Below are positions 1-64,000 of a DNA stretch of 64,000 nucleotides, piece after piece; positions within the stretch are counted from its first letter, which is position 1; the number at the start of each line of letters is the position of its first letter. A program made the position numbers and the translations under genes. This DNA is from Halegenticoccus soli (lineage in GTDB: Archaea > Halobacteriota > Halobacteria > Halobacteriales > Haloferacaceae). The stretch is taken from assembly GCF_002844195.1 (NCBI RefSeq), contig NZ_PEND01000001.1, forward strand, positions 310,001 through 374,000, read 5' to 3'. The notes beneath the pieces were generated by a model. That model was not told where the DNA came from and made no database searches. It saw only the letters and a list, made by a program, of their open reading frames with translations.

Positions 1-85
1 CGCGCCGACTGACGCGATCGGCGAGCCGCTGTTTCCCGACCGCTGACGTCGCCGGATTCGGTCGCCTCTCGCCCCCTCGGGGCGA

Positions 86-751
86 TCAGCCGTCGAACTC
101 GGCGACGTCCCTTCCGATCGAGACGACGTTCTTCACGAGGTTGCCGTGCGCCCGCTGTAACCGCTCGGACAGCGCCTGCTGGGAGATGCCGAACTCGGCG
201 GCGAGCTCCTCGGTCGACGCGCGGCTCGGTATCTCGTAGTATCCGCGCTCGAACGCCTCCTTGACGGCCTCGTACTGGCTCTCCGTGAGGTCGAACTGCG
301 CGCGCCGGGCCTTGTCGATCTCGTAGATCCGGTCGACCCGGACGTCGATGCCCCGCTCCCGGCAGAAGGCGTTGGCCGCCGCGGCGTCCTCCCGATCCGT
401 GAACACGATCGTGAGCCGCCAGCTGTCGTCGTCCGTGAACGCCTGCTGAACGACGGCTTGCAGTTCGTTCGTGACGTACTCGACGAGCGTCTCGTTTTCG
501 ACCCAGTCCATCCGGTAGAGCCACTCCTCGTCGAACTCGGCAAGCAGACGGACGTTCTCGACCGTCGGATCGTCGTCCAGGAGCCGGTTCAGGCGGTCGG
601 GGTCGCACTTCATCGCCCAGACGAACGGCACGAGCGTCGCCTCCGTCGCCACGACGCGCTCGATCTCGAACTCCGCGTCCGGCATCTGCTCCAGCGTCCG
701 TTCGAGCATGAACTCGTCCGCCGGCAACGTGACCTCCGCGGCTGTAGGCAT
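86..751 (-). CDS. Bat-like HTH transcriptional regulator (HTH_10 family)
   Basis: A 221-aa cytoplasmic regulator of the haloarchaeal bacterio-opsin-activator type. About 155 N-terminal residues form the Bat-associated alpha/beta region with no recognisable catalytic motif. Residues 158-211 are the HTH_10 DNA-binding domain: the segment begins SQYEAVKEAFERGYYEIP and the recognition helix reads ISQQALSERLQRAHG. There is no PAS or GAF sensor region, so the protein is shorter than Bat itself. It is divergent from a paralogue of the same length and layout at 966. The target genes cannot be told from sequence. The ATG is preceded by a TATA-like box about 25-32 nt upstream, which fits a short or absent leader. 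Confidence 0.88.
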   Translation of the reverse strand: MPTAAEVTLPADEFMLERTLEQMPDAEFEIERVVATEATLVPFVWAMKCDPDRLNRLLDDDPTVENVRLLAEFDEEWLYRMDWVENETLVEYVTNELQAVVQQAFTDDDSWRLTIVFTDREDAAAANAFCRERGIDVRVDRIYEIDKARRAQFDLTESQYEAVKEAFERGYYEIPSRASTEELAAEFGISQQALSERLQRAHGNLVKNVVSIGRDVAEFDG

Positions 752-775
752 CGAGGGGGGGTTTGACGCGCAGGG

Positions 776-784
776 ACTTATACG
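776..784 (-). promoter_or_regulatory. TATA-like box for the Bat-like regulator at 86-751
   Basis: Read on the minus strand the box is CGTATAAGT, ending about 25 nt before the ATG at 751. This is the spacing expected for a haloarchaeal promoter with a leaderless or very short leader. Confidence 0.5.
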
Positions 785-914
785 GATTCCCGCCGCCTCG
801 ATGCCCTCGCTGGCCGGCGGAAACGCGGCGGCGCGCCCGCCGGAAATCGCCCGATGTCGTCGGTAGTCGAGCGCCGGCGGTCCGCCTCGCTCGACTCGCC
901 ACGGATAAGTAACC

Positions 915-924
915 TGTTATAACA
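915..924 (+). promoter_or_regulatory. Palindromic TATA-like element upstream of second Bat-like regulator
   Basis: TGTTATAACA is a perfect 10-bp palindrome containing a TATA-like core, about 42 nt before the GTG at 966. A symmetric element over a TATA box could be both promoter and operator. That is inference; no binding protein is known from the sequence. Confidence 0.4.
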
Positions 925-965
925 AGTACGATCGATTACCTTCGTTTGCCGATACACTGTTCGTC

Positions 966-1652
966 GTGACGACCGTCGTCGAACTCAATCTGTCTCCTGA
1001 AGCGTTCATTCTCTCTGAAACTGTCGCCGATCACCCCGGGATCGAACTCGCGGTCGTGCGGGCCACCGCGCACCCCTCCGTGCTCGCTCCCATCTTCTGG
1101 GTTTTCGACGCCGACTTCGACGCGCTGACGGCGTCGCTTGAGTCCGATCCGACCGTCCGGGGCGTCGAACTGGTCGCGTCGTTCGACGGCGAGCGGCTGT
1201 ACCGGGCCGAGGACGTCGAGCACGGCGAACTGCTTCGGTACCTCGTCTGCGAGAAGGGGGCGACCGTCCAGCGGGCGTCGCTGTCGGGCGGCCGGTGGCG
1301 GTTCCGGGCGCTGTTCGACGAGCAGGAGAACGTGTCCGGGTTGTTCGACTTCAGCCGCCGACAGGGGCTCGACGTGCGCGTCGACCGGGTGTACCCGCTC
1401 TCCGAGCTCCACCGAGCCGGTCTCGGGCTCTCGGAGGCGCAGTACGAGGCGATCGGGCTGGCTCTGACAGCGGGGTACTACGACATCCCCCGGGAGGCGA
1501 CGATCGCTGACCTCGCCGGCGACCTCGACATCTCCTCGCAGGCGCTGTCCGAGCGGCTGCGGCGCGCGCACGGGGCGCTCGTCCGGGAGGCCGTCCTTCC
1601 CCGGTTCGACGAGCAGTCGCTCTCCGACTCCGACCCGCTCTCCGGCCCGTAG
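966..1652 (+). CDS. Bat-like HTH transcriptional regulator (HTH_10 family)
   Basis: A 228-aa paralogue of the divergent neighbour at 86-751. It opens with TTVVELNLSPEAFILSETV, matching the neighbour's TLPADEFMLERTL region. It ends in an HTH_10 domain (about residues 156-211) with ISSQALSERLRRAHG, almost the same recognition helix as the neighbour. It starts with GTG; no better in-frame start is seen. The near-identical recognition helices suggest the two proteins read related DNA sites, so cross-regulation across the shared 214-bp spacer is plausible but unproven. Confidence 0.87.
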   Translation: MTTVVELNLSPEAFILSETVADHPGIELAVVRATAHPSVLAPIFWVFDADFDALTASLESDPTVRGVELVASFDGERLYRAEDVEHGELLRYLVCEKGATVQRASLSGGRWRFRALFDEQENVSGLFDFSRRQGLDVRVDRVYPLSELHRAGLGLSEAQYEAIGLALTAGYYDIPREATIADLAGDLDISSQALSERLRRAHGALVREAVLPRFDEQSLSDSDPLSGP

Positions 1653-1780
1653 AGCCGCTCCCACCGCCGCGAAGTCGCTCTCGCCTCCGGTCGGCGAGCG
1701 CTCTCGCCGACCGACCGACGCGCGCCATCGCGTCGCCGAACGGACGACGTGTTTTCGACGCAATAGATCGTAGGTGGGGT

Positions 1781-3124
1781 ATGAACCGCGACGCCGTCCG
1801 GGTGGGGGTGCTGACGCTTCACGACAGCAAGGAGACGAAGGCGATTCTGAACGCGGTCGAGGCGCTCGGCCACCGACCGGAGTGGCTCCGCGAGGAGAAC
1901 ACCGTCTTCCGGGTGGTCGACGGGCGGCCGCGGCTGCGGCCCGACGTGGACGTCGTCGTCAACCGCCTGCTGCTGTCGAACGCCGACCGGCCGGCGGAGC
2001 ACCTCGGCGTCGCGCAGACGCTCGCCGAGATCCGGCCGACGCTCAACCGCCCGGAGGCGGCCGCGTGCGCGGCGCACAAGACGGCCACGGCGGCGATACT
2101 GGCCCGCGAGGGGATCCCGACGCCCGACGTCGCGTTCGCGCTCTCGGGCGACGCGCTCACCGACCTCCGCGCCGAGTTCGGGGAGGAGGTCGTCTACAAG
2201 ACCGCCATCGGCACCCACGGGGGCGGGGCGTGGAAGCTCGAAACGACGGAGCCGCTCACCGCCTCGGTCGGGGCGAGGCGGGCGTTCCTCCAGGAGTTCG
2301 TCTGTAGCACGTACGAGGGTCGCCCCCGCGACCTCCGGGTGTACGTCGTCGGCGACGAGGTCGTCGGCGCGATGTACCGCTACGCCCCCGAAGGCGAGTG
2401 GCGGACGAACGTCGCCCGGGGCGGCGAGGTGGAGGACGCCACGGCGGTGCTGTCGACGGAGGTCGCAGAGCTCGCGCTGGCGTCGACCGCCGCCCTGGGG
2501 CTCGACTACGCGGGCGTCGACCTCATCGAGGGCGAGGAGGGGTGGTGCGTCCTCGAAGTCAATCCCACCGCCGGGTTCCGCGGGCTCTACCGGGCGACGG
2601 GCCGCAGCCCGGCCCCGCACATCGCCAAACTCGCCGTCGAGCGCGTCGGCGTCGCCGTCGACGGCGAGCGGGTGCGGCGGCTCTCGGCGACCCTCGACGA
2701 CTCCCGGCCGTCGTGCGCGCCCGCGCCGGGACCGACGACGCCCGACGAGCCGCCGGTGATCGGGTTCACGGAGCGGGTGGTCGTGAGCGGGGCGACGGGA
2801 ACGAAGACGGTGGTCGGCAAGTCGGACACCGGCGCCTCCCGGACCAGCATCGACATCCGCCTCGCCGCGGAGATCGGCGCCGGACCGATCCACACCGTCA
2901 GCACCGTCAGGTCGGGCACCACGAAGCGCGGCAGGAGCCGTCCGGTCGTGGATCTGGTGATCGGCATCGGCGGCGCACAGCACACGGTCGCGGCGAACAT
3001 CGAGGACCGTTCGCACATGGACTACCCGCTGCTCCTCGGCCGCGACGTCCTGAAGAACTACTACCTCGACATCGGTCGTCGCGTCGACGACGGGGCGGAT
3101 CGGCCGACCCGGCGCGGCGGCTGA
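1781..3124 (+). CDS. RimK-type ATP-grasp ligase fused to retropepsin-like (RimB/Zn_protease) domain
   Basis: A 447-aa two-domain protein. Residues 1 to about 295 are a RimK-like ATP-grasp ligase, with the metal-binding ExNP signature at E259-V-N-P262 and a glycine-rich nucleotide loop near the THGGGAWKLE segment. Residues about 308-430 match the family labelled ATP-dependent zinc protease, which is really retropepsin-like: the catalytic-type motif is D349-T-G-A-S353 within KSDTGASRTSID, followed by the YPLLLGRDVL strand. RimK ligases add glutamate residues to a protein or peptide. The RimB partner in the Pseudomonas RimABK system belongs to the same protease family. Here writer and presumed eraser are one polypeptide, and the next gene is gamma-glutamyltransferase. 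The substrate is unknown. Confidence 0.85.
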   Translation: MNRDAVRVGVLTLHDSKETKAILNAVEALGHRPEWLREENTVFRVVDGRPRLRPDVDVVVNRLLLSNADRPAEHLGVAQTLAEIRPTLNRPEAAACAAHKTATAAILAREGIPTPDVAFALSGDALTDLRAEFGEEVVYKTAIGTHGGGAWKLETTEPLTASVGARRAFLQEFVCSTYEGRPRDLRVYVVGDEVVGAMYRYAPEGEWRTNVARGGEVEDATAVLSTEVAELALASTAALGLDYAGVDLIEGEEGWCVLEVNPTAGFRGLYRATGRSPAPHIAKLAVERVGVAVDGERVRRLSATLDDSRPSCAPAPGPTTPDEPPVIGFTERVVVSGATGTKTVVGKSDTGASRTSIDIRLAAEIGAGPIHTVSTVRSGTTKRGRSRPVVDLVIGIGGAQHTVAANIEDRSHMDYPLLLGRDVLKNYYLDIGRRVDDGADRPTRRGG

Positions 3125-3274
3125 CGCCGCGTCCTCACCGAGGGCCAGTACGAGGCCGTCAAGGTGGCGGGCAGGTGCGACGATCTCGATCGCCGCGGCC
3201 CGGGTAGGTCCGGCGGCCTCCATCACCCGCGCCCGGCGCGGCCGCCGATCCAGCAAGAACGTCCCGGTCGCGTG

Positions 3275-3284
3275 ATTTTTTAGG
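3275..3284 (+). promoter_or_regulatory. TATA-like box for gamma-glutamyltransferase gene
   Basis: An ATTTTTTAGG tract lies 22-31 nt before the ATG at 3306, in an otherwise GC-rich spacer. The distance fits a leaderless transcript. The T run could also end the upstream transcript. Confidence 0.5.
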
Positions 3285-3305
3285 GGCGTTTCGCCATGGC
3301 AGTGC

Positions 3306-4973
3306 ATGGCGAAAGTCGACATCGACACCTTCGGGTCGCGGCGCTCGACCGTCTACGGTCAGCGCGGCGTCGTCGCGACCAGCCAGCCGCTCGCCGCCCA
3401 GGCGGGGATAACCGCCCTGCAAGGCGGCGGCAACGCGTTCGACGCGGCGGTCGCGACCGCGGCCGCGCTGAACGTGGTCGAACCCACGAGCACCGGCCTC
3501 GGCGGCGACGTGTTCGCCCTCTACCGCACCGCGGAGGGCGAGGTGGGCGCGATGCGGAGCTGCGGCGGCGCGCCCGAGGAGGCGACGATCGAGAACGTCC
3601 GGGCGAGCGTCGAGGCGGCGGACGCGGACACCCGCTCGTCGTGGTACCCGGAGTCCCGGGGGTACGCGGTCGACGAGGCCGAGACCGCCGGGATGCCGTT
3701 TCTCGGCCCGCACGCGGTCACCGTCCCCGGCACGGCCCGCGGCTGGGAGCTGACGGTCGAGGAGTTCGGCCGGAAGTCCCTGTCCGAGCTTCTCGACCCG
3801 GCGATCCGCTACGCGACGGAGGGCTTCCCCGTGTCCGAGGTCGTCGCCAGCCAGTGGGAGCACGCCGAGGAGCTCTTCGCGGACGACCACGCCCGCGCGG
3901 CGTACCTCTTCGACGGTCGCGCCCCGTCGGTCGGCGAGCGCGTCCGCCTCCCCGCGCTCGGCGCGACGCTCGAAACCGTCGCCGAGGAGGGGGCGGACGC
4001 CGTCTACGAGGGCGAGATCGGAGAGCGGATCGTCGAGGAGGTTCGGGCGAAGGGCGGCTTCCTCTCCCGCTCGGACCTCGCGGGATTCGAACCGGAGTTC
4101 GTCGATCCCGTCTCGACGACGTACGGCGGCGTCGAGGTGTACGAGCTCCCGCCGAACAACCAGGGGCTCATCGCGCTCGAAGCGCTGAACGTCGCCGAGG
4201 AACTCGGCGCGGGCGAGCACCCGCTCGACTCGCCGGAGCGGATCCACTACTTCGCGGAGGCGACGAAGCTGGCGTTCCACGACGGCCACCGCTACATCAC
4301 CGATCCCGAGTACGAGGACGTCCCGCCGCTCGGGTCGAAGTCGTGGGCGAGACGCCGGGCCGCCGAGGTCGGCGAGACGGCGAACCGCGACGTCTCCTTC
4401 GGCGTCCCGGAGGCGCGGGCGGAGGACGCCGACACCGTCCTCCTGACGGTCGCGGACGACGAGGGGAACGTCGTCTCGTACATCAACTCGCGCTTCGCGG
4501 GCTTCGGCAGCGGCCTCGTCGCGGGCGACACCGGCATCGCGCTCCAGAACCGCGGGGCGTCCTTTTCGCTCGACCCCGAGCACCCGAACCGCCTCGAACC
4601 GGGCAAGCGGCCGTTCCACACGCTCGTCCCGGCGGTCGCCCGCCTCGGCGAGGACGACTGGGCGGCCTTCGGCGTGATGGGCGGGTACATGCAGCCGCAG
4701 GGGCACGTCCAGGTCGTCTCGAACGTCGTCGACTACGACCTCCCGCTGCAGGCGGCGCTCGACCGCCCGCGCTGGCGCTACCGCGAGGACGGCGCGCTGG
4801 CGATAGAGCCCCACGTGCCGGACGACGTCGCCGCCGCGCTCGCCCGCAAGGGCCACGACGTGCGCGTCCTCCCCCCGGCGATGTTCGGCGGCGCGCAGAT
4901 CGCGCGGAACGACGGCGGCGTCCTGTCGGCGGCGACGGAGCCCCGGAAGGACGGCAACGCGGTCGGGTACTGA
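3306..4973 (+). CDS. ggt: Gamma-glutamyltransferase (gamma-glutamyltranspeptidase)
   Basis: A 555-aa Ntn-hydrolase that transfers or hydrolyses gamma-glutamyl groups. Family segments in order: GGNAFDAAVATAAALNVVEP near the N-terminus, then EPTSTGLGGDVFALY, and RLEPGKRPFHTLVPA near residue 435. The expected self-cleavage site and nucleophile is T377 in DTVLLTVADDEGNVVSYINS, aligning with the family's TTHxSVVD region, although the usual His before Thr is absent. No signal peptide or Tat motif is visible, so it is probably cytoplasmic, unlike most bacterial GGTs. Haloarchaea use gamma-glutamylcysteine as a thiol, so turnover of that compound is one possible role. The RimK/protease fusion 181 bp upstream suggests glutamyl-peptide chemistry as another. 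Confidence 0.9.
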   Translation: MAKVDIDTFGSRRSTVYGQRGVVATSQPLAAQAGITALQGGGNAFDAAVATAAALNVVEPTSTGLGGDVFALYRTAEGEVGAMRSCGGAPEEATIENVRASVEAADADTRSSWYPESRGYAVDEAETAGMPFLGPHAVTVPGTARGWELTVEEFGRKSLSELLDPAIRYATEGFPVSEVVASQWEHAEELFADDHARAAYLFDGRAPSVGERVRLPALGATLETVAEEGADAVYEGEIGERIVEEVRAKGGFLSRSDLAGFEPEFVDPVSTTYGGVEVYELPPNNQGLIALEALNVAEELGAGEHPLDSPERIHYFAEATKLAFHDGHRYITDPEYEDVPPLGSKSWARRRAAEVGETANRDVSFGVPEARAEDADTVLLTVADDEGNVVSYINSRFAGFGSGLVAGDTGIALQNRGASFSLDPEHPNRLEPGKRPFHTLVPAVARLGEDDWAAFGVMGGYMQPQGHVQVVSNVVDYDLPLQAALDRPRWRYREDGALAIEPHVPDDVAAALARKGHDVRVLPPAMFGGAQIARNDGGVLSAATEPRKDGNAVGY

Positions 4974-5011
4974 CCCGATCCGGGCGGAGGGGAACCGTTC
5001 GTCCGCGCGGG

Positions 5012-5332
5012 TTAGGCGGCCCTGTAGTACAGTCTCACTTCCCCGTCCTCTCCCTCGTCGATCGCCCGCTTCTCCGCGTTCCCGTGGTACACGAGCGTTT
5101 CGAGGGCCATCTCGACCAGGATCTCGGACCGCCGCCGCGACAGCTGCCAGCCGACGGCGTCACGGATCGCGTTCACGAGCGTCGAGTCCCCGCTCTCCGC
5201 CGGTCCCGCGTCCCGGAAGAGGTCCTCGACGGCGTAGGCGGACGGCGCGCCGGCCTCCAGGATCTCGCGCACCGTGGTCAGCAGATCGTCGACCTCCGCG
5301 GCCCGGTCCCAGCGGTCTTCGTCGATCGGCAT
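5012..5332 (-). CDS. Conserved-looking haloarchaeal hypothetical protein
   Basis: A 106-aa acidic soluble protein with no signal peptide or membrane segment. It is predicted mainly helical (RWDRAAEVDDLLTTVREILE, then a RRRSEILVEMALETLVYHG helix). I do not recognise a family. Coding is supported by acidic haloarchaeal composition and a compact frame between genes on both sides. It is convergent with ggt and lies 84 bp downstream of the lipoprotein gene on the same strand, so it could be the last gene of that unit. Confidence 0.65.
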   Translation of the reverse strand: MPIDEDRWDRAAEVDDLLTTVREILEAGAPSAYAVEDLFRDAGPAESGDSTLVNAIRDAVGWQLSRRRSEILVEMALETLVYHGNAEKRAIDEGEDGEVRLYYRAA

Positions 5333-5416
5333 GCGTACTGCTTCGCGCGGCGCGGTATAGGTCTGTGTCGGCGATCGCCGGATCGCCGTCGGCCGGAGTC
5401 GACGCGTCCGGCCCGA

Positions 5417-6733
5417 TCAACCGCCCGTGCTCGCCACGGTGAGCGCGAGACGGTACGGGTAGTCGCCGGTGTCCCTGATGCGACCCGTTTCGCGTTCACC
5501 CCCGTCCTCGCCCCACCGCCGAACGCCGAAGTAGTCGTCGACGACGTACGTTCCGGGCGCGAGGTTTCTCGCGTCGGCTCGGAGCAGGTAGGTTCGACGC
5601 ATCGTTTCTCCGGGGAGCAGCGGCACGCCGAGTCCGATCGAGTTCACGATTACCGTCCCGTCGTCCCGGGGGTGAACGTAGTCACTCGTCTCGTACCGAT
5701 CGCTCCACAGGACGACGCCGCCCTCGCCGTCCCTCCTCTTCGCCGAGAGGACTCCGAACGGCGGCGGCGCGCCGCAGAACAGCGTAACCGGGACGTGTCC
5801 CGTGTTCGTGACTGACCGCGTGAGCGTCGCGGGGGAGTCCGGCGCGATCGCCGCGTCGCCCAGAGCCGCCTCGAACCGTACCGGGAGCGATTCCGGGCGG
5901 GCCGCGAACAGGTACGGCTCGTAGTACTCGCCCTCGATGCGGACGTAGTCGTAGGCTGCGACCGATTCCTCGAGTTCCGCCGGAAGGTCGTGCATCCGAT
6001 ACCGCCGGCCGTCCGTCTCGAACGCGCCGCGGATCGCCCGACGCGCCGCGGGCGGCAGGTCGGCGAGGTCCGCGACCGTCCCGCCGCGAATCCGCGACTC
6101 GTCCGCGGGCGTCGCCCGCAACGCGTACGGCGGTCCCGGATCGTCGACCGAGAGCGTCAGTTTTCCGCATCCGTCGGAGTGCCGGACGAAGTCGTATTCG
6201 GAGAGGAACGCCCGTAGCTTCGGGTCGAGAGCGGTGGTTCGGTGCTCCAGCTTCCCGCGGACGAGACTTCCGACAACCTCGTTCACCGCCCGAGTCCGTC
6301 GAACGACGTCCCCGTTCACGTCCGCGGTTCGACCCGGAGCGGCGGCGTCTCTCGGAACCGGGTCCAGCGTCAGGACGAGTTCCGGAAACGTCGAATCGAG
6401 TCCGTAGATCCGGTCGTCCGCGGCCGCGTACCCCGTCCGAACCGCGTACCGGAGTTCGTCGGACGGATCGTCGATTTCGTACCTCCCCTCTTCGATCGCC
6501 GACTCGACGGCCGCTCTCGCCCCCGCAGGCAGATCGGTGACGTGGGGCGCGCGTACGTCGAGGCTGCCCCCGTAGCTGAGATCGAGCAGGTATCGGTAGG
6601 TCGTCACCCCGTCGAGGGATGCGGTGAAGGCGGTATCGTCCGGCGGTACGTCGTCCTTTCGCTCGTCTCGCCCGAGACACCCGGCCGAGACAGCGCCCGT
6701 CCCGACGGCGGCGAGGAAGCGGCGACGGTGCAT
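5417..6733 (-). CDS. Tat-exported lipoprotein, function unknown
   Basis: A 438-aa protein. It starts MHRRRFLAAVGTGAVSAGC: a twin-arginine signal followed by a lipobox ending in Cys19, so export through Tat and lipid anchoring at the outer membrane face are expected. The body contains two similar blocks built around LPAGARAAVESAIEEGRYEI and LPPAARRAIRGAFETDGRRY, suggesting an internal duplication, then a C-terminal immunoglobulin-like beta region with ALTRSVTNTGHVPVTL-type strands. The reading frame stays open far upstream, into the next gene; this ATG was chosen because it begins the signal peptide. No enzymatic motif is visible. Confidence 0.82.
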   Translation of the reverse strand: MHRRRFLAAVGTGAVSAGCLGRDERKDDVPPDDTAFTASLDGVTTYRYLLDLSYGGSLDVRAPHVTDLPAGARAAVESAIEEGRYEIDDPSDELRYAVRTGYAAADDRIYGLDSTFPELVLTLDPVPRDAAAPGRTADVNGDVVRRTRAVNEVVGSLVRGKLEHRTTALDPKLRAFLSEYDFVRHSDGCGKLTLSVDDPGPPYALRATPADESRIRGGTVADLADLPPAARRAIRGAFETDGRRYRMHDLPAELEESVAAYDYVRIEGEYYEPYLFAARPESLPVRFEAALGDAAIAPDSPATLTRSVTNTGHVPVTLFCGAPPPFGVLSAKRRDGEGGVVLWSDRYETSDYVHPRDDGTVIVNSIGLGVPLLPGETMRRTYLLRADARNLAPGTYVVDDYFGVRRWGEDGGERETGRIRDTGDYPYRLALTVASTGG

Positions 6734-6846
6734 GCGATGTCGTCCCCCGACCGCGGCATAATCCTTCTGTAGGCGCAAACGAGCGCTTGTGTCTCCGACC
6801 GCAGAACCGTCGCCGGCTCGGTTTCGCTCGCCCCCGAACCGCCGGC

Positions 6847-8754
6847 TCACTCGCCGTCGCGTGCGCGACCGGCGATCCGCTCTACCACCGCCGGGTCGGC
6901 GCTCTCGATCTCGCCGGCCTGCACGCTCCACAGGGTCGCGTACAGCCCGCCCCGCGCGACGAGCTCCTCGTGGGTGCCCCGCTCGGCGATCCGCCCCTCG
7001 TCGAGGACGAGGATCTGGTCCGCGCCCCTGATCGTCGAGAGGCGGTGGGCGATCACGAACGTCGTCCGGTCCGCCGTCAAGCGGGCGAGCGCCCGCTGGA
7101 TGAGCAGTTCGGTCTCGGTGTCGACCGCCGAGGTCGCCTCGTCGAGCACGAGGATCTCCGGATCCTGCAGCATCGCCCGGGCGATGCTGATGCGCTGGCG
7201 CTGGCCGCCGGAGAGCTTCACCCCCCGCTCGCCGATCCTGGTGTCGTACCCGTCGGGGAGGCGTTCGACGAAGTCGTGCGCCTCCGCCGCCGTCGCCGCG
7301 GCGACCATCTCCGCCTCCGTCGCGTCGAACGCGCCGTACAGGAGGTTCTCGCGGACGGTCCCGTCGAACAGGTACACGTCCTGGCTCACGTACCCGACGG
7401 CGCCGCGTAGCGATTCGAGGGCGACGTCCCGCACGTCGACGCCGTCGATCCGGACCGCGCCCCCCGGATCGGAGACCTCGTACAGCCTGAGCAGGAGCTT
7501 CGCGGCGGTCGACTTGCCGGCCCCGGTCGGCCCGACGAGGGCGACCGTCTCGCCCGGCTCGGCCGCGAAGCTCACGTCCCGCAGCACGGGGACGCCGTTC
7601 GAGTAGGCGAAGTCGACGGCGTCGTACTCGACGCGGCCCTCGACGCCGTCGAGGACGACCGCGTCGGAGGCGTCGGCGACGGTCACGGGGATGTCCGCGA
7701 GCCCGAAGACGCGCGCGGCGGAGGCGCGGGCGTTCTCGTAGCTGTTGACGATGCGCCCCGCCCCGCCGAGCGGGCCGACGAACCGCTGGGTCATGAAGAG
7801 GAACGTGACGAACTCGCCGACGAGAAGCCGGCCGCCGAAGGAGGGCGGCGGACCGGCGACGAGCCAGTACCCCCCGAGCAGGAACGTCGCGGCGAACGCG
7901 ACGCCGGAGAGCAGTTCCATGCTCGGCTGATAGAGGTATTCGAGCTTCGCCACGGCCCACGATCGGAGGTAGTAGTCCCACGACGCCTCGGCGACCCGCC
8001 CCTCCTCGTACGCCTCGGCGTTCGACGCCTTGATGACCTCGATGCCGGCGACGTTGTTTTCGAGCCGCGCGTAGAGGTCGCCGACGCTCGCGCGAAGCGC
8101 CGCGTACATGGGCCGGATCGTCCGCATGAACCGCACCGTGAAGGCGAGGAGAAGCGGCACCGCGACGAGCGTCACGAGCGCGAGCTGCCAGTTGAGCCAG
8201 AGGAGCACGCCGGCGATGGCGACGACCGACGCGACGAGCTGGATCGCGCCGCTGAACGAGCTGTCGAGGAACATTCGGAGGTTCCGCACGTCGCTGTTCA
8301 GGACGCTCAGGACCTGCCCCGTCTGCTTGTCGTCGAAGAACGCCATGTCGAGCCGCTGCATGGCCGCGTAGGCGTCGGTGCGGACGGCGTGCTGGATGCG
8401 GTTCGAGTACAGCGACAGGCCGATCCCCTGGAGCCAGGTGAAGACCACGCCGAGGACGAACCCGGCGGCGATGAGGAGCGCGGAGAGCCACAGCTGCCCG
8501 AGGCGCGTCGTCGGGAGCCAGGCGTCCGGAACCAGCGGCAGGCTGAACGGGGCGTTTCCCCCGAACACCGAGTCGATTGCGACCCCGAGCACCAGCGGCG
8601 GCAGCAGGGCGACCAGGCTCGCACAGACGCTCGCGAGGAGCCCGAGCAGGAACCACCCGAGGTCGTCGCGGCCGTACTCCGCGAACACTCTGACCAGCGG
8701 GTCGGAGCCGGCGTCGCGGTACTCGTCGAACGGGTTGGGCGTCTCCGGATTCAT
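6847..8754 (-). CDS. ABC exporter, fused permease and ATPase (MdlB/MsbA-like)
   Basis: A 635-aa half-transporter that presumably works as a homodimer. The N-terminal half has about six membrane segments (ABC_membrane type) including LGWFLLGLLASVCASLVALL. The C-terminal ATPase shows Walker A GPTGAGKST near residue 405, the signature LSGGQRQR, and Walker B ILVLDEATSAVD. I chose the internal ATG beginning NPETPNPFDEYRD, because the 17 residues before it are arginine-rich and lie over a low-quality upstream stretch. The substrate cannot be predicted; lipid or drug export is typical for the family. Confidence 0.9.
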   Translation of the reverse strand: MNPETPNPFDEYRDAGSDPLVRVFAEYGRDDLGWFLLGLLASVCASLVALLPPLVLGVAIDSVFGGNAPFSLPLVPDAWLPTTRLGQLWLSALLIAAGFVLGVVFTWLQGIGLSLYSNRIQHAVRTDAYAAMQRLDMAFFDDKQTGQVLSVLNSDVRNLRMFLDSSFSGAIQLVASVVAIAGVLLWLNWQLALVTLVAVPLLLAFTVRFMRTIRPMYAALRASVGDLYARLENNVAGIEVIKASNAEAYEEGRVAEASWDYYLRSWAVAKLEYLYQPSMELLSGVAFAATFLLGGYWLVAGPPPSFGGRLLVGEFVTFLFMTQRFVGPLGGAGRIVNSYENARASAARVFGLADIPVTVADASDAVVLDGVEGRVEYDAVDFAYSNGVPVLRDVSFAAEPGETVALVGPTGAGKSTAAKLLLRLYEVSDPGGAVRIDGVDVRDVALESLRGAVGYVSQDVYLFDGTVRENLLYGAFDATEAEMVAAATAAEAHDFVERLPDGYDTRIGERGVKLSGGQRQRISIARAMLQDPEILVLDEATSAVDTETELLIQRALARLTADRTTFVIAHRLSTIRGADQILVLDEGRIAERGTHEELVARGGLYATLWSVQAGEIESADPAVVERIAGRARDGE

Positions 8755-8983
8755 TCGAAGTCGGCGGACGTGATCCGCTCGCAGTCCCGCGGTTCGCGCC
8801 CTCACCTCACGTTAGTGACCGCCGTATTTGAACCGCGCGCCTGGGGGCTCGCGAGCGGTCCGACCGCCGCGTGCCCGAGTCAGACCGTCGCGCCTCCGAG
8901 CCCGATTGCCGCGCCCCCGAAACCGACAGCGGAATGCCGCTCGAACCGCTGATTGTACCCATGCGCTCCGGAGGGATCGGACG

Positions 8984-9460
8984 GTGACCGGCGGCTCCGA
9001 CGCCGATCGGTACGGGTTCGACGAGAACCGGAACTACCTCGCGGAGGCCGTCGGCAAGTTCGTCCCGCAGCCGCTGGCGCGGCGGGCGCTGCGGATCGAC
9101 CTCGAAACCGACCGCGAGGCGTACCGCCCGGGCGACGCGGTGGAACTCACGGTCGCCATCGAGAACCGCCTCCCGCTGCCGATCGCGGTCGCGACCCCCC
9201 AGCGGCGGCTCTGGGGGTGGACCGTCGACGGCGAACTCGAAGCGAGCGACGAAAAGCGGTACGCGAGCGGCGCGGCGGGGCGGTTCCCCTTCCGAGCGGG
9301 CGAGCGGAAGGTCATCACCTGGACGTGGAACGGGCGGTTCAAGCGCGTCGGCGACCGCACGACCTGGGAGACGCCGGCTCCCGGAACCTACGAGATCCGG
9401 GCGTTCGTCGCCACGCGCCCGCCGCGGCCGAGCGACTCGGTCCGGATCCGGATCGGGTGA
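8984..9460 (+). CDS. BsuPI-like (intracellular proteinase inhibitor) domain protein
   Basis: A 158-aa protein. The start is GTG with a good upstream GGAGG about 9 nt away; the earlier in-frame ATG at 8828 would add an arginine-rich, non-haloarchaeal-looking segment. The core, ETDREAYRPGDAVELTVAIE onwards with WTWNGRF and APGTYEIRAFV, looks like an immunoglobulin-like beta sandwich of the BsuPI family. No signal peptide. The fold assignment is from pattern only, and the inhibitor role is not shown here. Confidence 0.6.
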   Translation: MTGGSDADRYGFDENRNYLAEAVGKFVPQPLARRALRIDLETDREAYRPGDAVELTVAIENRLPLPIAVATPQRRLWGWTVDGELEASDEKRYASGAAGRFPFRAGERKVITWTWNGRFKRVGDRTTWETPAPGTYEIRAFVATRPPRPSDSVRIRIG

Positions 9461-9543
9461 GGGAGGGTAAGGGGCGGTCAGCCGATCCGTCGTCACCCTC
9501 GCGCCCCGACGCTCGATCAGCCCGGCCGACCTGATCAGCCAGG

Positions 9544-10821
9544 TCAGTCCGCGCGCTTCGTCCGGTGGAGGTGACAGGCGGCGAAGTGTTCGCCCCGGCC
9601 GTACTCCGGCTCGACGTGGTACGCCGGCTTCTCCTCGGCGCAGACGCTGTTCTCGGCGAACGACTCGGTGAGGAGCGCCGCGGCGCGATCCCAGTCGTCC
9701 TCGAGTATCGCCTCGATGCTCTCGTCGACGACGGCCGCCGCGTCGCCGCGCGGTTCCGCGTCGGCGAAGAACTCCGCGCGGATCGCGCGCCCGGTCGACG
9801 CTTCGAAGGTGCGGCGATCGACGGCCCGCACGAACCGGCGGACGTTCGCCCACTCGGCGTCGGTCAGGTCGTACTCCGCCGGCACGATGAGCTTCGGACA
9901 GCGCGTCCGGAACCGACAGCCCGACGGCGGGTCGATCGGCGAGGGGACGTCGCCTTCGAGCACGCCGCGCCGGCCCTCGGCCCGCGGGTCCGGAACCGGG
10001 ATCGACTGGAGCAGCGCGTCCGTGTACGGGTGCTGGGGGTTCTCGAACAGCTCGTCGGTCTCGGCGAGCTCGACGAGCTGGCCGAGGTACATGACGGCGA
10101 CCCGGTCGGAGATGTGGCGGATCACGGAGAGGTCGTGGCTGATGAACAGGTACGTGAGGCCGAACTCCCGCTGGAGGTCGCGCATGGTGTTCAGCACCTG
10201 CGCCTGGATCGAGGCGTCGAGCGCGCTCGTCGGCTCGTCGCAGACGATGAAGTCCGGATTCACCGCGAGCGCCCGGGCGAGGTTGACGCGCTGGCGCTGG
10301 CCGCCCGAGAACTGGTGGGGGTAGCGGTTGTAGTGGTGCGGGTCCAGCCCCACCTTCTCCAGCAGCTCGCGGGCGCGCTCCTCGCGTTCCCCCTCGTAGA
10401 GGCCGTGGGCCTTCATCGGCTCCTCGACGATGGGGCCGACCTTCATCCGGGGATCGAGGCTCGACTGGGGGTCCTGGAAGATCATCTGCATGTCCTTGCG
10501 GTGGTTGCGGACCGCCTCGCCGGAGAGTTCGGCGAGGTTCTCGCCCTTGAAGTACACCGCCCCGTCGGTCGGTTCGAGCAGGCGGAGCACGGTCCGCGCG
10601 AGCGTCGACTTGCCGCAGCCGGACTCGCCGACGAGCCCCAGCGTCTCGCCCTTCTTGATGTCGAAGGAGACGTCGTCGACGGCCTTCACCTTCGGCTTCG
10701 GGAAGATGCTGCTGAGCAGGCCGCTCCCCTGGCTGAAGTGCTTCGTCAGCCCCTCGACCGACAGGATCGTCTCGCCGTAGTCGACCTGTTCCTCGTCGTG
10801 CCGCGCGACCGCCCTACTCAT
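9544..10821 (-). CDS. Dipeptide/oligopeptide ABC transporter ATP-binding protein (DppF/OppF type)
   Basis: A 425-aa ATPase, last gene of the importer operon. Walker [10 protein letters not shown], signature FSGGQRQR and Walker B DEPTSALD are all present. After the ATPase core comes the oligo_HPY region with [10 protein letters not shown]. About 100 residues near the C-terminus are acidic and unlike bacterial homologues, before the closing [10 protein letters not shown]. The chosen ATG overlaps the stop of the upstream ATPase gene by 8 nt, typical of translational coupling; another ATG lies 9 nt earlier. Confidence 0.92.
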
Positions 10822-11929
10822 CGCTCTCACCCCGCGCTTCGACCAGGCCGCCGCCGAATGCGCCGGTCGCCGCCGTCTCCAGCGGGTCCGAGTCCTCGTA
10901 CCCGACGTCCTCGTACTTCACGCACGAGACGCGGTGCGGCGGTTCGTCGCCGGTCACGTCCTGGTACGCCGGGTGCGCCCGCCGACACACCTCGCGCGCG
11001 TCGGGACAGCGAGTGTGGAACCGGCAGCCCGGCGGCGGGTTGATCGCCTCGGGCATCACCCCCTCGATCGGGTTCAGCTCCTCGACCGTCTGGTCCGGCC
11101 GGGGGATCGAACGGAGCAGCGCCTCGGTGTAGGGGTGTTTGGTGTCGTAAAACAGGTCGTCGACCTCGGCCTGTTCGACGATCTCGCCGAGGTACATCAC
11201 GTTGACCCGGTCGCAGATCTCGGCGACGACGCCCATGTCGTGGGTCACCCAGATGAAGCTCGTGCCGTACTTCGCCTGGAGGTCGCGCACGAGGTCGAGG
11301 ATCTGTCCCTCGACGGTCACGTCGAGCGCGGTGGTCGGTTCGTCCGCGATGATGAGGTTGGGTTCGCACGCGAGCGCCATCGCGATCAGCACGCGCTGGC
11401 GCATCCCGCCCGAGAACTGGTGGGGGTAGTCGTCGTAGCGCTCTTCGGGCTCCGGAATCCCCACCTCCCGGAGCATGTCGACGGCGATCTCCCTGGCCTC
11501 CGCCTTCGAGACCTCGCGGTTGATCTCAATGAACTCCCGGAGCTGGTCGCCGACCTTGAACACGGGGTTGAGGCTCTCCATCGGGTCCTGGAAGATGATC
11601 GCTATCTCCCGGCCGCGGATCCGGGTCCGCATCTCCGCCTCCGAGAGCATCTCTGGCGATCGGCGGCGTTCGCCGTCGGGGCCCTCTTCGAATCCGACGA
11701 GCACCTCGTCGCGGTACCTGACGGTGCCGCCGACGACCTCGCCGGGGTTCTCGACGAGCCGCATGATCGAACTCGTCGCGACGGACTTGCCCGCGCCGGA
11801 CTCGCCGACGAGCCCGACGATCTCCCCTTCGTTCACCTCGAAGCTGATGCCGTCTACGGCGCGGACGACACCCTCCTCGGTGAAGAACTGTGTCTGCAGG
11901 TTTTCGACGGTGAGTAGTGGTTCGCTCAT
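10814..11929 (-). CDS. Dipeptide/oligopeptide ABC transporter ATP-binding protein (DppD/OppD type)
   Basis: A 371-aa ATPase. It starts [19 protein letters not shown], the usual N-terminus of the family, which fixes the start 35 codons into the open frame. Walker [10 protein letters not shown] (ending in Val instead of Thr), signature FSGGMRQR and Walker [10 protein letters not shown] are present, followed by the oligo_HPY segment with [10 protein letters not shown]. Its ATG overlaps the TGA of the upstream permease (TGATG). It pairs with the ATPase at 9544 to drive the importer. Confidence 0.92.
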
Positions 11930-12960
11930 CAGTTGTTGATCCGTGGGTCGAGTGCGTCTCGCAGGCCGTCGCCGAGCAGGTTGAAGCCGACCACCGTCAC
12001 GAGGATGGCCACCCCGGGCCAGATGCTGAACCACGGGTTCGGAAGCATGTAGTTCCGCGAGCTCGAGAGCATCTGCCCCCAGGAGGGGGTCGGCGGCTGC
12101 GCGCCGTAGCCGAGGAACGACAGCCCCGCGATGATGAGGATGTTGATGCCCACCTGGAGGGTCGCCTGCACCAGCACGGGCGCGAAGCTGTTCGGGACGA
12201 CGTGCCGGAGGATGATGTTCCGGTCGCGCACCCCGGCGGCGCGCGCGGCCTCGATGAAGTCCTCCTCGCGGACGCTCAGCACCCGCGAGCGGATGAGCCG
12301 CGCGAAGGTCGGGATGGTGGCGATCCCGACGCCGATCATCGCGAACATCAGGTTCCGGCCGAAGGCCGTCATGAACGCGATGACGAGCACGAGGAACGGA
12401 ATCGCGAAGAGCGTCTCCGCCGCCCGCATCAGCGCGTCGTCGACCCAGCCGCCGTAGTAGCCGGCGACGGCCCCAACGAGCGTCCCGAGGATCATCGCGA
12501 TCCCGGTCGAGACGATCCCGACGGTGATGGCGATCTGCGTCCCGTAGAACAGCCGCGAGAGGACGTCGCGGCCGCGGTGGTCCGTCCCGAGCGGGTGGTC
12601 TAACGTTCCGGGCCGGTTCGGGTACAACTCGTTCGTCAGTCCGAACGGCGGACGCAGGATCTCCGCGCCTGCCGGTTCGTGCACCGGACTGTACCAGAAG
12701 GTCTTGGCGAGCCAGTACTTTTCGACGCCCAGGTTCGCGAAGAACCCGATCTTCGAGAGCTGTTCGAAGACGGTGCTGTCGACGAACGCGATCAGCGCGA
12801 CAGTCGTCGTGAGGCCGATGATGAAGAGGCCCGCGAGCGCCGTCGGGTCGCGTCGCACCTGCGAGAGCGTGTACCGAAGCCCGACGCGCGCTTCGACCTT
12901 CTCTTCGGCCTCGGCGTCCCGGACGTCGAACTTCGTCGAAGTGGATGTGTCCGTTGCCAT
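11929..12960 (-). CDS. Dipeptide/oligopeptide ABC transporter permease (DppC/OppC type)
   Basis: A 343-aa inner-membrane permease. An N-terminal soluble stretch is followed by a first membrane helix (PTALAGLFIIGLTTTVALIAF), a long extracytoplasmic loop, and five further helices. The EAA-type cytoplasmic loop that docks on the ATPase is IEAARAAGVRDRNIILRHVV. The gene is 2 nt from the upstream permease and overlaps the downstream ATPase gene by 1 nt. Confidence 0.92.
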   Translation of the reverse strand: MATDTSTSTKFDVRDAEAEEKVEARVGLRYTLSQVRRDPTALAGLFIIGLTTTVALIAFVDSTVFEQLSKIGFFANLGVEKYWLAKTFWYSPVHEPAGAEILRPPFGLTNELYPNRPGTLDHPLGTDHRGRDVLSRLFYGTQIAITVGIVSTGIAMILGTLVGAVAGYYGGWVDDALMRAAETLFAIPFLVLVIAFMTAFGRNLMFAMIGVGIATIPTFARLIRSRVLSVREEDFIEAARAAGVRDRNIILRHVVPNSFAPVLVQATLQVGINILIIAGLSFLGYGAQPPTPSWGQMLSSSRNYMLPNPWFSIWPGVAILVTVVGFNLLGDGLRDALDPRINN

Positions 12961-12962
12961 GG

Positions 12963-13961
12963 TCAGTCAGTGTCGTCGTAGGACACCCGGGGGTCGACGT
13001 ACGCGTACGAGAGGTCCGTGACGATGACGCCGACGACGAACACGACGCCGAACATCAACGTCGTCCCCATCACCAGCAGGTAGTCCTGGTTGTTGATCGC
13101 CGTGATGATGAGCCGGCCCATCCCGTTGATCGAGAAGACGGTCTCGGTCAGGACGGCCCCGCCGAGCGCCTGGGTCAGCTGCAGCCCGACGATGGTGATG
13201 AGCGGCAGCTGCGCGTTGCGGAACGCGTGCTTCCGCAGGATCTTCCCCTCCGAGACGCCGTACGCCCGCGCGAGCTTGACGTACTCCTGTCCGAGCACCT
13301 CCAGCATGGACGACCGTTCGATGCGGGTAAAGGCCGCCATCTGGAGCGTCCCGAGCGTGATCGTCGGGAGCACGAGGTGGTGCAGCGCCGTCAGGACGAC
13401 CTCTAACTGCGTGCTCGCGCCGTCGACGGCCGACGGGTGCGCCCACGGCATGACGAGGTCCGTCGCCGGGAAGAGCCGGATCTTGTACGCGAACAGGATG
13501 ATGAGCATCAGCCCGATCCAGAAGGAGGGCGTGCTCACCCCGAACAGCGCGACGATACGGGAGACGTGGTCCGTGGGTTTGTTCCGCCGCTTCGCCGAGA
13601 TGACGCCGAGCGGGACGGCCGTCACGAGCGCGAAGGTGAAACTCGAAACGAGCAGCAGCAGCGTGACCGGCAGCCGTTCGAGGATCTTCTGCGTCACCGG
13701 GACCCCGTAGTACAGGCTCTGGCCGAAATCGAGCCGGATCACGTCGATCAGGTAGTTGACGTATCTGACGTGCAGCGGCTGGTCCAGCCCGAACTTCGCG
13801 CGGATGGCCGCCGCCTGCTGCGCGCTCGGCGAGGGCCCGAGCATGATGCTCACGGGGTCCCCCGGGATCGCGTCCGTCAGGAGGAACGTGATCGTGATGA
13901 CGCCGAGCACGACCGGGATCGACTGTAGCAGGCGACCGGCCGCGTACCGGAGCCGGCTCAC
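12963..13961 (-). CDS. Dipeptide/oligopeptide ABC transporter permease (DppB/OppB type)
   Basis: A 332-aa inner-membrane permease with six predicted helices. The N-terminal helix carries the family segment LLQSIPVVLGVITITFLL, then DAIPGDPV. The EAA-type loop is YVKLARAYGVSEGKILRKHA. It sits between the substrate-binding protein gene (90-bp gap) and the DppC-type permease gene (2-bp gap). Confidence 0.92.
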   Translation of the reverse strand: MSRLRYAAGRLLQSIPVVLGVITITFLLTDAIPGDPVSIMLGPSPSAQQAAAIRAKFGLDQPLHVRYVNYLIDVIRLDFGQSLYYGVPVTQKILERLPVTLLLLVSSFTFALVTAVPLGVISAKRRNKPTDHVSRIVALFGVSTPSFWIGLMLIILFAYKIRLFPATDLVMPWAHPSAVDGASTQLEVVLTALHHLVLPTITLGTLQMAAFTRIERSSMLEVLGQEYVKLARAYGVSEGKILRKHAFRNAQLPLITIVGLQLTQALGGAVLTETVFSINGMGRLIITAINNQDYLLVMGTTLMFGVVFVVGVIVTDLSYAYVDPRVSYDDTD

Positions 13962-14051
13962 GGTGCACCCCTCGCGCTTTCGGTGTGCCTCCGCGGTTGT
14001 TGCTTGTCGGTTGTAATGTACATAAATCCGGAATGGCTCCGTCGCCGGAGC

Positions 14052-15695
14052 CTACTTTTCGAGCGAGACGTTGTTGTGGTCGCTCGCGATGTGGAAGCTG
14101 TCCACCGGGTGCGACGCGAAGTCCTTGACGTAGTTCTTCACGCCGAAGCTGTTTTTGAGGTTGTACGCCGGCAGGTGCGCGCGGTCTTCGAGGGCGGTCG
14201 TGATGCCCTCGACGTAGAGCTGTTTGCGCTCCTCCCTGTCGGTCGACTGCCGCGCCTGCATGAACAGCTCGTGGACCCGCTTTCCGTTCTCGCTGTTGTC
14301 ACCGTAGTAGGTCCCGTTGGTGACGCCGAGCGTGTTCTCGTCGCGGCCGAACATGTAGTAGGTGAACGCGTCGGGATCGGGCGAGCCGGACCAGCCGAGC
14401 GTGTACATGTTGTAGTCCGACTCCTTGCCGGAGACGTACTTGTCGAGGAACGCGCCCCAGTCGAGCCGCTGGACGGACACGTTGTTGAAGCCGGCCTCCT
14501 TGAGACCGTTCGACACCGAGACGCCGATCTGTTCGCGCTTGTCGTCCGGCGGGACGATGATCTTCCAGTTGTAGTTCGAGTCGACGCCGGCCTCGTCGAA
14601 CAGCTGTTTGGCCTGCTCGGTGTCCCGCTTGTGGGGAATCTGCTTCCACTGGTCGAGCGGCATCCCCCAGTCCTCGGCGACGGCCTTCGGAAGCGGGCTG
14701 TACTGGCGGACGCCGGTGGGCTCGACGTAGTTCTTCACCGCCTGGTCCATGTCGACGCAGTAGTCCACCGCCTCGCGGACCTTCGGGTCCGTCGTCGGAC
14801 CCTCCTTGCAGTTGAACGCGAGGTAGAAGTAGCCGACGCCCGGCACCTCGTCGATGCTGGCGTCGCCCATGTTCCGGACCGTCGAGTACTGCTTCGGCGG
14901 GATCTCCTCGATGACGTCGTTCTCGCCGTTGCGGAGCGTCGTCACGCGGGTCGTCGACTCCTCGACCGGCACGAACTCGATGCCGTCGATCTTCGGCTTC
15001 GGATCGCCCCAGTAATCCTCGTAGCGCTTGATCCGGACGAAGTTCCCCTCCTGCCACTCGACGAACTCGAAGGGACCGGAGCCGACCGGCTTCTTGGTGT
15101 TGAACGCCTTCTTGTCGTTCTCGCGGACCGACTTGGGGACGATGTCCCTCCCCGCGAGCGCGGTGTCGAACGCGCCGTAGGGGTACTTCAGGTCGAACTG
15201 CACCGTCGTCTCGTCGACGGCGGTGATGGAGTCGACCATGTTCACCTCGCTCGCGTTCTCGGTCTCCTCTTTCACGGGCGCTTCGAAGGAGTACTTCACG
15301 TCCTCGGCGGTGACCGGGTCGCCGTTCTGGAAGGTCGCCTTGTCGGTCATCTCGACGACGTACCGCTTTCCTTCCCTGGACACCTCCGGCTCGCCCGTGG
15401 CGATGTTCGGGACGATGCCCGTCGACTCGTCGTACGAGTACAGCGCCTCGAAGATGTTCTGTGCGACCTGGTCCGACGGGACGTCGTTGAGCACGACCGG
15501 GTCGAACTCCAGCGGGCTCTTGACCAGCGCCATCTTGAGCTGGTTCGCCCCGCCGGATCCGCCGGATCCGTCGGATCCTTCCGAGTTGCCGCCGTTTCCG
15601 GTACATCCCGCGATGCTCAGCGCGCCGGCCGCGCCGAGTCCTTGAAGCACGCGCCGTCTGTTCATCCTAGCTCCGTCCTGATCCGTATTAGACAT
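14052..15695 (-). CDS. Peptide ABC transporter substrate-binding lipoprotein (SBP_bac_5)
   Basis: A 547-aa receptor and first gene of the operon. The N-terminus has a Tat signal NRRRVLQGLGAAGALSIAGC ending in the lipobox Cys, then a Gly/Ser/Asn linker encoded by small DNA repeats. The body is the family 5 solute-binding fold (for example FEVSREGKRYVVEMTDKATF and GDPVTAEDVKYSFE). A second ATG 10 codons downstream, directly before the twin arginines, is an equally possible start. The ligand, peptide, nickel or sugar, cannot be fixed; the operon's two-ATPase layout is typical of Dpp/Opp systems. Confidence 0.9.
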   Translation of the reverse strand: MSNTDQDGARMNRRRVLQGLGAAGALSIAGCTGNGGNSEGSDGSGGSGGANQLKMALVKSPLEFDPVVLNDVPSDQVAQNIFEALYSYDESTGIVPNIATGEPEVSREGKRYVVEMTDKATFQNGDPVTAEDVKYSFEAPVKEETENASEVNMVDSITAVDETTVQFDLKYPYGAFDTALAGRDIVPKSVRENDKKAFNTKKPVGSGPFEFVEWQEGNFVRIKRYEDYWGDPKPKIDGIEFVPVEESTTRVTTLRNGENDVIEEIPPKQYSTVRNMGDASIDEVPGVGYFYLAFNCKEGPTTDPKVREAVDYCVDMDQAVKNYVEPTGVRQYSPLPKAVAEDWGMPLDQWKQIPHKRDTEQAKQLFDEAGVDSNYNWKIIVPPDDKREQIGVSVSNGLKEAGFNNVSVQRLDWGAFLDKYVSGKESDYNMYTLGWSGSPDPDAFTYYMFGRDENTLGVTNGTYYGDNSENGKRVHELFMQARQSTDREERKQLYVEGITTALEDRAHLPAYNLKNSFGVKNYVKDFASHPVDSFHIASDHNNVSLEK

Positions 15696-15738
15696 GCGAT
15701 ATCACCCTTCCTGGGAAACGATACCGTGAATGTATTCT

Positions 15739-15752
15739 GGTTAAATAAATAT
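15739..15752 (-). promoter_or_regulatory. Promoter of the peptide-importer operon
   Basis: The minus strand reads GGATATTTATTTAACC here, a strong TATA-like box in a GC-rich genome. It ends about 43 nt before the ATG at 15695, implying a leader of roughly 15-20 nt. The rest of the 211-bp gap to the permease gene at 15907 holds a second AT-rich patch near 15840-15880 and no gene. Confidence 0.6.
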
Positions 15753-15906
15753 CCTGCGATCCTGGGTGAGCATTCACCCGAGGACGAAATAGAGTGAAAA
15801 CGTTGTCGAATGGGTGGATTCGGTTGCTAGATGCCTAATTTTAACCGCCCGATCAATGTCAATGTTATATTATGAAGGACGATGCTCGGGATACGTTCCG
15901 TTCCGG

Positions 15907-17073
15907 TCACCCGCGCAGCGCGTCGACCGGTCGCTCGTTCGCGGCTTTCCAGGCCGGGTACAGTCCGCCGAGGAGGCTGACGAGGACGCCGAATCCGAAC
16001 GCGACCAGGAGGTAGCCGCCGTTCCGGGGCGCGAGCACCGCTGCGAGGGTCACCTCGGCGACGAAGTAGTAGAGCCCCGCGGTCCCGATGGCGGCGAGCG
16101 CCGCCCCGACCGCCCCGCCGACGACGCCGAGGAGCGCCGCCTCGACGAGGACGATCCGCACCACGTCGCGCCTCTGCACGCCGACCGCCCGGAGGACGCC
16201 GATCTCCCCCCTGCGCTCCGCCGTGCTCATGAGCATGACGTTGAGGATGCTCACCCCGGCGACGACGAGCGAGATCGAGCCGACGGCGAGCAGGAAGGAG
16301 TTGAGCAGGGCGAAGAAGTCGCCGATCCGGTCGACGATCGTCGAGAGTTCGAACACGTCGACGCGGCGCTCCCGCGCGTTCAACCGCTCGCGGATCTCCG
16401 CGGCGATCCGGCCGGCCTCCGTCCCGGAGTCGGCCCGGACGATGACCTGGGTGTACTCCTCCTCGACGAACGCCTCCTCGGGGAGGACGATCGCGTCGTT
16501 CGGCGAGACCGGCGCGACGTCGTCCGCCGCTTCGAGCACCGCGATTACGCGGTACTGCCGCCCCTCGATCGTCACGGTGCGACCGGCCTCCACTCCGAGG
16601 TCGGCCGCGACCGCCGACCCGACGATCGCCCCGCGGGTGTGCCGCGCGGGCAGTTCGCCGTCGGCCGCCTCGAACAGGGCTCTCGGTTCCGACAGCCCGT
16701 ACAGCGTGACGAACGTCCGCTCGTCGCCGCGCTGGGCGACCGCCCCGGCGGAGATGAGCGGAACGACCTCGGACCCGGCGGCGACGCGCTCTATCCGCTG
16801 GACGTCCCGGGGTTCGATCGCCTCCTCGCCCGCGTCGCCGTTCGGCGTGACGACGACCTGATCGCCCAGGCCGCCGAGCGACTGCGTCGCCGTCAGTTCG
16901 AGGACGCTCCCCAGGATCCCCAGCGACGCGATGGCGAACACGCCGATGACGATGCCGAGGGCCGCCAGCGCCGTCCGGAGGCGGTTCCGCGAGAGGTTCC
17001 GCCGCGCCATCAGGACCGCCGGAAACCGGACGTCCGGCCGCGGCGCCCCGGACGGCCGCCCACCCGCGCTCAT
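15907..17073 (-). CDS. MacB/FtsX-like ABC transporter permease
   Basis: A 388-aa membrane protein of the lipoprotein-release/macrolide-export superfamily. The first helix follows MARRNLSRNRLRTALAALGI, the standard family start. A MacB-type extracytoplasmic domain (about residues 60-250) comes next, then three C-terminal helices with the FtsX loop RRGEIGVLRAVGVQRRDVVR. Its start overlaps the stop of the CARDB-type gene by 4 nt (ATGA), so they are cotranscribed. An ABC ATPase is expected next to such a pair, but none is present on either side. Confidence 0.87.
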   Translation of the reverse strand: MSAGGRPSGAPRPDVRFPAVLMARRNLSRNRLRTALAALGIVIGVFAIASLGILGSVLELTATQSLGGLGDQVVVTPNGDAGEEAIEPRDVQRIERVAAGSEVVPLISAGAVAQRGDERTFVTLYGLSEPRALFEAADGELPARHTRGAIVGSAVAADLGVEAGRTVTIEGRQYRVIAVLEAADDVAPVSPNDAIVLPEEAFVEEEYTQVIVRADSGTEAGRIAAEIRERLNARERRVDVFELSTIVDRIGDFFALLNSFLLAVGSISLVVAGVSILNVMLMSTAERRGEIGVLRAVGVQRRDVVRIVLVEAALLGVVGGAVGAALAAIGTAGLYYFVAEVTLAAVLAPRNGGYLLVAFGFGVLVSLLGGLYPAWKAANERPVDALRG

Positions 17074-18635
17074 CGCCGCTCCCGGCGCGCCAGGAGGACG
17101 GCGGCCAGCGCGAGCGCGCCCAGCGTCAGGCCGGCGCTCGCGGCCGCGCCCGCTCCCGCCGATCCGAGGCTGAATCCGCCGCCGGATCGCTCGCGGGGGG
17201 GTTCGTAGGGGAGATCGACCACGCGCTGGCGGTCGACGCCGTCGACCTGGTAGGTCAGCCGAACCGGGATCGTCTCCGCGCCGTCGTCGACCCGCGCGGT
17301 CAGCTCGAACGGCGCGAAGTCGCTGCCGTCGACAGTGCCGACGAAGTAGTCCCGCTGCGGGTACGTCGGCCGGACGGCCTCCGTCGGCACGACCTCGGCG
17401 ACGAGACCCGTCACCTCGCCCCGCCCGACGTTCGCCGCGTTGGCGGTGACCGCGACGGTGCCGTCGTCGCGGGCCGTCACGTTCGCGTCCGTGATCCGGA
17501 TCTCGCCGACGGGCGGCCGGTACTCGAACCCCGCCTCGGCGCTCCCCGCCCGCACTCCCGCGTCGTACGCGAGAGCGAACCGCACTTCGGTCGGTTCGCG
17601 CACGTCCGCGAGGTCGACCGTCGCGGTCGCCCGTTCGCCCGGCGCGAGCGGGCCGTCGATCCGCTCCCGCGGGAGGGCGGTGTCGCCGGCCCGTGGGGTG
17701 ACGACGACGTTCTCGACCGGGACGGTGCCGAAGTTCGTCACGACGACCTCGTACCGGGTGGTCGGCGCGTCACCCTCGGCCTGCCCCCCGTCCGTGACCC
17801 CGGCGGCCGATCCCGCGCCGCTCAACAGGCCGCCGAGGCTCCCCGCCGCGTCGGTCGGCCCTTCCGTCGCTCTGGGAGCCTCCGGCCGCACCTCGACGCC
17901 CACGTCGTCGACGAACGGGGCGACGGAGACCGTCCGCTCGGCCGCCGTCGTGGATTCGGTGCCCGCCTCCGTCGCGTAATCGAGGGCGACTCTCACCGGC
18001 TGTTCGCCCTCGGCGTCCGGGACGGCCGTGAGGTTCACCGTCGCGGTCGCCCCGGGTCCGAGCACCGGAATCGCCCGGCGATCGATCCCCGGCTCGCCCA
18101 GGGGATCGTCGAACCGGACGACGAGGTTCCGGACGGGCGTCTCGCTCGGGTTCGAGACGGTCACCCGGACCGGCGTTTCGGCGTCGACGGCGGGCGACGG
18201 GACGGCCAGCTCCAGCCGCGGCGCGGCGTCCTCGACGGCGATCGGGACGGGACGGGCGACGCTCACCTCGTCGCCGTCGGCGTCGACGCCGACGACGCGG
18301 AGTTCGAGCGTCCGGACCCCCGCCCCGTCGAACGCCGCCGTGAGCGGGACCGAAAGGTCGTCGCCGGGCGAGAGCGAGCCGACGCGCTCCGCGCGGTCGA
18401 GGACCGCGTCGCCCTCGCGGAGTTCGATCCGCTCGATCTCGACCGGCGAGGGGCTCCCGACGGAGTTTCGCACCGTCGCGGTGACGGTCACCGTCTCGCC
18501 GACGAGCGGCGTCCCCGGCGCGACGGCGACGTTCGAGACGGTCAGCCGGGCGTCGGGGACGGCCCCCGCGGGCCCCGCCGCCGAGAGCGCGAGGGCCAGG
18601 GCGAAAAGGAGCCGGAGCGTCGCAACCCGGTTCAT
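17070..18635 (-). CDS. Exported CARDB/S-layer-associated repeat protein with C-terminal membrane anchor
   Basis: A 521-aa secreted protein. An N-terminal signal peptide (LRLLFALALALSAAGPAGAV) is followed by several beta-sandwich CARDB/COG1361-type units, with repeated strand patterns such as VTVTATVRNSVGSPSPVEIE and VRVTVSNPSETPVRNLVVRF. A C-terminal helix (GAAASAGLTLGALALAAVLL) ends in RRERR, so the protein is probably anchored with its body outside. It overlaps the MacB-like permease gene by 4 nt. The pair probably forms an envelope complex; its substrate is unknown. Confidence 0.83.
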   Translation of the reverse strand: MNRVATLRLLFALALALSAAGPAGAVPDARLTVSNVAVAPGTPLVGETVTVTATVRNSVGSPSPVEIERIELREGDAVLDRAERVGSLSPGDDLSVPLTAAFDGAGVRTLELRVVGVDADGDEVSVARPVPIAVEDAAPRLELAVPSPAVDAETPVRVTVSNPSETPVRNLVVRFDDPLGEPGIDRRAIPVLGPGATATVNLTAVPDAEGEQPVRVALDYATEAGTESTTAAERTVSVAPFVDDVGVEVRPEAPRATEGPTDAAGSLGGLLSGAGSAAGVTDGGQAEGDAPTTRYEVVVTNFGTVPVENVVVTPRAGDTALPRERIDGPLAPGERATATVDLADVREPTEVRFALAYDAGVRAGSAEAGFEYRPPVGEIRITDANVTARDDGTVAVTANAANVGRGEVTGLVAEVVPTEAVRPTYPQRDYFVGTVDGSDFAPFELTARVDDGAETIPVRLTYQVDGVDRQRVVDLPYEPPRERSGGGFSLGSAGAGAAASAGLTLGALALAAVLLARRERR

Positions 18636-18739
18636 TGGAAGCTACACGGGGGGAGCGAGCATAGCAGTGCCGGCGATCGTTCCGCACCGCTTCGCCCCGG
18701 AGTGGACAGACCCATGTACGCCCCGACCGCACGTCCACC

Positions 18740-19336
18740 ATGCGCCAGTTCCTCGTCCTCGGCCACGACGCGCCGACGACGCCCGACTTCTCGCTCGACG
18801 ACCTCGCGGGCGCCGCGGGCCGCCTCGACGTGCTGTGTCGCTGCGTCAACTCCGCGTTCTTCCTCTCGCACGCCATCCGCGAGGACGTTCGCGTCCACCT
18901 CGTCCTCCGCGACGAGCTCACCGTCACGTTCGAAGGGAGCGAGCTCCGGCGGCTGAATCCCGACGAGCGGAGCACCGCCGCGCTGATCCGGAAGGCGCTC
19001 GGCGAGCGCGAGGGGGCGATCGGCCACATGCCCGTCGAGAGCAGTCCGGGCGTCTCACTCAGACGGATGGGGTTCGAGGAGACGCTCGCCGACGCGGCCG
19101 CGGGCGCGACGGTCGTCCAGCTCCACGAGGGCGGCGATCCGGTCGTCGAGGTCGAACCGCCCGAAGACCCCCTGTTCGTCCTCTCCGACCACCGCGACTT
19201 CGCGGACGAGGAGGCGTCGGCGCTGGCGGACGCGGCCGACGAGCGCGTTCGCCTCGGTCCGGAGGTCCTCCACGCGGACCACGCGATCACCGTCGCGCAC
19301 AACTACCTCGACACCGACGGCTACACCTCCTACTGA
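18740..19336 (+). CDS. trmY: tRNA (pseudouridine(54)-N1)-methyltransferase TrmY
   Basis: A 198-aa SPOUT-class methyltransferase that makes m1-pseudouridine at position 54 of archaeal tRNAs. The whole protein matches the family: it starts [20 protein letters not shown], contains [18 protein letters not shown] and [17 protein letters not shown], and has the C-terminal SAM-binding knot region FVLSDHRDF. The length is the family's usual size. It is a single-gene unit, divergent from the CARDB-type gene. Confidence 0.95.
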
Positions 19337-19465
19337 GCGGGCGAAACGTCCGACGAACCCCAACAAATCCCGGCGAGTCTCGTCTGACCCCGTCGGACCC
19401 GGCCGAACGGCCGCTTCCGCCCTCCCGATCGTCGCCAGTCGCCGGGCGGGGTTCGCCGATCGCCG

Positions 19466-20710
19466 TCAGTCGTCGGACGACGGCGACGGCCCGTCGTCGA
19501 GCCGGACCAGCTCGTCCGCGGATTCGAGCAGTCTGACGCCCCAGGTCATCGTCACGGGGACGAGCGCGGTCGTGAAGATGGCGATGAAGACGAGGATCGA
19601 GAACAGCTGCCGGTCGATGACGCCCGCGGAGAGCCCGATCGAGGCGATGATGATCTCGACGGTGCCGCGGCCGTTCATCCCGAAGCCGACGACGAGCCCC
19701 TCGCGGGAGGTGAGATCGGTCGGCAGCGCGAACAGCCACGAGCCGACGATCTTGCCGACGAAGGCGATGGCGACGAGCAGCGCGAGCAGCGCGAAGTTCT
19801 CCGTGAAGACCGAGAACGTGAGGTCGAACGCGACCGTCACGAAGAAGATCGGGGCGAAAAACCCGATCGCGAGGTCGTAGATGACCCCGTGCATGTGTTC
19901 GTACAGCGAGGGCTGGAGGTCGGCCATCCGGAGGAACGCCCCGGCCATGAACCCGCCGATGATCATGTGCAGGCCGGCGAGGCTCGCGAGCTCGGCGAAC
20001 GCGAGCGCCACCAGGAGCGCGAAGGTGAACGCCGTCGTCTTGTCGACGAAGCCGTAGCGCTCGCGGAGCGATTCGAGCTTCGCCCAGGCCGGCGGGAGGA
20101 AGCGGTCGCCGACGACGATCGTCACCGCGAAGAACGCCAGCGCCTTGGCGAGGATGACGCCCATGTCGAGCAGGTTGACGGAGCCGGCGTTGATGAAGCC
20201 GATGACCCCGGAGAAGACGACCAGCACCCCGACGTCGGAGATGAGCGCGCCCCCGAGGAGCACCCCCGCGATCCGGGTTTCGAGCAGGTCCAGATCGGAG
20301 AGGATCCGCGACTTCGTCGCCAGCGAGGTCGCGGCCATGGCGATGCCGAGGAACAGCGCGCCCTCCAGCGGAACGCCGATCAGGATCCCGCTCGCGTAGC
20401 CGAGGCCGAACGGGATGACGAACGCGCCGACCGCGATCACGAGCGCCTGGGGGCCGAGTTCGAACAGGTCGTGCAGGTCGACCTCCATGCCGACGTACAC
20501 CATCAGGAGGAAGACGCCGAGCTCGGCCAGCACCGCGAGCACCTCCGTCGGCTGGATCAGCCCGAGCAGCGGCGGGCCGAACAGCACCCCGGCGAACAGT
20601 TCGCCCATCATCGCCGGGTAGCCGACCCGCTCCGAGAGCGCGCCGAACACCCAGGCGAGCGTGAGCACGGACAGGAGTCCGAGTACGTCGATCCCTTCGG
20701 CTCCGACCAT
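19466..20710 (-). CDS. CPA2-family cation/proton antiporter
   Basis: A 414-aa membrane protein with about 12 helices of the Na_H_Exchanger fold (KefB/NapA-like). Family segments include GVLFGPPLLGLI, the SLATKSRILSDLDLLETRIAG helix-turn region and GFGMNGRGTVEIIIASIGLS. There is no TrkA-N or Usp domain, unlike the antiporter at 21423. Whether Na+, K+ or another cation is exchanged cannot be read from sequence. Confidence 0.9.
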   Translation of the reverse strand: MVGAEGIDVLGLLSVLTLAWVFGALSERVGYPAMMGELFAGVLFGPPLLGLIQPTEVLAVLAELGVFLLMVYVGMEVDLHDLFELGPQALVIAVGAFVIPFGLGYASGILIGVPLEGALFLGIAMAATSLATKSRILSDLDLLETRIAGVLLGGALISDVGVLVVFSGVIGFINAGSVNLLDMGVILAKALAFFAVTIVVGDRFLPPAWAKLESLRERYGFVDKTTAFTFALLVALAFAELASLAGLHMIIGGFMAGAFLRMADLQPSLYEHMHGVIYDLAIGFFAPIFFVTVAFDLTFSVFTENFALLALLVAIAFVGKIVGSWLFALPTDLTSREGLVVGFGMNGRGTVEIIIASIGLSAGVIDRQLFSILVFIAIFTTALVPVTMTWGVRLLESADELVRLDDGPSPSSDD

Positions 20711-21108
20711 CTCACACCCCCCGTGCGAGCGTCGGTCGCCGTTCGTTCGTCGCGTCGATCAGTTCGACTTCGCTGTGTGCGTTTTCGTGCATGTCGTGTA
20801 CGTTTCGGCCGAGAATCGCTGTGACGGCGGGCTGGACCACCGAAGGGGACGCGCCGATTCCGCGAGGGAGCGTCCCAACGGCGTCGGCTACGCGCGTTCG
20901 GCTGGGAGGCAGCCCTCTCTTCGGTTTCGACTATTGCTCAAAACGTAATAAATCATCCGGTCGTTCGGTAATTCTGTCCCACTTTATCAGTATAGTTCTC
21001 GATTCGAGAAACATACTAAAAACAGACCCGCGACTTTTCGTTACTGATCGCCCTCCCCCTGCGACGGCGTTCCGAGTGGCCGGGTGTTCGCGCCGGGTGG
21101 TTTCGGAA
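20711..21108. other. Intergenic region, AT-rich in its second half
   Basis: About 400 bp separate the antiporter start from the tRNA promoter. Positions 20935-21045 are clearly AT-richer than the surroundings (for example AACGTAATAAATCATCC). I find no gene with haloarchaeal codon bias. It may hold the antiporter promoter and may be residue of a foreign element next to the tRNA. Confidence 0.4.
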
Positions 21109-21117
21109 GGGTTAAAG
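21109..21117 (+). promoter_or_regulatory. TATA-like box for tRNA-Pro
   Basis: GGGTTAAAG lies 26-34 nt before the mature tRNA 5' end, the expected place for an archaeal tRNA promoter. Confidence 0.5.
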
Positions 21118-21142
21118 GACAACCTGCCGTTGTTCGATGTGC

Positions 21143-21215
21143 GGGCCGGTGGGGTAGCTTGGTATCCTTCGGCCTTCGGGTGGCCGTAACCGCAGTTCAA
21201 ATCTGCGCCGGCCCA
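21143..21215 (+). tRNA. tRNA-Pro (anticodon CGG)
   Basis: A 73-nt cloverleaf. Acceptor GGGCCGG (21143-21149) pairs with CCGGCCC (21208-21214), with discriminator A at 21215. The D-arm has A14 and the GG of the loop. Anticodon stem CGGCC (21170-21174) pairs with GGCCG (21182-21186), around loop TTCGGGT with anticodon CGG at 21177-21179, reading proline codon CCG. T-arm CGCAG pairs with CTGCG around TTCAAAT. CCA is not encoded and no intron is present. The last 21 nt are repeated downstream at 21335. Confidence 0.95.
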
Positions 21216-21357
21216 TTCCTGGCCCGTGATATCGCAACCGCGAGCGGAGCGAGCGGTCCGTATCGCGTGGCGAATGAACGCCAAGCAGATTTGAATGAGA
21301 CCACGAGCGAGCGGCAGCGAGCGAAGTGGGCGTGGTTCAAATCTGCGCCGGCCCATT
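21195..21357 (+). repeat. tRNA-Pro 3'-end direct repeat, attachment-site-like (copies 21195-21217 and 21335-21357)
   Basis: A 23-bp stretch covering the T-loop, 3' acceptor strand and two bases past the tRNA recurs exactly 140 bp downstream. Only the 3' end of the tRNA is repeated, which is the pattern left by tyrosine-recombinase integration into a tRNA gene. An 11-bp inverted copy of its start (GCAGATTTGAA) lies between them at 21285-21295. The enclosed 117 bp encode nothing recognisable and contain short GAGCGAGCG-type repeats. Confidence 0.7.
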
Positions 21358-21422
21358 TCACCCCACTTCGCAACGACGAGCGGCACCGACCGAAAACACG
21401 CTGCCGCCCGCCAAAGCCCACG

Positions 21423-23756
21423 TCACCGCGAACTGATCACCGCCACCGGGCAGGGCGCGTTGCGGACGATGTACTCCACGCGGTGGCCGAGGAACGCCCG
21501 GCCGGTGAGGGGTCGGATGTTGCTCCCCAGGACGACGAGGTCGTAGTCGCCCTCGGCGGCGTACGCGACGAGCTCCTCCTCGGCGTCCGCCTCGCCGACG
21601 AAGACGTTCGTCCGCACCTCGACACCGCGTTCTCTGCCCAGGTCGGCCTCGCCGTCGACGATCTCCTCGCCGAGCCGCAGCGCCGAGTCCATGTCGGGGC
21701 GGTCGGCGAACACGTCCCCGGTCCGCGGCGGGGTGACGACGTGGACGACTTCGACGACCGCGCCGCGCTCCTGCGCGATGGCGAACGCGACCTCGGCGGC
21801 GTGGCGGTTGTACTCCGCGCCGACTGTGGGCACGAGGATGCGGCGGATCGGCTCCTGGTTGCGGAGTTCCTGCACGTCCGTCGCCTCGGCGTCCGGGGCC
21901 GCACTGGCGATCATGACCGGGCACGGCGAGTCGCGGATCACGTCGTCGATCGTCGCGCCGAAGAGCGGCGCGTCCGAGCGGGGGGCCAGCGCCCCCGCGC
22001 CGAGCACCAGGAGGTCGTACCCCCTCGCCGCCTCCGTCAGCACCGTTCCGGTCGTCGTATCGCCCTCCGGCCGCGAGATCATCCGCGTCCGGGCGTCGGG
22101 GAGGTTCAACTGAACCCGCATGAGGTCGAGACACCGCCGGGCGTCGTCCCGGAGCTCCGCCGCGGCGTCGGTCGGAGCGTCGGCTTCTTCGCCGGCCGCG
22201 GTCCCCCCGTCGCTCCGCGACCGCGACTCGGACGCCGCGCCGGGCGTGCGGCGGACGCGGCCGGCGAGCGACCGGAGTCGGGCGAGCGGGCTCCGAACGG
22301 ACGTCGCGCCGCGGCCGCCGCGCTCGACGTACATCGTCGTGACCTCGATGTCCTCGCCGCGGCTCACGTGTCCGAGGAGCTGGGCGGCGAACTGCGAGTC
22401 GACGCTGCACCGGGTCGGGAGAAGTACCTTGTTCAGGCCGCCGACGAAGCTCCGCCGCTGGCGGGCCTCGCGGTCGAGGCGGGCGCGCTCCTCCGGTTTC
22501 ATCTCGATCTTCGGGAGGGCCCAGCGCATGATCGCCGGGGCCATGAGCGACGTCACGATGGCGATCGTCACGATGATGCTGTACATCTCGGTCGTGAGGA
22601 TGCCCAGCCCGAGGCCGATGGTGGCGACGATGATCTCCATCGCGCCGCGGGCGTTCATCCCCCCGCCGATGGCGACGCCCTCCCAGGTCGAGAGCCGGGC
22701 GAGCCGCGAGGCGCCCATGACGCCCGCGAACTTCCCGAAGCAGGCGACCGCGAGGACGACGACCCCCACGGCGAACACCGTCGGGTCGAAGAGCGCCTCG
22801 ACGTTCATCCGGAGGCCGGCGATGGCGAAGAAGATCGGGGCGAACACGCCGAGGGTGATGACCTCGAAGATGTGCCGCAGGTCGTAGCCGAAGCGCTTTA
22901 CCTGGCCGACGAGCACGCCGACGACGAACGCGCCGAGGATCGCCTCCAACCCGAGGTACTGCGTGACCGCCCCCGCGGCGAGCGCGAGCCCCATCAGGGT
23001 CGTGATCATCGCCGTCTCGCCGGCGGCCGCGTTGTCGACCCGGCGGAACAGCCACTCGACGAACCGCCGGCCGACGGTGAACGCGAGCCCGATGAAGACG
23101 ATCACCGAGAGCGCGGTCGTCGCGGCGGCGTCGAGGTCGACCGTGCCGCTGCGGGCGAGTCCGGCGACCGTCGCGAGCAGGATCCACCCGATCGTGTCGT
23201 CGACCATGCCCGCCGCGAGGACGAGCTGGCCGACGTCGCGGCGGATCACGTCGAGTTCGATGAGCACCTTCGCGATGACCGGGATGGCCGAGATGCTCAT
23301 CGCCGTCGCGATGAAGAGGCTGAACACGAGCCGCTGGTCCGGCGCGGCGATGAACTCGACCGGGAGATACCACCCGAGGGCGAACCCGGTGGCGAACGGG
23401 ACGAGGATGCCGCCGAGCGACAGCGTCACCGCGGTCTTCCCCTTGCTCACGATGAGGTCGATGTCGGTTTCGAGCCCCGTGACGACGAGCAGCATGATGA
23501 GCCCGATCCAGGAGACGATTTCGAGCAGGTGGAACTGCGCCTCCGGGACGGCGAACAGCGACCCGTAGAGGCCAGGCGCGGCGACGCCCAGGACGGAGGG
23601 TCCGAGGAGGACGCCCGCGAGGAGCTCGCCGACGACGGCGGGCTGGCCGATGCGACCGAACGCCTCGCCGAGCGTCCGCGCGACGACCAGCAGGACGAAG
23701 AACTGGAGGATGACGACGAACAGCTCGTGGTGGCCGAGCGGCTCTATGACCTGCAT
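21423..23756 (-). CDS. CPA2 cation/proton antiporter with two C-terminal universal-stress (Usp) domains
   Basis: A 777-aa fusion. Residues about 20-410 are the antiporter membrane domain with some 12 helices (GELLAGVLLGPSVLGV, GGGMNARGAMEIIVATIGLG). Two cytoplasmic Usp domains follow: the first, from about 425 to 635, starts LLPTRCSVDSQFAAQLLGHV and ends DSPCPVMIAS; the second, 640-777, starts ILVPTVGAEYN and ends NAPCPVAVIS with a VLGSNIRPLTGRAFLG nucleotide-loop-like segment. A variable acidic linker interrupts the first Usp domain. The Usp pair probably gates transport in response to ATP or another nucleotide. It is the second antiporter within 3 kb. Confidence 0.9.
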   Translation of the reverse strand: MQVIEPLGHHELFVVILQFFVLLVVARTLGEAFGRIGQPAVVGELLAGVLLGPSVLGVAAPGLYGSLFAVPEAQFHLLEIVSWIGLIMLLVVTGLETDIDLIVSKGKTAVTLSLGGILVPFATGFALGWYLPVEFIAAPDQRLVFSLFIATAMSISAIPVIAKVLIELDVIRRDVGQLVLAAGMVDDTIGWILLATVAGLARSGTVDLDAAATTALSVIVFIGLAFTVGRRFVEWLFRRVDNAAAGETAMITTLMGLALAAGAVTQYLGLEAILGAFVVGVLVGQVKRFGYDLRHIFEVITLGVFAPIFFAIAGLRMNVEALFDPTVFAVGVVVLAVACFGKFAGVMGASRLARLSTWEGVAIGGGMNARGAMEIIVATIGLGLGILTTEMYSIIVTIAIVTSLMAPAIMRWALPKIEMKPEERARLDREARQRRSFVGGLNKVLLPTRCSVDSQFAAQLLGHVSRGEDIEVTTMYVERGGRGATSVRSPLARLRSLAGRVRRTPGAASESRSRSDGGTAAGEEADAPTDAAAELRDDARRCLDLMRVQLNLPDARTRMISRPEGDTTTGTVLTEAARGYDLLVLGAGALAPRSDAPLFGATIDDVIRDSPCPVMIASAAPDAEATDVQELRNQEPIRRILVPTVGAEYNRHAAEVAFAIAQERGAVVEVVHVVTPPRTGDVFADRPDMDSALRLGEEIVDGEADLGRERGVEVRTNVFVGEADAEEELVAYAAEGDYDLVVLGSNIRPLTGRAFLGHRVEYIVRNAPCPVAVISSR

Positions 23757-24023
23757 GGGTCAGCCGCCCCCGCCGCTTCGCCGCCGACCGGCGGCAGATC
23801 GTGGATCGACGGTGGATCCGGCGGTTGCGGGGCGGTTTCTCGGGCGCGCCGTTCGCGTTTCGGTGTCTCTCATTGCTCGTGGCGTGGGACGGGTGAAAAA
23901 TTCGGGACGGACTGTCGCTCGACGCGCTCCGAGCGCACGCCGGGGACTTTGTTTTGGAGGTACGTCCCCGAATGTATTTCATCGTTGTGCCCGTCGACCG
24001 TCGAACGCGCCGCCGGTCGCGGT

Positions 24024-24257
24024 TCAGTCGGACACGTAGCCGAGGGATCTGAGCCGATCTTCGACTTCGGTTCGATCGATCGACTGGAAGTTCTCCTCTT
24101 CGGTCGCGTCCTCGACCCGCGAGAGGACCTCCTCCAGTACGAACGTGACGTACTCGTCCGTCGAGCCGAACTCGCTGCGGGGGAGGCGCGCCTCGACGCG
24201 CCTGTGGATCCGCGCGGGGAGTTCGACCGTCCGCGATCGCGTCGTTGTCTGACTCAT
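24024..24257 (-). CDS. Small ribbon-helix-helix (CopG-like) DNA-binding protein
   Basis: A 77-aa protein. The N-terminal strand RTVELPARIHRRVEARLP followed by two helices (STDEYVTFVLEEVLSRVE) resembles ribbon-helix-helix regulators of the CopG/MetJ type. An acidic C-terminal extension ends with SLGYVSD. It is divergent from the sulfatase-like gene with 175 bp between starts, so it could regulate that gene or itself. No toxin gene is adjacent. The 267 bp between it and the antiporter hold no convincing gene. Confidence 0.65.
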   Translation of the reverse strand: MSQTTTRSRTVELPARIHRRVEARLPRSEFGSTDEYVTFVLEEVLSRVEDATEEENFQSIDRTEVEDRLRSLGYVSD

Positions 24258-24432
24258 AGCGGTCGGTGTAATTCACGCCGAACGGAGCTTTGTTATCCGG
24301 TGACTACCGCGGGCGCGCCCGGCGGTTACGCTCGATCTACCGCCGTCGGAGAAGCCGCTCGAAGCCTGTCACGCGCTCGATCGGTCGGTACCGGACACAT
24401 AACGAAGTCCTCACCGGTCCGCACAGGCGACA

Positions 24433-25668
24433 ATGGCGGATCGAAAGGACGTGATTCTGGTTACGGTGGACAGCTGGCGGGCGGACCGCTGCGGGTTCAT
24501 GGGCGCGGAGGAAGACGTCACCCCGACGCTCGACGCGCTCGCCCGCGACGGGCTCGTCTTCGAGAACGCGATCGCCCCGGCCCCGGAGACGAACAGCTCC
24601 GTCTCGACGATATTCACGGGGCAGTACCCGATCCACGAACCCGACTCGACGGGCGTCCCGTACACGGAGCGCATTCGGCACCACATGCGGACCCGACACA
24701 CGCTCCCGGAACGGTTCCGGGAGATGGGGTACGAGACGGCCGCGTTCACGGCGAACCCGTGGACCTCCCGGTTTTTCAACTTCGACCGCGACTTCGACTT
24801 CTTCGAGGATTTCATGGACGAGAACGTCTCCAGCGGCCTGATCAGCGACGGCCGACAGACGAGCCTCGCCGGAGATCTGCTGGTTCAGCTCCTGAACTGG
24901 TGGCAGGGACAGGACATGTTCATGTCGTGGGAGGCGTTCTACGACGACGTGCGGGCGTGGATCGCCGACGCGGAGAGCCCGTACTTCCTGTGGCTCTTCC
25001 TCGTCGACGTTCACATGCCGTACCTGCCGGGATCGGGGTACCGCTCGCAGTCGCGGCTGCTCACCTACCCGGCCAACCTGTCGCTGTTCGCCGGCGGGTC
25101 GAACCTCCGGTTCGAACGGCTGTTCCACGACGTGCTCGTGCGGGCGTACGACGACACGATCCGGTACACGGACGAGTTCTTCCGGCGGCTCGCGGCGGAC
25201 GCGGGGGACGAACCGTTGATCGCCATCCACGCCGATCACGGCGAGGCGTTCGGCGAGGGCGGCGTGTACGGCCACGGCCAGCGCGTCTCGGAGGAGATGA
25301 CCCACGTCCCGTTCGTCGTCCTGAACGGCCCGGAGGGGCGGGTCGAACGGCCGTTCTCGCTGCGTCGGCTCCCCGATCTGCTCCCGGCGCTCGCGAGCGG
25401 TCGGGGGTACGAACCCGTCCTGGACGAGACCGTCCTCGCGCGCAACTACGATCCCGCGCTCGCTGTCCGCGGGGAGTCGTGGCGCTACGTCTGGCGGCCC
25501 GACAGCGAGCGCGTCGCCGTCCGCACCGCCGACGGGTGGGACGACGCGGACCGCCCGGCGCTCCGCGCGCTCGGCCGGCGCCTCGTCGACGCCCACGTCG
25601 AATCGGAGCGGGAACGCGGTCGTGTGATCGATGCCGCCGGATCGGTCGCAGAGGCGGCGAGTCTCTGA
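24433..25668 (+). CDS. Sulfatase/alkaline-phosphatase-superfamily hydrolase, atypical active site
   Basis: A 411-aa cytoplasmic protein of the sulfatase fold. The N-terminal metal site is DVILVTVDSWRADRCGFMG, and the distal metal site is HADHGEAFGEGG (about residue 265-275). At the place of the formylglycine motif C/S-x-P-x-R the protein has APAPETNSSVSTIFTGQYP. There is no Cys and no P-x-R, so an ordinary FGly arylsulfatase is unlikely; a Thr or Ser nucleophile, as in phosphoglycerol-transferase relatives, is possible. No signal peptide or membrane helix. Many haloarchaeal homologues sit in surface-glycan regions, but no glycan genes are nearby here. Confidence 0.8.
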   Translation: MADRKDVILVTVDSWRADRCGFMGAEEDVTPTLDALARDGLVFENAIAPAPETNSSVSTIFTGQYPIHEPDSTGVPYTERIRHHMRTRHTLPERFREMGYETAAFTANPWTSRFFNFDRDFDFFEDFMDENVSSGLISDGRQTSLAGDLLVQLLNWWQGQDMFMSWEAFYDDVRAWIADAESPYFLWLFLVDVHMPYLPGSGYRSQSRLLTYPANLSLFAGGSNLRFERLFHDVLVRAYDDTIRYTDEFFRRLAADAGDEPLIAIHADHGEAFGEGGVYGHGQRVSEEMTHVPFVVLNGPEGRVERPFSLRRLPDLLPALASGRGYEPVLDETVLARNYDPALAVRGESWRYVWRPDSERVAVRTADGWDDADRPALRALGRRLVDAHVESERERGRVIDAAGSVAEAASL

Positions 25669-25828
25669 CGAACCGGGGCGAGACGATCCGGTCGGAGCGA
25701 CTAGGACAGATTTTTCTACCCCTGTTTCGAACGCGCGCCCTGGAGGTGGACGCTCGTCCGGGAGGAGATGGCTCTCGCCATCTTTGTGAATGTTCAGAAA
25801 TACCGGCGTTCACTCCCGACATTATCGT

Positions 25829-25857
25829 CAAAATACTTAAACACTAGTGAATTTCAC
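25829..25857 (+). promoter_or_regulatory. TATA-like box with adjacent 11-bp palindrome
   Basis: AATACTTAA (25831-25839) is followed at 25847-25857 by GTGAATTTCAC, a perfect inverted repeat (GTGAA-T-TTCAC). Half-site-like GTGAAT and TTCAC copies lie upstream near 25787 and 25810. It is a candidate operator for the beta-helix gene, whose ATG is at 25902. A second AT-rich tract (AATTTATTTTGG) lies closer to the ATG and could be the actual TATA box. Confidence 0.4.
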
Positions 25858-25901
25858 GCGGTCGATCAATTTATTTTGGAAGACTGTTTGGGTCCCCCTG
25901 T

Positions 25902-27587
25902 ATGGCTCAGGAGGAGTCTTCATTCCGGGCATCGATCAGTCGGCGCGCCTACCTCGGCGCGGTAGGCGTCGCCTCCCTGACCGCGATTGGACCGACCGTC
26001 GCTTCGGGCGACGAAGGGGCGTACGAGAACGTCGTGAACATCGTCGAAGCCGGCGCCGACAACACCGGCGAGGAGCCGATCGACGACGTGTTCGCCGAGG
26101 TCGCGGCGGACGACACGCTCGTCAAGTTCCCCGAGGGGACGTACGTCGCGAACAGCCTCATCCTGTACGGGCTGACGAACTTCGCGATGGTCGGCGAGGG
26201 CGACGCGACGCTCGTCCCCGGCGACGATTACGACCCCGAGCTGTGGATCGCCGGCGGCGAGGTCGAGAACCTTCGCATCGAGAACTTCACCGTCGACAAC
26301 ACGGCGGAGGGAGTCGGACCCGAGTTCGACATCAGCGCGTACGACGGGCTCGTGCTGCGCGACATCCGGAAGGTCGGACGGCACGGCCGCTCCGGCATCG
26401 CCTTCGCCTTCCAGATCCTTCGGTCCGACGGCAGCGGCCTCATCGAGAACGTGGTGGCGACCGACGGCGGCGACTCCGTCGGCGTCTACCTCAACTCCGA
26501 GGGACCGGTGACGGTGCGTAACTGCCACCTCGAACGGTTCGCCAACAACGGGCTGTACGCGTCGAACTCCACCGCGCCCATCACGGTCGAGGGCGGCACG
26601 TTCAGGAACAACAACGTCGCGCAGGTCCGCCTCGGCAGCCGGGGGAGCTCCCTCACCGACGCGTTCCTCGAAGTCACCGAGGAGCCGCCGCTCCCCGAGG
26701 ACATCGCGACGAACATGCGCGGCGTCCGCATCGCCGACGGGCCGGGCCCCGTCACCGTCGAGAACTGCGACATCCGGATGGCCGGGGGCGAGGGGACCGG
26801 CGGCATCGTCGGCGCGTACTCCGGCGGGTCGTTCGAGGTGCGCGACACCCGGATCTACGTCGACGAGAGCTACACGACCATCGGCTCGGACGGCTCGCGG
26901 ACGAGCTACGGCATCTACGTCGACAACGCGACCGAGGCCGACGAGGGCACCCGCACGATCGAGACGACCTCGATCACCGGCGGGGGTTCCTTCCGGGCCG
27001 CGATGCGGTTCCGGCGCGACAACAACGTCGTCCGCGACAGCTGTATCCAGTAGACGGGCGAGGGCCGCGACGGCATCTTCTTCGACGACTCCGAGAACAA
27101 CGAGGTCTCGAACACGACGATCAACGCCACCGACGAGGCCGTCCGCACCCGCGGCGGCTCGTCGGTCGAAACCTCCGGAATCTCCACCGACGGCACCTGT
27201 CCGCTCCCCGAACGCTCGGACGAAACCGCCCCCGACGGCGAGGGCGACGACGCGTCGGAGGGGGACGGAAGCGACGAGGGAGAGCCGAGCGAAGACTCGA
27301 CCGAGGAGGAGCCGGCCGAGGAAGAGCAGAGCGAGGAGACCTCCGAGGACGAGCAGGTAGAGGAGACGCCCGAGGAACCCGAGGAGTCCGAGGAGCCCGA
27401 AGCGCCCGAGGACGACTCCGGGGCGTCCGACGGGGACGCCGCGCCGATCGAGGAGCAGCCGCCGGAGAAGAGAGAGCGGTTCGAGGAGATGGACCCCGAA
27501 CCGGACGGATCCAACGGTTCAGGCGACGCCCCCACCGGCGACTCCGAGTCGGACGACGGCTCGAAGGACTTCTGTCCGCGGCGCTGA
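25902..27587 (+). pseudogene. Tat-secreted right-handed beta-helix protein, interrupted by in-frame TAG
   Basis: The frame runs 561 codons with one internal TAG at 27051-27053 (codon 384). The first 383 codons give a Tat signal (SRRAYLGAVGVASLTAIGP) and a parallel beta-helix of the pectate-lyase-like kind, rich in Asn ladders (NLRIENFTVDNTAEG, TVRNCHLERFANNGLYASN). After the TAG the same frame continues with two more helix rungs (DGIFFDDSENNEVSNTTINA), then an acidic Glu/Asp/Ser/Pro tail of about 115 residues ending DFCPRR before TGA. The codon before is CAG, and a single C-to-T change would create TAG. It may be a recent pseudogene, a sequencing error, or readthrough. If translation stops at TAG the product is 383 aa, lacking the last rungs and tail. 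Confidence 0.75.
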
Positions 27588-27674
27588 GCCGATTCGAACC
27601 CCGCGGCGCGTCGGCGGCGGAACTGCTCCGTCGGATCGCGGCCGGGAACCCGCGCCGGCAGGCCGGCCGATCCG

Positions 27675-27971
27675 TCACTCCTCTTCGACGCCGGCGAGAT
27701 CGTCGCCCCGACAGACCGCGTCGACGACGCTCTGTGCGGCTTCCGCGGCGCTCTCCGGGTCCCTGTAGGAGTCGCCGAGGCCGACTTCGCGCCCGATCCA
27801 CGTCCCGTCCTCTCGCGTGTACACGTCGACCCACCAGTACACCTGGAGGTGCCGCTGGAACTCGGTGATGGCGACGCGGACGCCCGACGAGTCGTCCACG
27901 TAGTCGACGCGGCCGTCGCCGACTCGGACCCGCCAGTTCGCCCCGAGGTCGAGATCGTACGGATCGGACAT
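27675..27971 (-). CDS. Haloarchaeal hypothetical protein
   Basis: A 98-aa soluble acidic protein with no signal or membrane segment. The pattern WRVRVGDGRVDYVDDSSGVR and HLQVYWWVDVYTREDGTWIG suggests a small antiparallel beta sheet, followed by one helix (DPESAAEAAQSVVDAVCRG). I do not recognise a named family. Acidic composition and a clean ATG support coding. It is convergent with the beta-helix gene. The 265 bp upstream, to the lycopene-cyclase-domain gene, hold no supported gene. Confidence 0.6.
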   Translation of the reverse strand: MSDPYDLDLGANWRVRVGDGRVDYVDDSSGVRVAITEFQRHLQVYWWVDVYTREDGTWIGREVGLGDSYRDPESAAEAAQSVVDAVCRGDDLAGVEEE

Positions 27972-28236
27972 GGTGTGCGGTGCGTTCGCCGGCTGTCGGT
28001 CCGGCGTCGTTGCCGGCGGTAGAGCGCGGGGGGATAACGATCTTTCCCTTCGGCCGGATTACGTTGTGCGATTCGTCTCCGCGACCCGAAAACGATATGC
28101 TTCCGCTTCGACGTCGTTCGGACGCTTCTGTCTGCCTGCGACGAGCGCATCGCGCAACGCGGAAGCACCCGACGACGCGCGCCGCGATCCTGTTATCGCG
28201 GATCGCTGTCGTCACGGATCGCGACCGCGGGTTTCG

Positions 28237-28593
28237 TCACGCGTCCCCGTCGTTCGCGGCCGCGGCCCGGTCGTCCGAGCCGGACGGCTCGTCCAGCACC
28301 ACCCGGAGCGTCTCGTGGACGCCGATGACCAGCGCGGGGACGACGATCATGAACAGGTGTTCCTCGATGGGGATGCCGAGGAGATCGACGCCCGTCCTGA
28401 GCGGGATCTCGAAGACGCCGACTTCGAGCGTGTACCGATCCCAGGCGTACGCGATCGGGTACAGCGCGACGATCGTCCGGGCGGCCCGGCGGAACGCGTC
28501 GGCGTAGTACAAGAGGGCGGCCGCGACCGAGCCCCAGAAGATCTCCGTCGCGAGGTAAGTGTACGGACCCAGCACGCCGATGTCGGGAACCAT
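28237..28593 (-). CDS. Single lycopene-cyclase-domain (CarR-type) membrane protein
   Basis: A 118-aa protein with three predicted helices: PYTYLATEIFWGSVAAALLY, TIVALYPIAYAWDRY and IEEHLFMIVVPALVIGVHET. The PIEEHLFMIV signature is that of the CrtYc/CrtYd half-domains of archaeal and actinobacterial heterodimeric lycopene beta-cyclase. Haloarchaeal CrtY normally carries two such domains in one protein; here there is only one, with an acidic C-terminal tail. It lies 57 bp downstream of a UbiA prenyltransferase gene. It may form a homodimer or pair with a separate half, or act in another carotenoid step. Confidence 0.78.
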   Translation of the reverse strand: MVPDIGVLGPYTYLATEIFWGSVAAALLYYADAFRRAARTIVALYPIAYAWDRYTLEVGVFEIPLRTGVDLLGIPIEEHLFMIVVPALVIGVHETLRVVLDEPSGSDDRAAAANDGDA

Positions 28594-28650
28594 ACGCCCC
28601 GTTCGGGCCGGGAGGTGGAAAACCCTGACCCCGCCCGCCGCCCGAACGGA

Positions 28651-29541
28651 TCACGACAGCGGCTCGAACCACACGGCGACGACGAGGACGGCGAGAAAGA
28701 GGTACGAACCCCTGATGAGGAGCATCGTCGCCAGTCGGTCGTCGGCCCGGCGGGCGACGAGCGCGACGCCGGCGAACACGACCACGGCGAACACCGCGCT
28801 CGGGGGGAAAAGCGCCGCGGCCGCGAACGCCACGACGAGGGAAAGCGCCGTCGCCATCAGGAGGTACGCGGAGACGCGGGCGCGCCGCCGCCCCAGCGCG
28901 ACGGCGACGGTCCGCTTGGCGATGGACCGGTCGTACTCGTAGTCCTTCGAGTCGTCTATGACTTTGATGCCGGAGAGGAGCACGACGAACACCGCCGCGA
29001 ACGCGAGGACGGTCGCCGAGATCGAGCCCGTCTGGACGTAGTATCCGCCGACGAGCGTGACGGCGATCCCGGCGGGATAGCCCGCCGTCGCGGTCACGGG
29101 GTTCATGTCGAGCTGGGGCGCGTGGAAGTACGCGATGAGCCAGCAGGGCAGGGTGATCAGGGCGGCCCCGATCCCGACGAGGACGCCGAGCGCCGCCGCG
29201 GCGAGGAAGAACCCCGCTGACGCGCCGACGAGCGCCAGCTTGCACCCTCGCGCGGTCAGCGGGTGGTCGTCGTCCTCGCCGCGGACGTAGAAGTCCACGT
29301 AGCCGTCCTTGACGTGGGCCGTGTACAGCGCGAAGAACGTCGCCGCGATGTGGAGGGCGGCGAGATCGAGCGCGAACCGGCCGGCGAGCACCGCCCCGAA
29401 CGCGGAGGTGGCGAGGGGCGGCAGCATGAACACGGGGTGGATCTGCGAGGCGAGGGCGCGGAGCGCGGCCGGTGGACCGGTGCCGTGCCGTGCGATCTCC
29501 ATGTGCGCACTAGCGGCCGTCAGCGCCATAGGTGTTGTCAC
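28651..29541 (-). CDS. UbiA-family prenyltransferase
   Basis: A 296-aa membrane protein with about eight helices. The two aspartate motifs that bind prenyl diphosphate and Mg2+ appear as KDGYVDFYVRGEDDD and VIDDSKDYEYDRSIAKRT. Membership in UbiA is clear; the aromatic or polyene acceptor is not. The partner gene downstream carries a lycopene-cyclase domain, so a lycopene-elongase-like role (C5 addition towards C50 carotenoids) is a reasonable inference. The usual neighbours crtD and cruF are absent. Internal ATGs at 29529 and 29502 are possible starts. Confidence 0.8.
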   Translation of the reverse strand: MTTPMALTAASAHMEIARHGTGPPAALRALASQIHPVFMLPPLATSAFGAVLAGRFALDLAALHIAATFFALYTAHVKDGYVDFYVRGEDDDHPLTARGCKLALVGASAGFFLAAAALGVLVGIGAALITLPCWLIAYFHAPQLDMNPVTATAGYPAGIAVTLVGGYYVQTGSISATVLAFAAVFVVLLSGIKVIDDSKDYEYDRSIAKRTVAVALGRRRARVSAYLLMATALSLVVAFAAAALFPPSAVFAVVVFAGVALVARRADDRLATMLLIRGSYLFLAVLVVAVWFEPLS

Positions 29542-29660
29542 GGTTCGCGCCCGCTCTCGCCCGCGCGTCAGAGCGCCGCCCGCCCCTTCCGGAGTCGGTT
29601 CGACTCTCCCGGTGCGGATAGAAGCCTATTTGCGCCCGGGTGACACAATCTCACCGACTA

Positions 29661-30923
29661 ATGGTGTCGAAACGGACCACGAGCACCGCGCTGCTCGCCG
29701 GCGGCGTCCTCCTGTTCGTTCTGACGTTCGTCGGCGGCGCGGCGCTCGCGCCGACGATCGGCGTCGCCGACGACGGCGACGAGACGCGGCGGACGCTCGT
29801 CGGCTCGCAGGGCGGCGGCGCGGGACTCCACGAACGCGGGAGCGTCTACCTCCTCGACGGGACGAACCAGACGTGGCGCTCGTGGAGCGCGGCGAGCTAC
29901 TTCGACGTGACGATGCTCGACAACGGGAGCGTGCTGGCGGGCTTCATGGACACCGGATACGGGGAGTGCGGCCCCTACGAACCGCCCTGCACCCGGACCG
30001 GCTTCCGAATCGTCGACCCCGAACCCGAGCCGCGCGTGGTTCACGAGTACAGCTTCCCCGTCCGAACGGGACAGAACAGCGAAGTTCACGACGTCGAGCC
30101 CCTGCCGGGCGGCGGGTACGTCCTCGCCGACATGGAACACGAGCGCGTCGTGACCGTCGAGAACGGGGAGATCACCTGGCAGTGGAACGCGAGCAGCTAC
30201 TACGAGGCACCCGAGGATCCCACGAAGGTGGACTGGCTCCACATCAACGACGTCGACCGCATCGGCGAGGACCGCTACCTCGTCTCCGTCCGGAACGCGA
30301 ACCAGATTCTCATCGTCGAGCGCGGGAAGGGCGTCGTCGACGTGATCAACGAGGACAGGAACCCACGCCACCTGAACCACCAGCACAACCCGCAGTGGCT
30401 CGGCGACGGGGCCGTGCTCGTCGCCGACAGCGAGAACGACCGGATCGTCGAACTCCACCGCAACGACGACGGCGGGTGGGAGGTCGCGTGGGCGCTGTAC
30501 GAGGCCGAGGGCGTGAGCTTCGCCTGGCCGCGCGACGCCGACCGCCTGCCGAACGGCAACACCCTCATCACCGACTCGGCGAACCAGCGGCTCGTCGAGG
30601 TCGATCCCGACGGCGAGGTCGTCTGGAGCTACCGGACCGACTACGTCCCCTACGAGGCCGAACGACTCCCCGAGGGCGAGACGGTCGGCGCCCCGCTGTA
30701 CGGCGAATCCGGCGTTCCGAACGGACCGGTCGCCCCCGGCGAAAACGGAGCCGGGGCTCCCGATCGCGGGGTCCCGGTGCTCTCGTCCCTGCTCCAGGTG
30801 CTCCGGACGAGCTTCCCGCTGCCCTTCTGGCTGTCGGAGGTCCACCTCCTCCTCTCCCTCGTCTCTCTGGCGATGATCGTCGCGGGCGGCGCGTTGCGAC
30901 TCCGGCTCCGCCTTCGATCCTGA
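29661..30923 (+). CDS. Arylsulfotransferase-like (ASST) beta-propeller membrane protein
   Basis: About 420 aa with an N-terminal membrane helix (TALLAGGVLLFVLTFVGGAA), a six-bladed beta-propeller domain, and a C-terminal helix (LLSLVSLAMIVAGGALRLRL), so the propeller faces outside. The repeated blade pattern includes HDVEPLPGGGYVLADMEHER, WLHINDVDRIGEDRYLVSVR and NHQHNPQWLGDGAVLVADSE. The last two carry the His positions conserved in the haloarchaeal arylsulfotransferase family. Sulfotransfer has not been shown for archaeal members. The ATG is used; a GTG seven codons earlier at 29640 is an alternative. Confidence 0.78.
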   Translation: MVSKRTTSTALLAGGVLLFVLTFVGGAALAPTIGVADDGDETRRTLVGSQGGGAGLHERGSVYLLDGTNQTWRSWSAASYFDVTMLDNGSVLAGFMDTGYGECGPYEPPCTRTGFRIVDPEPEPRVVHEYSFPVRTGQNSEVHDVEPLPGGGYVLADMEHERVVTVENGEITWQWNASSYYEAPEDPTKVDWLHINDVDRIGEDRYLVSVRNANQILIVERGKGVVDVINEDRNPRHLNHQHNPQWLGDGAVLVADSENDRIVELHRNDDGGWEVAWALYEAEGVSFAWPRDADRLPNGNTLITDSANQRLVEVDPDGEVVWSYRTDYVPYEAERLPEGETVGAPLYGESGVPNGPVAPGENGAGAPDRGVPVLSSLLQVLRTSFPLPFWLSEVHLLLSLVSLAMIVAGGALRLRLRLRS

Positions 30924-30969
30924 CCCGATCTGATCTCGACCCGATCTGATCTCGACCCGCTCTCGATCC
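30922..30969. repeat. Short tandem repeat, 16-bp unit
   Basis: Two perfect 16-bp units (GACCCGATCTGATCTC) at 30922-30937 and 30938-30953 are followed by a degenerate third. More diverged CTCGAC/CTGATC-like pieces continue to about 31025. It lies directly after the stop of the ASST-like gene. The remaining spacer to the Nudix gene is featureless apart from a CTTTTCGC tract about 25 nt before it. Confidence 0.6.
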
Positions 30970-31139
30970 TGCTCCCGCTCTCGACTGATCCCGACCGGGT
31001 TTCGACCAGGTACTGACCAGATCTCGCTTCTCGTCCTCCTCCCGAACGCCCCGGTATCTCTCGTCGGGGTCGGAGGGGAATCGCTCGACCCTCGCCGCGT
31101 ACCACCCGGACTTTTCGCCCGCGAACGCGACGGACGGGT

Positions 31140-31688
31140 ATGGAAGACGACCCACTGGCCTGGGAGACGACGGGCTCCGCGATCGACTACTCCTGTCCGG
31201 GGTTCGACGTCCGGCGGGACGACGTTCGCCTCCCGGACGGGACGGAGACGGACTACCACTACGTCGACGAGCCGCCGGCGGTCGTGATTCTCCCGTTCAC
31301 CCCGGACGGGCGGGTTGTCGTCATCGAGGAGTGGCGGCAGGCCGTCGGCCGGATCAACCGCGGGCTCCCCGCGGGATCGACCGAACCCGAGGACGCCGAC
31401 CTCGCGGCCGCGGCGCGGCGCGAGCTGACGGAGGAGACCGGGTACGAGGCGGAGACGGTCGAGCCGCTCGTGACCGTCGAACCGACGAACGGTATCGCGA
31501 ACTCCGTCCACCACTACTTCGTCGCCCGCGGCTGCGAACCGACCGGCGAGCGGGACCTGGATTTCAACGAGAGCATCCGCGTCGCGACGACGGCGTACGA
31601 CGACCTGCTCGCGTCGATCCTCGACGGCGACGTTCGAGACGGCCGGACGGCGCTCGGCGTCCAGCACTACGAACTCGCCGTCCGCTGA
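31140..31688 (+). CDS. Nudix hydrolase (ADP-ribose pyrophosphatase-like)
   Basis: A 182-aa cytoplasmic hydrolase of nucleoside diphosphate-linked compounds. The Nudix box is GSTEPEDADLAAAARRELTE followed directly by ETGYEAE, with the catalytic REL-x-EE-x-G core intact but one residue more than the canonical GX5EX7 spacing. The preceding VIEEWRQAVGR segment is typical of the ADP-ribose pyrophosphatase branch. The precise substrate is not determined. Confidence 0.87.
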   Translation: MEDDPLAWETTGSAIDYSCPGFDVRRDDVRLPDGTETDYHYVDEPPAVVILPFTPDGRVVVIEEWRQAVGRINRGLPAGSTEPEDADLAAAARRELTEETGYEAETVEPLVTVEPTNGIANSVHHYFVARGCEPTGERDLDFNESIRVATTAYDDLLASILDGDVRDGRTALGVQHYELAVR

Positions 31689-31873
31689 GCCTCCCGCCGC
31701 CGCGAAACGCCTCACGGATCGCCGGATCTCCGCCTCCGGGTCCCGTCAGACCCCGCGAACGACGCCGACCGCGAGGCGATCGGCCGCGCCGACCGTCGAC
31801 GCCGTCGAGTCGGCGGATCTTGCCGTCACCGCGTCCGAACGGCTTTGGTCCCTCGGACCCTCCTCACGCGTGT

Positions 31874-32638
31874 ATGTCGGACCCTTCGATGAACGCGGCG
31901 TCCAACAAGGTGCGCGCGCTCGGCGTCGGCGTCGGTGCGGGGCTCGCGGGGGTCGTGGTCTCTCTGATCCTCGTGGTGATCGCCGCGAGCGCCATCGACC
32001 TGCTCGGGGCCGAGCTTCCGATCGCCGTCACGATCCTCCTCCTGCTCGTCCTGAACCAGTACCTGTCCTTCGGCGGCGTCGCCCTCGCCTACCTCCAGTA
32101 TCGGGGGCTCGGCCTCGACTACGTCGGGATCCGGATCCCCTCGCTCCGCGACCTCCTCGTCGCGATCGGGGGGTGGCTCGCCTCGTTCGGACTCATCATC
32201 GCGGCCGGCGTCGTCATCCAGGCGCTCGGCGTCGAGACGGCGAGCAACCAGACCGCCGAAATCGGCGCGGCCAACCCCGAGGTGCTGCTCCTTTTGATCC
32301 CGGCGTCGTTCCTCATCATCGGTCCCGGGGAGGAGCTGCTCTTCCGCGGAATCGTCCAGCGTCGCCTCCGTGAGGCGTTCTCCCCGACGATCGCGATCCT
32401 CGTCGCCGCGGCCCTGTTCGCCGCGATACACTTTCTCGCGCTCAGCGGCTCCTCCGGCGCGCGGCTGACGACCATCTCGATCCTGTTTTTCCCGTCGCTC
32501 GTGTTCGGCGTCGCGTACGAACTCACCGACAACATCGTCGTCTCGTCGCTCATCCACGGGGCCTACAACGCGACGCTCTTTGCGATCCTGTACGTCGCCA
32601 TCGAGTTCGGCGACATGCAGCCGCCGGCCGTCTTCTGA
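31874..32638 (+). CDS. CPBP-family intramembrane metalloprotease (Abi)
   Basis: A 254-aa membrane protein with about seven helices. The catalytic motifs of the CAAX-prenyl-protease/bacteriocin-processing (CPBP) family are present: GPGEELLFRGIVQRRL (EExxxR), FAAIHFLAL (first His) and HGAYNATLFAIL (second His). Haloarchaea carry many CPBP proteins, most with unknown substrates. I chose the ATG starting SDPSMNAASNK; the frame is open far upstream through the Nudix gene. Confidence 0.88.
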   Translation: MSDPSMNAASNKVRALGVGVGAGLAGVVVSLILVVIAASAIDLLGAELPIAVTILLLLVLNQYLSFGGVALAYLQYRGLGLDYVGIRIPSLRDLLVAIGGWLASFGLIIAAGVVIQALGVETASNQTAEIGAANPEVLLLLIPASFLIIGPGEELLFRGIVQRRLREAFSPTIAILVAAALFAAIHFLALSGSSGARLTTISILFFPSLVFGVAYELTDNIVVSSLIHGAYNATLFAILYVAIEFGDMQPPAVF

Positions 32639-32786
32639 CCGACGGCCGATTCGCTCCCCCGATCTATCGCTGCATCGAACGTACAGGCGTCGGTGTGTGT
32701 CGTCTCGGCCAGCTTGTTTTCGAATCGTGGGAATAGAATACAAGGTTATGCTCGCGCGAAGCGTACGGATATTCGGTGAAAGATCC

Positions 32787-33065
32787 ATGCAAAAGAACGT
32801 CGGCGGGTACGACCGCATCGCGCGGTTCGTCGTCGGCCCGATCCTGCTGATCGTCGGCCTCGCCGCGATCGGCGGATTCGTCACGATCGCGGCCGGAACG
32901 CTGGGGGCCGTCCTCGTCGCGGCGGCGCTCGTCGTCGGTGCGGTGCTGACCGTCACCGCCGTCACGCAGAAGTGCCCCCTCAACAGGGCGCTCGGAATCG
33001 ACACGTACCGCGGCCCGTCCGCGACGGAGGCCGACGAAGAGATGAAGGCGGGACGACCCAGCTAG
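32787..33065 (+). CDS. DUF2892-family membrane protein (YgaP transmembrane-like)
   Basis: A 92-aa protein. [20 protein letters not shown] starts two membrane helices with a Gly-rich turn, followed by [12 protein letters not shown], the standard ending of this family. The single Cys in QKCPL is conserved in the family. Two earlier in-frame codons could start translation, but the match begins here. Function unknown; homologues are often fused to or near rhodanese proteins, but none is here. Confidence 0.82.
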
Positions 33066-33151
33066 GCGAGCGCCAACCGCTTTTTTCGTCCCTGACGCTC
33101 CTCGCGTCGGCCGAACGCAACCCTTACCGCGGGGCCGTCGAAACGGCGGAT

Positions 33152-34642
33152 ATGCGCGACTGCTTCGAACTCCGCGACGGGGACCTCGCGGGGCGTATCG
33201 GGCGGCTCACCGTCCCGCGCGCCGGCGTGACCGTCGAGACCCCGGCGCTCTTGCCCGTCATCAACCCCAACCTGGTGACGATTCCGCCCTCCCGGCTCGA
33301 ATCCGAGTTCGGCGCGGAGATCCTCATCACCAACTCCTACATCATCCGCAAGACCGACGACCTCCGCGAGCGAGCCCTCGACGAGGGACTCCACGAGCTT
33401 CTCGACTTCTCCGGCGCGATCATGACCGACTCGGGATCGTTCCAGCTCGCGGAGTACGGCGACATCGACGTGACGACCGAGGAGATCCTCCGATTCCAGC
33501 GGGACGTCGGCTCGGACATCGGCACGCCGGTGGACATCCCCACCCCGCCGGACGTCGACCGCGAGCGGGCCGAGGAGGAGCTCCGGGTGACGGAGCGGGC
33601 GCTCGCGGACGCGGAAGCGGTCGACACGGGCGACATGCTCGTCAACGCGCCCGTCCAGGGTTCGACCTACCCGGACCTCCGCGAGCGGGCCGGCAGCCGC
33701 GCCGCGGAGACCGACCTCGACGTGTTCCCGGTCGGCGCGGTCGTGCCGCTGATGAACGCCTACCGCTACGCGGACATGGTCGACGTCGTCGCCGCCGCGA
33801 AGCGCGGGCTCGGGGCGGACTGCCCCGTCCACCTGTTCGGCGCGGGCCACCCGATGATGTTCGCGCTCGCCGTCGCGCTCGGCTGCGACCTCTTCGACTC
33901 CGCGGCGTACGCGCTGTACGCCCGCGACGGCCGGTATCTCACGGTTCGGGGGACGGAGCACCTGGACGACCTGGCGTACTTCCCCTGCGCCTGCCCGATC
34001 TGCGCCGACCACGCGCCCGAGGACCTCCGCGGCTTCGACGGCGAGCGGACGGAGCGGTTGCTCGCGGAGCACAACCTCCACGTCACGTACGCGGAGATCC
34101 GGCGGATCAAGCAGGCCGTCCGGTCGGGTAACCTCCTCGAACTGGTCGAAACCCGCGCCCGCGGCCACCCCGCGATGCTCGACGGCTACCGCGCGCTGCT
34201 CGACCACGCCGAACAGCTCGAACGCTCCGACCCGGCCTCGAAGGGCGCGTTCTTCTACCTCTCGAACGAGAGCGCCCGCCGGCCCGAGGTGCTCCGCCAC
34301 CGCCGGCGGCTCGATCGCCTCCCCGCGTCCGGGAACGTCCTGCTCACCGAGGGCGACGCGCCCTCGACCGACGAGTACGACGACGCGTGGCGGGTCGTGC
34401 CCCCGTTCGGCCCGTTTCCGCGGGCGCTCTCGGAGACGTACCCGCTGACCGCGGAGGTGCCGGAGCGCCTCGACGCGGACGCCTACGCCTCCGCCGCCGA
34501 GGGCGTCGCGCGGCTCGTCGACCTCAACCCCGACGCGTCGTTCACGCTCGCGCACGCCGGCTGGCCCGAGGCGGCGCTGTCGAAGGTGCCCGACTCGGTG
34601 ACGGTCGAACGGCTCGGACGGACGCCGCCGGCCGACGAGTGA
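33152..34642 (+). CDS. tgtA: Archaeosine tRNA-guanine transglycosylase TgtA
   Basis: A 496-aa enzyme that exchanges guanine-15 in the tRNA D-loop for preQ0, the first tRNA step to archaeosine. The catalytic nucleophile is D93 in [17 protein letters not shown], and the zinc site shows [12 protein letters not shown]. The length matches the haloarchaeal form without the C-terminal PUA domain. ArcS, encoded at 35208, supplies the later step, and RaSEA at 53721 its partner; only one small gene separates tgtA and arcS. Confidence 0.95.
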
Positions 34643-34684
34643 GTCGGTCCGCGTTCTTCGTCTGCCCTCGTTTGGCGTCGGTCC

Positions 34685-35149
34685 TCACTCCGCGTCGTCG
34701 GCGCTCGCGTCCGCCATCCGGTCCGCGAAGTCCCAGCTGTAGAGCTTCGTCGGCTCGATGCGGATCCGGACCTCCTCGCGCTCGGGCGACAGCAGCGAGG
34801 CAGCGAGCCGGGAGTCGATTCCGCCGAGGTAGCGCTCCAGCAGGTCGCGGAGGAGCGCCTTGTTCTCGTCCGGTTCGACGGCGGCGACCCCGCGCCCCCG
34901 GACGCCCCTGTACGGCGGCTCGTTCGTCGACGCCTCGAAGGCGACCTCCGGGTTCGATTCGAGAAAGCGCACGACGTCCGCGTCCCGCCCCGTCGCGCAG
35001 CGGAGTTCGCCCTCGCGGTACACGTACCACAGCGAAAGCATCCAGAGATCGTCCGCGGGGGTTCGACAGGCGAGGCGCAGGGGAATCGCGGCGTCGTCGA
35101 AGAACGCCTCGACGCCTTCGAGGGACCACGCGCCGGAAACACTGACCAT
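34685..35149 (-). CDS. Pyridoxamine 5'-phosphate oxidase-like FMN-binding protein
   Basis: A 154-aa protein of the split-barrel flavin-binding fold. LACRTPADDLWMLSLWYVYR and ADVVRFLESNPEVAFEAS are typical of haloarchaeal PNPOx-like proteins. The start ATG before VSVSGAWSLEG was chosen; a further upstream ATG would add an arginine-rich stretch running into the arcS promoter. It lies antisense between tgtA and arcS. The reaction is unknown; family members bind FMN, F420 or haem. Confidence 0.78.
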   Translation of the reverse strand: MVSVSGAWSLEGVEAFFDDAAIPLRLACRTPADDLWMLSLWYVYREGELRCATGRDADVVRFLESNPEVAFEASTNEPPYRGVRGRGVAAVEPDENKALLRDLLERYLGGIDSRLAASLLSPEREEVRIRIEPTKLYSWDFADRMADASADDAE

Positions 35150-35207
35150 GGTTCCCCGACGCCCCGACAAAGCAAGATAGTTCACGCTCCGTCGCCGAGG
35201 GCGACGC

Positions 35208-36959
35208 ATGACCGACTATTTCGAGGTTCTCTCCCGGGACGGGGCCGCCCGCATCGGCGAACTCCGACTGGCCGAGCCGCTTTCGACGCCCGCGCTCGTA
35301 GACGACGTGCTCGTCGACGCCGGCAGCCTCTGGGCCGAAGATCGGGAGGTCCCCGACGGAGATCCCGCCGCGCTCACCGTGCTCCCGCACCGGGCCTTCC
35401 CCGCCGGCACCCGCGACGAGATCAAGCGGTCGTTCGCCGTCGAGCACCCTGACCTCGACACCCCGACGGCCGCCGTCGTCGCCTCCGACGCCGCGTCGGA
35501 CGCCGGAACGGACGCCTACGTCCTCTCGGACGCGCCGGGCTTCGTCGGCCACGCGGCGGCGTTCAAGGACGCGATCATCGCCGCGAAGGAGTCGCTCCCG
35601 GCCGACGCCGCGCTCGCGCTCTCGGGCGTCGCCACGCCCGCGAACGTCGCGACGCTCGTCTACGCCGGTGTCGACCTCGTCGACGCGAAGAAGGCGAAGG
35701 TGAAGGGGACCCAGGGGAAGTACCTCACGAGCGAGGGCGAGTACTTCCTCGAAGACCTGGAGGACCTCCCGTGCGCCTGCCCGGCGTGTCGCACGCCCCG
35801 GGAGGAGTTCACCCGCGAGGACTGCGTCGAGCACAACGTCGACGCCCTCCGGGCCGAACTGGCGCTCGTCCGCGAGCGCATCCGCGCGGGGCGGCTCCGC
35901 GACTACATCGAGGGACAGGCCCGCCACGACGCGTGGCTCACCGCGGCGTTCCGCGAGTTCGACGGCCAGTACGGCTACCTGGAGGAGCGGACGCCGGTCA
36001 TCCGCGACAGCCGACTCCTGGCCGCCTCGGAGGACGCGCTCCGCCGGGTGGAGATCCAGCGCTTCGCCGAGCGCGTGACGACCCGCTACCGCAACCGCTT
36101 CGACAACCCGCTCGTGCTCGTCCCCTGCTCCGCGAAGAAGCCCTACAGCGAGTCTCAGAGCCACGGGCAGTACCACGACGCGATCCAGTGGCGCGCCCAC
36201 CAGGTGTCGATGACCTCGCCGATCGGCGTCGTCCCGCAGGAGCTCGAGCTCACCTACCCGGCGCAGCACTACGACTCGGTCGTCACGGGCCGCTGGTCCG
36301 GGGACGAAACGGAGTTCGTCGCGGAGGTGCTCCGGCGGTACCTCCGGCGCAACGAGTACTCCCGCGTCGTCGCGCACGTCCCGCCGCACGGCTACCGCGA
36401 CATCTGCGAGCGCGTCGAGGCCGCCGTCGACGTGCCCTTCGAGTACACCGTCGAGGATCACCCGACGACGGCGGAGTCGCTTTCGAACCTGCGCGACGCG
36501 CTCTCGGGCGAACTGAAGTACTCGAAGCGCGAGCGCGAGCACAACACGGTGCGGGCCATCGCAGACTACCAGTTCGGTCCCGGGGCGGGCGACGCGATCT
36601 TCGACGATATCCGAACGACGGGTCGCTACCCGAAGTTGCAGGTCCGCGACGACGCGGGGACCCAGTTGGCCGCAATGGTTCCCCAGTACGGCGTCCTCTC
36701 GTTCACCCTCGACGGCGCGCGACGCTGGGTCGAGAGCGACGCCCCGACGAAGCGCGTCGAGATCGACGGGTTCGTCCCGCACGGGAGCGTTCTCGCGCCT
36801 GGGGTCGTCGGAGCCGACGACGACATCCGTCCCGGCGACGAGGTCGTCGTCGAAGGGCCGACGGCGTTCGCCGTCGGCCGGGCCGCGATGTCCGGCCCCG
36901 AAATGGTCGAAAGTACCCGCGGCGTCGCCTCCGAGGTCCGCCACGTCGAGGAAACGTAG
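35208..36959 (+). CDS. arcS: Archaeosine synthase subunit alpha ArcS (TgtA2)
   Basis: A 583-aa protein. The N-terminal region is TGT-like without the full TgtA active site. The ArcS-specific core carries P306-C-S-A-K-K-P-Y-S-E-S-Q-S-H319, the motif that distinguishes ArcS from TGT. The C-terminal 75 residues are a PUA domain (RVEIDGFVPHGSVLAPGVVG). ArcS attaches lysine to preQ0 in tRNA; the radical-SAM protein RaSEA then yields archaeosine. RaSEA is encoded 17 kb away in this window. Confidence 0.95.
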   Translation: MTDYFEVLSRDGAARIGELRLAEPLSTPALVDDVLVDAGSLWAEDREVPDGDPAALTVLPHRAFPAGTRDEIKRSFAVEHPDLDTPTAAVVASDAASDAGTDAYVLSDAPGFVGHAAAFKDAIIAAKESLPADAALALSGVATPANVATLVYAGVDLVDAKKAKVKGTQGKYLTSEGEYFLEDLEDLPCACPACRTPREEFTREDCVEHNVDALRAELALVRERIRAGRLRDYIEGQARHDAWLTAAFREFDGQYGYLEERTPVIRDSRLLAASEDALRRVEIQRFAERVTTRYRNRFDNPLVLVPCSAKKPYSESQSHGQYHDAIQWRAHQVSMTSPIGVVPQELELTYPAQHYDSVVTGRWSGDETEFVAEVLRRYLRRNEYSRVVAHVPPHGYRDICERVEAAVDVPFEYTVEDHPTTAESLSNLRDALSGELKYSKREREHNTVRAIADYQFGPGAGDAIFDDIRTTGRYPKLQVRDDAGTQLAAMVPQYGVLSFTLDGARRWVESDAPTKRVEIDGFVPHGSVLAPGVVGADDDIRPGDEVVVEGPTAFAVGRAAMSGPEMVESTRGVASEVRHVEET

Positions 36960-37456
36960 CCGAGTCGCTCGGTTCGCCGCGCCGAAGGGCCGTGTTCGCC
37001 GCCGCACTGTACCGCGGGTGTGACTGTTTCGCGCGGTAAATCGGAGCTTACCGCCCTCGATCCCCCGCGGTCCGGAGTAAACGGTTCGGCTTCTTACCAC
37101 TCCGACGCGACGGCGCGCTTCGCGGACCGCCGCGCGGCCGGGATGCGGTCGGGCCGCGCCGCCGTGCCGTTTCACCGGCTGAAATAGCGAATTACGCGAG
37201 AGGGCGTAGATTTTACGAGGGGACGGCCAGGTGAAAACGCAAATTAGTTTCCGTACGATCTCGGCTGTTTATGACCTAGAGTGACCTGAAAATAGCTGCG
37301 TCCCCACAGCGCGCTGTGCGGTGAGATGCAACGGCCGCTGTGAGGGGGGAGACACATGGTATCCATCGGAAACCACTCGACGTCAGTACGGTCGACGCCG
37401 CGCGGCGGCCGTGCGGGCCGTCACTCGGCGGTATCACGCTCGGAGGAAGGACGCCC
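36960..37456. other. Long intergenic region with AT-rich promoter-like tract and 14-bp palindrome
   Basis: About 500 bp between arcS and the gene at 37457. Positions 37185-37295 are AT-rich (AAACGCAAATTAGTTTCC; TGTTTATGACC, a possible TATA box). A perfect palindrome CACAGCGCGCTGTG lies at 37305-37318. A 37-codon frame from ATG 37356, after a GA-rich ribosome-binding-like tract, overlaps the next start, but its composition is arginine-rich and I do not support it as a gene. Confidence 0.4.
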
Positions 37457-38044
37457 ATGGAACCGCTGACCAGCGACATCATCCCGCCGTCCGGCTGGAC
37501 GGTCGAACGGTTTGGGAGGGACGAGGTCCGGTTCCGGCCGGAGCGGTGGCGGATCGCCGTCGAGGCGAAGCACGTCCCGGGTCACGGCTGGGAACTCCGG
37601 TGTCGCGAATCCGCGGGCGAGGCGAGCAGCGTCAGGTCGCTCGGGTACGCGCCGACGCGGCAGGCTGCGATCCAGGCGCTTTTCAGCTGCATGCGGGGGA
37701 TCAATCGGGCCGCGCGACGGGCCGGAACCGACGCGCCGATGACGCTCGCGTCGCTCGTCGGAGAGATGGCCGGGCGGCCGGACGTTCGACCGATGTCGGC
37801 CGACTGGCGGCGCGCCGCGCCGCCCTCTGCCACTTCGCCGCCGACGGAACCCGCCGACCGGCCGGACGTCGGCGGACGGGATCCCGAGCGCCCGTGGCGC
37901 GCCCCGGACCGTCGCGAGGAGGACGAGTCCGACCGATCCGACGGGTCCGGCAGGGAATCGGACGGCGGCTCCGACGGCGGTTCGAACGCCGACCCCGACG
38001 ACGGATCGAGCGCCGACTCGGCGTCGGGCTTCGTCGCCAACTGA
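37457..38044 (+). CDS. Haloarchaeal hypothetical protein with acidic disordered tail
   Basis: A 195-aa soluble protein. Residues 1-95 form an ordered domain (WTVERFGRDEVRFRPERWRI, then APTRQAAIQALFSCMRGINR). Residues after about 110 are low-complexity, rich in Pro, Asp, Ser and Gly and probably disordered. A GGAGG lies 10 nt before the ATG. I do not recognise the family. It stands alone between a 500-bp spacer and a convergent gene. Confidence 0.65.
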   Translation: MEPLTSDIIPPSGWTVERFGRDEVRFRPERWRIAVEAKHVPGHGWELRCRESAGEASSVRSLGYAPTRQAAIQALFSCMRGINRAARRAGTDAPMTLASLVGEMAGRPDVRPMSADWRRAAPPSATSPPTEPADRPDVGGRDPERPWRAPDRREEDESDRSDGSGRESDGGSDGGSNADPDDGSSADSASGFVAN

Positions 38045-38070
38045 CGGCGACGGCGCCCCTTTTCGACGTG

Positions 38071-38889
38071 TTACCTGTCGTCCGCCCCGACGAGTCGAGA
38101 CAGCTCCGCGGCCCCGTGGGCGAGCGACTCGGCCGGATCGCTCGGGTCGTCGTGCTCGTAGACGATCCAGTCGACGCCGGCGCGGCGAGCCGCGTCGACG
38201 GCCGCGTCGACGTCGAGGTCGCCCTCCCCGAGTTCGACCGGGGTTCGCGCCTCGAACGCGACGTCCTTGAGGTGGACGATCGGGATCCGGTCGCCGTACT
38301 CGTCGAGGAGCGCGACCGGGTCGTGCCCGGCGGCGGCGGCCCATCCCGCGTCGAGTTCGATCGAGAGCCGGGCGTCCGTCTCGGCGAGCAGCCGCTCGAA
38401 GGCGGTCTCGCCGCCGGAATCGGCGGGGGAGACGGCGCGGTCGGCGGCCGACGCGGCGCTATCGTCGGCCGATGCGACGTCGTCGCCGAGGCCGACGAAC
38501 TCGTGGTCGTGGTTGTGGTACGCGAGGTCGAGTCCGACGTCGGCGAGGCGGTCCGCGAGGTCGGAGAGCCGCTCCGCGGTCCGCGAGACGGCATCCGCGC
38601 TTTCGAACGCCTCGTCGGGGAGGTACGGGACGACGACGGTCTCGCAGCCGATCGCCCGGTACCGGGCGACGGCGTCGTCGAACTCGGCTTCGAGCTCGTC
38701 GATTCCGACGTGCGCCCCTGCGACGGCCAACCGGTTCGCCGAGAGCGCCTCGGCGACCGCGTCCGGAGACGCGTCGCCGAGGCCGGCGAACTCGACCCCC
38801 TGAAACGGCGTGTCGCCGACGCGGTCGAGGAGGTCGGGGAGCGGTTCGTCGAGCGCGCAAAGCGAGTACAGCTGGATTCCGGTGCGCAT
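38071..38889 (-). CDS. Sugar phosphate isomerase/epimerase (xylose isomerase-like TIM barrel)
   Basis: A 272-aa protein of the AP_endonuc_2 fold. It starts RTGIQLYSLCALDEPLPDLL, with metal and substrate positions in YHNHDHEF (His), SIELDAGW (Glu/Asp) and IVHLKDV (His, Lys, Asp), as in the family. A disordered Asp/Ser/Ala insert follows YHNHDHEFVGLGDD. The frame is open upstream, but homology begins at this ATG. Substrate unknown. Confidence 0.85.
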   Translation of the reverse strand: MRTGIQLYSLCALDEPLPDLLDRVGDTPFQGVEFAGLGDASPDAVAEALSANRLAVAGAHVGIDELEAEFDDAVARYRAIGCETVVVPYLPDEAFESADAVSRTAERLSDLADRLADVGLDLAYHNHDHEFVGLGDDVASADDSAASAADRAVSPADSGGETAFERLLAETDARLSIELDAGWAAAAGHDPVALLDEYGDRIPIVHLKDVAFEARTPVELGEGDLDVDAAVDAARRAGVDWIVYEHDDPSDPAESLAHGAAELSRLVGADDR

Positions 38890-39039
38890 ACCCGCCCGTC
38901 GTCGACCGGCGCCTAAGGGTTTTCCTCGCGCCCGTCCGAAACCGCCGCGCGTTTCGAGCCCGCCGCGGCGGTCGGGGCGTCCCGGCCCGGGAGCGTCGAC
39001 CCCCAGGTTCTTCTCCCTCGGCCCCCTCTCGCCGGGCGG

Positions 39040-39195
39040 ATGCGATCTCACGCCTGCTACCGCTGCGGATCGCGGGTTCACCCCGCCCGCGACGCGTACG
39101 CGGCGGTCGACGTTCTCGACGCCGACGGCGAGCTGAAGGTGCTGCTCTGTCGGGAGTGCGGCCGGGAGCTCCGATCGTTCCTGAACGCGGACTAG
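39040..39195 (+). CDS. 51-aa zinc-finger microprotein (two CxxC knuckles)
   Basis: A short acidic-basic protein with C6-x2-C9 (ACYRCGS) and C37-x2-C40 (LCRECGR), spaced as a treble-clef or zinc-ribbon finger binding one zinc. The central DVLDADGELKVLLC hairpin connects them. The size and Cys pattern match the small zinc-finger proteins common in haloarchaea. It ends 31 nt before the next start, and the next gene's TATA-like box overlaps its stop codon. Too small to give a precise function; regulation through RNA or protein contacts is possible. Confidence 0.75.
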   Translation: MRSHACYRCGSRVHPARDAYAAVDVLDADGELKVLLCRECGRELRSFLNAD

Positions 39196-39203
39196 GCTTT
39201 TAG
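39195..39203 (+). promoter_or_regulatory. TATA-like box for hypothetical gene 39227
   Basis: GCTTTTAG lies about 24-32 nt before the ATG at 39227, overlapping the stop of the zinc-finger gene. It indicates a separate leaderless transcript. Confidence 0.45.
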
Positions 39204-39226
39204 TCCCCGCCCCGCCATTCCGCGAC

Positions 39227-39613
39227 ATGGACACGATTTCGCTCGGCGTCCCGAGACCGATCCTCGAATCGCTGCCCGAGGGGAGCGACGCGGTCGAACA
39301 GGACATGCGGCGCGCGGTCGAGGGCATCGAAGCGCGCGTCAACCGCGCCGTCGAAGAAGCCGACGACGAGTCCGAGGCGGCGAGCTACGTCGTCGACGTG
39401 CTCGAACGCCTGAACGATCACCTCGAACGGTACGACGAGTTCGTCCCCGAACTCCGCGCGTGGGGGCAGTCGCCTATCTACGCCATCGCCTGGCGAAACC
39501 TCCAGGCCGACCTCATCATGCAGCTCTACGAGGTCGACTGGCTCGCCGACCATCTCGACCGGGAGCGGAACGCCCGACTGGTCGAGGACGGCATCCGGTT
39601 CGGCGACCGCTGA
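39227..39613 (+). CDS. Haloarchaeal conserved hypothetical protein, all-helical
   Basis: A 128-aa soluble acidic protein, predicted mainly helical (DMRRAVEGIEARVNRAVEEA, YVVDVLERLNDHLERYDEFV), without signal or membrane segments. WRNLQADLIMQLYEVDWLAD looks like a conserved core. Family not recognised. It lies 41 bp upstream of the MoaD-like gene, but each appears to have its own TATA-like box. Confidence 0.68.
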   Translation: MDTISLGVPRPILESLPEGSDAVEQDMRRAVEGIEARVNRAVEEADDESEAASYVVDVLERLNDHLERYDEFVPELRAWGQSPIYAIAWRNLQADLIMQLYEVDWLADHLDRERNARLVEDGIRFGDR

Positions 39614-39622
39614 TCGCGCGCA

Positions 39623-39631
39623 CCTTTTTAC
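39623..39631 (+). promoter_or_regulatory. TATA-like box for MoaD/SAMP-like gene
   Basis: CCTTTTTAC lies 24-32 nt before the ATG at 39655, in the usual position for a leaderless haloarchaeal transcript. It probably drives the three overlapping genes that follow. Confidence 0.5.
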
Positions 39632-39654
39632 CCGACGCGGACCCATCGGGGTGT

Positions 39655-39936
39655 ATGAAGCTCCAACTCCGCTTTTTCGCCACCTTTCGCGAGGCGGTCG
39701 GCTCGAAGACCATAGAGCGGGAGTACGGCGAGGGCGCGACCGTGGGCGACGTGCTGGCCGCGCTCGAAGACGAGTTCGACGGGCTGGAGGGGAATCTGCT
39801 CGAAGACGGCGGCCTCAAGCCGCAGATCAACGTGCTGAAGAACGGCCGGGAGGTGCTCCACATCGACGGCGTGGACACCGACCTGACGGACGGCGACACG
39901 CTGAGCGTGTTTCCGCCGGTCGCGGGGGGCCGATGA
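39655..39936 (+). CDS. MoaD/ubiquitin-like protein (SAMP-like), C-terminus AGGR
   Basis: A 93-aa beta-grasp protein. It starts KLQLRFFATFREAVGSKTIE, continues with VGDVLAALEDEFDGLEGNLL, and ends SVFPPVAGGR. MoaD and SAMP proteins act with a C-terminal di-glycine, as a thiocarboxylate in molybdopterin synthesis or an isopeptide in protein conjugation. Here one Arg follows Gly-Gly, so either trimming is needed or the protein does not work through a free di-glycine. Its TGA overlaps the next ATG (ATGA). The tungsten/molybdenum enzyme AOR is encoded 3 kb away. Confidence 0.85.
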   Translation: MKLQLRFFATFREAVGSKTIEREYGEGATVGDVLAALEDEFDGLEGNLLEDGGLKPQINVLKNGREVLHIDGVDTDLTDGDTLSVFPPVAGGR

Positions 39937-40310
39937 CGGACGACGCGTCCGCCGACGGCGGGACGGTCCGACGCGAGAAGTCCTTCCGCGGCATCTCCAC
40001 CCGCCTCGCGATCCACTACCTGACGAACCTCGGCGGCGAGCGTCGGAGCGCGGGCGAGAGAGACGGCGGTGACGCCGATTCGGCGGACGACGGGGGCGAC
40101 GACGCAGCCGAAGGTGCCGAAGACGACGACGCCGACGACGTCGAGGTCGTCGAGGGCGACGGCTGGCGGGCGACCCTCTCCAGCGACTCGGTCGGCGTCG
40201 GCCCGTCCCTGGATCTCACGGAGGTGACCGTCGTCTTCGAGGGCGAGAGAGGAGTGATCGACCCGCTCGTCGAGCGGTTCTCGCAGAAAGCCATGCGCGC
40301 GGGGGGCTGA
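39933..40310 (+). CDS. Haloarchaeal hypothetical protein cotranscribed with MoaD-like gene, ends in Gly-Gly
   Basis: A 125-aa acidic protein. EKSFRGISTRLAIHYLTNLG at the N-terminus and DLTEVTVVFEGERGVIDPLV near the C-terminus form the ordered parts, separated by an acidic disordered segment of Asp and Ala. The last residues are KAMRAGG, so it ends in a di-glycine. It overlaps both the MoaD-like gene (4 nt) and the following gene (TGATG). The family is not named to my knowledge; it looks dedicated to the MoaD-like partner. Confidence 0.75.
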   Translation: MTDDASADGGTVRREKSFRGISTRLAIHYLTNLGGERRSAGERDGGDADSADDGGDDAAEGAEDDDADDVEVVEGDGWRATLSSDSVGVGPSLDLTEVTVVFEGERGVIDPLVERFSQKAMRAGG

Positions 40311-40762
40311 TGCCCGACGAGGACCGCCCCCACGACGACAGGTCCGACGACCGCCCCGACGCGGAGCCGCCCGTCGGGGGCGCCGAGTCGGCGGTCGCGG
40401 ACGGGGACGACGAATCGCCCATCGAGGGCCAGATCCTCCTCCTGACGGCGGCGAAGGCGAGCGTCCCGCCGCAGGAGCTGCCGGGGCTCGTCGCCCGTGC
40501 ACAGTCGGCTCTCGGGCCGCGGCTCGACGACTACCGACGCCGGTACGAACTCGTCAACGAGACGCCCGACGCCTGCGCGTTCCTCGTCCAGCGGGGCCAC
40601 TGGGAGGAGGTCGGCGCGGAACTCGGTTTCGAGCGCCGTGAGACCGACGCGATCCGGCGCGCCCACGAGGAGCAGCTCCGCCGCTTCGGATCCCGCGAGG
40701 GTCGGCGCGAGGAGTTCGAAGCCGCGCTGGAGATCCGCGAGGCCGCCGTGATCGGACGCTGA
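40310..40762 (+). CDS. Haloarchaeal hypothetical protein, third gene of MoaD-like operon
   Basis: A 150-aa acidic protein. About 37 disordered N-terminal residues precede a helical region (GQILLLTAAKASVPPQELPG, AFLVQRGHWEEVGAELGFER). No catalytic motif seen. The ATG overlaps the preceding stop, so expression is coupled. It may act with the MoaD-like protein and the Gly-Gly-ending protein, but no direct sign of function is visible. Confidence 0.7.
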   Translation: MPDEDRPHDDRSDDRPDAEPPVGGAESAVADGDDESPIEGQILLLTAAKASVPPQELPGLVARAQSALGPRLDDYRRRYELVNETPDACAFLVQRGHWEEVGAELGFERRETDAIRRAHEEQLRRFGSREGRREEFEAALEIREAAVIGR

Positions 40763-40846
40763 GCCGGGGCGAGATCCCCGCGCCGGCGGCGGAACCGCGA
40801 CGCCGCATCGGCAGACGTTTCACTCGCCGACGGCCGAGTAGGTAGC

Positions 40847-41548
40847 ATGTCACGACTCCGCTCCGTTCCGCCCGAGTTTTCGACCGGCGTGCGGGCGGCC
40901 GGGCCGCTCCTGCTCGGAATCGCGCCCTTCGCGCTCGTCGCCGGGGTCGCCGCCGCGAACGCCGGCCTCTCCGTCGTTCAGGCGCTCGGCATGTCGGTGT
41001 TCGTCTTCGCCGGGGCGTCGCAACTGGCGGCGCTCGACCTCCTGAGCCGGGACGCGCCGCTCGCCGTCGTCGTCGTCACCGCGGCCGTGATCAACCTCCG
41101 GATGTTGATGTACTCCGCGTCCATCGCGCCGCACTTCCGGAACGTGGCCGGCCGAGCGCGGGCGCTGCTCGCGTACTTTCTCACCGATATGTCGTACGCT
41201 CTCACCGTCGCGCGCTTCTCCCCCGACGCGCCGGAGCAGCGCTGGTACTACCTCGGCCTCTCGATCACGGTCTGGCTCGTCTGGCAGGCCGGCACCCTCG
41301 CCGGGGTGCTGCTCGGCGCGGGCGTCCCGGCGTCCTGGGGGCTGGAGTTCGCCGTCCCGCTCGTCTTCCTCGCGCTGCTCATGCCCGAAATGAAGGATCG
41401 GTCGTCGGTCGCGGCGGCGGTCGCCGCCGGCGTCGTCGCCGTCGCCGGCGCGGGGCTGCCGCTGAACCTGGGGCTGCTGCTCGGCGCGCTCTGCGGCGTC
41501 GTGGTCGGGACGGTCGCGGAGGCGTCGGTCGGGGTGGGCGCCGAGTGA
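40847..41548 (+). CDS. azlC: AzlC-family branched-chain amino acid exporter subunit
   Basis: A 233-aa membrane protein with about six to eight helices. The family segment AGASQLAALDLLSRDAPLAV, followed by VTAAVINLRMLMYSASIAPH, is diagnostic. AzlC and AzlD together export branched-chain amino acids in bacteria; the archaeal substrate is inferred from this. Its stop overlaps the GTG start of AzlD by 4 nt. Confidence 0.9.
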   Translation: MSRLRSVPPEFSTGVRAAGPLLLGIAPFALVAGVAAANAGLSVVQALGMSVFVFAGASQLAALDLLSRDAPLAVVVVTAAVINLRMLMYSASIAPHFRNVAGRARALLAYFLTDMSYALTVARFSPDAPEQRWYYLGLSITVWLVWQAGTLAGVLLGAGVPASWGLEFAVPLVFLALLMPEMKDRSSVAAAVAAGVVAVAGAGLPLNLGLLLGALCGVVVGTVAEASVGVGAE

Positions 41549-41883
41549 CGACGAGCTACGGCCCGCTCGCGGTGTGGGCGGTCATCGTCGCCATCGGGGT
41601 GGTCACCTACGCGATCCGCTTTTCGTTCATCGCGCTGTTCGGCCGGACCGACGCGGTCCCCCCGCGCGTCGGGCGGGCCCTCCGGTTCGTCCCGCCGGCG
41701 GTGCTCGCGGCGCTCGTGTTCCCGGCCCTGATCGACGCGCAGCCGACGGTGACGGGGACGCTCGCGGACGACCGGCTCATCGCCGGCACGCTCGCCGCGG
41801 TCGTCGCGTGGCGCACCGAGAACGTGCTCGCGACCATTGGGGCCGGGATGGTCGCGCTGTGGACGCTGCGGTTCCTCCTCTGA
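41545..41883 (+). CDS. azlD: AzlD-family branched-chain amino acid exporter subunit
   Basis: A 112-aa protein with three to four helices: AVWAVIVAIGVVTYAIRFSF, then RALRFVPPAVLAALVFPALI, typical for AzlD. The GTG start overlaps the AzlC stop (GTGA), indicating coupling. It acts as the small partner of AzlC in the membrane. Confidence 0.9.
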   Translation: MTTSYGPLAVWAVIVAIGVVTYAIRFSFIALFGRTDAVPPRVGRALRFVPPAVLAALVFPALIDAQPTVTGTLADDRLIAGTLAAVVAWRTENVLATIGAGMVALWTLRFLL

Positions 41884-41916
41884 ACGCGCCCTCCGTCCGA
41901 CGACTTCGCCGCCGGA

Positions 41917-42579
41917 TCAGGTCGCGCTCTCGCCCTCTCCGCCGCGGACGACCGGGCTCACCTCCATCGCGGTGAAAATACCGAGACGACCGCGTCGGAC
42001 CCGTCGCACCTCCAGTCCAGCCTCTGTCACCACTTCGGTCGGCTCCTGGTTCCACCGGCAGCCCATCTTCTCGAAGTGCTTCTCCGCCCGCCAGTCCTGG
42101 AACCGGGCGACGGGTCCGACGCTGCTGCGCCCGTGCTCGAACAGGAGGATCCGCCCGTCCGGCTCGCAGACGCGCGCCATCTCCCGCAGGACCGCGGCGG
42201 GATCGGGAAACGTACAGGTGGACAGCGCCGAGATCACCGCGTCGAAGCTGTCGTCCGGGAAGTCGAGGTCGGCGGCGTCCATCGCGCGGAGGTCGGCGTC
42301 GACCCCGAGGCGGTCGGCCCGCGTTCGAGCGCGGGCGAGCATCTCCGGGCTGAGATCGACGCCGACGAGATCGACGCCGTCGGGGAGGTACCGGAAGTTC
42401 GTCCCGGTGCCGCACGCCACGTCGAGGACCCGCCCCTCCGCCCGCGAGAAGAGGCGTCGGCGCTGCCGGCCGACCAGCAGGCGATCGATCGGTTCGGCCA
42501 GGGCGAACCGCGGGGCCTGCTCCGCGTAGATCGCGCGCAGTTCGTCCGCGGATTTCGCGGGGCGTGGCTCGTCGCTCAT
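41917..42579 (-). CDS. Class I SAM-dependent methyltransferase
   Basis: A 220-aa soluble methyltransferase of the UbiE/Methyltransf_11 kind. Motif I is VLDVACGTGTNFRYLP, followed by VDLSPEMLARARTRADRLG and the post-I region MDAADLDFPDDSFDAVISAL. Such proteins methylate quinones, lipids or small molecules; nothing nearby identifies the substrate. It is convergent with azlD and lies 83 bp downstream of the AOR gene on the same strand. Confidence 0.87.
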   Translation of the reverse strand: MSDEPRPAKSADELRAIYAEQAPRFALAEPIDRLLVGRQRRRLFSRAEGRVLDVACGTGTNFRYLPDGVDLVGVDLSPEMLARARTRADRLGVDADLRAMDAADLDFPDDSFDAVISALSTCTFPDPAAVLREMARVCEPDGRILLFEHGRSSVGPVARFQDWRAEKHFEKMGCRWNQEPTEVVTEAGLEVRRVRRGRLGIFTAMEVSPVVRGGEGESAT

Positions 42580-42662
42580 GGCGCGGAGTTGGGCGCGCGG
42601 CGGGAAAAATCAGTCGCGGACGCGCCGTTCGGTCGGCGCTCACCCTCACGGCGGAACGCCGC

Positions 42663-44597
42663 TCAGTCGTCAGCCGGGGCGGGACTGTCGCCGCTCGCGC
42701 TGACGCCGGTGCCGGGGCCGATGTCGATTTCGAGCTCTTCGAGCTTCTCGTCGGGGACGACGCCGTCGACCCAGCCGCGGTGCTCGTAGTACTCCTCCTT
42801 CATCTCGTCGAGCTCGCACAGCTCGCCCTCGGAGGCACCCTGGCCGGGGATCGCGCCCTCGCCCTCGACGAAGCGGGACGGCAGCGAGTCGTCCGCCCCG
42901 TCGAAGCCGGCGAGGTTGTTGTAGTAGCGTTCGAGGTTGTAGATGCGCTCGCCCGCCTTCATCAGCTCGTCCTCGGTCAGGTCCTGTCCGGTCATGCCGT
43001 TGTACTGCATGACGTACTCCTCGATGCCCTCGGCGAAGGCGTTGAACTTGCAGATGTCGAACGAGTCCGAGATGGCGTGCAGGTCCTGGAAGGCCGCACA
43101 GAGCTCGCCCTTGCCGCGCCACTCGTACGGATCGACCTTCTCCGGGATGCCGAGGATCTCGGCGGCCGGCGTGTAGCCGCGCAGGTGGCACGCGCCGCGG
43201 TTCGACGTGGCGTAGCCGATGCCCATGCCCTTCATGCAGCGCGGGTCGTACGCCGGGATGCTCTGACCCTTGACGCCCAGGGAGTTCTCGCGGGCATCGA
43301 ACTCCTCGGCGAGGATCTCCGAGCCGTCCGCCAGCGCGTCCGCGAGGTCGCCGTCGCGCTCCGCGATGCGGCCGATGAGGTCGATCATCTCCTCGGAGTC
43401 GCCCCAGTCGATCCCCTCGTCGAGGTCGTCGAACTTGCCCTCCTCGGTCATCTCCATCGCCATGGCGATCATGTTGCCCGTCTCGATGGTGTCCATCCCG
43501 TAGCCGTTGCACCGGTCGATCATCACCGCGATCTTGTCGCGGTCCGTGTGACCGGAGTTGGGGCCGAGCGCGAACGCCGACTCGTACTCGTAGGACTCCA
43601 TCCGGACGTTCATCTCCTCGCCCTTGTGCATCGCCGACACCTCGACCTCCTTCTTGCAGGCGACCGGGCAGGAGTGACACGTCGGCTCGTCGACGAGGAT
43701 GTTCTCGCGGACGTTCTCGCCCGAGACGCGCTCGGCGTCGATGTCGGGGCCGCCGTCGTCGCGGTAGCTGTGGGTGCTGGTGTAGCGGCCGTTCCGCGTC
43801 GGCAGGCCGTCCATCTCCTCCGTGATGTTCATCAGGACGTTCGTCCCGTACACCGAGAGCCCCCCCTCGTTCGGCGCGGTGACGTCGGACTCGCGGATGA
43901 CCTGCATCGCCTGCTGGTAGCCCTTCTGGAACGTCTCGGGCTCCTTCGGCTTGGGCATCCGGGTTCCGGACTTCACGACGACCGCCTTGAGGTTCTTCGA
44001 CCCCATGACGCAGCCGGTGCCGCCGCGGCCCGACGCCCGGTCGTCCTCGTTGACGATGCAGGCGTACCGGACCTGGTTCTCGCCGGCCTGACCGATCGCC
44101 ATCACGCTGAGGTTCTTGCCGACCGCGCCGTCGACCTCCTCGCCGAGCGTCTCGATGGTCTCGTGGACGCCCGTCCCCCACACGTGCGAGGCGTCGCGGA
44201 GCTCTACCTCGCCGTCCTCGACCAGGGCGTACACCGGCGTTTCGGACCTGCCGGTGAAGAGCAGGCCGTCGAAGCCGGCCCACTTGAGCCGCGCGCCGCT
44301 CCAGCCGCCGTGGTGGGAGTCGGTGACGGTCCCTGTGAGGGGGGACTTCGTGCAGACGGCGATCCGACCGCTCATCACCGTCTGGGTGCCGGTGAGCGGG
44401 CCGTTCATGAACGCCAGCAGGTTGTCCGGTCCCATCGGATCGACGTCCGGCCCCTGCTCGAAGACGTACTTCACCCCGAGGCCGCGCGCGCCGATGTACT
44501 TCTTCGCGTCTTCGTCGTCGATGCTCTCGTAGCGCACGTCCCCCTCCGAGAGGTCGACCCGCGCCACGTGATCCTGGAAGCCGCCGAGTTCTGTCAT
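42663..44597 (-). CDS. aor: Aldehyde ferredoxin oxidoreductase (tungsten-pterin enzyme)
   Basis: A 644-aa enzyme oxidising aldehydes to acids with ferredoxin as electron acceptor. The AOR_N domain (about residues 10-210) has IGARGLGVKYVF and FMNGPLTGTQTVMSGR. The [4Fe-4S] ligands are in TCHSCPVACKKEV plus a downstream Cys in NRGACHLRG. The latter region also binds tungstopterin. The C-terminal 40 residues are acidic and ragged. Haloarchaeal AORs form several subfamilies with different substrates; this one cannot be assigned further. The MoaD-like gene 3 kb upstream could serve cofactor synthesis. Confidence 0.92.
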   Translation of the reverse strand: MTELGGFQDHVARVDLSEGDVRYESIDDEDAKKYIGARGLGVKYVFEQGPDVDPMGPDNLLAFMNGPLTGTQTVMSGRIAVCTKSPLTGTVTDSHHGGWSGARLKWAGFDGLLFTGRSETPVYALVEDGEVELRDASHVWGTGVHETIETLGEEVDGAVGKNLSVMAIGQAGENQVRYACIVNEDDRASGRGGTGCVMGSKNLKAVVVKSGTRMPKPKEPETFQKGYQQAMQVIRESDVTAPNEGGLSVYGTNVLMNITEEMDGLPTRNGRYTSTHSYRDDGGPDIDAERVSGENVRENILVDEPTCHSCPVACKKEVEVSAMHKGEEMNVRMESYEYESAFALGPNSGHTDRDKIAVMIDRCNGYGMDTIETGNMIAMAMEMTEEGKFDDLDEGIDWGDSEEMIDLIGRIAERDGDLADALADGSEILAEEFDARENSLGVKGQSIPAYDPRCMKGMGIGYATSNRGACHLRGYTPAAEILGIPEKVDPYEWRGKGELCAAFQDLHAISDSFDICKFNAFAEGIEEYVMQYNGMTGQDLTEDELMKAGERIYNLERYYNNLAGFDGADDSLPSRFVEGEGAIPGQGASEGELCELDEMKEEYYEHRGWVDGVVPDEKLEELEIDIGPGTGVSASGDSPAPADD

Positions 44598-44610
44598 TGT
44601 AATAGTCGTT

Positions 44611-44620
44611 AGTTATATTG
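44611..44620 (-). promoter_or_regulatory. TATA-like box for AOR gene
   Basis: The minus strand reads CAATATAACT about 14-23 nt before the ATG at 44597, slightly closer than usual. A divergent TATA-like box for the VanZ-like gene lies 165 bp away. Confidence 0.4.
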
Positions 44621-44781
44621 GGGCCGAAGCGTGTTAGTCGTTGGCTCGTCGACGTAACGGGATTCGGTTACGCGCCCGGAACGCCCGGACGGCGGGGAGA
44701 CGCTCCGCCCGGCGGCGACGTCGCCGGCCGTCACTCACCGACCGTCCCTCCCGGGCGTCCTTCTCAGATCGATCTCGGAGC

Positions 44782-44788
44782 CTTTATC
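44782..44788 (+). promoter_or_regulatory. TATA-like box for VanZ-like gene
   Basis: CTTTATC lies 16-22 nt before the GTG at 44804, the only AT-rich tract nearby. It supports that GTG as the start over the upstream ATG at 44618. Confidence 0.4.
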
Positions 44789-44803
44789 CTTCCCGCGGGA
44801 CCG

Positions 44804-45226
44804 GTGCGGGACGTGTTCCATCGCGCCGCGCGGAACCGCCTTCGTTGGGTCGTCGTGGGCTGTCTCGCCGTCGGACTCCTCGTCGCGTCGGTTATCTCAT
44901 CCCCCGCCGGCGCGGCGACCGGCGGTCCCCTCGGGCTCGTCGGACTGGACAAGTGGCTTCACGCGCTCGGCTACGGCGCGCTCGCGGCGGCGATCGCCGC
45001 CGCCGGATCCGGCCGCGGACCGCGTGCCGCCCTCCTGGCGGCGCTGGCCGCCCTCTGCTACGGCGTCGCCGTCGAAGCGGTCCAGGCGTTCGTCCCGGCG
45101 CGGCGGGTCGACGCGGCGGACGTCGTCGCCAACGGCGTCGGCGCCGTCGTCGGCGCGACCCTCGTCGATCGGGCGGTGCCGGCCGTCCGCCGGACGCTCG
45201 TCAGGGCACGGCGAGGTCGGCCGTGA
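44804..45226 (+). CDS. VanZ-like membrane protein
   Basis: About 140 aa with four helices: LRWVVVGCLAVGLLVASVIS, the LDKWLHALGYGALAAAIAAA helix holding the family's DKxxH-type motif, AALLAALAALCYGVAVEAVQ and DVVANGVGAVVGATLVDR. The VanZ family is named for a teicoplanin-resistance protein; the role in archaea is unknown. GTG start with TATA-like box upstream. Its end overlaps the convergent lipoprotein gene by 26 bp. Confidence 0.78.
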   Translation: MRDVFHRAARNRLRWVVVGCLAVGLLVASVISSPAGAATGGPLGLVGLDKWLHALGYGALAAAIAAAGSGRGPRAALLAALAALCYGVAVEAVQAFVPARRVDAADVVANGVGAVVGATLVDRAVPAVRRTLVRARRGRP

Positions 45227-46286
45227 CCCTCCCGCCGGGCGCGATCACGATCCACACCGGACCCACCGGCGGGCAGGTCATCCAGCGGTAGACGGTCTCC
45301 GGGCCGGCCGCCGTCCCGAGCGACAGCGTGTACGGACCCGACCGGCGAAACAGCGTCGGATCGCGGCGCGACTCGCCCGGACCGAGGCGGTACCGGCGGA
45401 CGGCGGTCGCCCCGCCCGTTTCGAACCGCACCGCGAGCGCGTGCGGCCGGTCGTCGTCGTTCACTAGGACGCCGACCGCGTGGTCGCCGCCGCAACCGAC
45501 GTCGATCCGGCCGCGCCGAACCGTGACGAAAAGCTCCGTGTCGACCTCGCACCACCTGCCCCGCGCCCGATCGCCGCCGCTCTCGGCCGCGACGGTCGCC
45601 GCGCCGCGGCGCTCTCCCACCGGCAGGACGAGCCTCGCCCCCGCGGGCAGGTCGTACCGGTACCGGAGGCGGTGCTCGGGTCCGTCGACGCGGAGCCGGA
45701 CCGATCGCGGGACCGAATCGCGGTTTTCGACGCGGAGCGTCGGCTGGTACCGCACCGACGCCGTCTCGGCTTCCGTCGGGAATCCGACCGCCCGTCCGCC
45801 CCGCGAGACCGGCGGACAGTCCGGCTGGCAGCGGACGACGGGGACGAACCGGACGCCCGCGCCGACGGCGATTTCGAGGTCGCTCAGCGCCCCCCCGACG
45901 CGCCACGCGTACTCCTCGCGCGGCCCCTCGTGTCGACCCGACCTGACGCTCTCGACGACGACCCGGTACTCGCCCGCGGTCCCGACGAGCGAGGGGTACT
46001 CGGCGCTCTCTCCCCGGTCGAGCGCGAGGCTGTCGACGAACACGGGGCTGTCCCCGTCGTCCACGGCGACGGTGACGTACCGCTCGTCGGGTCCGACGTT
46101 CCGGAGGACGACCCCGTGCGCCCGCCGGAGCGGTTCGCCGCCGCCCCGGTACGGTCCGGCCGTCTTCGGCGACTGTCCCCCCTCCGTCTGCCGTCCGCCG
46201 GCGGGCGATCGCGACTCCCTCGACGCCGCTCCGCACCCGGCAAGCCCGCCGAGGACGGCGAGCGCGAGCAGCCGTCGACGGTTCAT
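45201..46286 (-). CDS. Lipoprotein of unknown function, paralogue A
   Basis: A 361-aa exported protein. NRRRLLALAVLGGLAGC is a Tat-like signal ending in a lipobox Cys. The body is beta-rich with repeats of about 100 residues: DERYVTVAVDDGDSPVFVDS, then CQPDCPPVSRGGRAVGFP, then an RRGRIDVGCGGDHAVGVLVN unit and a final YTLSLGTAAGPETVYRWMTC. The second gene upstream (46704-47935) shares the YVTVAVE, CDPAC and GGAVELP segments, so the two arose by tandem duplication. Surface role likely; no enzymatic motif. The upstream ATG at 46313 is ignored because the signal starts here. Confidence 0.78.
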   Translation of the reverse strand: MNRRRLLALAVLGGLAGCGAASRESRSPAGGRQTEGGQSPKTAGPYRGGGEPLRRAHGVVLRNVGPDERYVTVAVDDGDSPVFVDSLALDRGESAEYPSLVGTAGEYRVVVESVRSGRHEGPREEYAWRVGGALSDLEIAVGAGVRFVPVVRCQPDCPPVSRGGRAVGFPTEAETASVRYQPTLRVENRDSVPRSVRLRVDGPEHRLRYRYDLPAGARLVLPVGERRGAATVAAESGGDRARGRWCEVDTELFVTVRRGRIDVGCGGDHAVGVLVNDDDRPHALAVRFETGGATAVRRYRLGPGESRRDPTLFRRSGPYTLSLGTAAGPETVYRWMTCPPVGPVWIVIAPGGRVTADLAVP

Positions 46287-46338
46287 GCGAGATAGTATCA
46301 CCCGAAGCCGCATGAACCTTGCAGGCCGGCGTCCCGGT

Positions 46339-46558
46339 AGCGTTCAGATACGCGGTTGCCGCGAGGAGTTCCGCCAGGGACCACCAGAAAGCCCCCGGCC
46401 GGGTCGACTCCCGCGGCTCGCTGCGCGCGGTCGCTCCCGGCGGTCGCTCACGTGCTTGCGTCGCCGGGGGTCGCCGACCCGCCCCCGCCCTTTCAATCCA
46501 CCAGGCTGACGGCTGAGCGACTCCACGAAACCGCCGGCGGTATCCGTCTCTGAACAGT
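46339..46558. mobile_element. Candidate short non-autonomous transposon-like element, copy 1
   Basis: A 220-bp non-coding segment starting AGCGTTCAGATA and ending CTGAACAGT, so its ends are inverted (GTTCAG...CTGAAC). It is flanked directly by 15-bp direct repeats at 46324-46338 and 46559-46573 that agree at 13 of 15 positions. Inside, 46384-46505 is very GC-rich with an imperfect inverted pair (AGAAAGCCCCCGG... and ...GCCCCCGCCCTTTC). No transposase is encoded. Copy 2 at 49327 has the same ends and layout. It fills the 417-bp gap between the two lipoprotein paralogues; nothing else is seen there. Confidence 0.55.
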
Positions 46559-46703
46559 GCCCCGCGTCCCGGTCCCGACGTCGACGATCCTCGCGCCGGC
46601 CCCTCGACAGTCAAGCCGCCGGCGCGACGATCTCTCGCCCGTCACACCGCCGGCGCGGTGATCCGCTGCCCACCGAACCGCCGCTCCCTCCGCCGCCCGC
46701 CGA

Positions 46704-47935
46704 TCACCCGCCGGCCGTCGGTTCCCCCGCGGGCGTCTCCGCCTTCGCGCTCGCTTCCGTCGATTCCGCCGACGCGGTCCGCGTCGACGGACCCGGCTCT
46801 ATCTCCGACGCGTTCGACGCCTTCGACGCGATCCGGGCCCCACCCGAGCCGAGCACGAGCGTGCCGTTCGGCTCGACGGAAAAGCGGAGGGGGTCGGGCG
46901 GGGGACACAGCGTCCAGTCGCCGGTGACGCGCTCGCCCGCGTCGAGTTCGGCGGCGACGCGGTAGCGGCCGCCCGAGCGGGGGAGGCGGACGTCCGGAGA
47001 GCGGGTCGTCCGCGGCGGAAGGCCGAACGCCCGCTCGACCGCGACCTCCCCGTCGACGTCGACTCGCACCCGCAGGCGGTGTTCGCGGTCGTCGCGGTTG
47101 CCGACGGCCTCGATCCGGGGGCGGTCGGCGCGTCCCCGGGACCCGTCGCACGTCGGGCGAACCTCGTCCGTTCCGACGTCGAAAAACAGCACGCCCTCCT
47201 CGGGAACGTGCCACTCGTAGTCCCGCTCGTCGCCGCCGTACGCCACCGAGAGGTCGAACGTCGCCTCGGCCCGGGCGACCGGGACGGCGAGGCGCACCTC
47301 GGGGGCACCTCGTAGCGGTAGTCGACGAGCGTCCGCTTGCCGGTGCGGACGGCGAGGGCGACCGACCGCGGCGCTTCGGCGCGGTTCGCGAACACGACCC
47401 CGGACGTGCCGTGTCGCCGACCGTCCGCCCCGTCCTCGAACGGCAGTTCGACGGCCCCGCCGGACGCCCGGATCGGCCGACACGCCGGATCGCAGAGGAC
47501 GTGCTGTTCGACGTGGATCTCGTCGTCGATCCCGACGAAAAGCGGGCGCGACTCGGGACCGACGACCCACTGGAAGGCCCGGCGCGCCCCGCTGTCGGTG
47601 TCAACGACGACGGGGTACAGCCCGATCTTCGCGACGAGCCCCCCGTAGGTCCGCTCTTCGCCCGCCTCGACGGTTCCGTTGTCGTAGAGGATCGTCCGCC
47701 CGTCCTCGGTCTCGACCGCGACGGTCACGTATCGCTCGCGGTCGGTCGCGTTGTGCACGGAGAGCCCGAGCGGCCGATCGATATTTTCGTCCGGGTCGTC
47801 CGAGCGGTACGGCAGGGAGACGGGTTCCGGGGTCGCGGTCGGCGTTCCGGTCGCTTCCCTCTCCCCGTCGAGCATTCGCGTCGAACAGCCGGCGAGGCCG
47901 ACTGTCGCGGCGGCCAGCAGGGCGCGACGGCGCAT
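46704..47935 (-). pseudogene. Lipoprotein paralogue B, disrupted by a single frameshift
   Basis: The first part, from the ATG at 47935, encodes RRRALLAAATVGLAGC (Tat-like signal and lipobox) and the beta body to TLVDYRYEVPP. The homologous frame then continues as PEVRLAVPVARAEATFDLS to the TGA at 46704. The frames join at a run of five G (47301-47305, C on the coding strand); one extra base there would restore a 410-aa protein aligned along its whole length with paralogue A. Without it the product is a 378-aa hybrid with an arginine/serine-rich nonsense C-terminus. It could be a sequencing error in the homopolymer or a real, recent mutation. Confidence 0.78.
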
Positions 47936-47999
47936 GGACGTTCGTTTCTCCCGGACGAGAAAAAGATCGCGCCGACCGAATCGGCACGTCCCGCACCTT

Positions 48000-49259
48000 T
48001 CAGCTCTCGGACCGCAGGAACCGACGGCCGGTCTCCGCGAGTACCTCCCCGGCGGTGAGGACCTCCGACCAGGCGATCGTCTCGTCCGGAAAGTGCGCCT
48101 GGTCGACGGAGCCGGGGCCGAACACCACCGTCGGAATGCCGGCGGCGACGTAGTGCCTGGAGTCGGCCCCGTACGTCTCGCCCCTGGGTTCGGAGTCGGA
48201 CAACCCGCGGTCGGCCATCGCCTCGCGCAGGGCGGCGACGATCGGCTCGTCGGGCGCGATCTCGGCGGCTTCGAACTGCACCGAGAACCGCTCGAACGCG
48301 GGCGGGTGCGCCGAGAGCCACTCGCTCGCGTCGACGACGGCGTCGAGCGCGCGGGCGAACTCCGCCTCCACCTCGTCGACCGTCTCCCCCGGCGCGACCC
48401 CCAGCCGGAGTTCGGCGACGAGCGACGACGGGACGCTCGACGCCCACGATCCGGCCTCCACGGTGCCGACGTTGATCGGCCAGGGGTTGTCGAAGCGCTC
48501 GTACAGCGGGTGCGTGACCCGTTCGGCCCGCTCGGCCTCCAGGTCCGCGAACGCCGCGCGGACGCGCTCGAAGTGCGGGAGCACCGACTCCCCCCGCCAG
48601 GCTCGGGCCGCGTGGGCCGATCGACCGGTGAGGCGGAGGCGCTTCATGACGCTCCCCTCGGTCGCGATCACGGGGCGGAGTTCGGTCGGCTCGGTGACGA
48701 CGGCGGCGTCGCGCTCGAAAGGGTACGGGTTGTCCATCGCCGCCGCGGCCGCGCCGACGCCGCCGTCCTCCTCGCCGGCGACGCTCTCGACGACGATCCT
48801 CCCGTCGAGCCCCTCGGCGGTGTCCTTCAGGTGGCGCGCGGCGAAGACGCCGACGGCGGTGCCGCACTTCATGTCGGCCGCGCCGCGGGCGACGAGGTCG
48901 TCCCCCCGCCAGGTCGGCTCGAACGGGTCGCTCGTCCACAGCTCGCGGTCGGCCGGGACGACGTCGACGTGGCCGTTCAGGACGAGCGTCGGGCCCGCCT
49001 CCGGATCGCCGAACTCCAGCACCCCGCCGACGCTGGGTCGGTCGACGATCGCCTCGTCCGCCAGGTCGGCCGGGAACGACGGGTGCTCCGCGAGCCGTTC
49101 GGGATCGGCGGTCCAGACGAACGTCTCGAACCCGAGCCCCTCCAGCCGCTCGGCGAACCACTCCTGGGCCGGTCGTTCGTCACACGCCGTCGTGTCGAAC
49201 CGCAGCAACGACTCGACGAACTCCCGGAGCTCGTCCTCGTATCGGTCGGTGAATGACAT
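48000..49259 (-). CDS. M20-family metallopeptidase (ArgE/DapE/CPG2-like)
   Basis: A 419-aa cytoplasmic zinc hydrolase that cleaves amide bonds of acyl-amino acids or dipeptides. Metal ligands sit in VLNGHVDVVPADRELW (His and Asp), GAADMKCGTAV, AGEEDGGVG (Glu-Glu) and, near the C-terminus, PGSVDQAHFPDETI (His). The dimerisation domain lies between about residues 185 and 300. The exact substrate is uncertain. It is divergent from the PotD-like gene, with copy 2 of the short element in the spacer. Confidence 0.88.
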   Translation of the reverse strand: MSFTDRYEDELREFVESLLRFDTTACDERPAQEWFAERLEGLGFETFVWTADPERLAEHPSFPADLADEAIVDRPSVGGVLEFGDPEAGPTLVLNGHVDVVPADRELWTSDPFEPTWRGDDLVARGAADMKCGTAVGVFAARHLKDTAEGLDGRIVVESVAGEEDGGVGAAAAAMDNPYPFERDAAVVTEPTELRPVIATEGSVMKRLRLTGRSAHAARAWRGESVLPHFERVRAAFADLEAERAERVTHPLYERFDNPWPINVGTVEAGSWASSVPSSLVAELRLGVAPGETVDEVEAEFARALDAVVDASEWLSAHPPAFERFSVQFEAAEIAPDEPIVAALREAMADRGLSDSEPRGETYGADSRHYVAAGIPTVVFGPGSVDQAHFPDETIAWSEVLTAGEVLAETGRRFLRSES

Positions 49260-49326
49260 CAGTGGCAGAATCTCTGTCCCCTGATCCGCCCAACGGCATA
49301 ATAAACGTGCCGTCCTCCCGAACGGC

Positions 49327-49527
49327 AGTGTTCAGATAGGCGATTGCAGGCCGGACACCCGACGCGGGGTGGGAGTGACCGGGACCGCCGTCTCGACGAC
49401 GGCCGACGACGAAAGGACCGCAGGATGGCGTCCGAGGACCGCAGCGAGTCGCCCGAGTCGAGACGGCGGGGGCGTTCGAGGAGGTCTCTGTCTCGCTGTC
49501 GACTCCAACCCTCTGAGCTGAACAGTA
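49327..49527. mobile_element. Candidate short non-autonomous transposon-like element, copy 2
   Basis: A 201-bp non-coding segment starting AGTGTTCAGATAGGCG and ending CTGAACAGTA. It is flanked with no gap by a perfect 13-bp direct repeat, CCTCCCGAACGGC, at 49314-49326 and 49528-49540. Both ends match copy 1 at 46339: the left 22 bp agree at 18 positions. It contains no open frame I can support. It lies in the spacer between the divergent M20 peptidase and PotD-like genes, and its right end is 64 bp from the pot operon TATA box. The rest of the 362-bp spacer holds only that promoter. Confidence 0.6.
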
Positions 49528-49590
49528 CCTCCCGAACGGCGTCGAAACGACCGCGAAGGACGAGTCTCGAACGCCGACGGATTTGAGGAA

Positions 49591-49600
49591 GTTATTTATC
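49591..49600 (+). promoter_or_regulatory. Promoter of the polyamine-type importer operon
   Basis: GTTATTTATC is a strong TATA-like box, 22-31 nt before the GTG at 49622. The spacing implies a leaderless transcript and supports that GTG as the start. Confidence 0.6.
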
Positions 49601-49621
49601 ACACTACTTGAAAGAGTCCCC

Positions 49622-50734
49622 GTGACACTCGATATCAATCGACGGAACGTGCTCAAGGCGACCGCCGGGCTGAGCGCGGCCGGGCTCACCGGTACGGCCG
49701 GCTGCCTCGGCGGCGGGAGCGGCGGCTCTTCGCGGGCTCCGACGGACGTCACGGAGTGGCCGCCGGAGGACCTCGAAGGGAACCTCAACCTGTGGAACTG
49801 GTACGACGACTGGGCCGAGTACGCCAAAGAGGAGTTCGGCAACGAGTTCGGCGTCACCGTCACGAACAGCGGCTACTCCTCGCCGGACCAGTGGTACGCG
49901 AAGCTCCAGTCGGGGAACAGCGAGATCGACAACATCGCCGCGACGACGAACTGGGTCGAGCGATCCATCGAGAACGACTTCCTCCACGAACTACCCGTGG
50001 ACATCATGCCGGCGTGGGAGAACATCACGGACCGCGTCAAGGACGTCAGCTCCTACCAGAAGGACGGTAAAACGTACGCCGTCCCCGAATCGCTGGTGCT
50101 GTACCCCCTGACGTACAACGAGGAGTACTTCGACGAGGAACCGCGCTCGTGGGACGTCCTCTGGGACGAGGCGCACAAGGACAGGATCGTGATGTGGGAC
50201 AACAGCACGGTTTCGTGTCAGATCGCGGCGCTGTACACCGGTCAGGACCCCATCGAGCCCGACGATTTCGGCGAGATCGAGGAGGTGCTCAAACAGCAGA
50301 AGCCCCTGCTCAAGACCTACTGGGGCGACTACCAGCAGGGGATGAGCCTGTTCGTCAACGAGGAGGCCGTCGCCGGCCCGCTCACCATGGGGCGGACGTA
50401 CACCGCCCGGTTCGGCGAGGGCGCGCCGGTCAACTACACCGCGCCCGACGAGGGGGCGATGTACACGAGCGACCTGTTCGTCATCCCCAAGGGCGCGCCG
50501 AACCCGATCGCCAGCCTCCAGTTCACGAACTGGGCTTCGGAGAAGAAGCACGCGACGAAGCTGTTCGAGACGATGGGGTACATGCCCGCCGTGGACATCG
50601 GCAGCGAGCTCTCCGAGGAGGACCGAACGTTCACCGAGTGGCCAGACAGCTGGAACCTGGTCTTCTCGGCGACCCTCTCCGACGAAGTCCGCTCGAAGTA
50701 CGACGAGATCTGGACCGCGGTCAAGGCCGCCTAG
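49622..50734 (+). CDS. Spermidine/putrescine-type ABC transporter substrate-binding lipoprotein (PotD-like)
   Basis: About 370 aa. A Tat lipoprotein signal RRNVLKATAGLSAAGLTGTA is followed by Gly-Cys and a Gly/Ser linker. The body is the SBP_bac_8 fold (NLNLWNWYDDWAEYAKEEFG, SWDVLWDEAHKDRIVMWDNS). First gene of a four-gene operon whose ATPase, PotB-type and PotC-type permeases follow without gaps. A polyamine ligand is inferred from operon layout; related systems also carry thiamine or iron. The GTG was chosen from the leaderless promoter position and signal length. Confidence 0.88.
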   Translation: MTLDINRRNVLKATAGLSAAGLTGTAGCLGGGSGGSSRAPTDVTEWPPEDLEGNLNLWNWYDDWAEYAKEEFGNEFGVTVTNSGYSSPDQWYAKLQSGNSEIDNIAATTNWVERSIENDFLHELPVDIMPAWENITDRVKDVSSYQKDGKTYAVPESLVLYPLTYNEEYFDEEPRSWDVLWDEAHKDRIVMWDNSTVSCQIAALYTGQDPIEPDDFGEIEEVLKQQKPLLKTYWGDYQQGMSLFVNEEAVAGPLTMGRTYTARFGEGAPVNYTAPDEGAMYTSDLFVIPKGAPNPIASLQFTNWASEKKHATKLFETMGYMPAVDIGSELSEEDRTFTEWPDSWNLVFSATLSDEVRSKYDEIWTAVKAA

Positions 50735-50740
50735 TCATCG

Positions 50741-51889
50741 ATGTCGCTGCTCACCGTTTCCAATCTCACAAAGCGGTTCGGAGACCTGACCGCGGTCGAC
50801 GGCGCTTCGTTCGACATCGAGGACGGGGAGTTCGTCTCGATTCTCGGGCCGAGCGGCTCCGGGAAGTCGACGATCCTCCGGATGGTGGCCGGGTTCGAAG
50901 CGCCCACGGCGGGGTCGATGACGCTCGACGGGAACAGCCTCGTCGGCGTGCCGCCGTTCGAGCGCGACCTGAACATGGTGTTTCAGAACCTGGCGCTTTT
51001 CCCCCACCTCACGGTCGCGGAGAACATCGGTTACGGGCTGAAGCAGTCCGGCGTCCCGAAGGGCGAACGGAAGGACCGCACCGCGGCGATGCTGGAGATG
51101 GTCCACCTCGAAGGGTACGGCGACAGGAATCCGGACGAACTCTCCGGCGGCGAGCAGCAGCGCGTCGCACTCGCCCGGGCGCTGGTGAACGAACCCGCCC
51201 TGGTCCTCTTCGACGAGCCGCTGTCGTCGCTCGACCGCAAGCTGCGCCAGCATATGCAGTCGGAGCTTCAGCGCATCCAGGCGGAGACCGGCATCACGTT
51301 CCTGTACGTGACCCACGATCAGGAAGTCGCGCTGTCGGTCTCCGACCGACTCATCGTCCTCAACGACGGCCGGATCGAGCAGGTCGGCCCCGTCGAGGAG
51401 CTGTACGACGAGCCGGCGACCGCGTTCGTCGCGGACTTCATCGGCGACGTCAACGCGATCTCCGCGACGGTCGTCGAACGCGACGGGGAGCATCTCACGC
51501 TCGACGCCGGGACGGCGACGAACCTGCGCGCCCGGACGGACGGCCGGTGGCAGCCCGGTGACCGAATCGACGTCTGCGTCCGGCCGCACGAGGTCCGTCT
51601 GCTGGACGCCGTCGGGGACGCGCGGTCGTTCGCGACGAGGGGAACCGTCCGAACGCGGAGCTACCAGGGAAGTGACATCGTCTACACCGTCGAAACGGAG
51701 TGGGGCCCCCTCACCGTGAACGCCCGCGAGCGGGGGCACGCCGTCGGCGACGAGGTCGCGGTCACCTGGGACGCGGCGGACGCGCACCTGTTCCCGGCGG
51801 GGGAGTCCGACGCGGAGTCCGAATCGACCGACGCGACCGCGGAGCGATCGGCCTCCGAATCGGACCGGGCGCGTCCGGAGGGAGCCTGA
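50741..51889 (+). CDS. Spermidine/putrescine-type ABC transporter ATP-binding protein (PotA-like)
   Basis: A 382-aa ATPase. Walker A GPSGSGKST, Q-loop MVFQNLALFPHLTV, signature LSGGEQQR, Walker B LVLFDEPLSSLDRKL and the H-loop YVTHDQ are all present. The C-terminal TOBE domain (about residues 240-345) is followed by an acidic haloarchaeal tail. It begins 6 nt after the PotD-like stop; its TGA overlaps the next ATG. Confidence 0.93.
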   Translation: MSLLTVSNLTKRFGDLTAVDGASFDIEDGEFVSILGPSGSGKSTILRMVAGFEAPTAGSMTLDGNSLVGVPPFERDLNMVFQNLALFPHLTVAENIGYGLKQSGVPKGERKDRTAAMLEMVHLEGYGDRNPDELSGGEQQRVALARALVNEPALVLFDEPLSSLDRKLRQHMQSELQRIQAETGITFLYVTHDQEVALSVSDRLIVLNDGRIEQVGPVEELYDEPATAFVADFIGDVNAISATVVERDGEHLTLDAGTATNLRARTDGRWQPGDRIDVCVRPHEVRLLDAVGDARSFATRGTVRTRSYQGSDIVYTVETEWGPLTVNARERGHAVGDEVAVTWDAADAHLFPAGESDAESESTDATAERSASESDRARPEGA

Positions 51890-52809
51890 TGGCCGAGGCC
51901 GCGTCGACGGAGGAACGATCGACGGGGAGGAACCGGCGGGTGCGGGCCCTCGTGACGTACCTCCGGGACCGCCGGCGGCTCCGAACGTCGCTCGTCGCCG
52001 GCCCGCCCTACGCGGTCCTGGTGCTGTTCTTCGCGCTCCCAGTGCTGACGATGCTCGTCATTTCGTTTCGACTCGGAAGCATCACCGGCCCGTTCACGCT
52101 CGACAACTACGCGAACTTCCTCGCGTCGGACACCTACCGCACGGTCCTCTGGCGGACGCTCCTCGTCACCGTCGAGGTCACCGCGATCGTGACCGTCGTC
52201 GGCTACGCGCTCGCCTACAGCATCGTCCGGTTCTCCCGGCGGACGACGCTGCTCCTCCTCCTCGTCATCCTGCCGTTCTGGACGAGCTACATCATCCGCA
52301 TGTACGCCTGGATCAACATCCTCCAGAGCGGCGGCGTTCTCGATTCGACGCTCGTGCTGCTGCGCGTCGTGGACGGACCGGTCGGGCTGCTGTACTCCCA
52401 GGAGGCCGTGCTCATCGGCTTCACCTACGTCTGGCTCCCGCTCGCCGTGCTACCGTTCTACGCCTCGCTCTCGAACATGGATCCGGACCTCATCGAGGCC
52501 GCCAAGGACCTCGGTGCCGGTCCCATCAAGGCCTTCTTCACGGTCACGCTGCCGACGACGGCGAACGGGGTCGTCACGGGGATCATCCTCGTGTTCATCC
52601 CGACGTTCGGGTCGTTCATCACCCCGCGGCTGCTCGGCGGGACGAACAGCATCATGATCGGCATGGTCATCGAGAACCAGTTCAAGTCCGCCTTCAACTA
52701 CCCGTTCGGCGCGGCGATCGGGATGATCATCTCGGCGGTCGTCGTGGCGGTGCTCCTGTTCGGGGCGCGCGGCGGCGGCACCCTCTTCGCCGGGGGTGAC
52801 GGACCGTGA
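51889..52809 (+). CDS. ABC transporter permease (PotB-like)
   Basis: A 306-aa permease with six helices (GPPYAVLVLFFALPVLTMLV first). The ATPase-docking EAA loop is LIEAAKDLGAGPIKAFFTVT. The start was set at the TGATG overlap with the ATPase gene, although the frame is open further upstream. It works as a heterodimer with the PotC-like protein. Confidence 0.92.
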   Translation: MAEAASTEERSTGRNRRVRALVTYLRDRRRLRTSLVAGPPYAVLVLFFALPVLTMLVISFRLGSITGPFTLDNYANFLASDTYRTVLWRTLLVTVEVTAIVTVVGYALAYSIVRFSRRTTLLLLLVILPFWTSYIIRMYAWINILQSGGVLDSTLVLLRVVDGPVGLLYSQEAVLIGFTYVWLPLAVLPFYASLSNMDPDLIEAAKDLGAGPIKAFFTVTLPTTANGVVTGIILVFIPTFGSFITPRLLGGTNSIMIGMVIENQFKSAFNYPFGAAIGMIISAVVVAVLLFGARGGGTLFAGGDGP

Positions 52810-53639
52810 ACGCCCTCGACGGCGCGCTACGCCCGCTCGAACGGCTCGTCCAGCGCCACGGGAGCCGTCTGGCGCGCGTCGTCATGGTCGCGGTGTTCGC
52901 GTTCCTCTGGCTCCCGATCGGGGTGCTGGTCCTCATGTCGTTCGCGGAGGGGGGCGTCCTCTCGTTCCCGCCGGAGGAGCTCACGCTCCGGTGGTACGGC
53001 GCGTTCCTCTCGAACGACACCGCGCGTCGCGCCATCGCGTTGACCCTCAAGATAAGCACCGTCGCGACGGCGGTGACTGTCGCGCTGTCGACGCTCATCG
53101 CGTACGCGGTGGACCGGTTCGAATTCCCGGGAAAGGGTCTGCTACAGTTACTCGCCACGCTCCCCATCGTCGTTCCGCTGGTGGTCACGGGCGTCGCGCT
53201 GGTGCTGTTCTTCGGCACGATCAACCTCGGCTCGGGCTACTGGTCGGTCGTCGTCGCGCACGTCGTCCGGACGATCCCGTTCGCCACGCTCGTCATCCTG
53301 CCGACCTTCCTCACCTTCGATCGGCGGCTCGAAGAGGCCTCGAAGGACCTCGGAGCCGACGAACTCGAAACGTTCGTCCAGGTCACCCTGCCGAACGTGT
53401 TTCCCGGGATTCTCGCCGGCGGGCTGCTCGCCTTCACGATCTCGTTCAACGAGTTCGTCTTCACCTACTTCGTGAAGGGGTCGGGGCAGTCGACGCTGCC
53501 CGTCTACATCTGGGACCAGATCCGGTACAACGTCACCCCCGAGGTGAACGTCATCAGCGTCGTGTTCCTGCTCGTCGCGGTCTCCATGGTGCTCGTCGCG
53601 GTGTCGCTCACGCGGGTTGAGCTGCTGGCCCGGCGGTAG
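52806..53639 (+). CDS. ABC transporter permease (PotC-like)
   Basis: A 277-aa permease with six helices (VVMVAVFAFLWLPIGVLVLM first) and the EAA loop LEEASKDLGADELETFVQVT. The GTG start overlaps the PotB-like stop by 4 nt. It ends the operon; the next gene has its own TATA-like box. Confidence 0.92.
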   Translation: MNALDGALRPLERLVQRHGSRLARVVMVAVFAFLWLPIGVLVLMSFAEGGVLSFPPEELTLRWYGAFLSNDTARRAIALTLKISTVATAVTVALSTLIAYAVDRFEFPGKGLLQLLATLPIVVPLVVTGVALVLFFGTINLGSGYWSVVVAHVVRTIPFATLVILPTFLTFDRRLEEASKDLGADELETFVQVTLPNVFPGILAGGLLAFTISFNEFVFTYFVKGSGQSTLPVYIWDQIRYNVTPEVNVISVVFLLVAVSMVLVAVSLTRVELLARR

Positions 53640-53688
53640 CGTACCGCCCGACCCGCCGCGGCCTCGCGCCCCACCTCGCAGACGAAGC

Positions 53689-53697
53689 CGCTTTACC
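53689..53697 (+). promoter_or_regulatory. TATA-like box for RaSEA gene
   Basis: CGCTTTACC lies 24-32 nt before the ATG at 53721, consistent with a leaderless transcript separate from the pot operon. Confidence 0.4.
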
Positions 53698-53720
53698 CGC
53701 CGACCCGATACGTCCCTCCA

Positions 53721-54791
53721 ATGAGCGAGCCGAGCCCCGAAGTGTACGAGCGCGGGCGCGGGATGGACGCGCACAACAAGGTGATGCGCGAGATCCGCGC
53801 GCAGAAGGAGAAACGCTACGACCCCCACGAGCCGACGCGCGTCTGGATCGACGAGGACAACACCCCGGACGGGGTGTACCAGTCGCTCACGATCATCCTC
53901 AACACCGGCGGCTGCCGGTGGGCCCGCGCCGGCGGCTGTACGATGTGCGGGTACGTCGCCGAGTCCGTCGAGGGCGGCAGCGTCAGCCACGAGGCGCTTT
54001 CGGACCAGATCGAGGTCTGCCTCGACCACGAGGAGGAGAACGCCGACGAGGAGTCCGGGCTGATCAAGATCTACACCTCCGGATCGTTCCTCGACGAGCG
54101 CGAGGTGCCCGCCGAGACGCGGCGGGCCGTCGCCGAGACGTTCGCCGACCGCGACCGCATCGTCGTCGAGTCCCTCCCCGATTTCGTCTCCCGCGAGAAG
54201 CTGGCGGACTTCACCGGCGTCGGCCTGGAGACGGACGTGGCGGTCGGCCTCGAAACCGCGACGGACCGCGTCCGCCGCGACTGCGTGAACAAGTACTTCG
54301 ACTTCGAGGACTTCGTCGCCGCGAGCGAGGAGGCGGACGCGGCGGGAGCGGGCATCAAGGCGTACCTGCTCATGAAGCCGCCGTTCCTCTCGGAGCCGGA
54401 GGCCGTCGAGGACATGAAGCGGTCGATCCGCCGCTGCGCCGAGTACGCCCACACGGTGTCGATGAACCCCTGCAACGTCCAGCGGTACACGATGGTCGAC
54501 GAGCTGCACTTCCGCGGCGGCTACCGCCCGCCGTGGCTGTGGTCCGTCGCCGAGGTGCTGCGCGACACCGCCGACGTCGACGCCATCGTCGTCTCCGATC
54601 CCGTGGGCCACGGCTCCGACCGCGGCCCGCACAACTGCGGCGAGTGCGACGACCGCGTCCAGACGGCGATCAAGGACTTCGACCTCCGGCAGGACCCGAC
54701 GGTGTTCGAACAGGTCTCCTGCGACTGCGAGGCGACGTGGCGGGTCGTCATGGACGAGGAGACGAGCTACGGGATGCCGCTCGCCCGATAA
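53721..54791 (+). CDS. Archaeosine synthase radical SAM subunit RaSEA
   Basis: A 356-aa radical SAM protein. The [4Fe-4S] cysteines are C65, C73 and C76 in GGCRWARAGGCTMCGY, a CX7CX2C spacing instead of the common CX3CX2C. The SAM-binding strand YTSGSFLDEREVP and VGLETATDRVRRDCVNKYF follow. RaSEA works with ArcS to convert lysine-modified preQ0 in tRNA to archaeosine. Further Cys residues near the C-terminus (HNCGECDDR, SCDCEATW) may bind another metal. tgtA and arcS are in this window, 17-20 kb away. No other gene intervenes before the microprotein at 55027. Confidence 0.92.
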   Translation: MSEPSPEVYERGRGMDAHNKVMREIRAQKEKRYDPHEPTRVWIDEDNTPDGVYQSLTIILNTGGCRWARAGGCTMCGYVAESVEGGSVSHEALSDQIEVCLDHEEENADEESGLIKIYTSGSFLDEREVPAETRRAVAETFADRDRIVVESLPDFVSREKLADFTGVGLETDVAVGLETATDRVRRDCVNKYFDFEDFVAASEEADAAGAGIKAYLLMKPPFLSEPEAVEDMKRSIRRCAEYAHTVSMNPCNVQRYTMVDELHFRGGYRPPWLWSVAEVLRDTADVDAIVVSDPVGHGSDRGPHNCGECDDRVQTAIKDFDLRQDPTVFEQVSCDCEATWRVVMDEETSYGMPLAR

Positions 54792-55026
54792 TCGAACTCA
54801 CGCCGGCGCGCGTCTCCCCCGCTTTCGCGCCCTGACCCCTCCGTGTTCCGCTTTTCGTTCACCGATCCCTGTTCCCGTTTCCCGTTTCGCGCGCCCTACC
54901 GATCGTTCGTCCCCCGTTTTGCGGCCATTACCGACCGATCGTGCGGCCGTAAGCGGCTCGTAACGAAACTGGAAGCGCCCGTCCGACAGCACGGCGACCG
55001 GCGCACCCGGCCGCAAGGAGACGGAG

Positions 55027-55149
55027 ATGGACGAGAACGACGGACGGTTCACGGCGCTCTACTGCACCGACGGGTGGTTCGAGATCCGGGAGGACGGCAA
55101 CCCGGAGGGATGGATCGCGACGGACGCGGCGGTCTGGATCCCGACGTAG
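55027..55149 (+). CDS. 40-aa Trp-rich haloarchaeal microprotein
   Basis: A tiny acidic protein with three Trp, starting DENDGRFTALYCTDGWFEIR and continuing NPEGWIATDAAVWIPT. A purine-rich AGGAGACGGAG lies directly upstream of the ATG, so it probably has a Shine-Dalgarno-type start. The composition is haloarchaeal and a beta-hairpin-type fold is likely. Family and role unknown to me. It ends 124 bp before the 1233-aa regulator gene on the same strand, which has its own TATA-like box. Confidence 0.65.
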   Translation: MDENDGRFTALYCTDGWFEIREDGNPEGWIATDAAVWIPT

Positions 55150-55216
55150 CGCGGGCGGCGACCGCGGAGGCTTCCGGTCGCGCCCGCGGGGAGCGACGCG
55201 CAGGCGGCGGCCGACC

Positions 55217-55225
55217 ATTTATTAC
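55217..55225 (+). promoter_or_regulatory. TATA-like box for the 1233-aa wHTH/NTPase/TPR gene
   Basis: ATTTATTAC lies 49-57 nt before the ATG at 55274, implying a leader of about 25 nt. Confidence 0.45.
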
Positions 55226-55273
55226 ACTCTCCCGCACAGTCCGAGATACGAACACGACGGTTCGGGTGAAAAA

Positions 55274-58200
55274 ATGCGCAGGAAGGCGGCGGAAGATCAC
55301 GCGGCGCTCGTTCGACTCGTCACGAAGCGGCTGGGCTTTCTCGAACGGCTCGGGTCGTCCCGGCTCGAAAAGCGCGAGCTGGTCGACGAACTCGACTGCT
55401 CGCGGTCGACCGTCGACCGCGCCGTCCGCGAACTCGAACTCGCCGACCTCGTCCGCCGCGTCGACGGCGGCTACGAGACGACACTCGCCGGCGAGCTGAT
55501 CGCGGACCGCCACCGCGAGTACGTCGGCGACGTCGCCGACGTGCTCGACGCGAATCCGGTGCTCGCGTCGCTCCCCGCCGGCGCGCCCGTCGACGCCGCG
55601 ATGCTCCTCGGGGCCGACGTCCGGAGCGTCGACGACTCGACGGTCGACGGCGTGCTCGACTACGTCCACCGGCGCGTCGGGGACGCGGACGGGCTTCGAA
55701 TCGTCGCCCCCGACGGGCTCGATCCGCGGTTGCTCGACGTCTCCCGGGCCCGGATCGGGGAGGGCGAAATCCCGACGGAACTGGTCGCCGATCCCGCGCT
55801 GTTCACGCGGTACCGCCCCCGGCTCGCCGGCACGGTCGCGGCGATCGCCGAGAACGACGGCGAAGCGGCGTTCTCGCCCGAAACGCCGCCGTTCGCGCTC
55901 TTTCTCGTCGAGCGGGACGGCGACCGGACGGCCCTCGTCGTCGTCCACGACGGCGATCGGACGGTCAGCGGCGCGCTCGGGAACGGCACGGACGCCGCGG
56001 TCCGGTGGGCCGAGTCGTTGTACGACCGCGTCCGCGCCGACGCGACGGACGTGACCGGTCGGATCGATCCGACCGTCGACGGAGGCTCCGCCGCCACGGA
56101 GTGGGACGGCGGTCCCGATTTCTTCCGCGGGATCGCCGCGGCGCGGGACGCGGATCGGTCGCCCCCGGCGGCGGGCCGCCTCGGCGTCCCCGACGGGGAG
56201 TTCGAACGGGTCGCGCTCGAATCGGAGGGCTTCGTCCGGCTCTCGGAGACGTACTTCGAGGGGCGACGACCCGCGGAGCCGGCGACGTGCTGGCGAACCG
56301 GGTTCGACCTCGTCGAAGTCGGCGCGGGGTACGCCATCGACCGCGAGTACGAACGCGGCGGCGAGCGGCGGAACCTCACGGACGACCTGCTCGATCGGCT
56401 GGGGGACGGCGTCGACCACGTCGTCGTCGGTCCCCCCGGTTCCGGCAAGAGCACGGTCTGCAAGTCGGTCGCCTGCCGCTGGTACCGCGAGGGCCGCGGC
56501 GCGGTGTTCTACCGCGCCGGCGGCGACGGCACGGCGTTCACGAACGAGGCGGTGCTGCGGGCGCACCTCCGGCGGGCGGAGGGGCACGCCCTCGTCGTCG
56601 TGGAGGACGCCGTCAGGAGCGAGGCGAACGCGGCGCTCTGGCTCGCGACGGCGTTCCGGGGGCGGTCGGACGTCACGTTCCTGTTCGACGCGCGGGACGG
56701 GGAGTGGCGGGATCCGGAGAGCCTGCCGATCGACGCGGGCGTCGAGGTCTACCGGACCGACGACGTCGAACTCGTCCGGGTGCCGGGGATCGACGAGACG
56801 GAGTGTCGGCGGCTCGTCCGCCGGTTCGAGGAGACCACGGGCCGCGCCGTCGACGCGACGGCCGAGCACCTGCTGCGCGAGATCCGCACGGGGTCGAGCG
56901 CCGACTCGGCCGCCGAGGCCCGCCCCGACGAACTGCTGTTGTTGCTCCACCGGCTCTCGCTGTTCGCCGATCCCCTCGCCGGGTACGACTCGAACACCTC
57001 CACGTCGCTCCTGGCGGACATCCGGCGGACCCTCGCGCTCCTCCGCGACGCCGACGGGGAGGGCGACCTCGCGATGGACGTGGGCGTTCTCGTCAACCTC
57101 CTCAACGCGACCGGCGTCGGCGTCCACCCCGAACTGATTCACGCGGTCGACGACGACCACGGCGCGGTTCGCGCCGCCCTCTCCCTCCTGGAAGGCAGCG
57201 TCCTCTTCGGGCGCGACGGCCCGTCCGAGGGCGGGCGGCCGAGGTACCGGACCGTCCACGAGTCGTGGTCGACGACCTTTCTGACGACGCTGTTCGAGCG
57301 GGAGTCGCTCCCGGCGGCGCAGGCGCGGTTCGGGCGGTGCGTCACGGCGCTCCTGTCGCTCGCGGACGACGCGGAGCGGCGCGAGCGGATCGACTGGGAG
57401 TTCGAAGGCGACGCCCCGCGCGTGGCCGAGATCGCGGCGTCCCCGCGGGAGTGGGCCGACCGGATCGTCGAGCGCCTGTTCGCCTTCGGCCGGGAGCACC
57501 CGGGACTCGCCCCGCTTTTCGGAAAGAGCGGGTACTCGCACATCGAACTCCCGGCGACCTGCTCGCCCGACCTGTCGGTGCGCTGCACGAAGTGGCGCGG
57601 TCGGATGTGCCTCGACGGCGGCTACTTCGACAGGGCGGAACACGAGTTCGAGCGCCTCCGCGAGACCGTGTCCGGGGGGCCGCCGCCCGGCGTATCCGCG
57701 TCGACCGCGGCGGAACTCGACGCGTGGGGGCTGCGGTCGCTCGGCGCGCTCGCCCGGCGACGGGGGAACCTCGACCGCGCGGAGGCGTACGCGCGCCGGA
57801 GCCTCGACCGCTCCCGCGAGATCGACGACACGCAGGGCGAGGCGGACTGTCTCAACCACCTCGGCGCGGTCGCCTGGTCCCGCGGCGACCTCGACGGGGC
57901 GGAGCGGTACTTCTCGCGGAGCCTCGACGTCAAGCGCGACCTCGGCGACCGCCGCGGCGAGGCGAACTGCCTCAACAACCTCGGCATCGTGGCCCTGGTC
58001 CGCGGGGAGATCGGCGCGGCCGAGACGTACCTGCGCCGGAGCCTCGACGCGAGACACGAACTCGGGGACGCGAGCGGCGAGGCGAGCGGCCTGACGAACC
58101 TCGGCGTCATCGCCCGCGACCGCGGGGAGTACGACGCGGCCGCGACCCGCGCGACGCGCAGTCTCGACATCTGGCGGGAGATCGGCGACGCCCACGGCGA

Positions 58201-58975
58201 GGCGAACGGCCTCTTCCTGCTCGGCCAGATCGAACGTCGGCGCGGGAACCTGGAAACGGCGGCCGAGTACGCCGCACGCAGCCTCGACGTCCGGCGGCGG
58301 ATCGGCGACGCCCACGGCGAGGCTGACTCGCTCCGGCTGCGCGGCGAACTCGCCCGGGAGCGCGGCGAGACGGCGACCGGCCGGGCCCGCGCCGAGGAGT
58401 CGCTCGCGATCTACCGGGAGATCGGCGACGACCGGGGGGAGGCGCAGGCGCTCGCCCTCCTCGGCGGCCTCGCCTGCGACGCCGGCGATCCGGCCGCGGC
58501 CGAGCGACACGCCGAGGCGTGTCTCGCGCTCAGGGGCGACGTGACCGATCGGGGGGTCGCCGACGCGCTCAGGGTGCGCGGCGCGGCCGCCCGGGGCCTC
58601 GGGAACCGCGAGGAGGCACGACGCCACCTCGAACGGAGCCTCGACATCTGCCGCGAGAAGGGGTACAGGCACGCGGAAGCCGACGCGCGGGTCGAACTCG
58701 GCGCGCTCCGCCGCGACGGGGGCGACCTCGTCGGCGCCCGAGAGCAGTTCGACGCGGCGGGCGCGATCTACCGGGAGATCGGCGCGGCGCGGGACGCGCT
58801 CTCCGCGCTGCGGCGGCTGTGCGCCGTCTCGGAGCGGCTCGACGGCGCGGCCGCGGCGGCGGAGCGCTGCGAGGACGCGCTGGCGCTCGCCCGCGAGGCG
58901 GCCCTCGACGACGAGGCGGACGCGTTCGAAGGGGAGCTGCGGCGGCTGCGCGCCGGGAGCGACGAAGCGGCGTAG
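55274..58975 (+). CDS. Large fusion: winged-helix regulator, FilR1-like sensor, P-loop NTPase and TPR repeats
   Basis: A 1233-aa cytoplasmic protein. Residues about 20-75 form a winged helix (EKRELVDELDCSRSTVDRAV). Residues about 85-270 resemble the FilR1-type ligand-sensing domain of haloarchaeal transcription regulators (NPVLASLPAGAPVDAAMLLG). Then comes a STAND/NACHT-like NTPase: Walker A G386-PPGSGKS-T394, a Walker-B-like ALVVVEDA at about 439-446, and a helical arm to about residue 760. The rest, from about 810, is at least nine TPR units of 40 residues (RGNLDRAEAYARRSLDRSRE type). The gene stands alone. By domain logic it is a signal-triggered switch: TPRs sense or assemble, the NTPase powers the change, the HTH acts on DNA. 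Its target is unknown. Confidence 0.8.
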   Translation: MRRKAAEDHAALVRLVTKRLGFLERLGSSRLEKRELVDELDCSRSTVDRAVRELELADLVRRVDGGYETTLAGELIADRHREYVGDVADVLDANPVLASLPAGAPVDAAMLLGADVRSVDDSTVDGVLDYVHRRVGDADGLRIVAPDGLDPRLLDVSRARIGEGEIPTELVADPALFTRYRPRLAGTVAAIAENDGEAAFSPETPPFALFLVERDGDRTALVVVHDGDRTVSGALGNGTDAAVRWAESLYDRVRADATDVTGRIDPTVDGGSAATEWDGGPDFFRGIAAARDADRSPPAAGRLGVPDGEFERVALESEGFVRLSETYFEGRRPAEPATCWRTGFDLVEVGAGYAIDREYERGGERRNLTDDLLDRLGDGVDHVVVGPPGSGKSTVCKSVACRWYREGRGAVFYRAGGDGTAFTNEAVLRAHLRRAEGHALVVVEDAVRSEANAALWLATAFRGRSDVTFLFDARDGEWRDPESLPIDAGVEVYRTDDVELVRVPGIDETECRRLVRRFEETTGRAVDATAEHLLREIRTGSSADSAAEARPDELLLLLHRLSLFADPLAGYDSNTSTSLLADIRRTLALLRDADGEGDLAMDVGVLVNLLNATGVGVHPELIHAVDDDHGAVRAALSLLEGSVLFGRDGPSEGGRPRYRTVHESWSTTFLTTLFERESLPAAQARFGRCVTALLSLADDAERRERIDWEFEGDAPRVAEIAASPREWADRIVERLFAFGREHPGLAPLFGKSGYSHIELPATCSPDLSVRCTKWRGRMCLDGGYFDRAEHEFERLRETVSGGPPPGVSASTAAELDAWGLRSLGALARRRGNLDRAEAYARRSLDRSREIDDTQGEADCLNHLGAVAWSRGDLDGAERYFSRSLDVKRDLGDRRGEANCLNNLGIVALVRGEIGAAETYLRRSLDARHELGDASGEASGLTNLGVIARDRGEYDAAATRATRSLDIWREIGDAHGEANGLFLLGQIERRRGNLETAAEYAARSLDVRRRIGDAHGEADSLRLRGELARERGETATGRARAEESLAIYREIGDDRGEAQALALLGGLACDAGDPAAAERHAEACLALRGDVTDRGVADALRVRGAAARGLGNREEARRHLERSLDICREKGYRHAEADARVELGALRRDGGDLVGAREQFDAAGAIYREIGAARDALSALRRLCAVSERLDGAAAAAERCEDALALAREAALDDEADAFEGELRRLRAGSDEAA

Positions 58976-59062
58976 CGCGAGCGCGTATCGCGAGCAGCGT
59001 CTCGCGACCCAACCGTCGCAGCGCCGGAGTCACCCGCCGCCGACGGTGGCGCGCGAGCGGCG

Positions 59063-59749
59063 TCAGTCGGCGACCCGGAAGCCGGAGAGGATCCCCTGTC
59101 CGTCCGTTCCGGCGCGGAGGTCCGGCAGGGTCGCGCGCTCGGGGTGAGGCATCAGCACCGCGACCGTGTCGCGCTCGCCGAGCACGCCCGCGACGTTTCC
59201 GGTCGAGCCGTTCGGGTTCGCCGCCTCGGTGACCTCGCCGTCGGCGTCGCAGTAGCGGAACAGGATCCGGTCCTCGGCCTCCAGACGCTCGTACCGGTCG
59301 GGCGCGATCTCGAAGCGCCCCTCGCCGTGGGCGATGGGGAGGGAGATCACCTCCCCCTCGTCGTAGGCGCGGGTCCACGGGGTGTCCGCGTTCTCGACGC
59401 GGAGGGTCGCGTGCTCGCACTGGAAGCGGGCGCTCCGGTTGGTCGTGAACGCCCCGTCGGTGAGCCCGGACTCGCACCCGATCTGCGCGCCGTTGCAGAC
59501 CCCGAGAACCGGCGCGCCGTCGGCCGCGGCCTCCCGGACCTCGGCCATGATCGGCGACCGCGCGGCCATCGCCCCGGCGCGCAGGTAGTCGCCGTAGGAG
59601 AAGCCGCCGGGGAGCACGATCCCCGACGCGTCGGCGGGGAGGCCGTCCTCGTGCCAGACGCGGCGGGCGTCGATCCCCAGGTTCGAGAGCGCCCGGACCG
59701 CGTCGCGGTCGCAGTTGCTCCCGCCGAACTGCACGACGGCGACCGTCAC
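59063..59749 (-). CDS. purQ: Phosphoribosylformylglycinamidine synthase subunit PurQ
   Basis: A 228-aa class I glutamine amidotransferase that supplies ammonia for FGAM synthesis in purine biosynthesis. The nucleophile Cys is in PVLGVCNGAQIG, with His and Glu in LMPHPERATLP. The start is the GTG before TVAVVQFGGSNCDRDA, the usual N-terminus; a GTG three codons earlier is also possible. It lies 55 bp downstream of purS. PurL, the catalytic partner, is not in the window. Confidence 0.95.
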   Translation of the reverse strand: MTVAVVQFGGSNCDRDAVRALSNLGIDARRVWHEDGLPADASGIVLPGGFSYGDYLRAGAMAARSPIMAEVREAAADGAPVLGVCNGAQIGCESGLTDGAFTTNRSARFQCEHATLRVENADTPWTRAYDEGEVISLPIAHGEGRFEIAPDRYERLEAEDRILFRYCDADGEVTEAANPNGSTGNVAGVLGERDTVAVLMPHPERATLPDLRAGTDGQGILSGFRVAD

Positions 59750-59804
59750 CGCGACCACCTCCCGCGGCGTCGTCGGGGGGGTACGAGCGGAGCGACGATC
59801 CCCG

Positions 59805-60059
59805 TCATTCCGCCTCGGCGACCTCGACCTCGTAGTCGTGGATGGTCGGGTTCGCCAGGAGCCGCTCCGCCATCTCGCTCGCGCGCTCTTCGGCGGCCCC
59901 GCCGTCGGCCGCGTCGAGGTCGATCTCGAAGCGGTCGACCGAGCGGAGCCCGCGGAGTTCGAAGCCGAGCCGTTCGAGGGCGCGCTTCGTCGTCTCCGCC
60001 TCCGGATCGAGTACCCCGCGCTTCAGGCGCACCGTCACCGTCGCGGTGTAGGCTGTCAT
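59805..60059 (-). CDS. purS: Phosphoribosylformylglycinamidine synthase subunit PurS
   Basis: An 84-aa small subunit that bridges PurQ and PurL. TATVTVRLKRGVLDPEAETT is the family start, followed by RALERLGFELRGLRSVDRFE and LLANPTIHDYEVEV near the end. The ATG before TAYTATVTV was chosen; an earlier ATG adds seven residues. It is transcribed with purQ and divergent from purU. Confidence 0.94.
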   Translation of the reverse strand: MTAYTATVTVRLKRGVLDPEAETTKRALERLGFELRGLRSVDRFEIDLDAADGGAAEERASEMAERLLANPTIHDYEVEVAEAE

Positions 60060-60328
60060 CGGTCGAGAGTGCGCGGTCATGCATCATAGGGGTTTTGGAT
60101 GCAACCGAATGTGCAAAAACGTGGGTATCGATCGCGGGGTGCCGGTTCGTGCGTCGTCTGTGCGTCGCCGCTCGTGCGCCGCCGCCCGCCCGCTCCTCTC
60201 GCCGGTTGAGACGCGCCCGCGGGATTAAGGAGGATCCGAGTTATCTTTCCGAAAGCGAGTCGAGGACTACCGCTCATGCTCGGTGAAATTCCCCCCGATC
60301 GATCGTTGAATGCTGCGGAGAACGGAAG

Positions 60329-60338
60329 GCGTATACGC
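60329..60338 (+). promoter_or_regulatory. Palindromic TATA-like box upstream of purU
   Basis: GCGTATACGC is a perfect 10-bp palindrome with a TATA-like core. The expected transcription start is near 60358-60362, at an ATG for an 11-codon upstream frame. The remaining 332-bp purS-purU spacer has further AT-rich tracts at 60095-60125 (purS side) and 60222-60250, and no other gene. Confidence 0.4.
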
Positions 60339-60359
60339 GTCCCCGGCGCAGGGAGGGAC

Positions 60360-60395
60360 ATGTTCGGCCCCGAACAGCCGGAGGTGACGGTATGA
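60360..60395 (+). CDS. Possible 11-aa leader peptide of purU
   Basis: The frame MFGPEQPEVTV ends in a TGA that overlaps the purU ATG (ATGA). Its ATG follows a GGGAGG tract and sits about 25 nt after a TATA-like box. Such overlap is typical of translational coupling. The peptide has no attenuator-like run of one amino acid. It may be chance. Confidence 0.25.
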   Translation: MFGPEQPEVTV

Positions 60396-61390
60396 CGCGC
60401 GAGCTAACCGAGATCACGGTCATCGGAGGCGACAAGACCGGACTCATCGCCCGGGTCACCACCCTGCTGTTCGAACGCGGAATCAACATCGAGGACCTCG
60501 ACCAGGCGGTCAGGGAGGGGATCTTCCGGATGACCCTCCACGCCGACACCTCGGAGATGGTCTGCACCGAGGAGACGCTCCGGGCGGCGCTCGACGAGCT
60601 CGCGGACGACCTCGGCGTCGACATCCGGATCCGCTTTCCGGCCGACCGCGAGACGAAGCAGATCGCCGTGCTCGTCACCAGGGAGAGCCACTGCCTCGAA
60701 GCCCTGTTCGAGGCGTGGGCCAACGGCGACCTCGGCGCCGACATCGGCGTCGTCATCGGCAACCGCGACTACCTGCGGCCGCTGGCGGAGCACTACGACG
60801 TGCCGTTCCACGACGTCGGCGACGAGAAGGGGTCGCCGGACGAGGACGCCCTGCTGGAACTCCTCGACGACTACGAGGTGGACCTCATCGTCCTCGCGCG
60901 GTACATGCGAATCCTCGGCCCGAACGTCGTCTTCCGCTACGAGGACCGCATCATCAACATCCACCCGAGCCTGCTGCCGGCGTTCCCGGGGGCGGCGGCG
61001 TACCGGCAGGCCAAGGAGGAGGGCGTCCGGATCGCGGGCGTCACCGCCCACTACGTGACGACGGACCTCGACCAGGGGCCGATCATCGCTCAGCGGGCGT
61101 TCAACGTCCCCGACGACGCGAGCGTCGACGAGCTCAAGGCCCGTGGCCAGCCGCTCGAAGCTGAAGCCCTCCTGGAGGCGGTGCAGCTCCACCTCAACGA
61201 CGACGTGACGGTCCACCGCGGCCGGACGAGCCTCCGCGACGGCGCCGGAGACTACCAGCTCGGGATGCCGGAGGAGGCGGACCGGGCGAACCCCGACCGG
61301 CCGATCGACGGCAAGGCGGACGTGCTTCGGAACGGGAGCGACGCGGTCGAAGAGACGGACTCCGACGCGCCCGTGCAGTCCGACGACTGA
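60392..61390 (+). CDS. purU: Formyltetrahydrofolate deformylase PurU
   Basis: A 332-aa protein. The N-terminal ACT domain (EITVIGGDKTGLIARVTTLL) is followed by a formyl-transferase domain with catalytic Asn, His and Asp in IINIHPSLLPAFPGAAAY and TTDLDQGPIIAQR. PurU hydrolyses 10-formyl-THF to formate, which PurT- or PurP-type enzymes use in purine synthesis. The C-terminal 55 residues are an acidic extension absent from bacterial PurU. Neighbouring purSQ and purC support a purine role. Confidence 0.92.
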   Translation: MTRELTEITVIGGDKTGLIARVTTLLFERGINIEDLDQAVREGIFRMTLHADTSEMVCTEETLRAALDELADDLGVDIRIRFPADRETKQIAVLVTRESHCLEALFEAWANGDLGADIGVVIGNRDYLRPLAEHYDVPFHDVGDEKGSPDEDALLELLDDYEVDLIVLARYMRILGPNVVFRYEDRIINIHPSLLPAFPGAAAYRQAKEEGVRIAGVTAHYVTTDLDQGPIIAQRAFNVPDDASVDELKARGQPLEAEALLEAVQLHLNDDVTVHRGRTSLRDGAGDYQLGMPEEADRANPDRPIDGKADVLRNGSDAVEETDSDAPVQSDD

Positions 61391-61444
61391 TCGACGGCGC
61401 GGCTGCGACCGTCGCGCGGCCGAGGCGTCGGGCCCCGGCCGGGG

Positions 61445-62449
61445 TCACGCTCGGTGCAGAATCCTGTACCCCTGCTTCGCGGCGTCCATCACGGGACTGT
61501 TCGACTCGACGTGGTAGTACGGGACGAGGTCGCCGCCGAACTTCGCCTTGTACCTGGACAGGCGCTCGACGTTCGCGCCGAGGAGGTCGTAGCCGGCGAT
61601 GGTTTCGACCGGCGGATCCGCGGCGAACTCCTCGATGATGCGCCAGTGCAGCAGCGCGTTGACGCTCGACCCCTCGTAGCTCGTCCGGGTGCCGCCGTGC
61701 CAGAAGTACGCGAGGTCGTTCGAGTACAGCACCGTGACGCCGCCGACGTACGCCCCGTCGGATCCGCGCGCGACGTACGATCGCGCCCGCTCCCCGAGCG
61801 CGTCGACCAGCTCCGTCACGAACCGCTTCGACTTGAGGTGGTCGACGTCCTGCTCCTCGTAGCGGTCCGCGACGTCGTCGTAGATCCGCTCGACCCCGGC
61901 GAGTCCCTCGCGCTCGACGGCGACGCCGGCGTCCTCGGCGTCGCGGATCTCCCGGCGCAGGCTCTTGCTGAACGACTTCCGGATCTCGTCGACGTCGCGC
62001 GTCAGATCGAGGACGTAGGTGAACCGCGGTTTGACGCGCAGGCCTCGCCAGCCCAGCGGGCGCGGGTCGTCGTAGGCGACGCCGGCTATCATCCAGAGGA
62101 GCGAGAGGTGCGAGTCGGCCCGGAGCTCCTCCACCGCGCTTCGGACGAACGTTCGATTGACGCGCTCGCGCTTGCGCCGTTTCGGGCTCGCCGGCATCAA
62201 CACGGGCCCCAGCCGCTGGATGCCGGACTGCGGCGGCGGCGAAAAGATCGCGCGGCCGACCGACCGCTCCGCGACGAAGGCGGGCAGCGCACCCACGGCC
62301 CGATCCCCCTCGTACCCCGCGAGGAGCACGAGTTCGGAATCGGAGTGGCGTTCGATCACTTCGAGGGCTTCCGGCCGGTGGAACACTTCGAACCCGGTAT
62401 CGGGGAGCACCTCCGCCCACTCCCCGAGGCCGACGCGCTGTATTCGCAT
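61445..62449 (-). CDS. GNAT/FemAB-like acyl- or aminoacyltransferase
   Basis: A 334-aa soluble protein with two GNAT-like halves, as in FemAB/lipid II-glycyltransferase relatives. Characteristic segments are DEIRKSFSKSLRREIRDAED and ARGSDGAYVGGVTVLYSNDL, then YFWHGGTRTSYEGSSVNALL and YDLLGANVERLSRYKAKFGG. Haloarchaea lack peptidoglycan, so the acceptor must be different, perhaps surface glycan or a small molecule. The start was chosen where homology begins. It is convergent with purU and 65 bp downstream of purC. Confidence 0.82.
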   Translation of the reverse strand: MRIQRVGLGEWAEVLPDTGFEVFHRPEALEVIERHSDSELVLLAGYEGDRAVGALPAFVAERSVGRAIFSPPPQSGIQRLGPVLMPASPKRRKRERVNRTFVRSAVEELRADSHLSLLWMIAGVAYDDPRPLGWRGLRVKPRFTYVLDLTRDVDEIRKSFSKSLRREIRDAEDAGVAVEREGLAGVERIYDDVADRYEEQDVDHLKSKRFVTELVDALGERARSYVARGSDGAYVGGVTVLYSNDLAYFWHGGTRTSYEGSSVNALLHWRIIEEFAADPPVETIAGYDLLGANVERLSRYKAKFGGDLVPYYHVESNSPVMDAAKQGYRILHRA

Positions 62450-62514
62450 GTCGGAACTCCCGCCGGGCGGATCGTTTGTTATTCGTTCCTTACAGCCGAA
62501 ACTGTCGCGCGTCC

Positions 62515-63531
62515 CTACAGATTCCGGACCGCGTCGACGGCGGCTTCGACGTCCGGCGCGTCGAACCACTCGCTCCCCGTGTAGGCGTTCGCCCCGGCGG
62601 CGTACAGGTCCGAGACCGCCGCAATCACGTCGTCGGGGAGCCCCATCGGCTCCGCGTCGCAGCGGTCGCGCCAGTCGGCGACGCCGCGCTCGTCGGCCTC
62701 GTCCTTCGCGGCCGCGACGGCCTCGACCCAGTCGGGCTGCTCGCACTTGTAGTACTGCCGGACGACCTCCTTCGAGACCTCCTGGCCGTCGTAGCTGAAG
62801 CGGTTCTCGTCGAACGTGCCGAGCACGTCCGCGACCTTGATCGCGCCGTCGTGGTAGAGACACTCGATCTTGCCGTCCTCGTGGACCAGGCCCGCCCGGG
62901 CCGCGCGGTCGGTGAGGATGTGGTTCACCGCGAGCGCGAGCTCCTCGAGGCGGTCGATCTCCGCCGGACCGGCGATCTCGTCGGCCTCCTCGCGGGCGAG
63001 GTAGCGGTCCTTCTCTTCGAACTTCGTGGAGAACTCGACGATCGGCTCGGGGAGATCGACCGCCTCCGCGGGCCACTCGTCGAAGCCGAGTCCGAAGTCC
63101 GCGGGGTCGGCGCGCTCTCTGAGGCTCGACCCGACGGGGACGGTGTTGCGGAAGACGATTTCGAGGGGGATCAGGTAGTTGTTCCCCACCGCGTCGTAGA
63201 ACGCGTCGTAGTCGTACCCCGACTCGTACCGCAGGTTCGGCACCTGTACGAGGTCGATCGCCATCTCCCGCGGCGGCTCGGTCGCCTCGCCGAGCTCCTT
63301 CACCTCGCCGTCCTCGACGACCCCGCGGTAGTGGGTCGGGACGTGGTTCACGTCCAGGAGCTCGAAGTTGAACGCGCCCATGGTGCAGAGGCTCGCGCCC
63401 TTGCGGGGAATCGCGTCGGGCATCTTCCCCCAGTCGAACACGGAGTAGTCGTCGGTGAACACGAAGCGCCCGCGGCCGAGCTCCGTCTCGGTCGGCTCCT
63501 CCTCGATCAGGAATTCCTTGACGCTGGTCAT
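62515..63531 (-). CDS. purC: Phosphoribosylaminoimidazole-succinocarboxamide synthase PurC
   Basis: A 338-aa SAICAR synthetase, ligating aspartate to CAIR with ATP. Family segments: [20 protein letters not shown] at the start, [20 protein letters not shown] in the middle, and [20 protein letters not shown] with [10 protein letters not shown] near the end. The length is typical for haloarchaea, longer than bacterial PurC (about 240 aa). The ATG is set by a TATA-like box 25-32 nt upstream. Confidence 0.94.
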
Positions 63532-63555
63532 ACTGTGAAGCGCGGCGGGACGCGG

Positions 63556-63563
63556 TATGAATC
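63556..63563 (-). promoter_or_regulatory. TATA-like box for purC
   Basis: The minus strand reads GATTCATA 25-32 nt before the ATG at 63531, fitting a leaderless transcript. The 342-bp spacer to the gene at 63874 holds this element and an AGATTACTTC tract near 63780 that may serve the rightward gene; no other gene is seen. Confidence 0.45.
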
Positions 63564-63873
63564 TTTCACTCCCGTGCGTTGTTCGTGCTCCGAATCCGAA
63601 TACTCTGTGCACGTTCTTGTCCTCTCACGGCGGCGTCCGGACGCCGATCGTCCGGACGGGTAGCGTCCCGACGGTCGGCGGAGCGCGTTGGCGCGCGGTC
63701 GTCGGTTCGCGTCGTCGCGCCGTCTCGCCGATCGCTGCCACCCCACCCACCGCCTCCGACACGCCGCGTTCCGCCGCCCGAGATTACTTCACCTGGGCCG
63801 CCCATCCTTGCCACATGCTACCCGTCACCCGTCGAGCGTCGATCCCGCGGACCGCCCCGGAGGCGAGGGACCG

Positions 63874-64000
63874 ATGACGACTCCCGAGGAGTGGAGCGAA
63901 ACGCAGAAGTCGACCACGGTCACGGTCGACGGACACGAACTGGAAGTCGCCTACCACGAGTCCGGCCGCGACAACGGCGGGCCGCCGGTGGTGTTCCTCC
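63874..64000 (+). CDS. Alpha/beta hydrolase-like protein, 5' part only (runs off the window)
   Basis: The first 42 codons are in the window. TTVTVDGHELEVAYHESGRD followed by PPVVFL is the typical first beta strands of an alpha/beta hydrolase just before the oxyanion loop. The catalytic residues lie beyond the end, so subfamily and substrate cannot be judged. A GAGGCGAGGGA tract precedes the ATG. Confidence 0.65.
   Translation, partial: MTTPEEWSETQKSTTVTVDGHELEVAYHESGRDNGGPPVVFL

Follow-up and report, generated by a model that had tools for sequence, protein, structure and literature searches.

Insertion sequences of the IS6 family in archaea are characterized by target-site duplications (TSDs) of mostly 8 bp, with 9 bp for ISH15 (PMC6807381), and the reviews count only two IS6-family MITEs in ISfinder, MITEHarch3 and MITEBth2 (227 and 336 bp; PMC6807381, PMC7986276). 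The SMR-A repeats of Haloquadratum walsbyi (HqIRS42, 43 and 55) are ∼110 bp long, end in inverted repeats and occur in high copy number inside other mobile elements, with no TSD (PMC3119063). The window analysed here, a stretch of 64,000 nucleotides from Halegenticoccus soli, contains two elements that are transposase-less transposons, and both enclose an imperfect palindrome of ∼110 bp, GAAAGCCC...CTTTCAGTCC (the core), which lies in opposite orientations in the two copies. The features, with core scores from the covariance model (CM R1), are as follows.

46327..46335, left TSD of copy 1, CGGCGTCCC, 8/9 match to the right repeat
46336..46561, plus strand, copy 1, IS6-type MITE of 226 bp, GGTAGCGTTCAGATACGC...CTCTGAACAGTGCC, with ends common to ∼11 genomic copies
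46387..46499, plus strand, core of copy 1, GAAAG...CTTTCAATCC, CM R1 82.3 bits, E 1.8e-19, itself one of the 42 sequences used to build CM R1
46562..46570, right TSD of copy 1, CCGCGTCCC, 8/9 match to CGGCGTCCC
49316..49323, left TSD of copy 2, TCCCGAAC, 8/8
49324..49529, plus strand, copy 2, IS6-type MITE of 206 bp, GGCAGTGTTCAGATAGGC...GCTGAACAGTACC, with the shared ends and absent from the orthologous intergenic region of Halegenticoccus tardaugens
49372..49477, minus strand (opposite to that of the shell), core of copy 2, CM R1 97.7 bits, E 1.5e-23
49530..49537, right TSD of copy 2, TCCCGAAC, 8/8

The letters that an earlier note on this DNA quoted for the two elements were found where it had placed them, and the inverted ends and the direct repeats beside them are real and, as a family, far above chance. 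A search of the whole genome yields ∼11 bounded copies, including copies 1 and 2; the left end as query finds nine close and several looser copies. With the two full elements as queries, the search recovers near full-length homologues at 93–94% identity (C5:64547, 93% over copy 1; C1:479100, 94% over copy 2), and further homologues at C4:38964, C1:425545, C1:595592, C2:187858, C6:174841, C8:21778 and C4:253570. The 11 bounded copies all start with GGY (GAT in one) and finish with RCC, and as these bases are part of the element, the borders shift outward by 3 bp on each side; the boundaries 46339–46558 and 49327–49527 given earlier are 3 bp short on each side. The corrected ends read GGYAGTGTTCAGATA...CTGAACAGTRCC, the start also being written GGYAGTGTTCAGATANGC. 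Family members span 104–229 bp without coding capacity for a transposase, the ORFs that cross the elements are long and overlap one another, as is usual in high-G+C DNA, and no transposase remnant was seen inside the elements. Copies 1 and 2 are collinear only at their ends.

With the corrected ends, the directly abutting direct repeats described earlier are retained, whereas their length of 13–15 bp is not, as the element's own CC and GGC/GGT recur by chance in the flank. The actual length of 8–9 bp falls within the range of haloarchaeal IS6 elements, contrary to the suggestion that these duplications are longer than those of most archaeal families. A 9-bp TSD (≥8/9) is present in 6 of the 11 own copies and an exact 8-bp TSD in copy 2, giving 7/11 in total, whereas none of 110 mismatched pairings of a left flank with the right flank of another copy gave a TSD at the same level. 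Copies of similar interior and length occupy separate sites, each with its own TSD (L001, L004, L012, L013 and L019). The proposal that copy 2 is the younger is at best hinted at by its perfect 8-bp TSD, as the TSDs of the core-less copies L012 and L013 are equally perfect.

Loci without the element were sought in the same genus. In H. tardaugens, the closest named relative found, the intergenic region between the peptidase and potD-like genes lacks copy 2, though the region has diverged. The stretch around copy 1 has no counterpart there; it is ∼2 kb long and also contains a second lipoprotein-like gene (45201–46313 of the window). In one other genome of the genus (G001), the sequences on either side of other copies, once joined, align without an intervening element, the flank match not being exact at every junction. 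At the L004 locus the flanks are contiguous and roughly 45 bp are missing from the left flank as well, at L019 the element is absent and the left flank match reaches to within 2 bp of it, and at L013 and L006 the joined flanks align without the element; for L012 and L003 the left flank alone was found. The element is thus absent at several G001 loci, and the assignment of the two copies to a non-autonomous, MITE-like family, as first proposed, is borne out by the many copies, shared terminal inverted repeats (TIRs), target duplications and same-genus loci without the element. As MITEs, the elements are ordinary in kind.

Two observations concern the neighbourhood. A lipoprotein-like gene on the minus strand (from 47935) apparently loses its frame at 47279–47320, where H. 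tardaugens (L161) has one extra base, indicating a frameshift or a sequencing error. In the interval 49260–49640 of the window, copy 2 has a peptidase gene on the minus strand to one side and an operon for a spermidine/putrescine-type ABC transporter on the plus strand to the other, a position from which it may affect either neighbouring promoter. No cargo function is evident for the elements.

A search for an autonomous partner covered 30 IS6-family transposase loci (PF13610), with matches in 24 of 40 haloarchaeal genomes. A group of IS6 elements of ∼697 bp with ends GGYRGTGTTCAGATAAGC and 8-bp TSDs (L135, L145, L158 and L137/L159) matches the left end of the MITEs over about 15–23 bp and the right end over about 12 bp. 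Alignment of GGYAGTGTTCAGATA of the MITEs with GGYRGTGTTCAGATAAG of the IS6 elements illustrates terminal inverted repeats held in common with autonomous insertion sequences. The TSDs measure 9 bp in most own copies and 8 bp in the IS6 elements examined here, and other genomes contain MITEs of this type whose TSDs match at 9/9 (L238), 8/8 (L097), 7/8 (L236) and 8/8 (L280, which has two cores). As judged from sequence, the MITEs are probably moved by an IS6-type enzyme. Within the H. soli genome, a search with the TIR pattern found no insertion sequence with matching ends, and the sole PF13610 match (C5:398345), which ends in GGCACTGTCTAG, was rejected as the partner.

We examined the core in an alignment of 42 units, in which 27 base pairs were scored. 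At these positions 95.1% of the cells are paired, compared with 76.3% in shuffled and 36–47% in slid alignments, and double changes occur at 21 of the pairs, amounting to 201 cells, whereas single-sided changes are confined to 6 cells. G-U pairs account for 8 of 1134 cells (0.7%) and A-C for 16 of 1134, whereas a small control of 25 tRNA genes from the same loci has 28 G-U in 551 (5.1%; p about 3e-8 versus the core). The near-absence of G-U, which bears on the cause indirectly, together with the strong covariation points to arms that are kept complementary at the level of DNA rather than RNA. Folded as single-stranded DNA, the core of copy 2 is significantly stable against its shuffles (z −3.06), and that of copy 1 modestly better than its own (z −1.28). 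Two stretches, CTCGCTGCG and GTGCTTRCGTCG, are conserved and unpaired.

BLAST finds the core in 33–35 of 60 genomes, and the covariance model detects it in 55 of the 79 relatives searched, with 47 or at least 48 matches each in nine genomes. It has no match in Rfam at the gathering threshold and none in the open-access papers searched, including a search by sequence string. A phage origin was rejected, as copy 1 has no match among 50,697 phage records. In four genomes (G003, G022, G030 and G042) the core lies inside longer repeats with different edges. The longer repeat of G030 and G003 (L367–L386), in which CAACACCGT precedes the core and CTCCCCAGCCGACTC... comes after it, along with a second palindrome whose end lies near GCGCCACCG, has no obvious TIRs and is reminiscent of PATE architecture. 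Elsewhere (L287, L309, L325 and L335), cores form head-to-head inverted pairs ∼30–50 bp apart, a REPIN-like architecture. In 40 core loci from relatives other than G068, IS6-type ends occur in few or none; the relatives scanned for ends were G003, G014, G016, G017, G021, G022, G023, G030, G033, G042, G059, G066 and G084. In G068, such ends surround roughly half of the cores examined, whether single or paired, with a TSD as well in just 1 of those 20. The scan for ends discriminates weakly (36/60 in real versus 17/60 in reversed sequence), and ends were counted as support only with a TSD.

Core and shell also differ in their histories. Shells without a core measure 139 bp (L003 and L012) or 104 bp (L013 and L006); they retain remnants of the outer arms, their breakpoints differ, and the short direct repeats found there are consistent with an origin by deletion. 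The 80-bp inner core is identical in copy 1 and C5:64547 and recurs inverted in C4:38964 at 79/80, bounded exactly by CGGGTCG and CGACCCG, whereas the shells of these three differ at 13–23 of ∼147 positions (9–16%; Fisher p 0.0004–0.005). The pair L002/L004 shows the reverse pattern, with 104/105 identity in the shell and 90/100 in the core. The core appears to have been exchanged, and even flipped, between elements, and these differing histories, along with cores in contexts other than IS6, indicate a module that is separable from this type of MITE.

How the copies arose may be read in more than one way. Chance matches in DNA of 70% G+C might be suspected behind the repeats and ends, as 9-mers are by themselves not rare when one mismatch is allowed, but the genome-wide family, the near full-length homologues and the empty mismatched-flank control refute such an origin, to which we assign practically no probability. 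The elements might also be what is left of a single, degraded IS6 element, rather than a family that transposed as MITEs, which would accommodate their IS6-type ends, one of which is similar, too, to AAGCTGATTC, a subterminal sequence of IS6 elements; such a history is very improbable given the copy-specific TSDs at different sites and elements free of any visible transposase remnant. The core could instead be the gene of a structured non-coding RNA, or a cis-regulatory RNA, carried by the MITE, in keeping with covariation over 27 pairs and with the conserved unpaired CTCGCTGCG and GTGCTTRCGTCG. The scarcity of G-U on either strand (GU 8 and AC 16) against the tRNA level, the fact that the core can point either way within the shell, with inversion in one copy, and the lack of an Rfam match make an RNA improbable, if somewhat less so than the remnant.

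A more serious contender is a core that moves on its own as a cassette, akin to SMR-A, and enters MITE shells at a preferred site and in either orientation. Shells that occur both with and without a core, near-identical cores (one of them inverted) across divergent shells, the converse case of L002/L004, the non-IS6 contexts in other genera, and the precedent of SMR-A, which targets other mobile elements, would all be expected of such a cassette. Against it stand the outer-arm stubs and differing breakpoints of the core-less shells, as would result from deletions, and the short direct repeats around the core, which belong to the conserved unit in other genera too; furthermore, a clean insertion of a lone core into a unique site was not found. 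We regard independent mobility as rather unlikely, though far more plausible than an RNA gene.

The reading we hold with good confidence is that these are IS6-type MITEs with 8–9 bp TSDs that are probably served in trans by an ISH14/15/29-type transposase and carry a palindromic core maintained as DNA. From the observed ends, duplications and element-free loci, we infer a haloarchaeal enzyme of this type that would recognise the terminal repeats of the MITEs in trans; its source is probably external to the genome or has since been lost from it. Insertion into intergenic DNA would then duplicate 8–9 bp of target. Once in place, the complementary arms of the core would probably form an extruded hairpin or cruciform when the DNA is replicated; deletion mediated by the arms may have given rise to the core-less shells, and flipping there, combined with recombination among copies, to the inverted and homogenised cores. 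More tentatively, and with less than even confidence, the core might be described as a palindromic DNA module of ∼110 bp with stems held complementary as DNA, spread across haloarchaea and exchanged, deleted or inverted as a unit between transposon shells, i.e. a transposase-free cassette on several classes of mobile element.

The core, a covarying palindrome that many haloarchaeal genomes contain dozens of times, matters more than the MITEs that carry it, and it is unnamed within the scope of Rfam and the open-access papers searched. If its stems are maintained as DNA, the core would report naturally on the formation of hairpins or cruciforms, and on short-arm inversion and gene conversion in polyploid archaea, and would also offer a way to approach the unsolved problem of how the small mobile repeats of Haloquadratum are mobilised.

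Among known systems, the MITEs stand closest to ISH14, ISH15, ISH29 and their relatives (DDE_Tnp_IS240, ∼697 bp), with which they have the terminal GGYRGTGTTCAGATA in common and whose TSDs are 8 bp long (9 bp in ISH15); unlike these, the MITEs are 104–229 bp long with no transposase gene, have mostly 9-bp TSDs and match at one end over ∼12 bp. To judge by its name, MITEHarch3 would be a haloarchaeal MITE of IS6 type, comparable in size class. The core in turn resembles SMR-A in its ∼110 bp, its inverted-repeat ends, its high copy number and its location inside mobile elements, as compared by description; SMR-A resides mostly in PATEs and IS605-type elements, whereas the core resides in IS6-type MITEs and other repeats. 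Like the bacterial REP, BIME and REPIN sequences, the core is a high-copy, extragenic, imperfect palindrome that also occurs as inverted pairs (e.g. L287, L309 and L335), from which it differs in its greater length (∼110 bp), its variable, covarying stems, its frequent location within TIR elements and the lack of a demonstrated RAYT transposase.

Follow-up and report, generated by a model that had tools for sequence, protein, structure and literature searches.

The gene at positions 55274–58975 (+) of the window, as we call the whole 64,000-nucleotide stretch of DNA analysed here, probably encodes an autoinhibited haloarchaeal STAND switch that controls transcription and senses through its TPR array. 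Its product of 1233 aa joins a winged helix, a FilR1_middle domain, an nSTAND_NTPase5 domain and a TPR array, although archaeal transcription factors are mostly small. The gene is not a one-off fusion but a member of a widespread haloarchaeal family, and its layout is that seen in NOD2 and other immune receptors, with an output that appears to be gene control.

Gene structure and domain architecture

The open reading frame uses the first in-frame ATG as its start, and its GC content by codon position (0.78/0.52/0.93) is typical of a haloarchaeal coding gene. High-GC DNA usually shows shadow frames on the opposite strand, and the opposite-strand frame of 1207 aa at 55049–58672 was dismissed as such a shadow. 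The four-part domain order of the window protein was found again in distant relatives, so the fusion is not an assembly artefact. A Shine-Dalgarno-like GGGTGA precedes the ATG, and the TATA-like element TTTATTA at 55218–55224 (+) is a candidate promoter whose position fits a start about 25 nt before the ATG; judged from these letters, a promoter of its own is plausible. Upstream on the same strand lies a radical-SAM protein gene (53721–54791, +; weak Pfam Radical_SAM match), presumably RaSEA-like, and downstream lies the convergent purQ (59063–59758, −; GATase_5, Pfam 4.2e-40). These two genes form the left and right borders of a conserved chromosomal slot, and the former is nearly universal in the taxonomic family (165 of 167 genomes).

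The head begins with an HVO_A0261_N winged helix (residues 11–87, 55304–55534, +; Pfam 1.5e-16), which was modelled mostly with pLDDT above 90 and matched TrmBL2 in Foldseek. FilR1_middle follows at residues 129–256 (55658–56041, +; Pfam 3.8e-13), and the combination of these two Pfam families marks the head as HVO_A0261/FilR1-type. The match of FilR1_middle to FAM83A (4urj, TM 0.64 on the target) suggests a PLD-like fold; no HxK catalytic motif was seen in it by eye, and the domain is therefore unlikely to be catalytic. Residues 268–306 (56075–56191, +), predicted to be a disordered linker between the head and the STAND module (pLDDT below 50), are the most variable segment across relatives.

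The STAND switch module, comprising the nucleotide-binding domain (NBD), a helical domain, a winged-helix domain and the start of the arm, was placed at residues 310–765 (56201–57568, +) from an alignment of 32 relatives and the AlphaFold2 secondary structure. Within it, nSTAND_NTPase5 covers residues 366–480 (Pfam 3.2e-9, 37.2 bits against a cut-off of 34) and gave matches (E≤1e-3) in all 40 relatives. The P-loop, the acidic-pair Walker B and the strand-4 arginine of STAND ATPases are all present when 40 sequences are compared: in the Walker A motif GPPGSGKST (residues 386–394, 56429–56455, +) G386, G389, G391 and K392 are invariant and S393 and T394 nearly so; the Walker B motif VVVED (residues 441–445, 56594–56608, +), at a strand predicted at 439–443, is nearly invariant; and the predicted sensor strand ends in D-A-R (residues 472–474, 56687–56695, +), in which R474, the STAND-type arginine, is nearly invariant. 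AlphaFold2 and Foldseek also recover the order of a STAND protein: NBD, helical domain, then winged-helix domain, near whose end stands a conserved histidine. This residue, His662 of VHESW (57257–57259, +), lies just past a winged helix predicted at residues 597–660 and is invariant together with W665 in the 40 sequences; it is likely the MHD-equivalent, ADP-sensing histidine of the winged-helix domain. The C-terminal repeat sensor expected of a STAND ATPase corresponds to a TPR array of about ten 40-residue repeats, read from their register, at residues 806–1205 (57689–58888, +; TPR_12 9.5e-40).

Residues 1–790 were modelled with AlphaFold2 from an alignment with 40 related sequences (pLDDT 86). 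The best PDB match of this predicted fold was EfAvs5, a SIR2-STAND protein (1.4e-8), and other Foldseek matches were NOD2 in its ADP state (2.5e-6), TrmBL2 for the head (6e-6) and MalT (6.6e-6). A sequence-profile search of the PDB returned chiefly ABC-transporter P-loops and was judged uninformative.

The original prediction had described a complete small regulator of winged-helix and FilR1-like domains, with its DNA-binding head at the N-terminus, joined to a P-loop NTPase and a TPR array in a gene that sits alone, and this layout stands, the head being of the TrmB/FilR1 type. The reading frame is real, as four Pfam domains, coding GC and the repetition of its order in relatives indicate; Walker A lies exactly where it had been read; the flanking genes agree with a solitary gene; the model, resembling TrmBL2 and a PLD-like fold, does not contradict a FilR1-type domain at residues 85–270; and STAND features appear in both sequence and model of the NTPase core.

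Family distribution, N-terminal variants and the chromosomal slot

With a 442-aa NTPase probe, 56 of 170 genomes in the taxonomic family gave a match, a few by the P-loop alone and most others with open frames of about 1200 aa. A profile search across the order found the NTPase in 80 of 392 genomes (35 of 96 genera), and a phylum sample gave one weak match outside the order. Relatives were also carried by ten haloarchaeal plasmids, annotated just as TPR, ATP-binding or hypothetical protein. A scan of genome contigs with a single sequence gave no match; with a profile, it turned up a haloarchaeal relative and a single, doubtful P-loop match in a bacterium.

Among 80 relatives, a set that includes the window protein and consists of best matches and not random draws, 63 have a head of this type; Pfam recognised it in 31 of 40 and a head profile in 32 of the other 40. 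A Ser/Thr kinase domain replaces the head in two relatives (9.8e-29 and 4.8e-26), and the remainder have other N-termini, mostly helical, for which Pfam gave no family above cut-off and the structure model was poor (pLDDT 61). Not every member therefore regulates transcription. A tree built by a short search from 74 NTPase domains, and weak at some forks, shows just two changes of head type; the two kinase-headed proteins fall inside the HTH-headed group, beside the window's clade. Such a position, with an HTH head replaced once by a kinase, would be expected of a head that forms the protein's output.

The slot between the radical-SAM gene and purQ is also occupied in three genomes of the same family (G043, G004 and G005) and in five of another family (G377, G395, G425, G433 and G399). 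The slot proteins form one clade (SH-aLRT 89) in the 74-domain tree, together with some off-slot copies; the slot is old, and inheritance of the gene there was probably largely vertical. In the sister species G008 the gene is cleanly absent, with about 28 bases between matched flanks that are about 86% identical. In genus g10 the gene in the slot of G042 and G044 has about the length of the head alone (open frames of 265 aa and 286 aa), and the G042 head is sister to the head of the G043 fusion (100/98), so the STAND-TPR part was probably lost and the head kept. Likewise in G120, of another genus, where the gene lies beside its partner gene (described below), the NTPase has been deleted, leaving the head and no more than a TPR tail. 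The STAND core has thus been lost with the DNA-binding head retained in three relatives.

Divergent partner, palindrome and sensor exchange

In genus g21 the family gene and an ALDH-like gene are divergently oriented. The regulator head adjoins the ALDH-like gene in 23 of the 23 g21 genomes that have it, and an HTH-headed copy occurs in none of the 29 that do not, two of which (G135 and G153) carry a family member with a different N-terminus. An imperfect palindrome, GTGAnACACTGTGTCAC, lies in the spacer of the gene pair at 22 g21 loci; its outer and central pairs are retained in 20–22 of the 22, and its middle pairs vary. The palindrome is rare elsewhere in the five g21 genomes searched, where matches with at most one mismatch are confined to the locus save one in G146; the local copies of G118 and G149 have two mismatches. 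The tie between the g21 gene and its ALDH-like neighbour points to local regulation, and autoregulation together with control of this neighbour would be the simplest reading of the arrangement, although joint transfer of the two neighbours may account for part of the pairing. In the window's own genome the palindrome is not enriched relative to a reversed control, and no clear palindrome was seen upstream of the window gene, nor one common to the slot group; no operator is therefore proposed for the window gene.

The strict g21 pairing with a palindrome between the genes is also what a MalT-type metabolic one-component regulator would show, one that responds to a small metabolite or to part of a transporter and governs a catabolic gene next to its own. 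MalT also stands close in structure, and in genus g8 the copy adjoins a copper-ATPase region in most species. Against this, the ALDH-like protein, which resembles acylating enzymes, lacks the canonical catalytic Cys; neighbours are wholly different from clade to clade; and the window copy has no divergent partner, its radical-SAM and purine genes making up no coherent pathway. Such a role is possible but doubtful. Homologues share no common metabolic operon, the explanation that might have displaced the original prediction.

The palindrome, which is conserved beside the g21 copies, likewise bears on whether the head now serves mainly as a dimerisation or scaffold module in a protein that acts through protein contacts and not DNA. 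The kinase and helical N-termini do show the STAND-TPR chassis serving non-DNA-binding outputs, but the helix motif SRSTVxRA of the head is conserved, with R44 nearly invariant in 40 sequences, and heads persist alone after loss of the core. We regard a head without a DNA-binding role as very unlikely.

Comparison of two close g8 genomes, G036 (locus L040) and G025 (L041), revealed an exchange within the sensor. Their DNA is mostly 92–99% identical over the flanks, head and NTPase, falls to 52–62% over about 0.9 kb of the TPR array (residues ~889–1128) and returns to 89–99% beyond. In G030 (L039) the head and NTPase are less similar, and the sensor is the L041 version at 87%. The L040 version is about equally distant (43–50%) from all other g8 members and therefore looks like an import from an unsampled relative. 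Exchange of a TPR cassette suggests a sensor that recognises a variable ligand.

The cassette swap between close g8 species is compatible with an NLR-like antiviral or conflict sensor, in which the TPR array would recognise a viral protein and the ATP-loaded oligomer would switch on defence or dormancy genes. Compatible too are the top structural match to the anti-phage EfAvs5, the patchy presence of the gene with its clean loss from the sister species, and the rapid divergence of the window protein, which is only 36% (head), 58% (NTPase) and 36% (TPR) identical to its slot partner in G043, whereas most nearby flanking proteins are 81–88% identical. Outside g8, however, the TPR and NTPase of close pairs diverge at similar rates; the copies occupy old fixed chromosomal slots and not islands; and no recurrent defence family was found among 111 representative neighbour genes. 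Searches of viral contigs and phage records found no relative, and no Avs-family model matched the window protein, for which PADLOC gave a generic TPR match and weak HTH and P-loop matches. Lone PADLOC matches near relatives (HamB, mad3, IetA and others), at one to three loci each, look like chance or housekeeping genes. An antiviral role is thus unlikely, and of the original prediction the regulator head/STAND/TPR layout survives while phage sensing does not gain support. We give similarly little credence to the broader idea of clade-wide NLR-like receptors with a transcriptional output, in which a cassette-diversified TPR array would track viral or competitor proteins and the clustered heads of the STAND oligomer (or a swapped kinase) would trigger a local response and not cell killing.

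Proposed mechanism and comparison with known systems

For the preferred reading, an autoinhibited transcription switch, we propose a mechanism modelled on MalT and PH0952. The resting protein would probably be an ADP-bound closed monomer, held by contacts among the NTPase, the arm and the TPR superhelix. Binding of an inducer, a protein or small molecule, to the TPR array would lead to exchange of ADP for ATP, upon which the NTPase core would open and oligomerise and thereby cluster the TrmB/FilR1-like DNA-binding heads. The clustered heads could then bind or release a palindromic operator and alter transcription, probably of a few local genes. The reading is supported by what the analysis shows directly: the domain order and its recurrence, the conserved nucleotide-binding residues, the predicted fold, the palindrome beside the g21 copies, the heads kept after loss of the core, and the exchanged sensor. 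We infer this nucleotide cycle, the oligomerisation and the DNA binding, as well as target and inducer, for the window protein. Since haloarchaea include genetically tractable species, the questions of the sensor's ligand and of STAND-driven transcription are testable, and the g21 candidate operator and the natural head-only variants offer ready controls.

MalT of E. coli resembles the window protein in pairing a STAND core with a TPR-like sensor in a transcription factor. In MalT the LuxR-type DNA-binding domain is C-terminal, whereas the head of the window protein is N-terminal and TrmB/FilR1-like, and no C-terminal GerE domain, the LuxR-type HTH that marks MalT and LAL proteins, was present among the Pfam families listed. 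PH0952 of Pyrococcus horikoshii (PDB 6MFV) is an archaeal STAND protein with an N-terminal ArsR-like domain and a TPR sensor, and arm and TPR contacts are established to keep the core closed in both MalT and PH0952 (PMC6468293). Since this predicted archaeal transcription factor already runs from a winged helix through the STAND core and arm to a TPR sensor, as the window protein does, such a layout has a precedent. For the ArsR-like head of PH0952 no FilR1_middle domain is reported, in contrast to HVO_A0261_N plus FilR1_middle here; PH0952 is placed in the APAF1/MalT-side clade of STAND proteins, and the window protein, which matches nSTAND_NTPase5, may belong to another. 6MFV was absent among the sequence matches listed (E≤0.01) and among the best 50 Foldseek rows.

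FilR1/HVO_A0261-type and TrmB regulators share the winged helix and FilR1_middle of the window head, and TrmBL2 its fold class, but they stand alone or, in FilR1, are fused to REC, whereas the window head is fused to STAND-TPR. FilR1 proper, a Methanosaeta two-component regulator, is defined with a C-terminal REC domain (PMC5847659), for which the window protein gave no Pfam match. Avs5/AVAST proteins likewise combine an N-terminal output, a STAND NTPase and a C-terminal helical-repeat sensor, but their output is SIR2 or a nuclease and that of the window protein a regulator. In prokaryotic conflict systems nSTAND NTPases carry interchangeable N-terminal effectors and repeat sensors, and HTH outputs of nSTAND clades are mentioned as a transcriptional response (PMC8195603). 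These published accounts centre on multicellular bacteria and death-like adaptors (PMC8195603), whereas the window family is haloarchaeal.

The literature searched yielded no haloarchaeal nSTAND5 regulator and no work on HVO_A0261 by name. Within it, the new elements are a haloarchaeal nSTAND5 family that carries a TrmB/FilR1 head, the variants with a kinase head, the conserved slot, the divergent partner with a palindrome and the exchange of sensor cassettes. By placing a STAND switch and an exchangeable TPR array behind a TrmB/FilR1 head, the family connects transcriptional control in archaea with the molecular apparatus of NLR and Avs immunity.

TPR sensor exchange in genus g8

Comparison of two relatives of the focal gene from genus g8, L040 (8431-12063) and L041 (8185-11817), revealed DNA identity of mostly 92-99% outside the TPR cassette, against just 52-62% over a stretch of ~0.9 kb in the TPR coding sequence. 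These identities indicate that the TPR sensor has been swapped as a cassette.

Gene surroundings and the ALDH-like partner

Upstream of the focal gene's chromosomal site lie spermidine/putrescine-type ABC transporter genes (window 49622-53639; judged from translations), an ordinary set of binding protein, ATPase and two permeases. A small ORF of 40 aa (MDENDGRFTALYCTDGWFEIREDGNPEGWIATDAAVWIPT, window 55027-55149) separates the radical-SAM gene from the focal gene. Other genomes have comparable short ORFs (YCSDGWLELRE..) after their radical-SAM gene.

In genus g21 the ALDH-like protein (L057, 6406-7974, and 22 other genomes) is co-inherited with the regulator. Its canonical catalytic cysteine is absent, FGAHPAxDA being read by eye in 12/12, and the protein is possibly a pseudo-enzyme.

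Head-only forms and alternative N-termini

Naturally shortened versions of the fusion, consisting of the head alone (or of the head and a TPR tail), occur at L086 (1593-2387), L087 (~6688-7434) and L129 (991-2283), and these are useful controls. A minority of relatives (L048, L049, L181, L189, L202 and L205) carry a helical domain in the first 200 aa, with a hydrophobic, Ala/Gly-rich start (e.g. NLVAAGITAGTAAGADK) and no Pfam family for the domain in these six; this domain may serve as an output of the membrane or cell-death type. L187 (7022-11005) and L188 (7138-11547) combine the STAND-TPR chassis of the HTH-headed relatives with a Ser/Thr protein kinase domain in place of the DNA-binding head.
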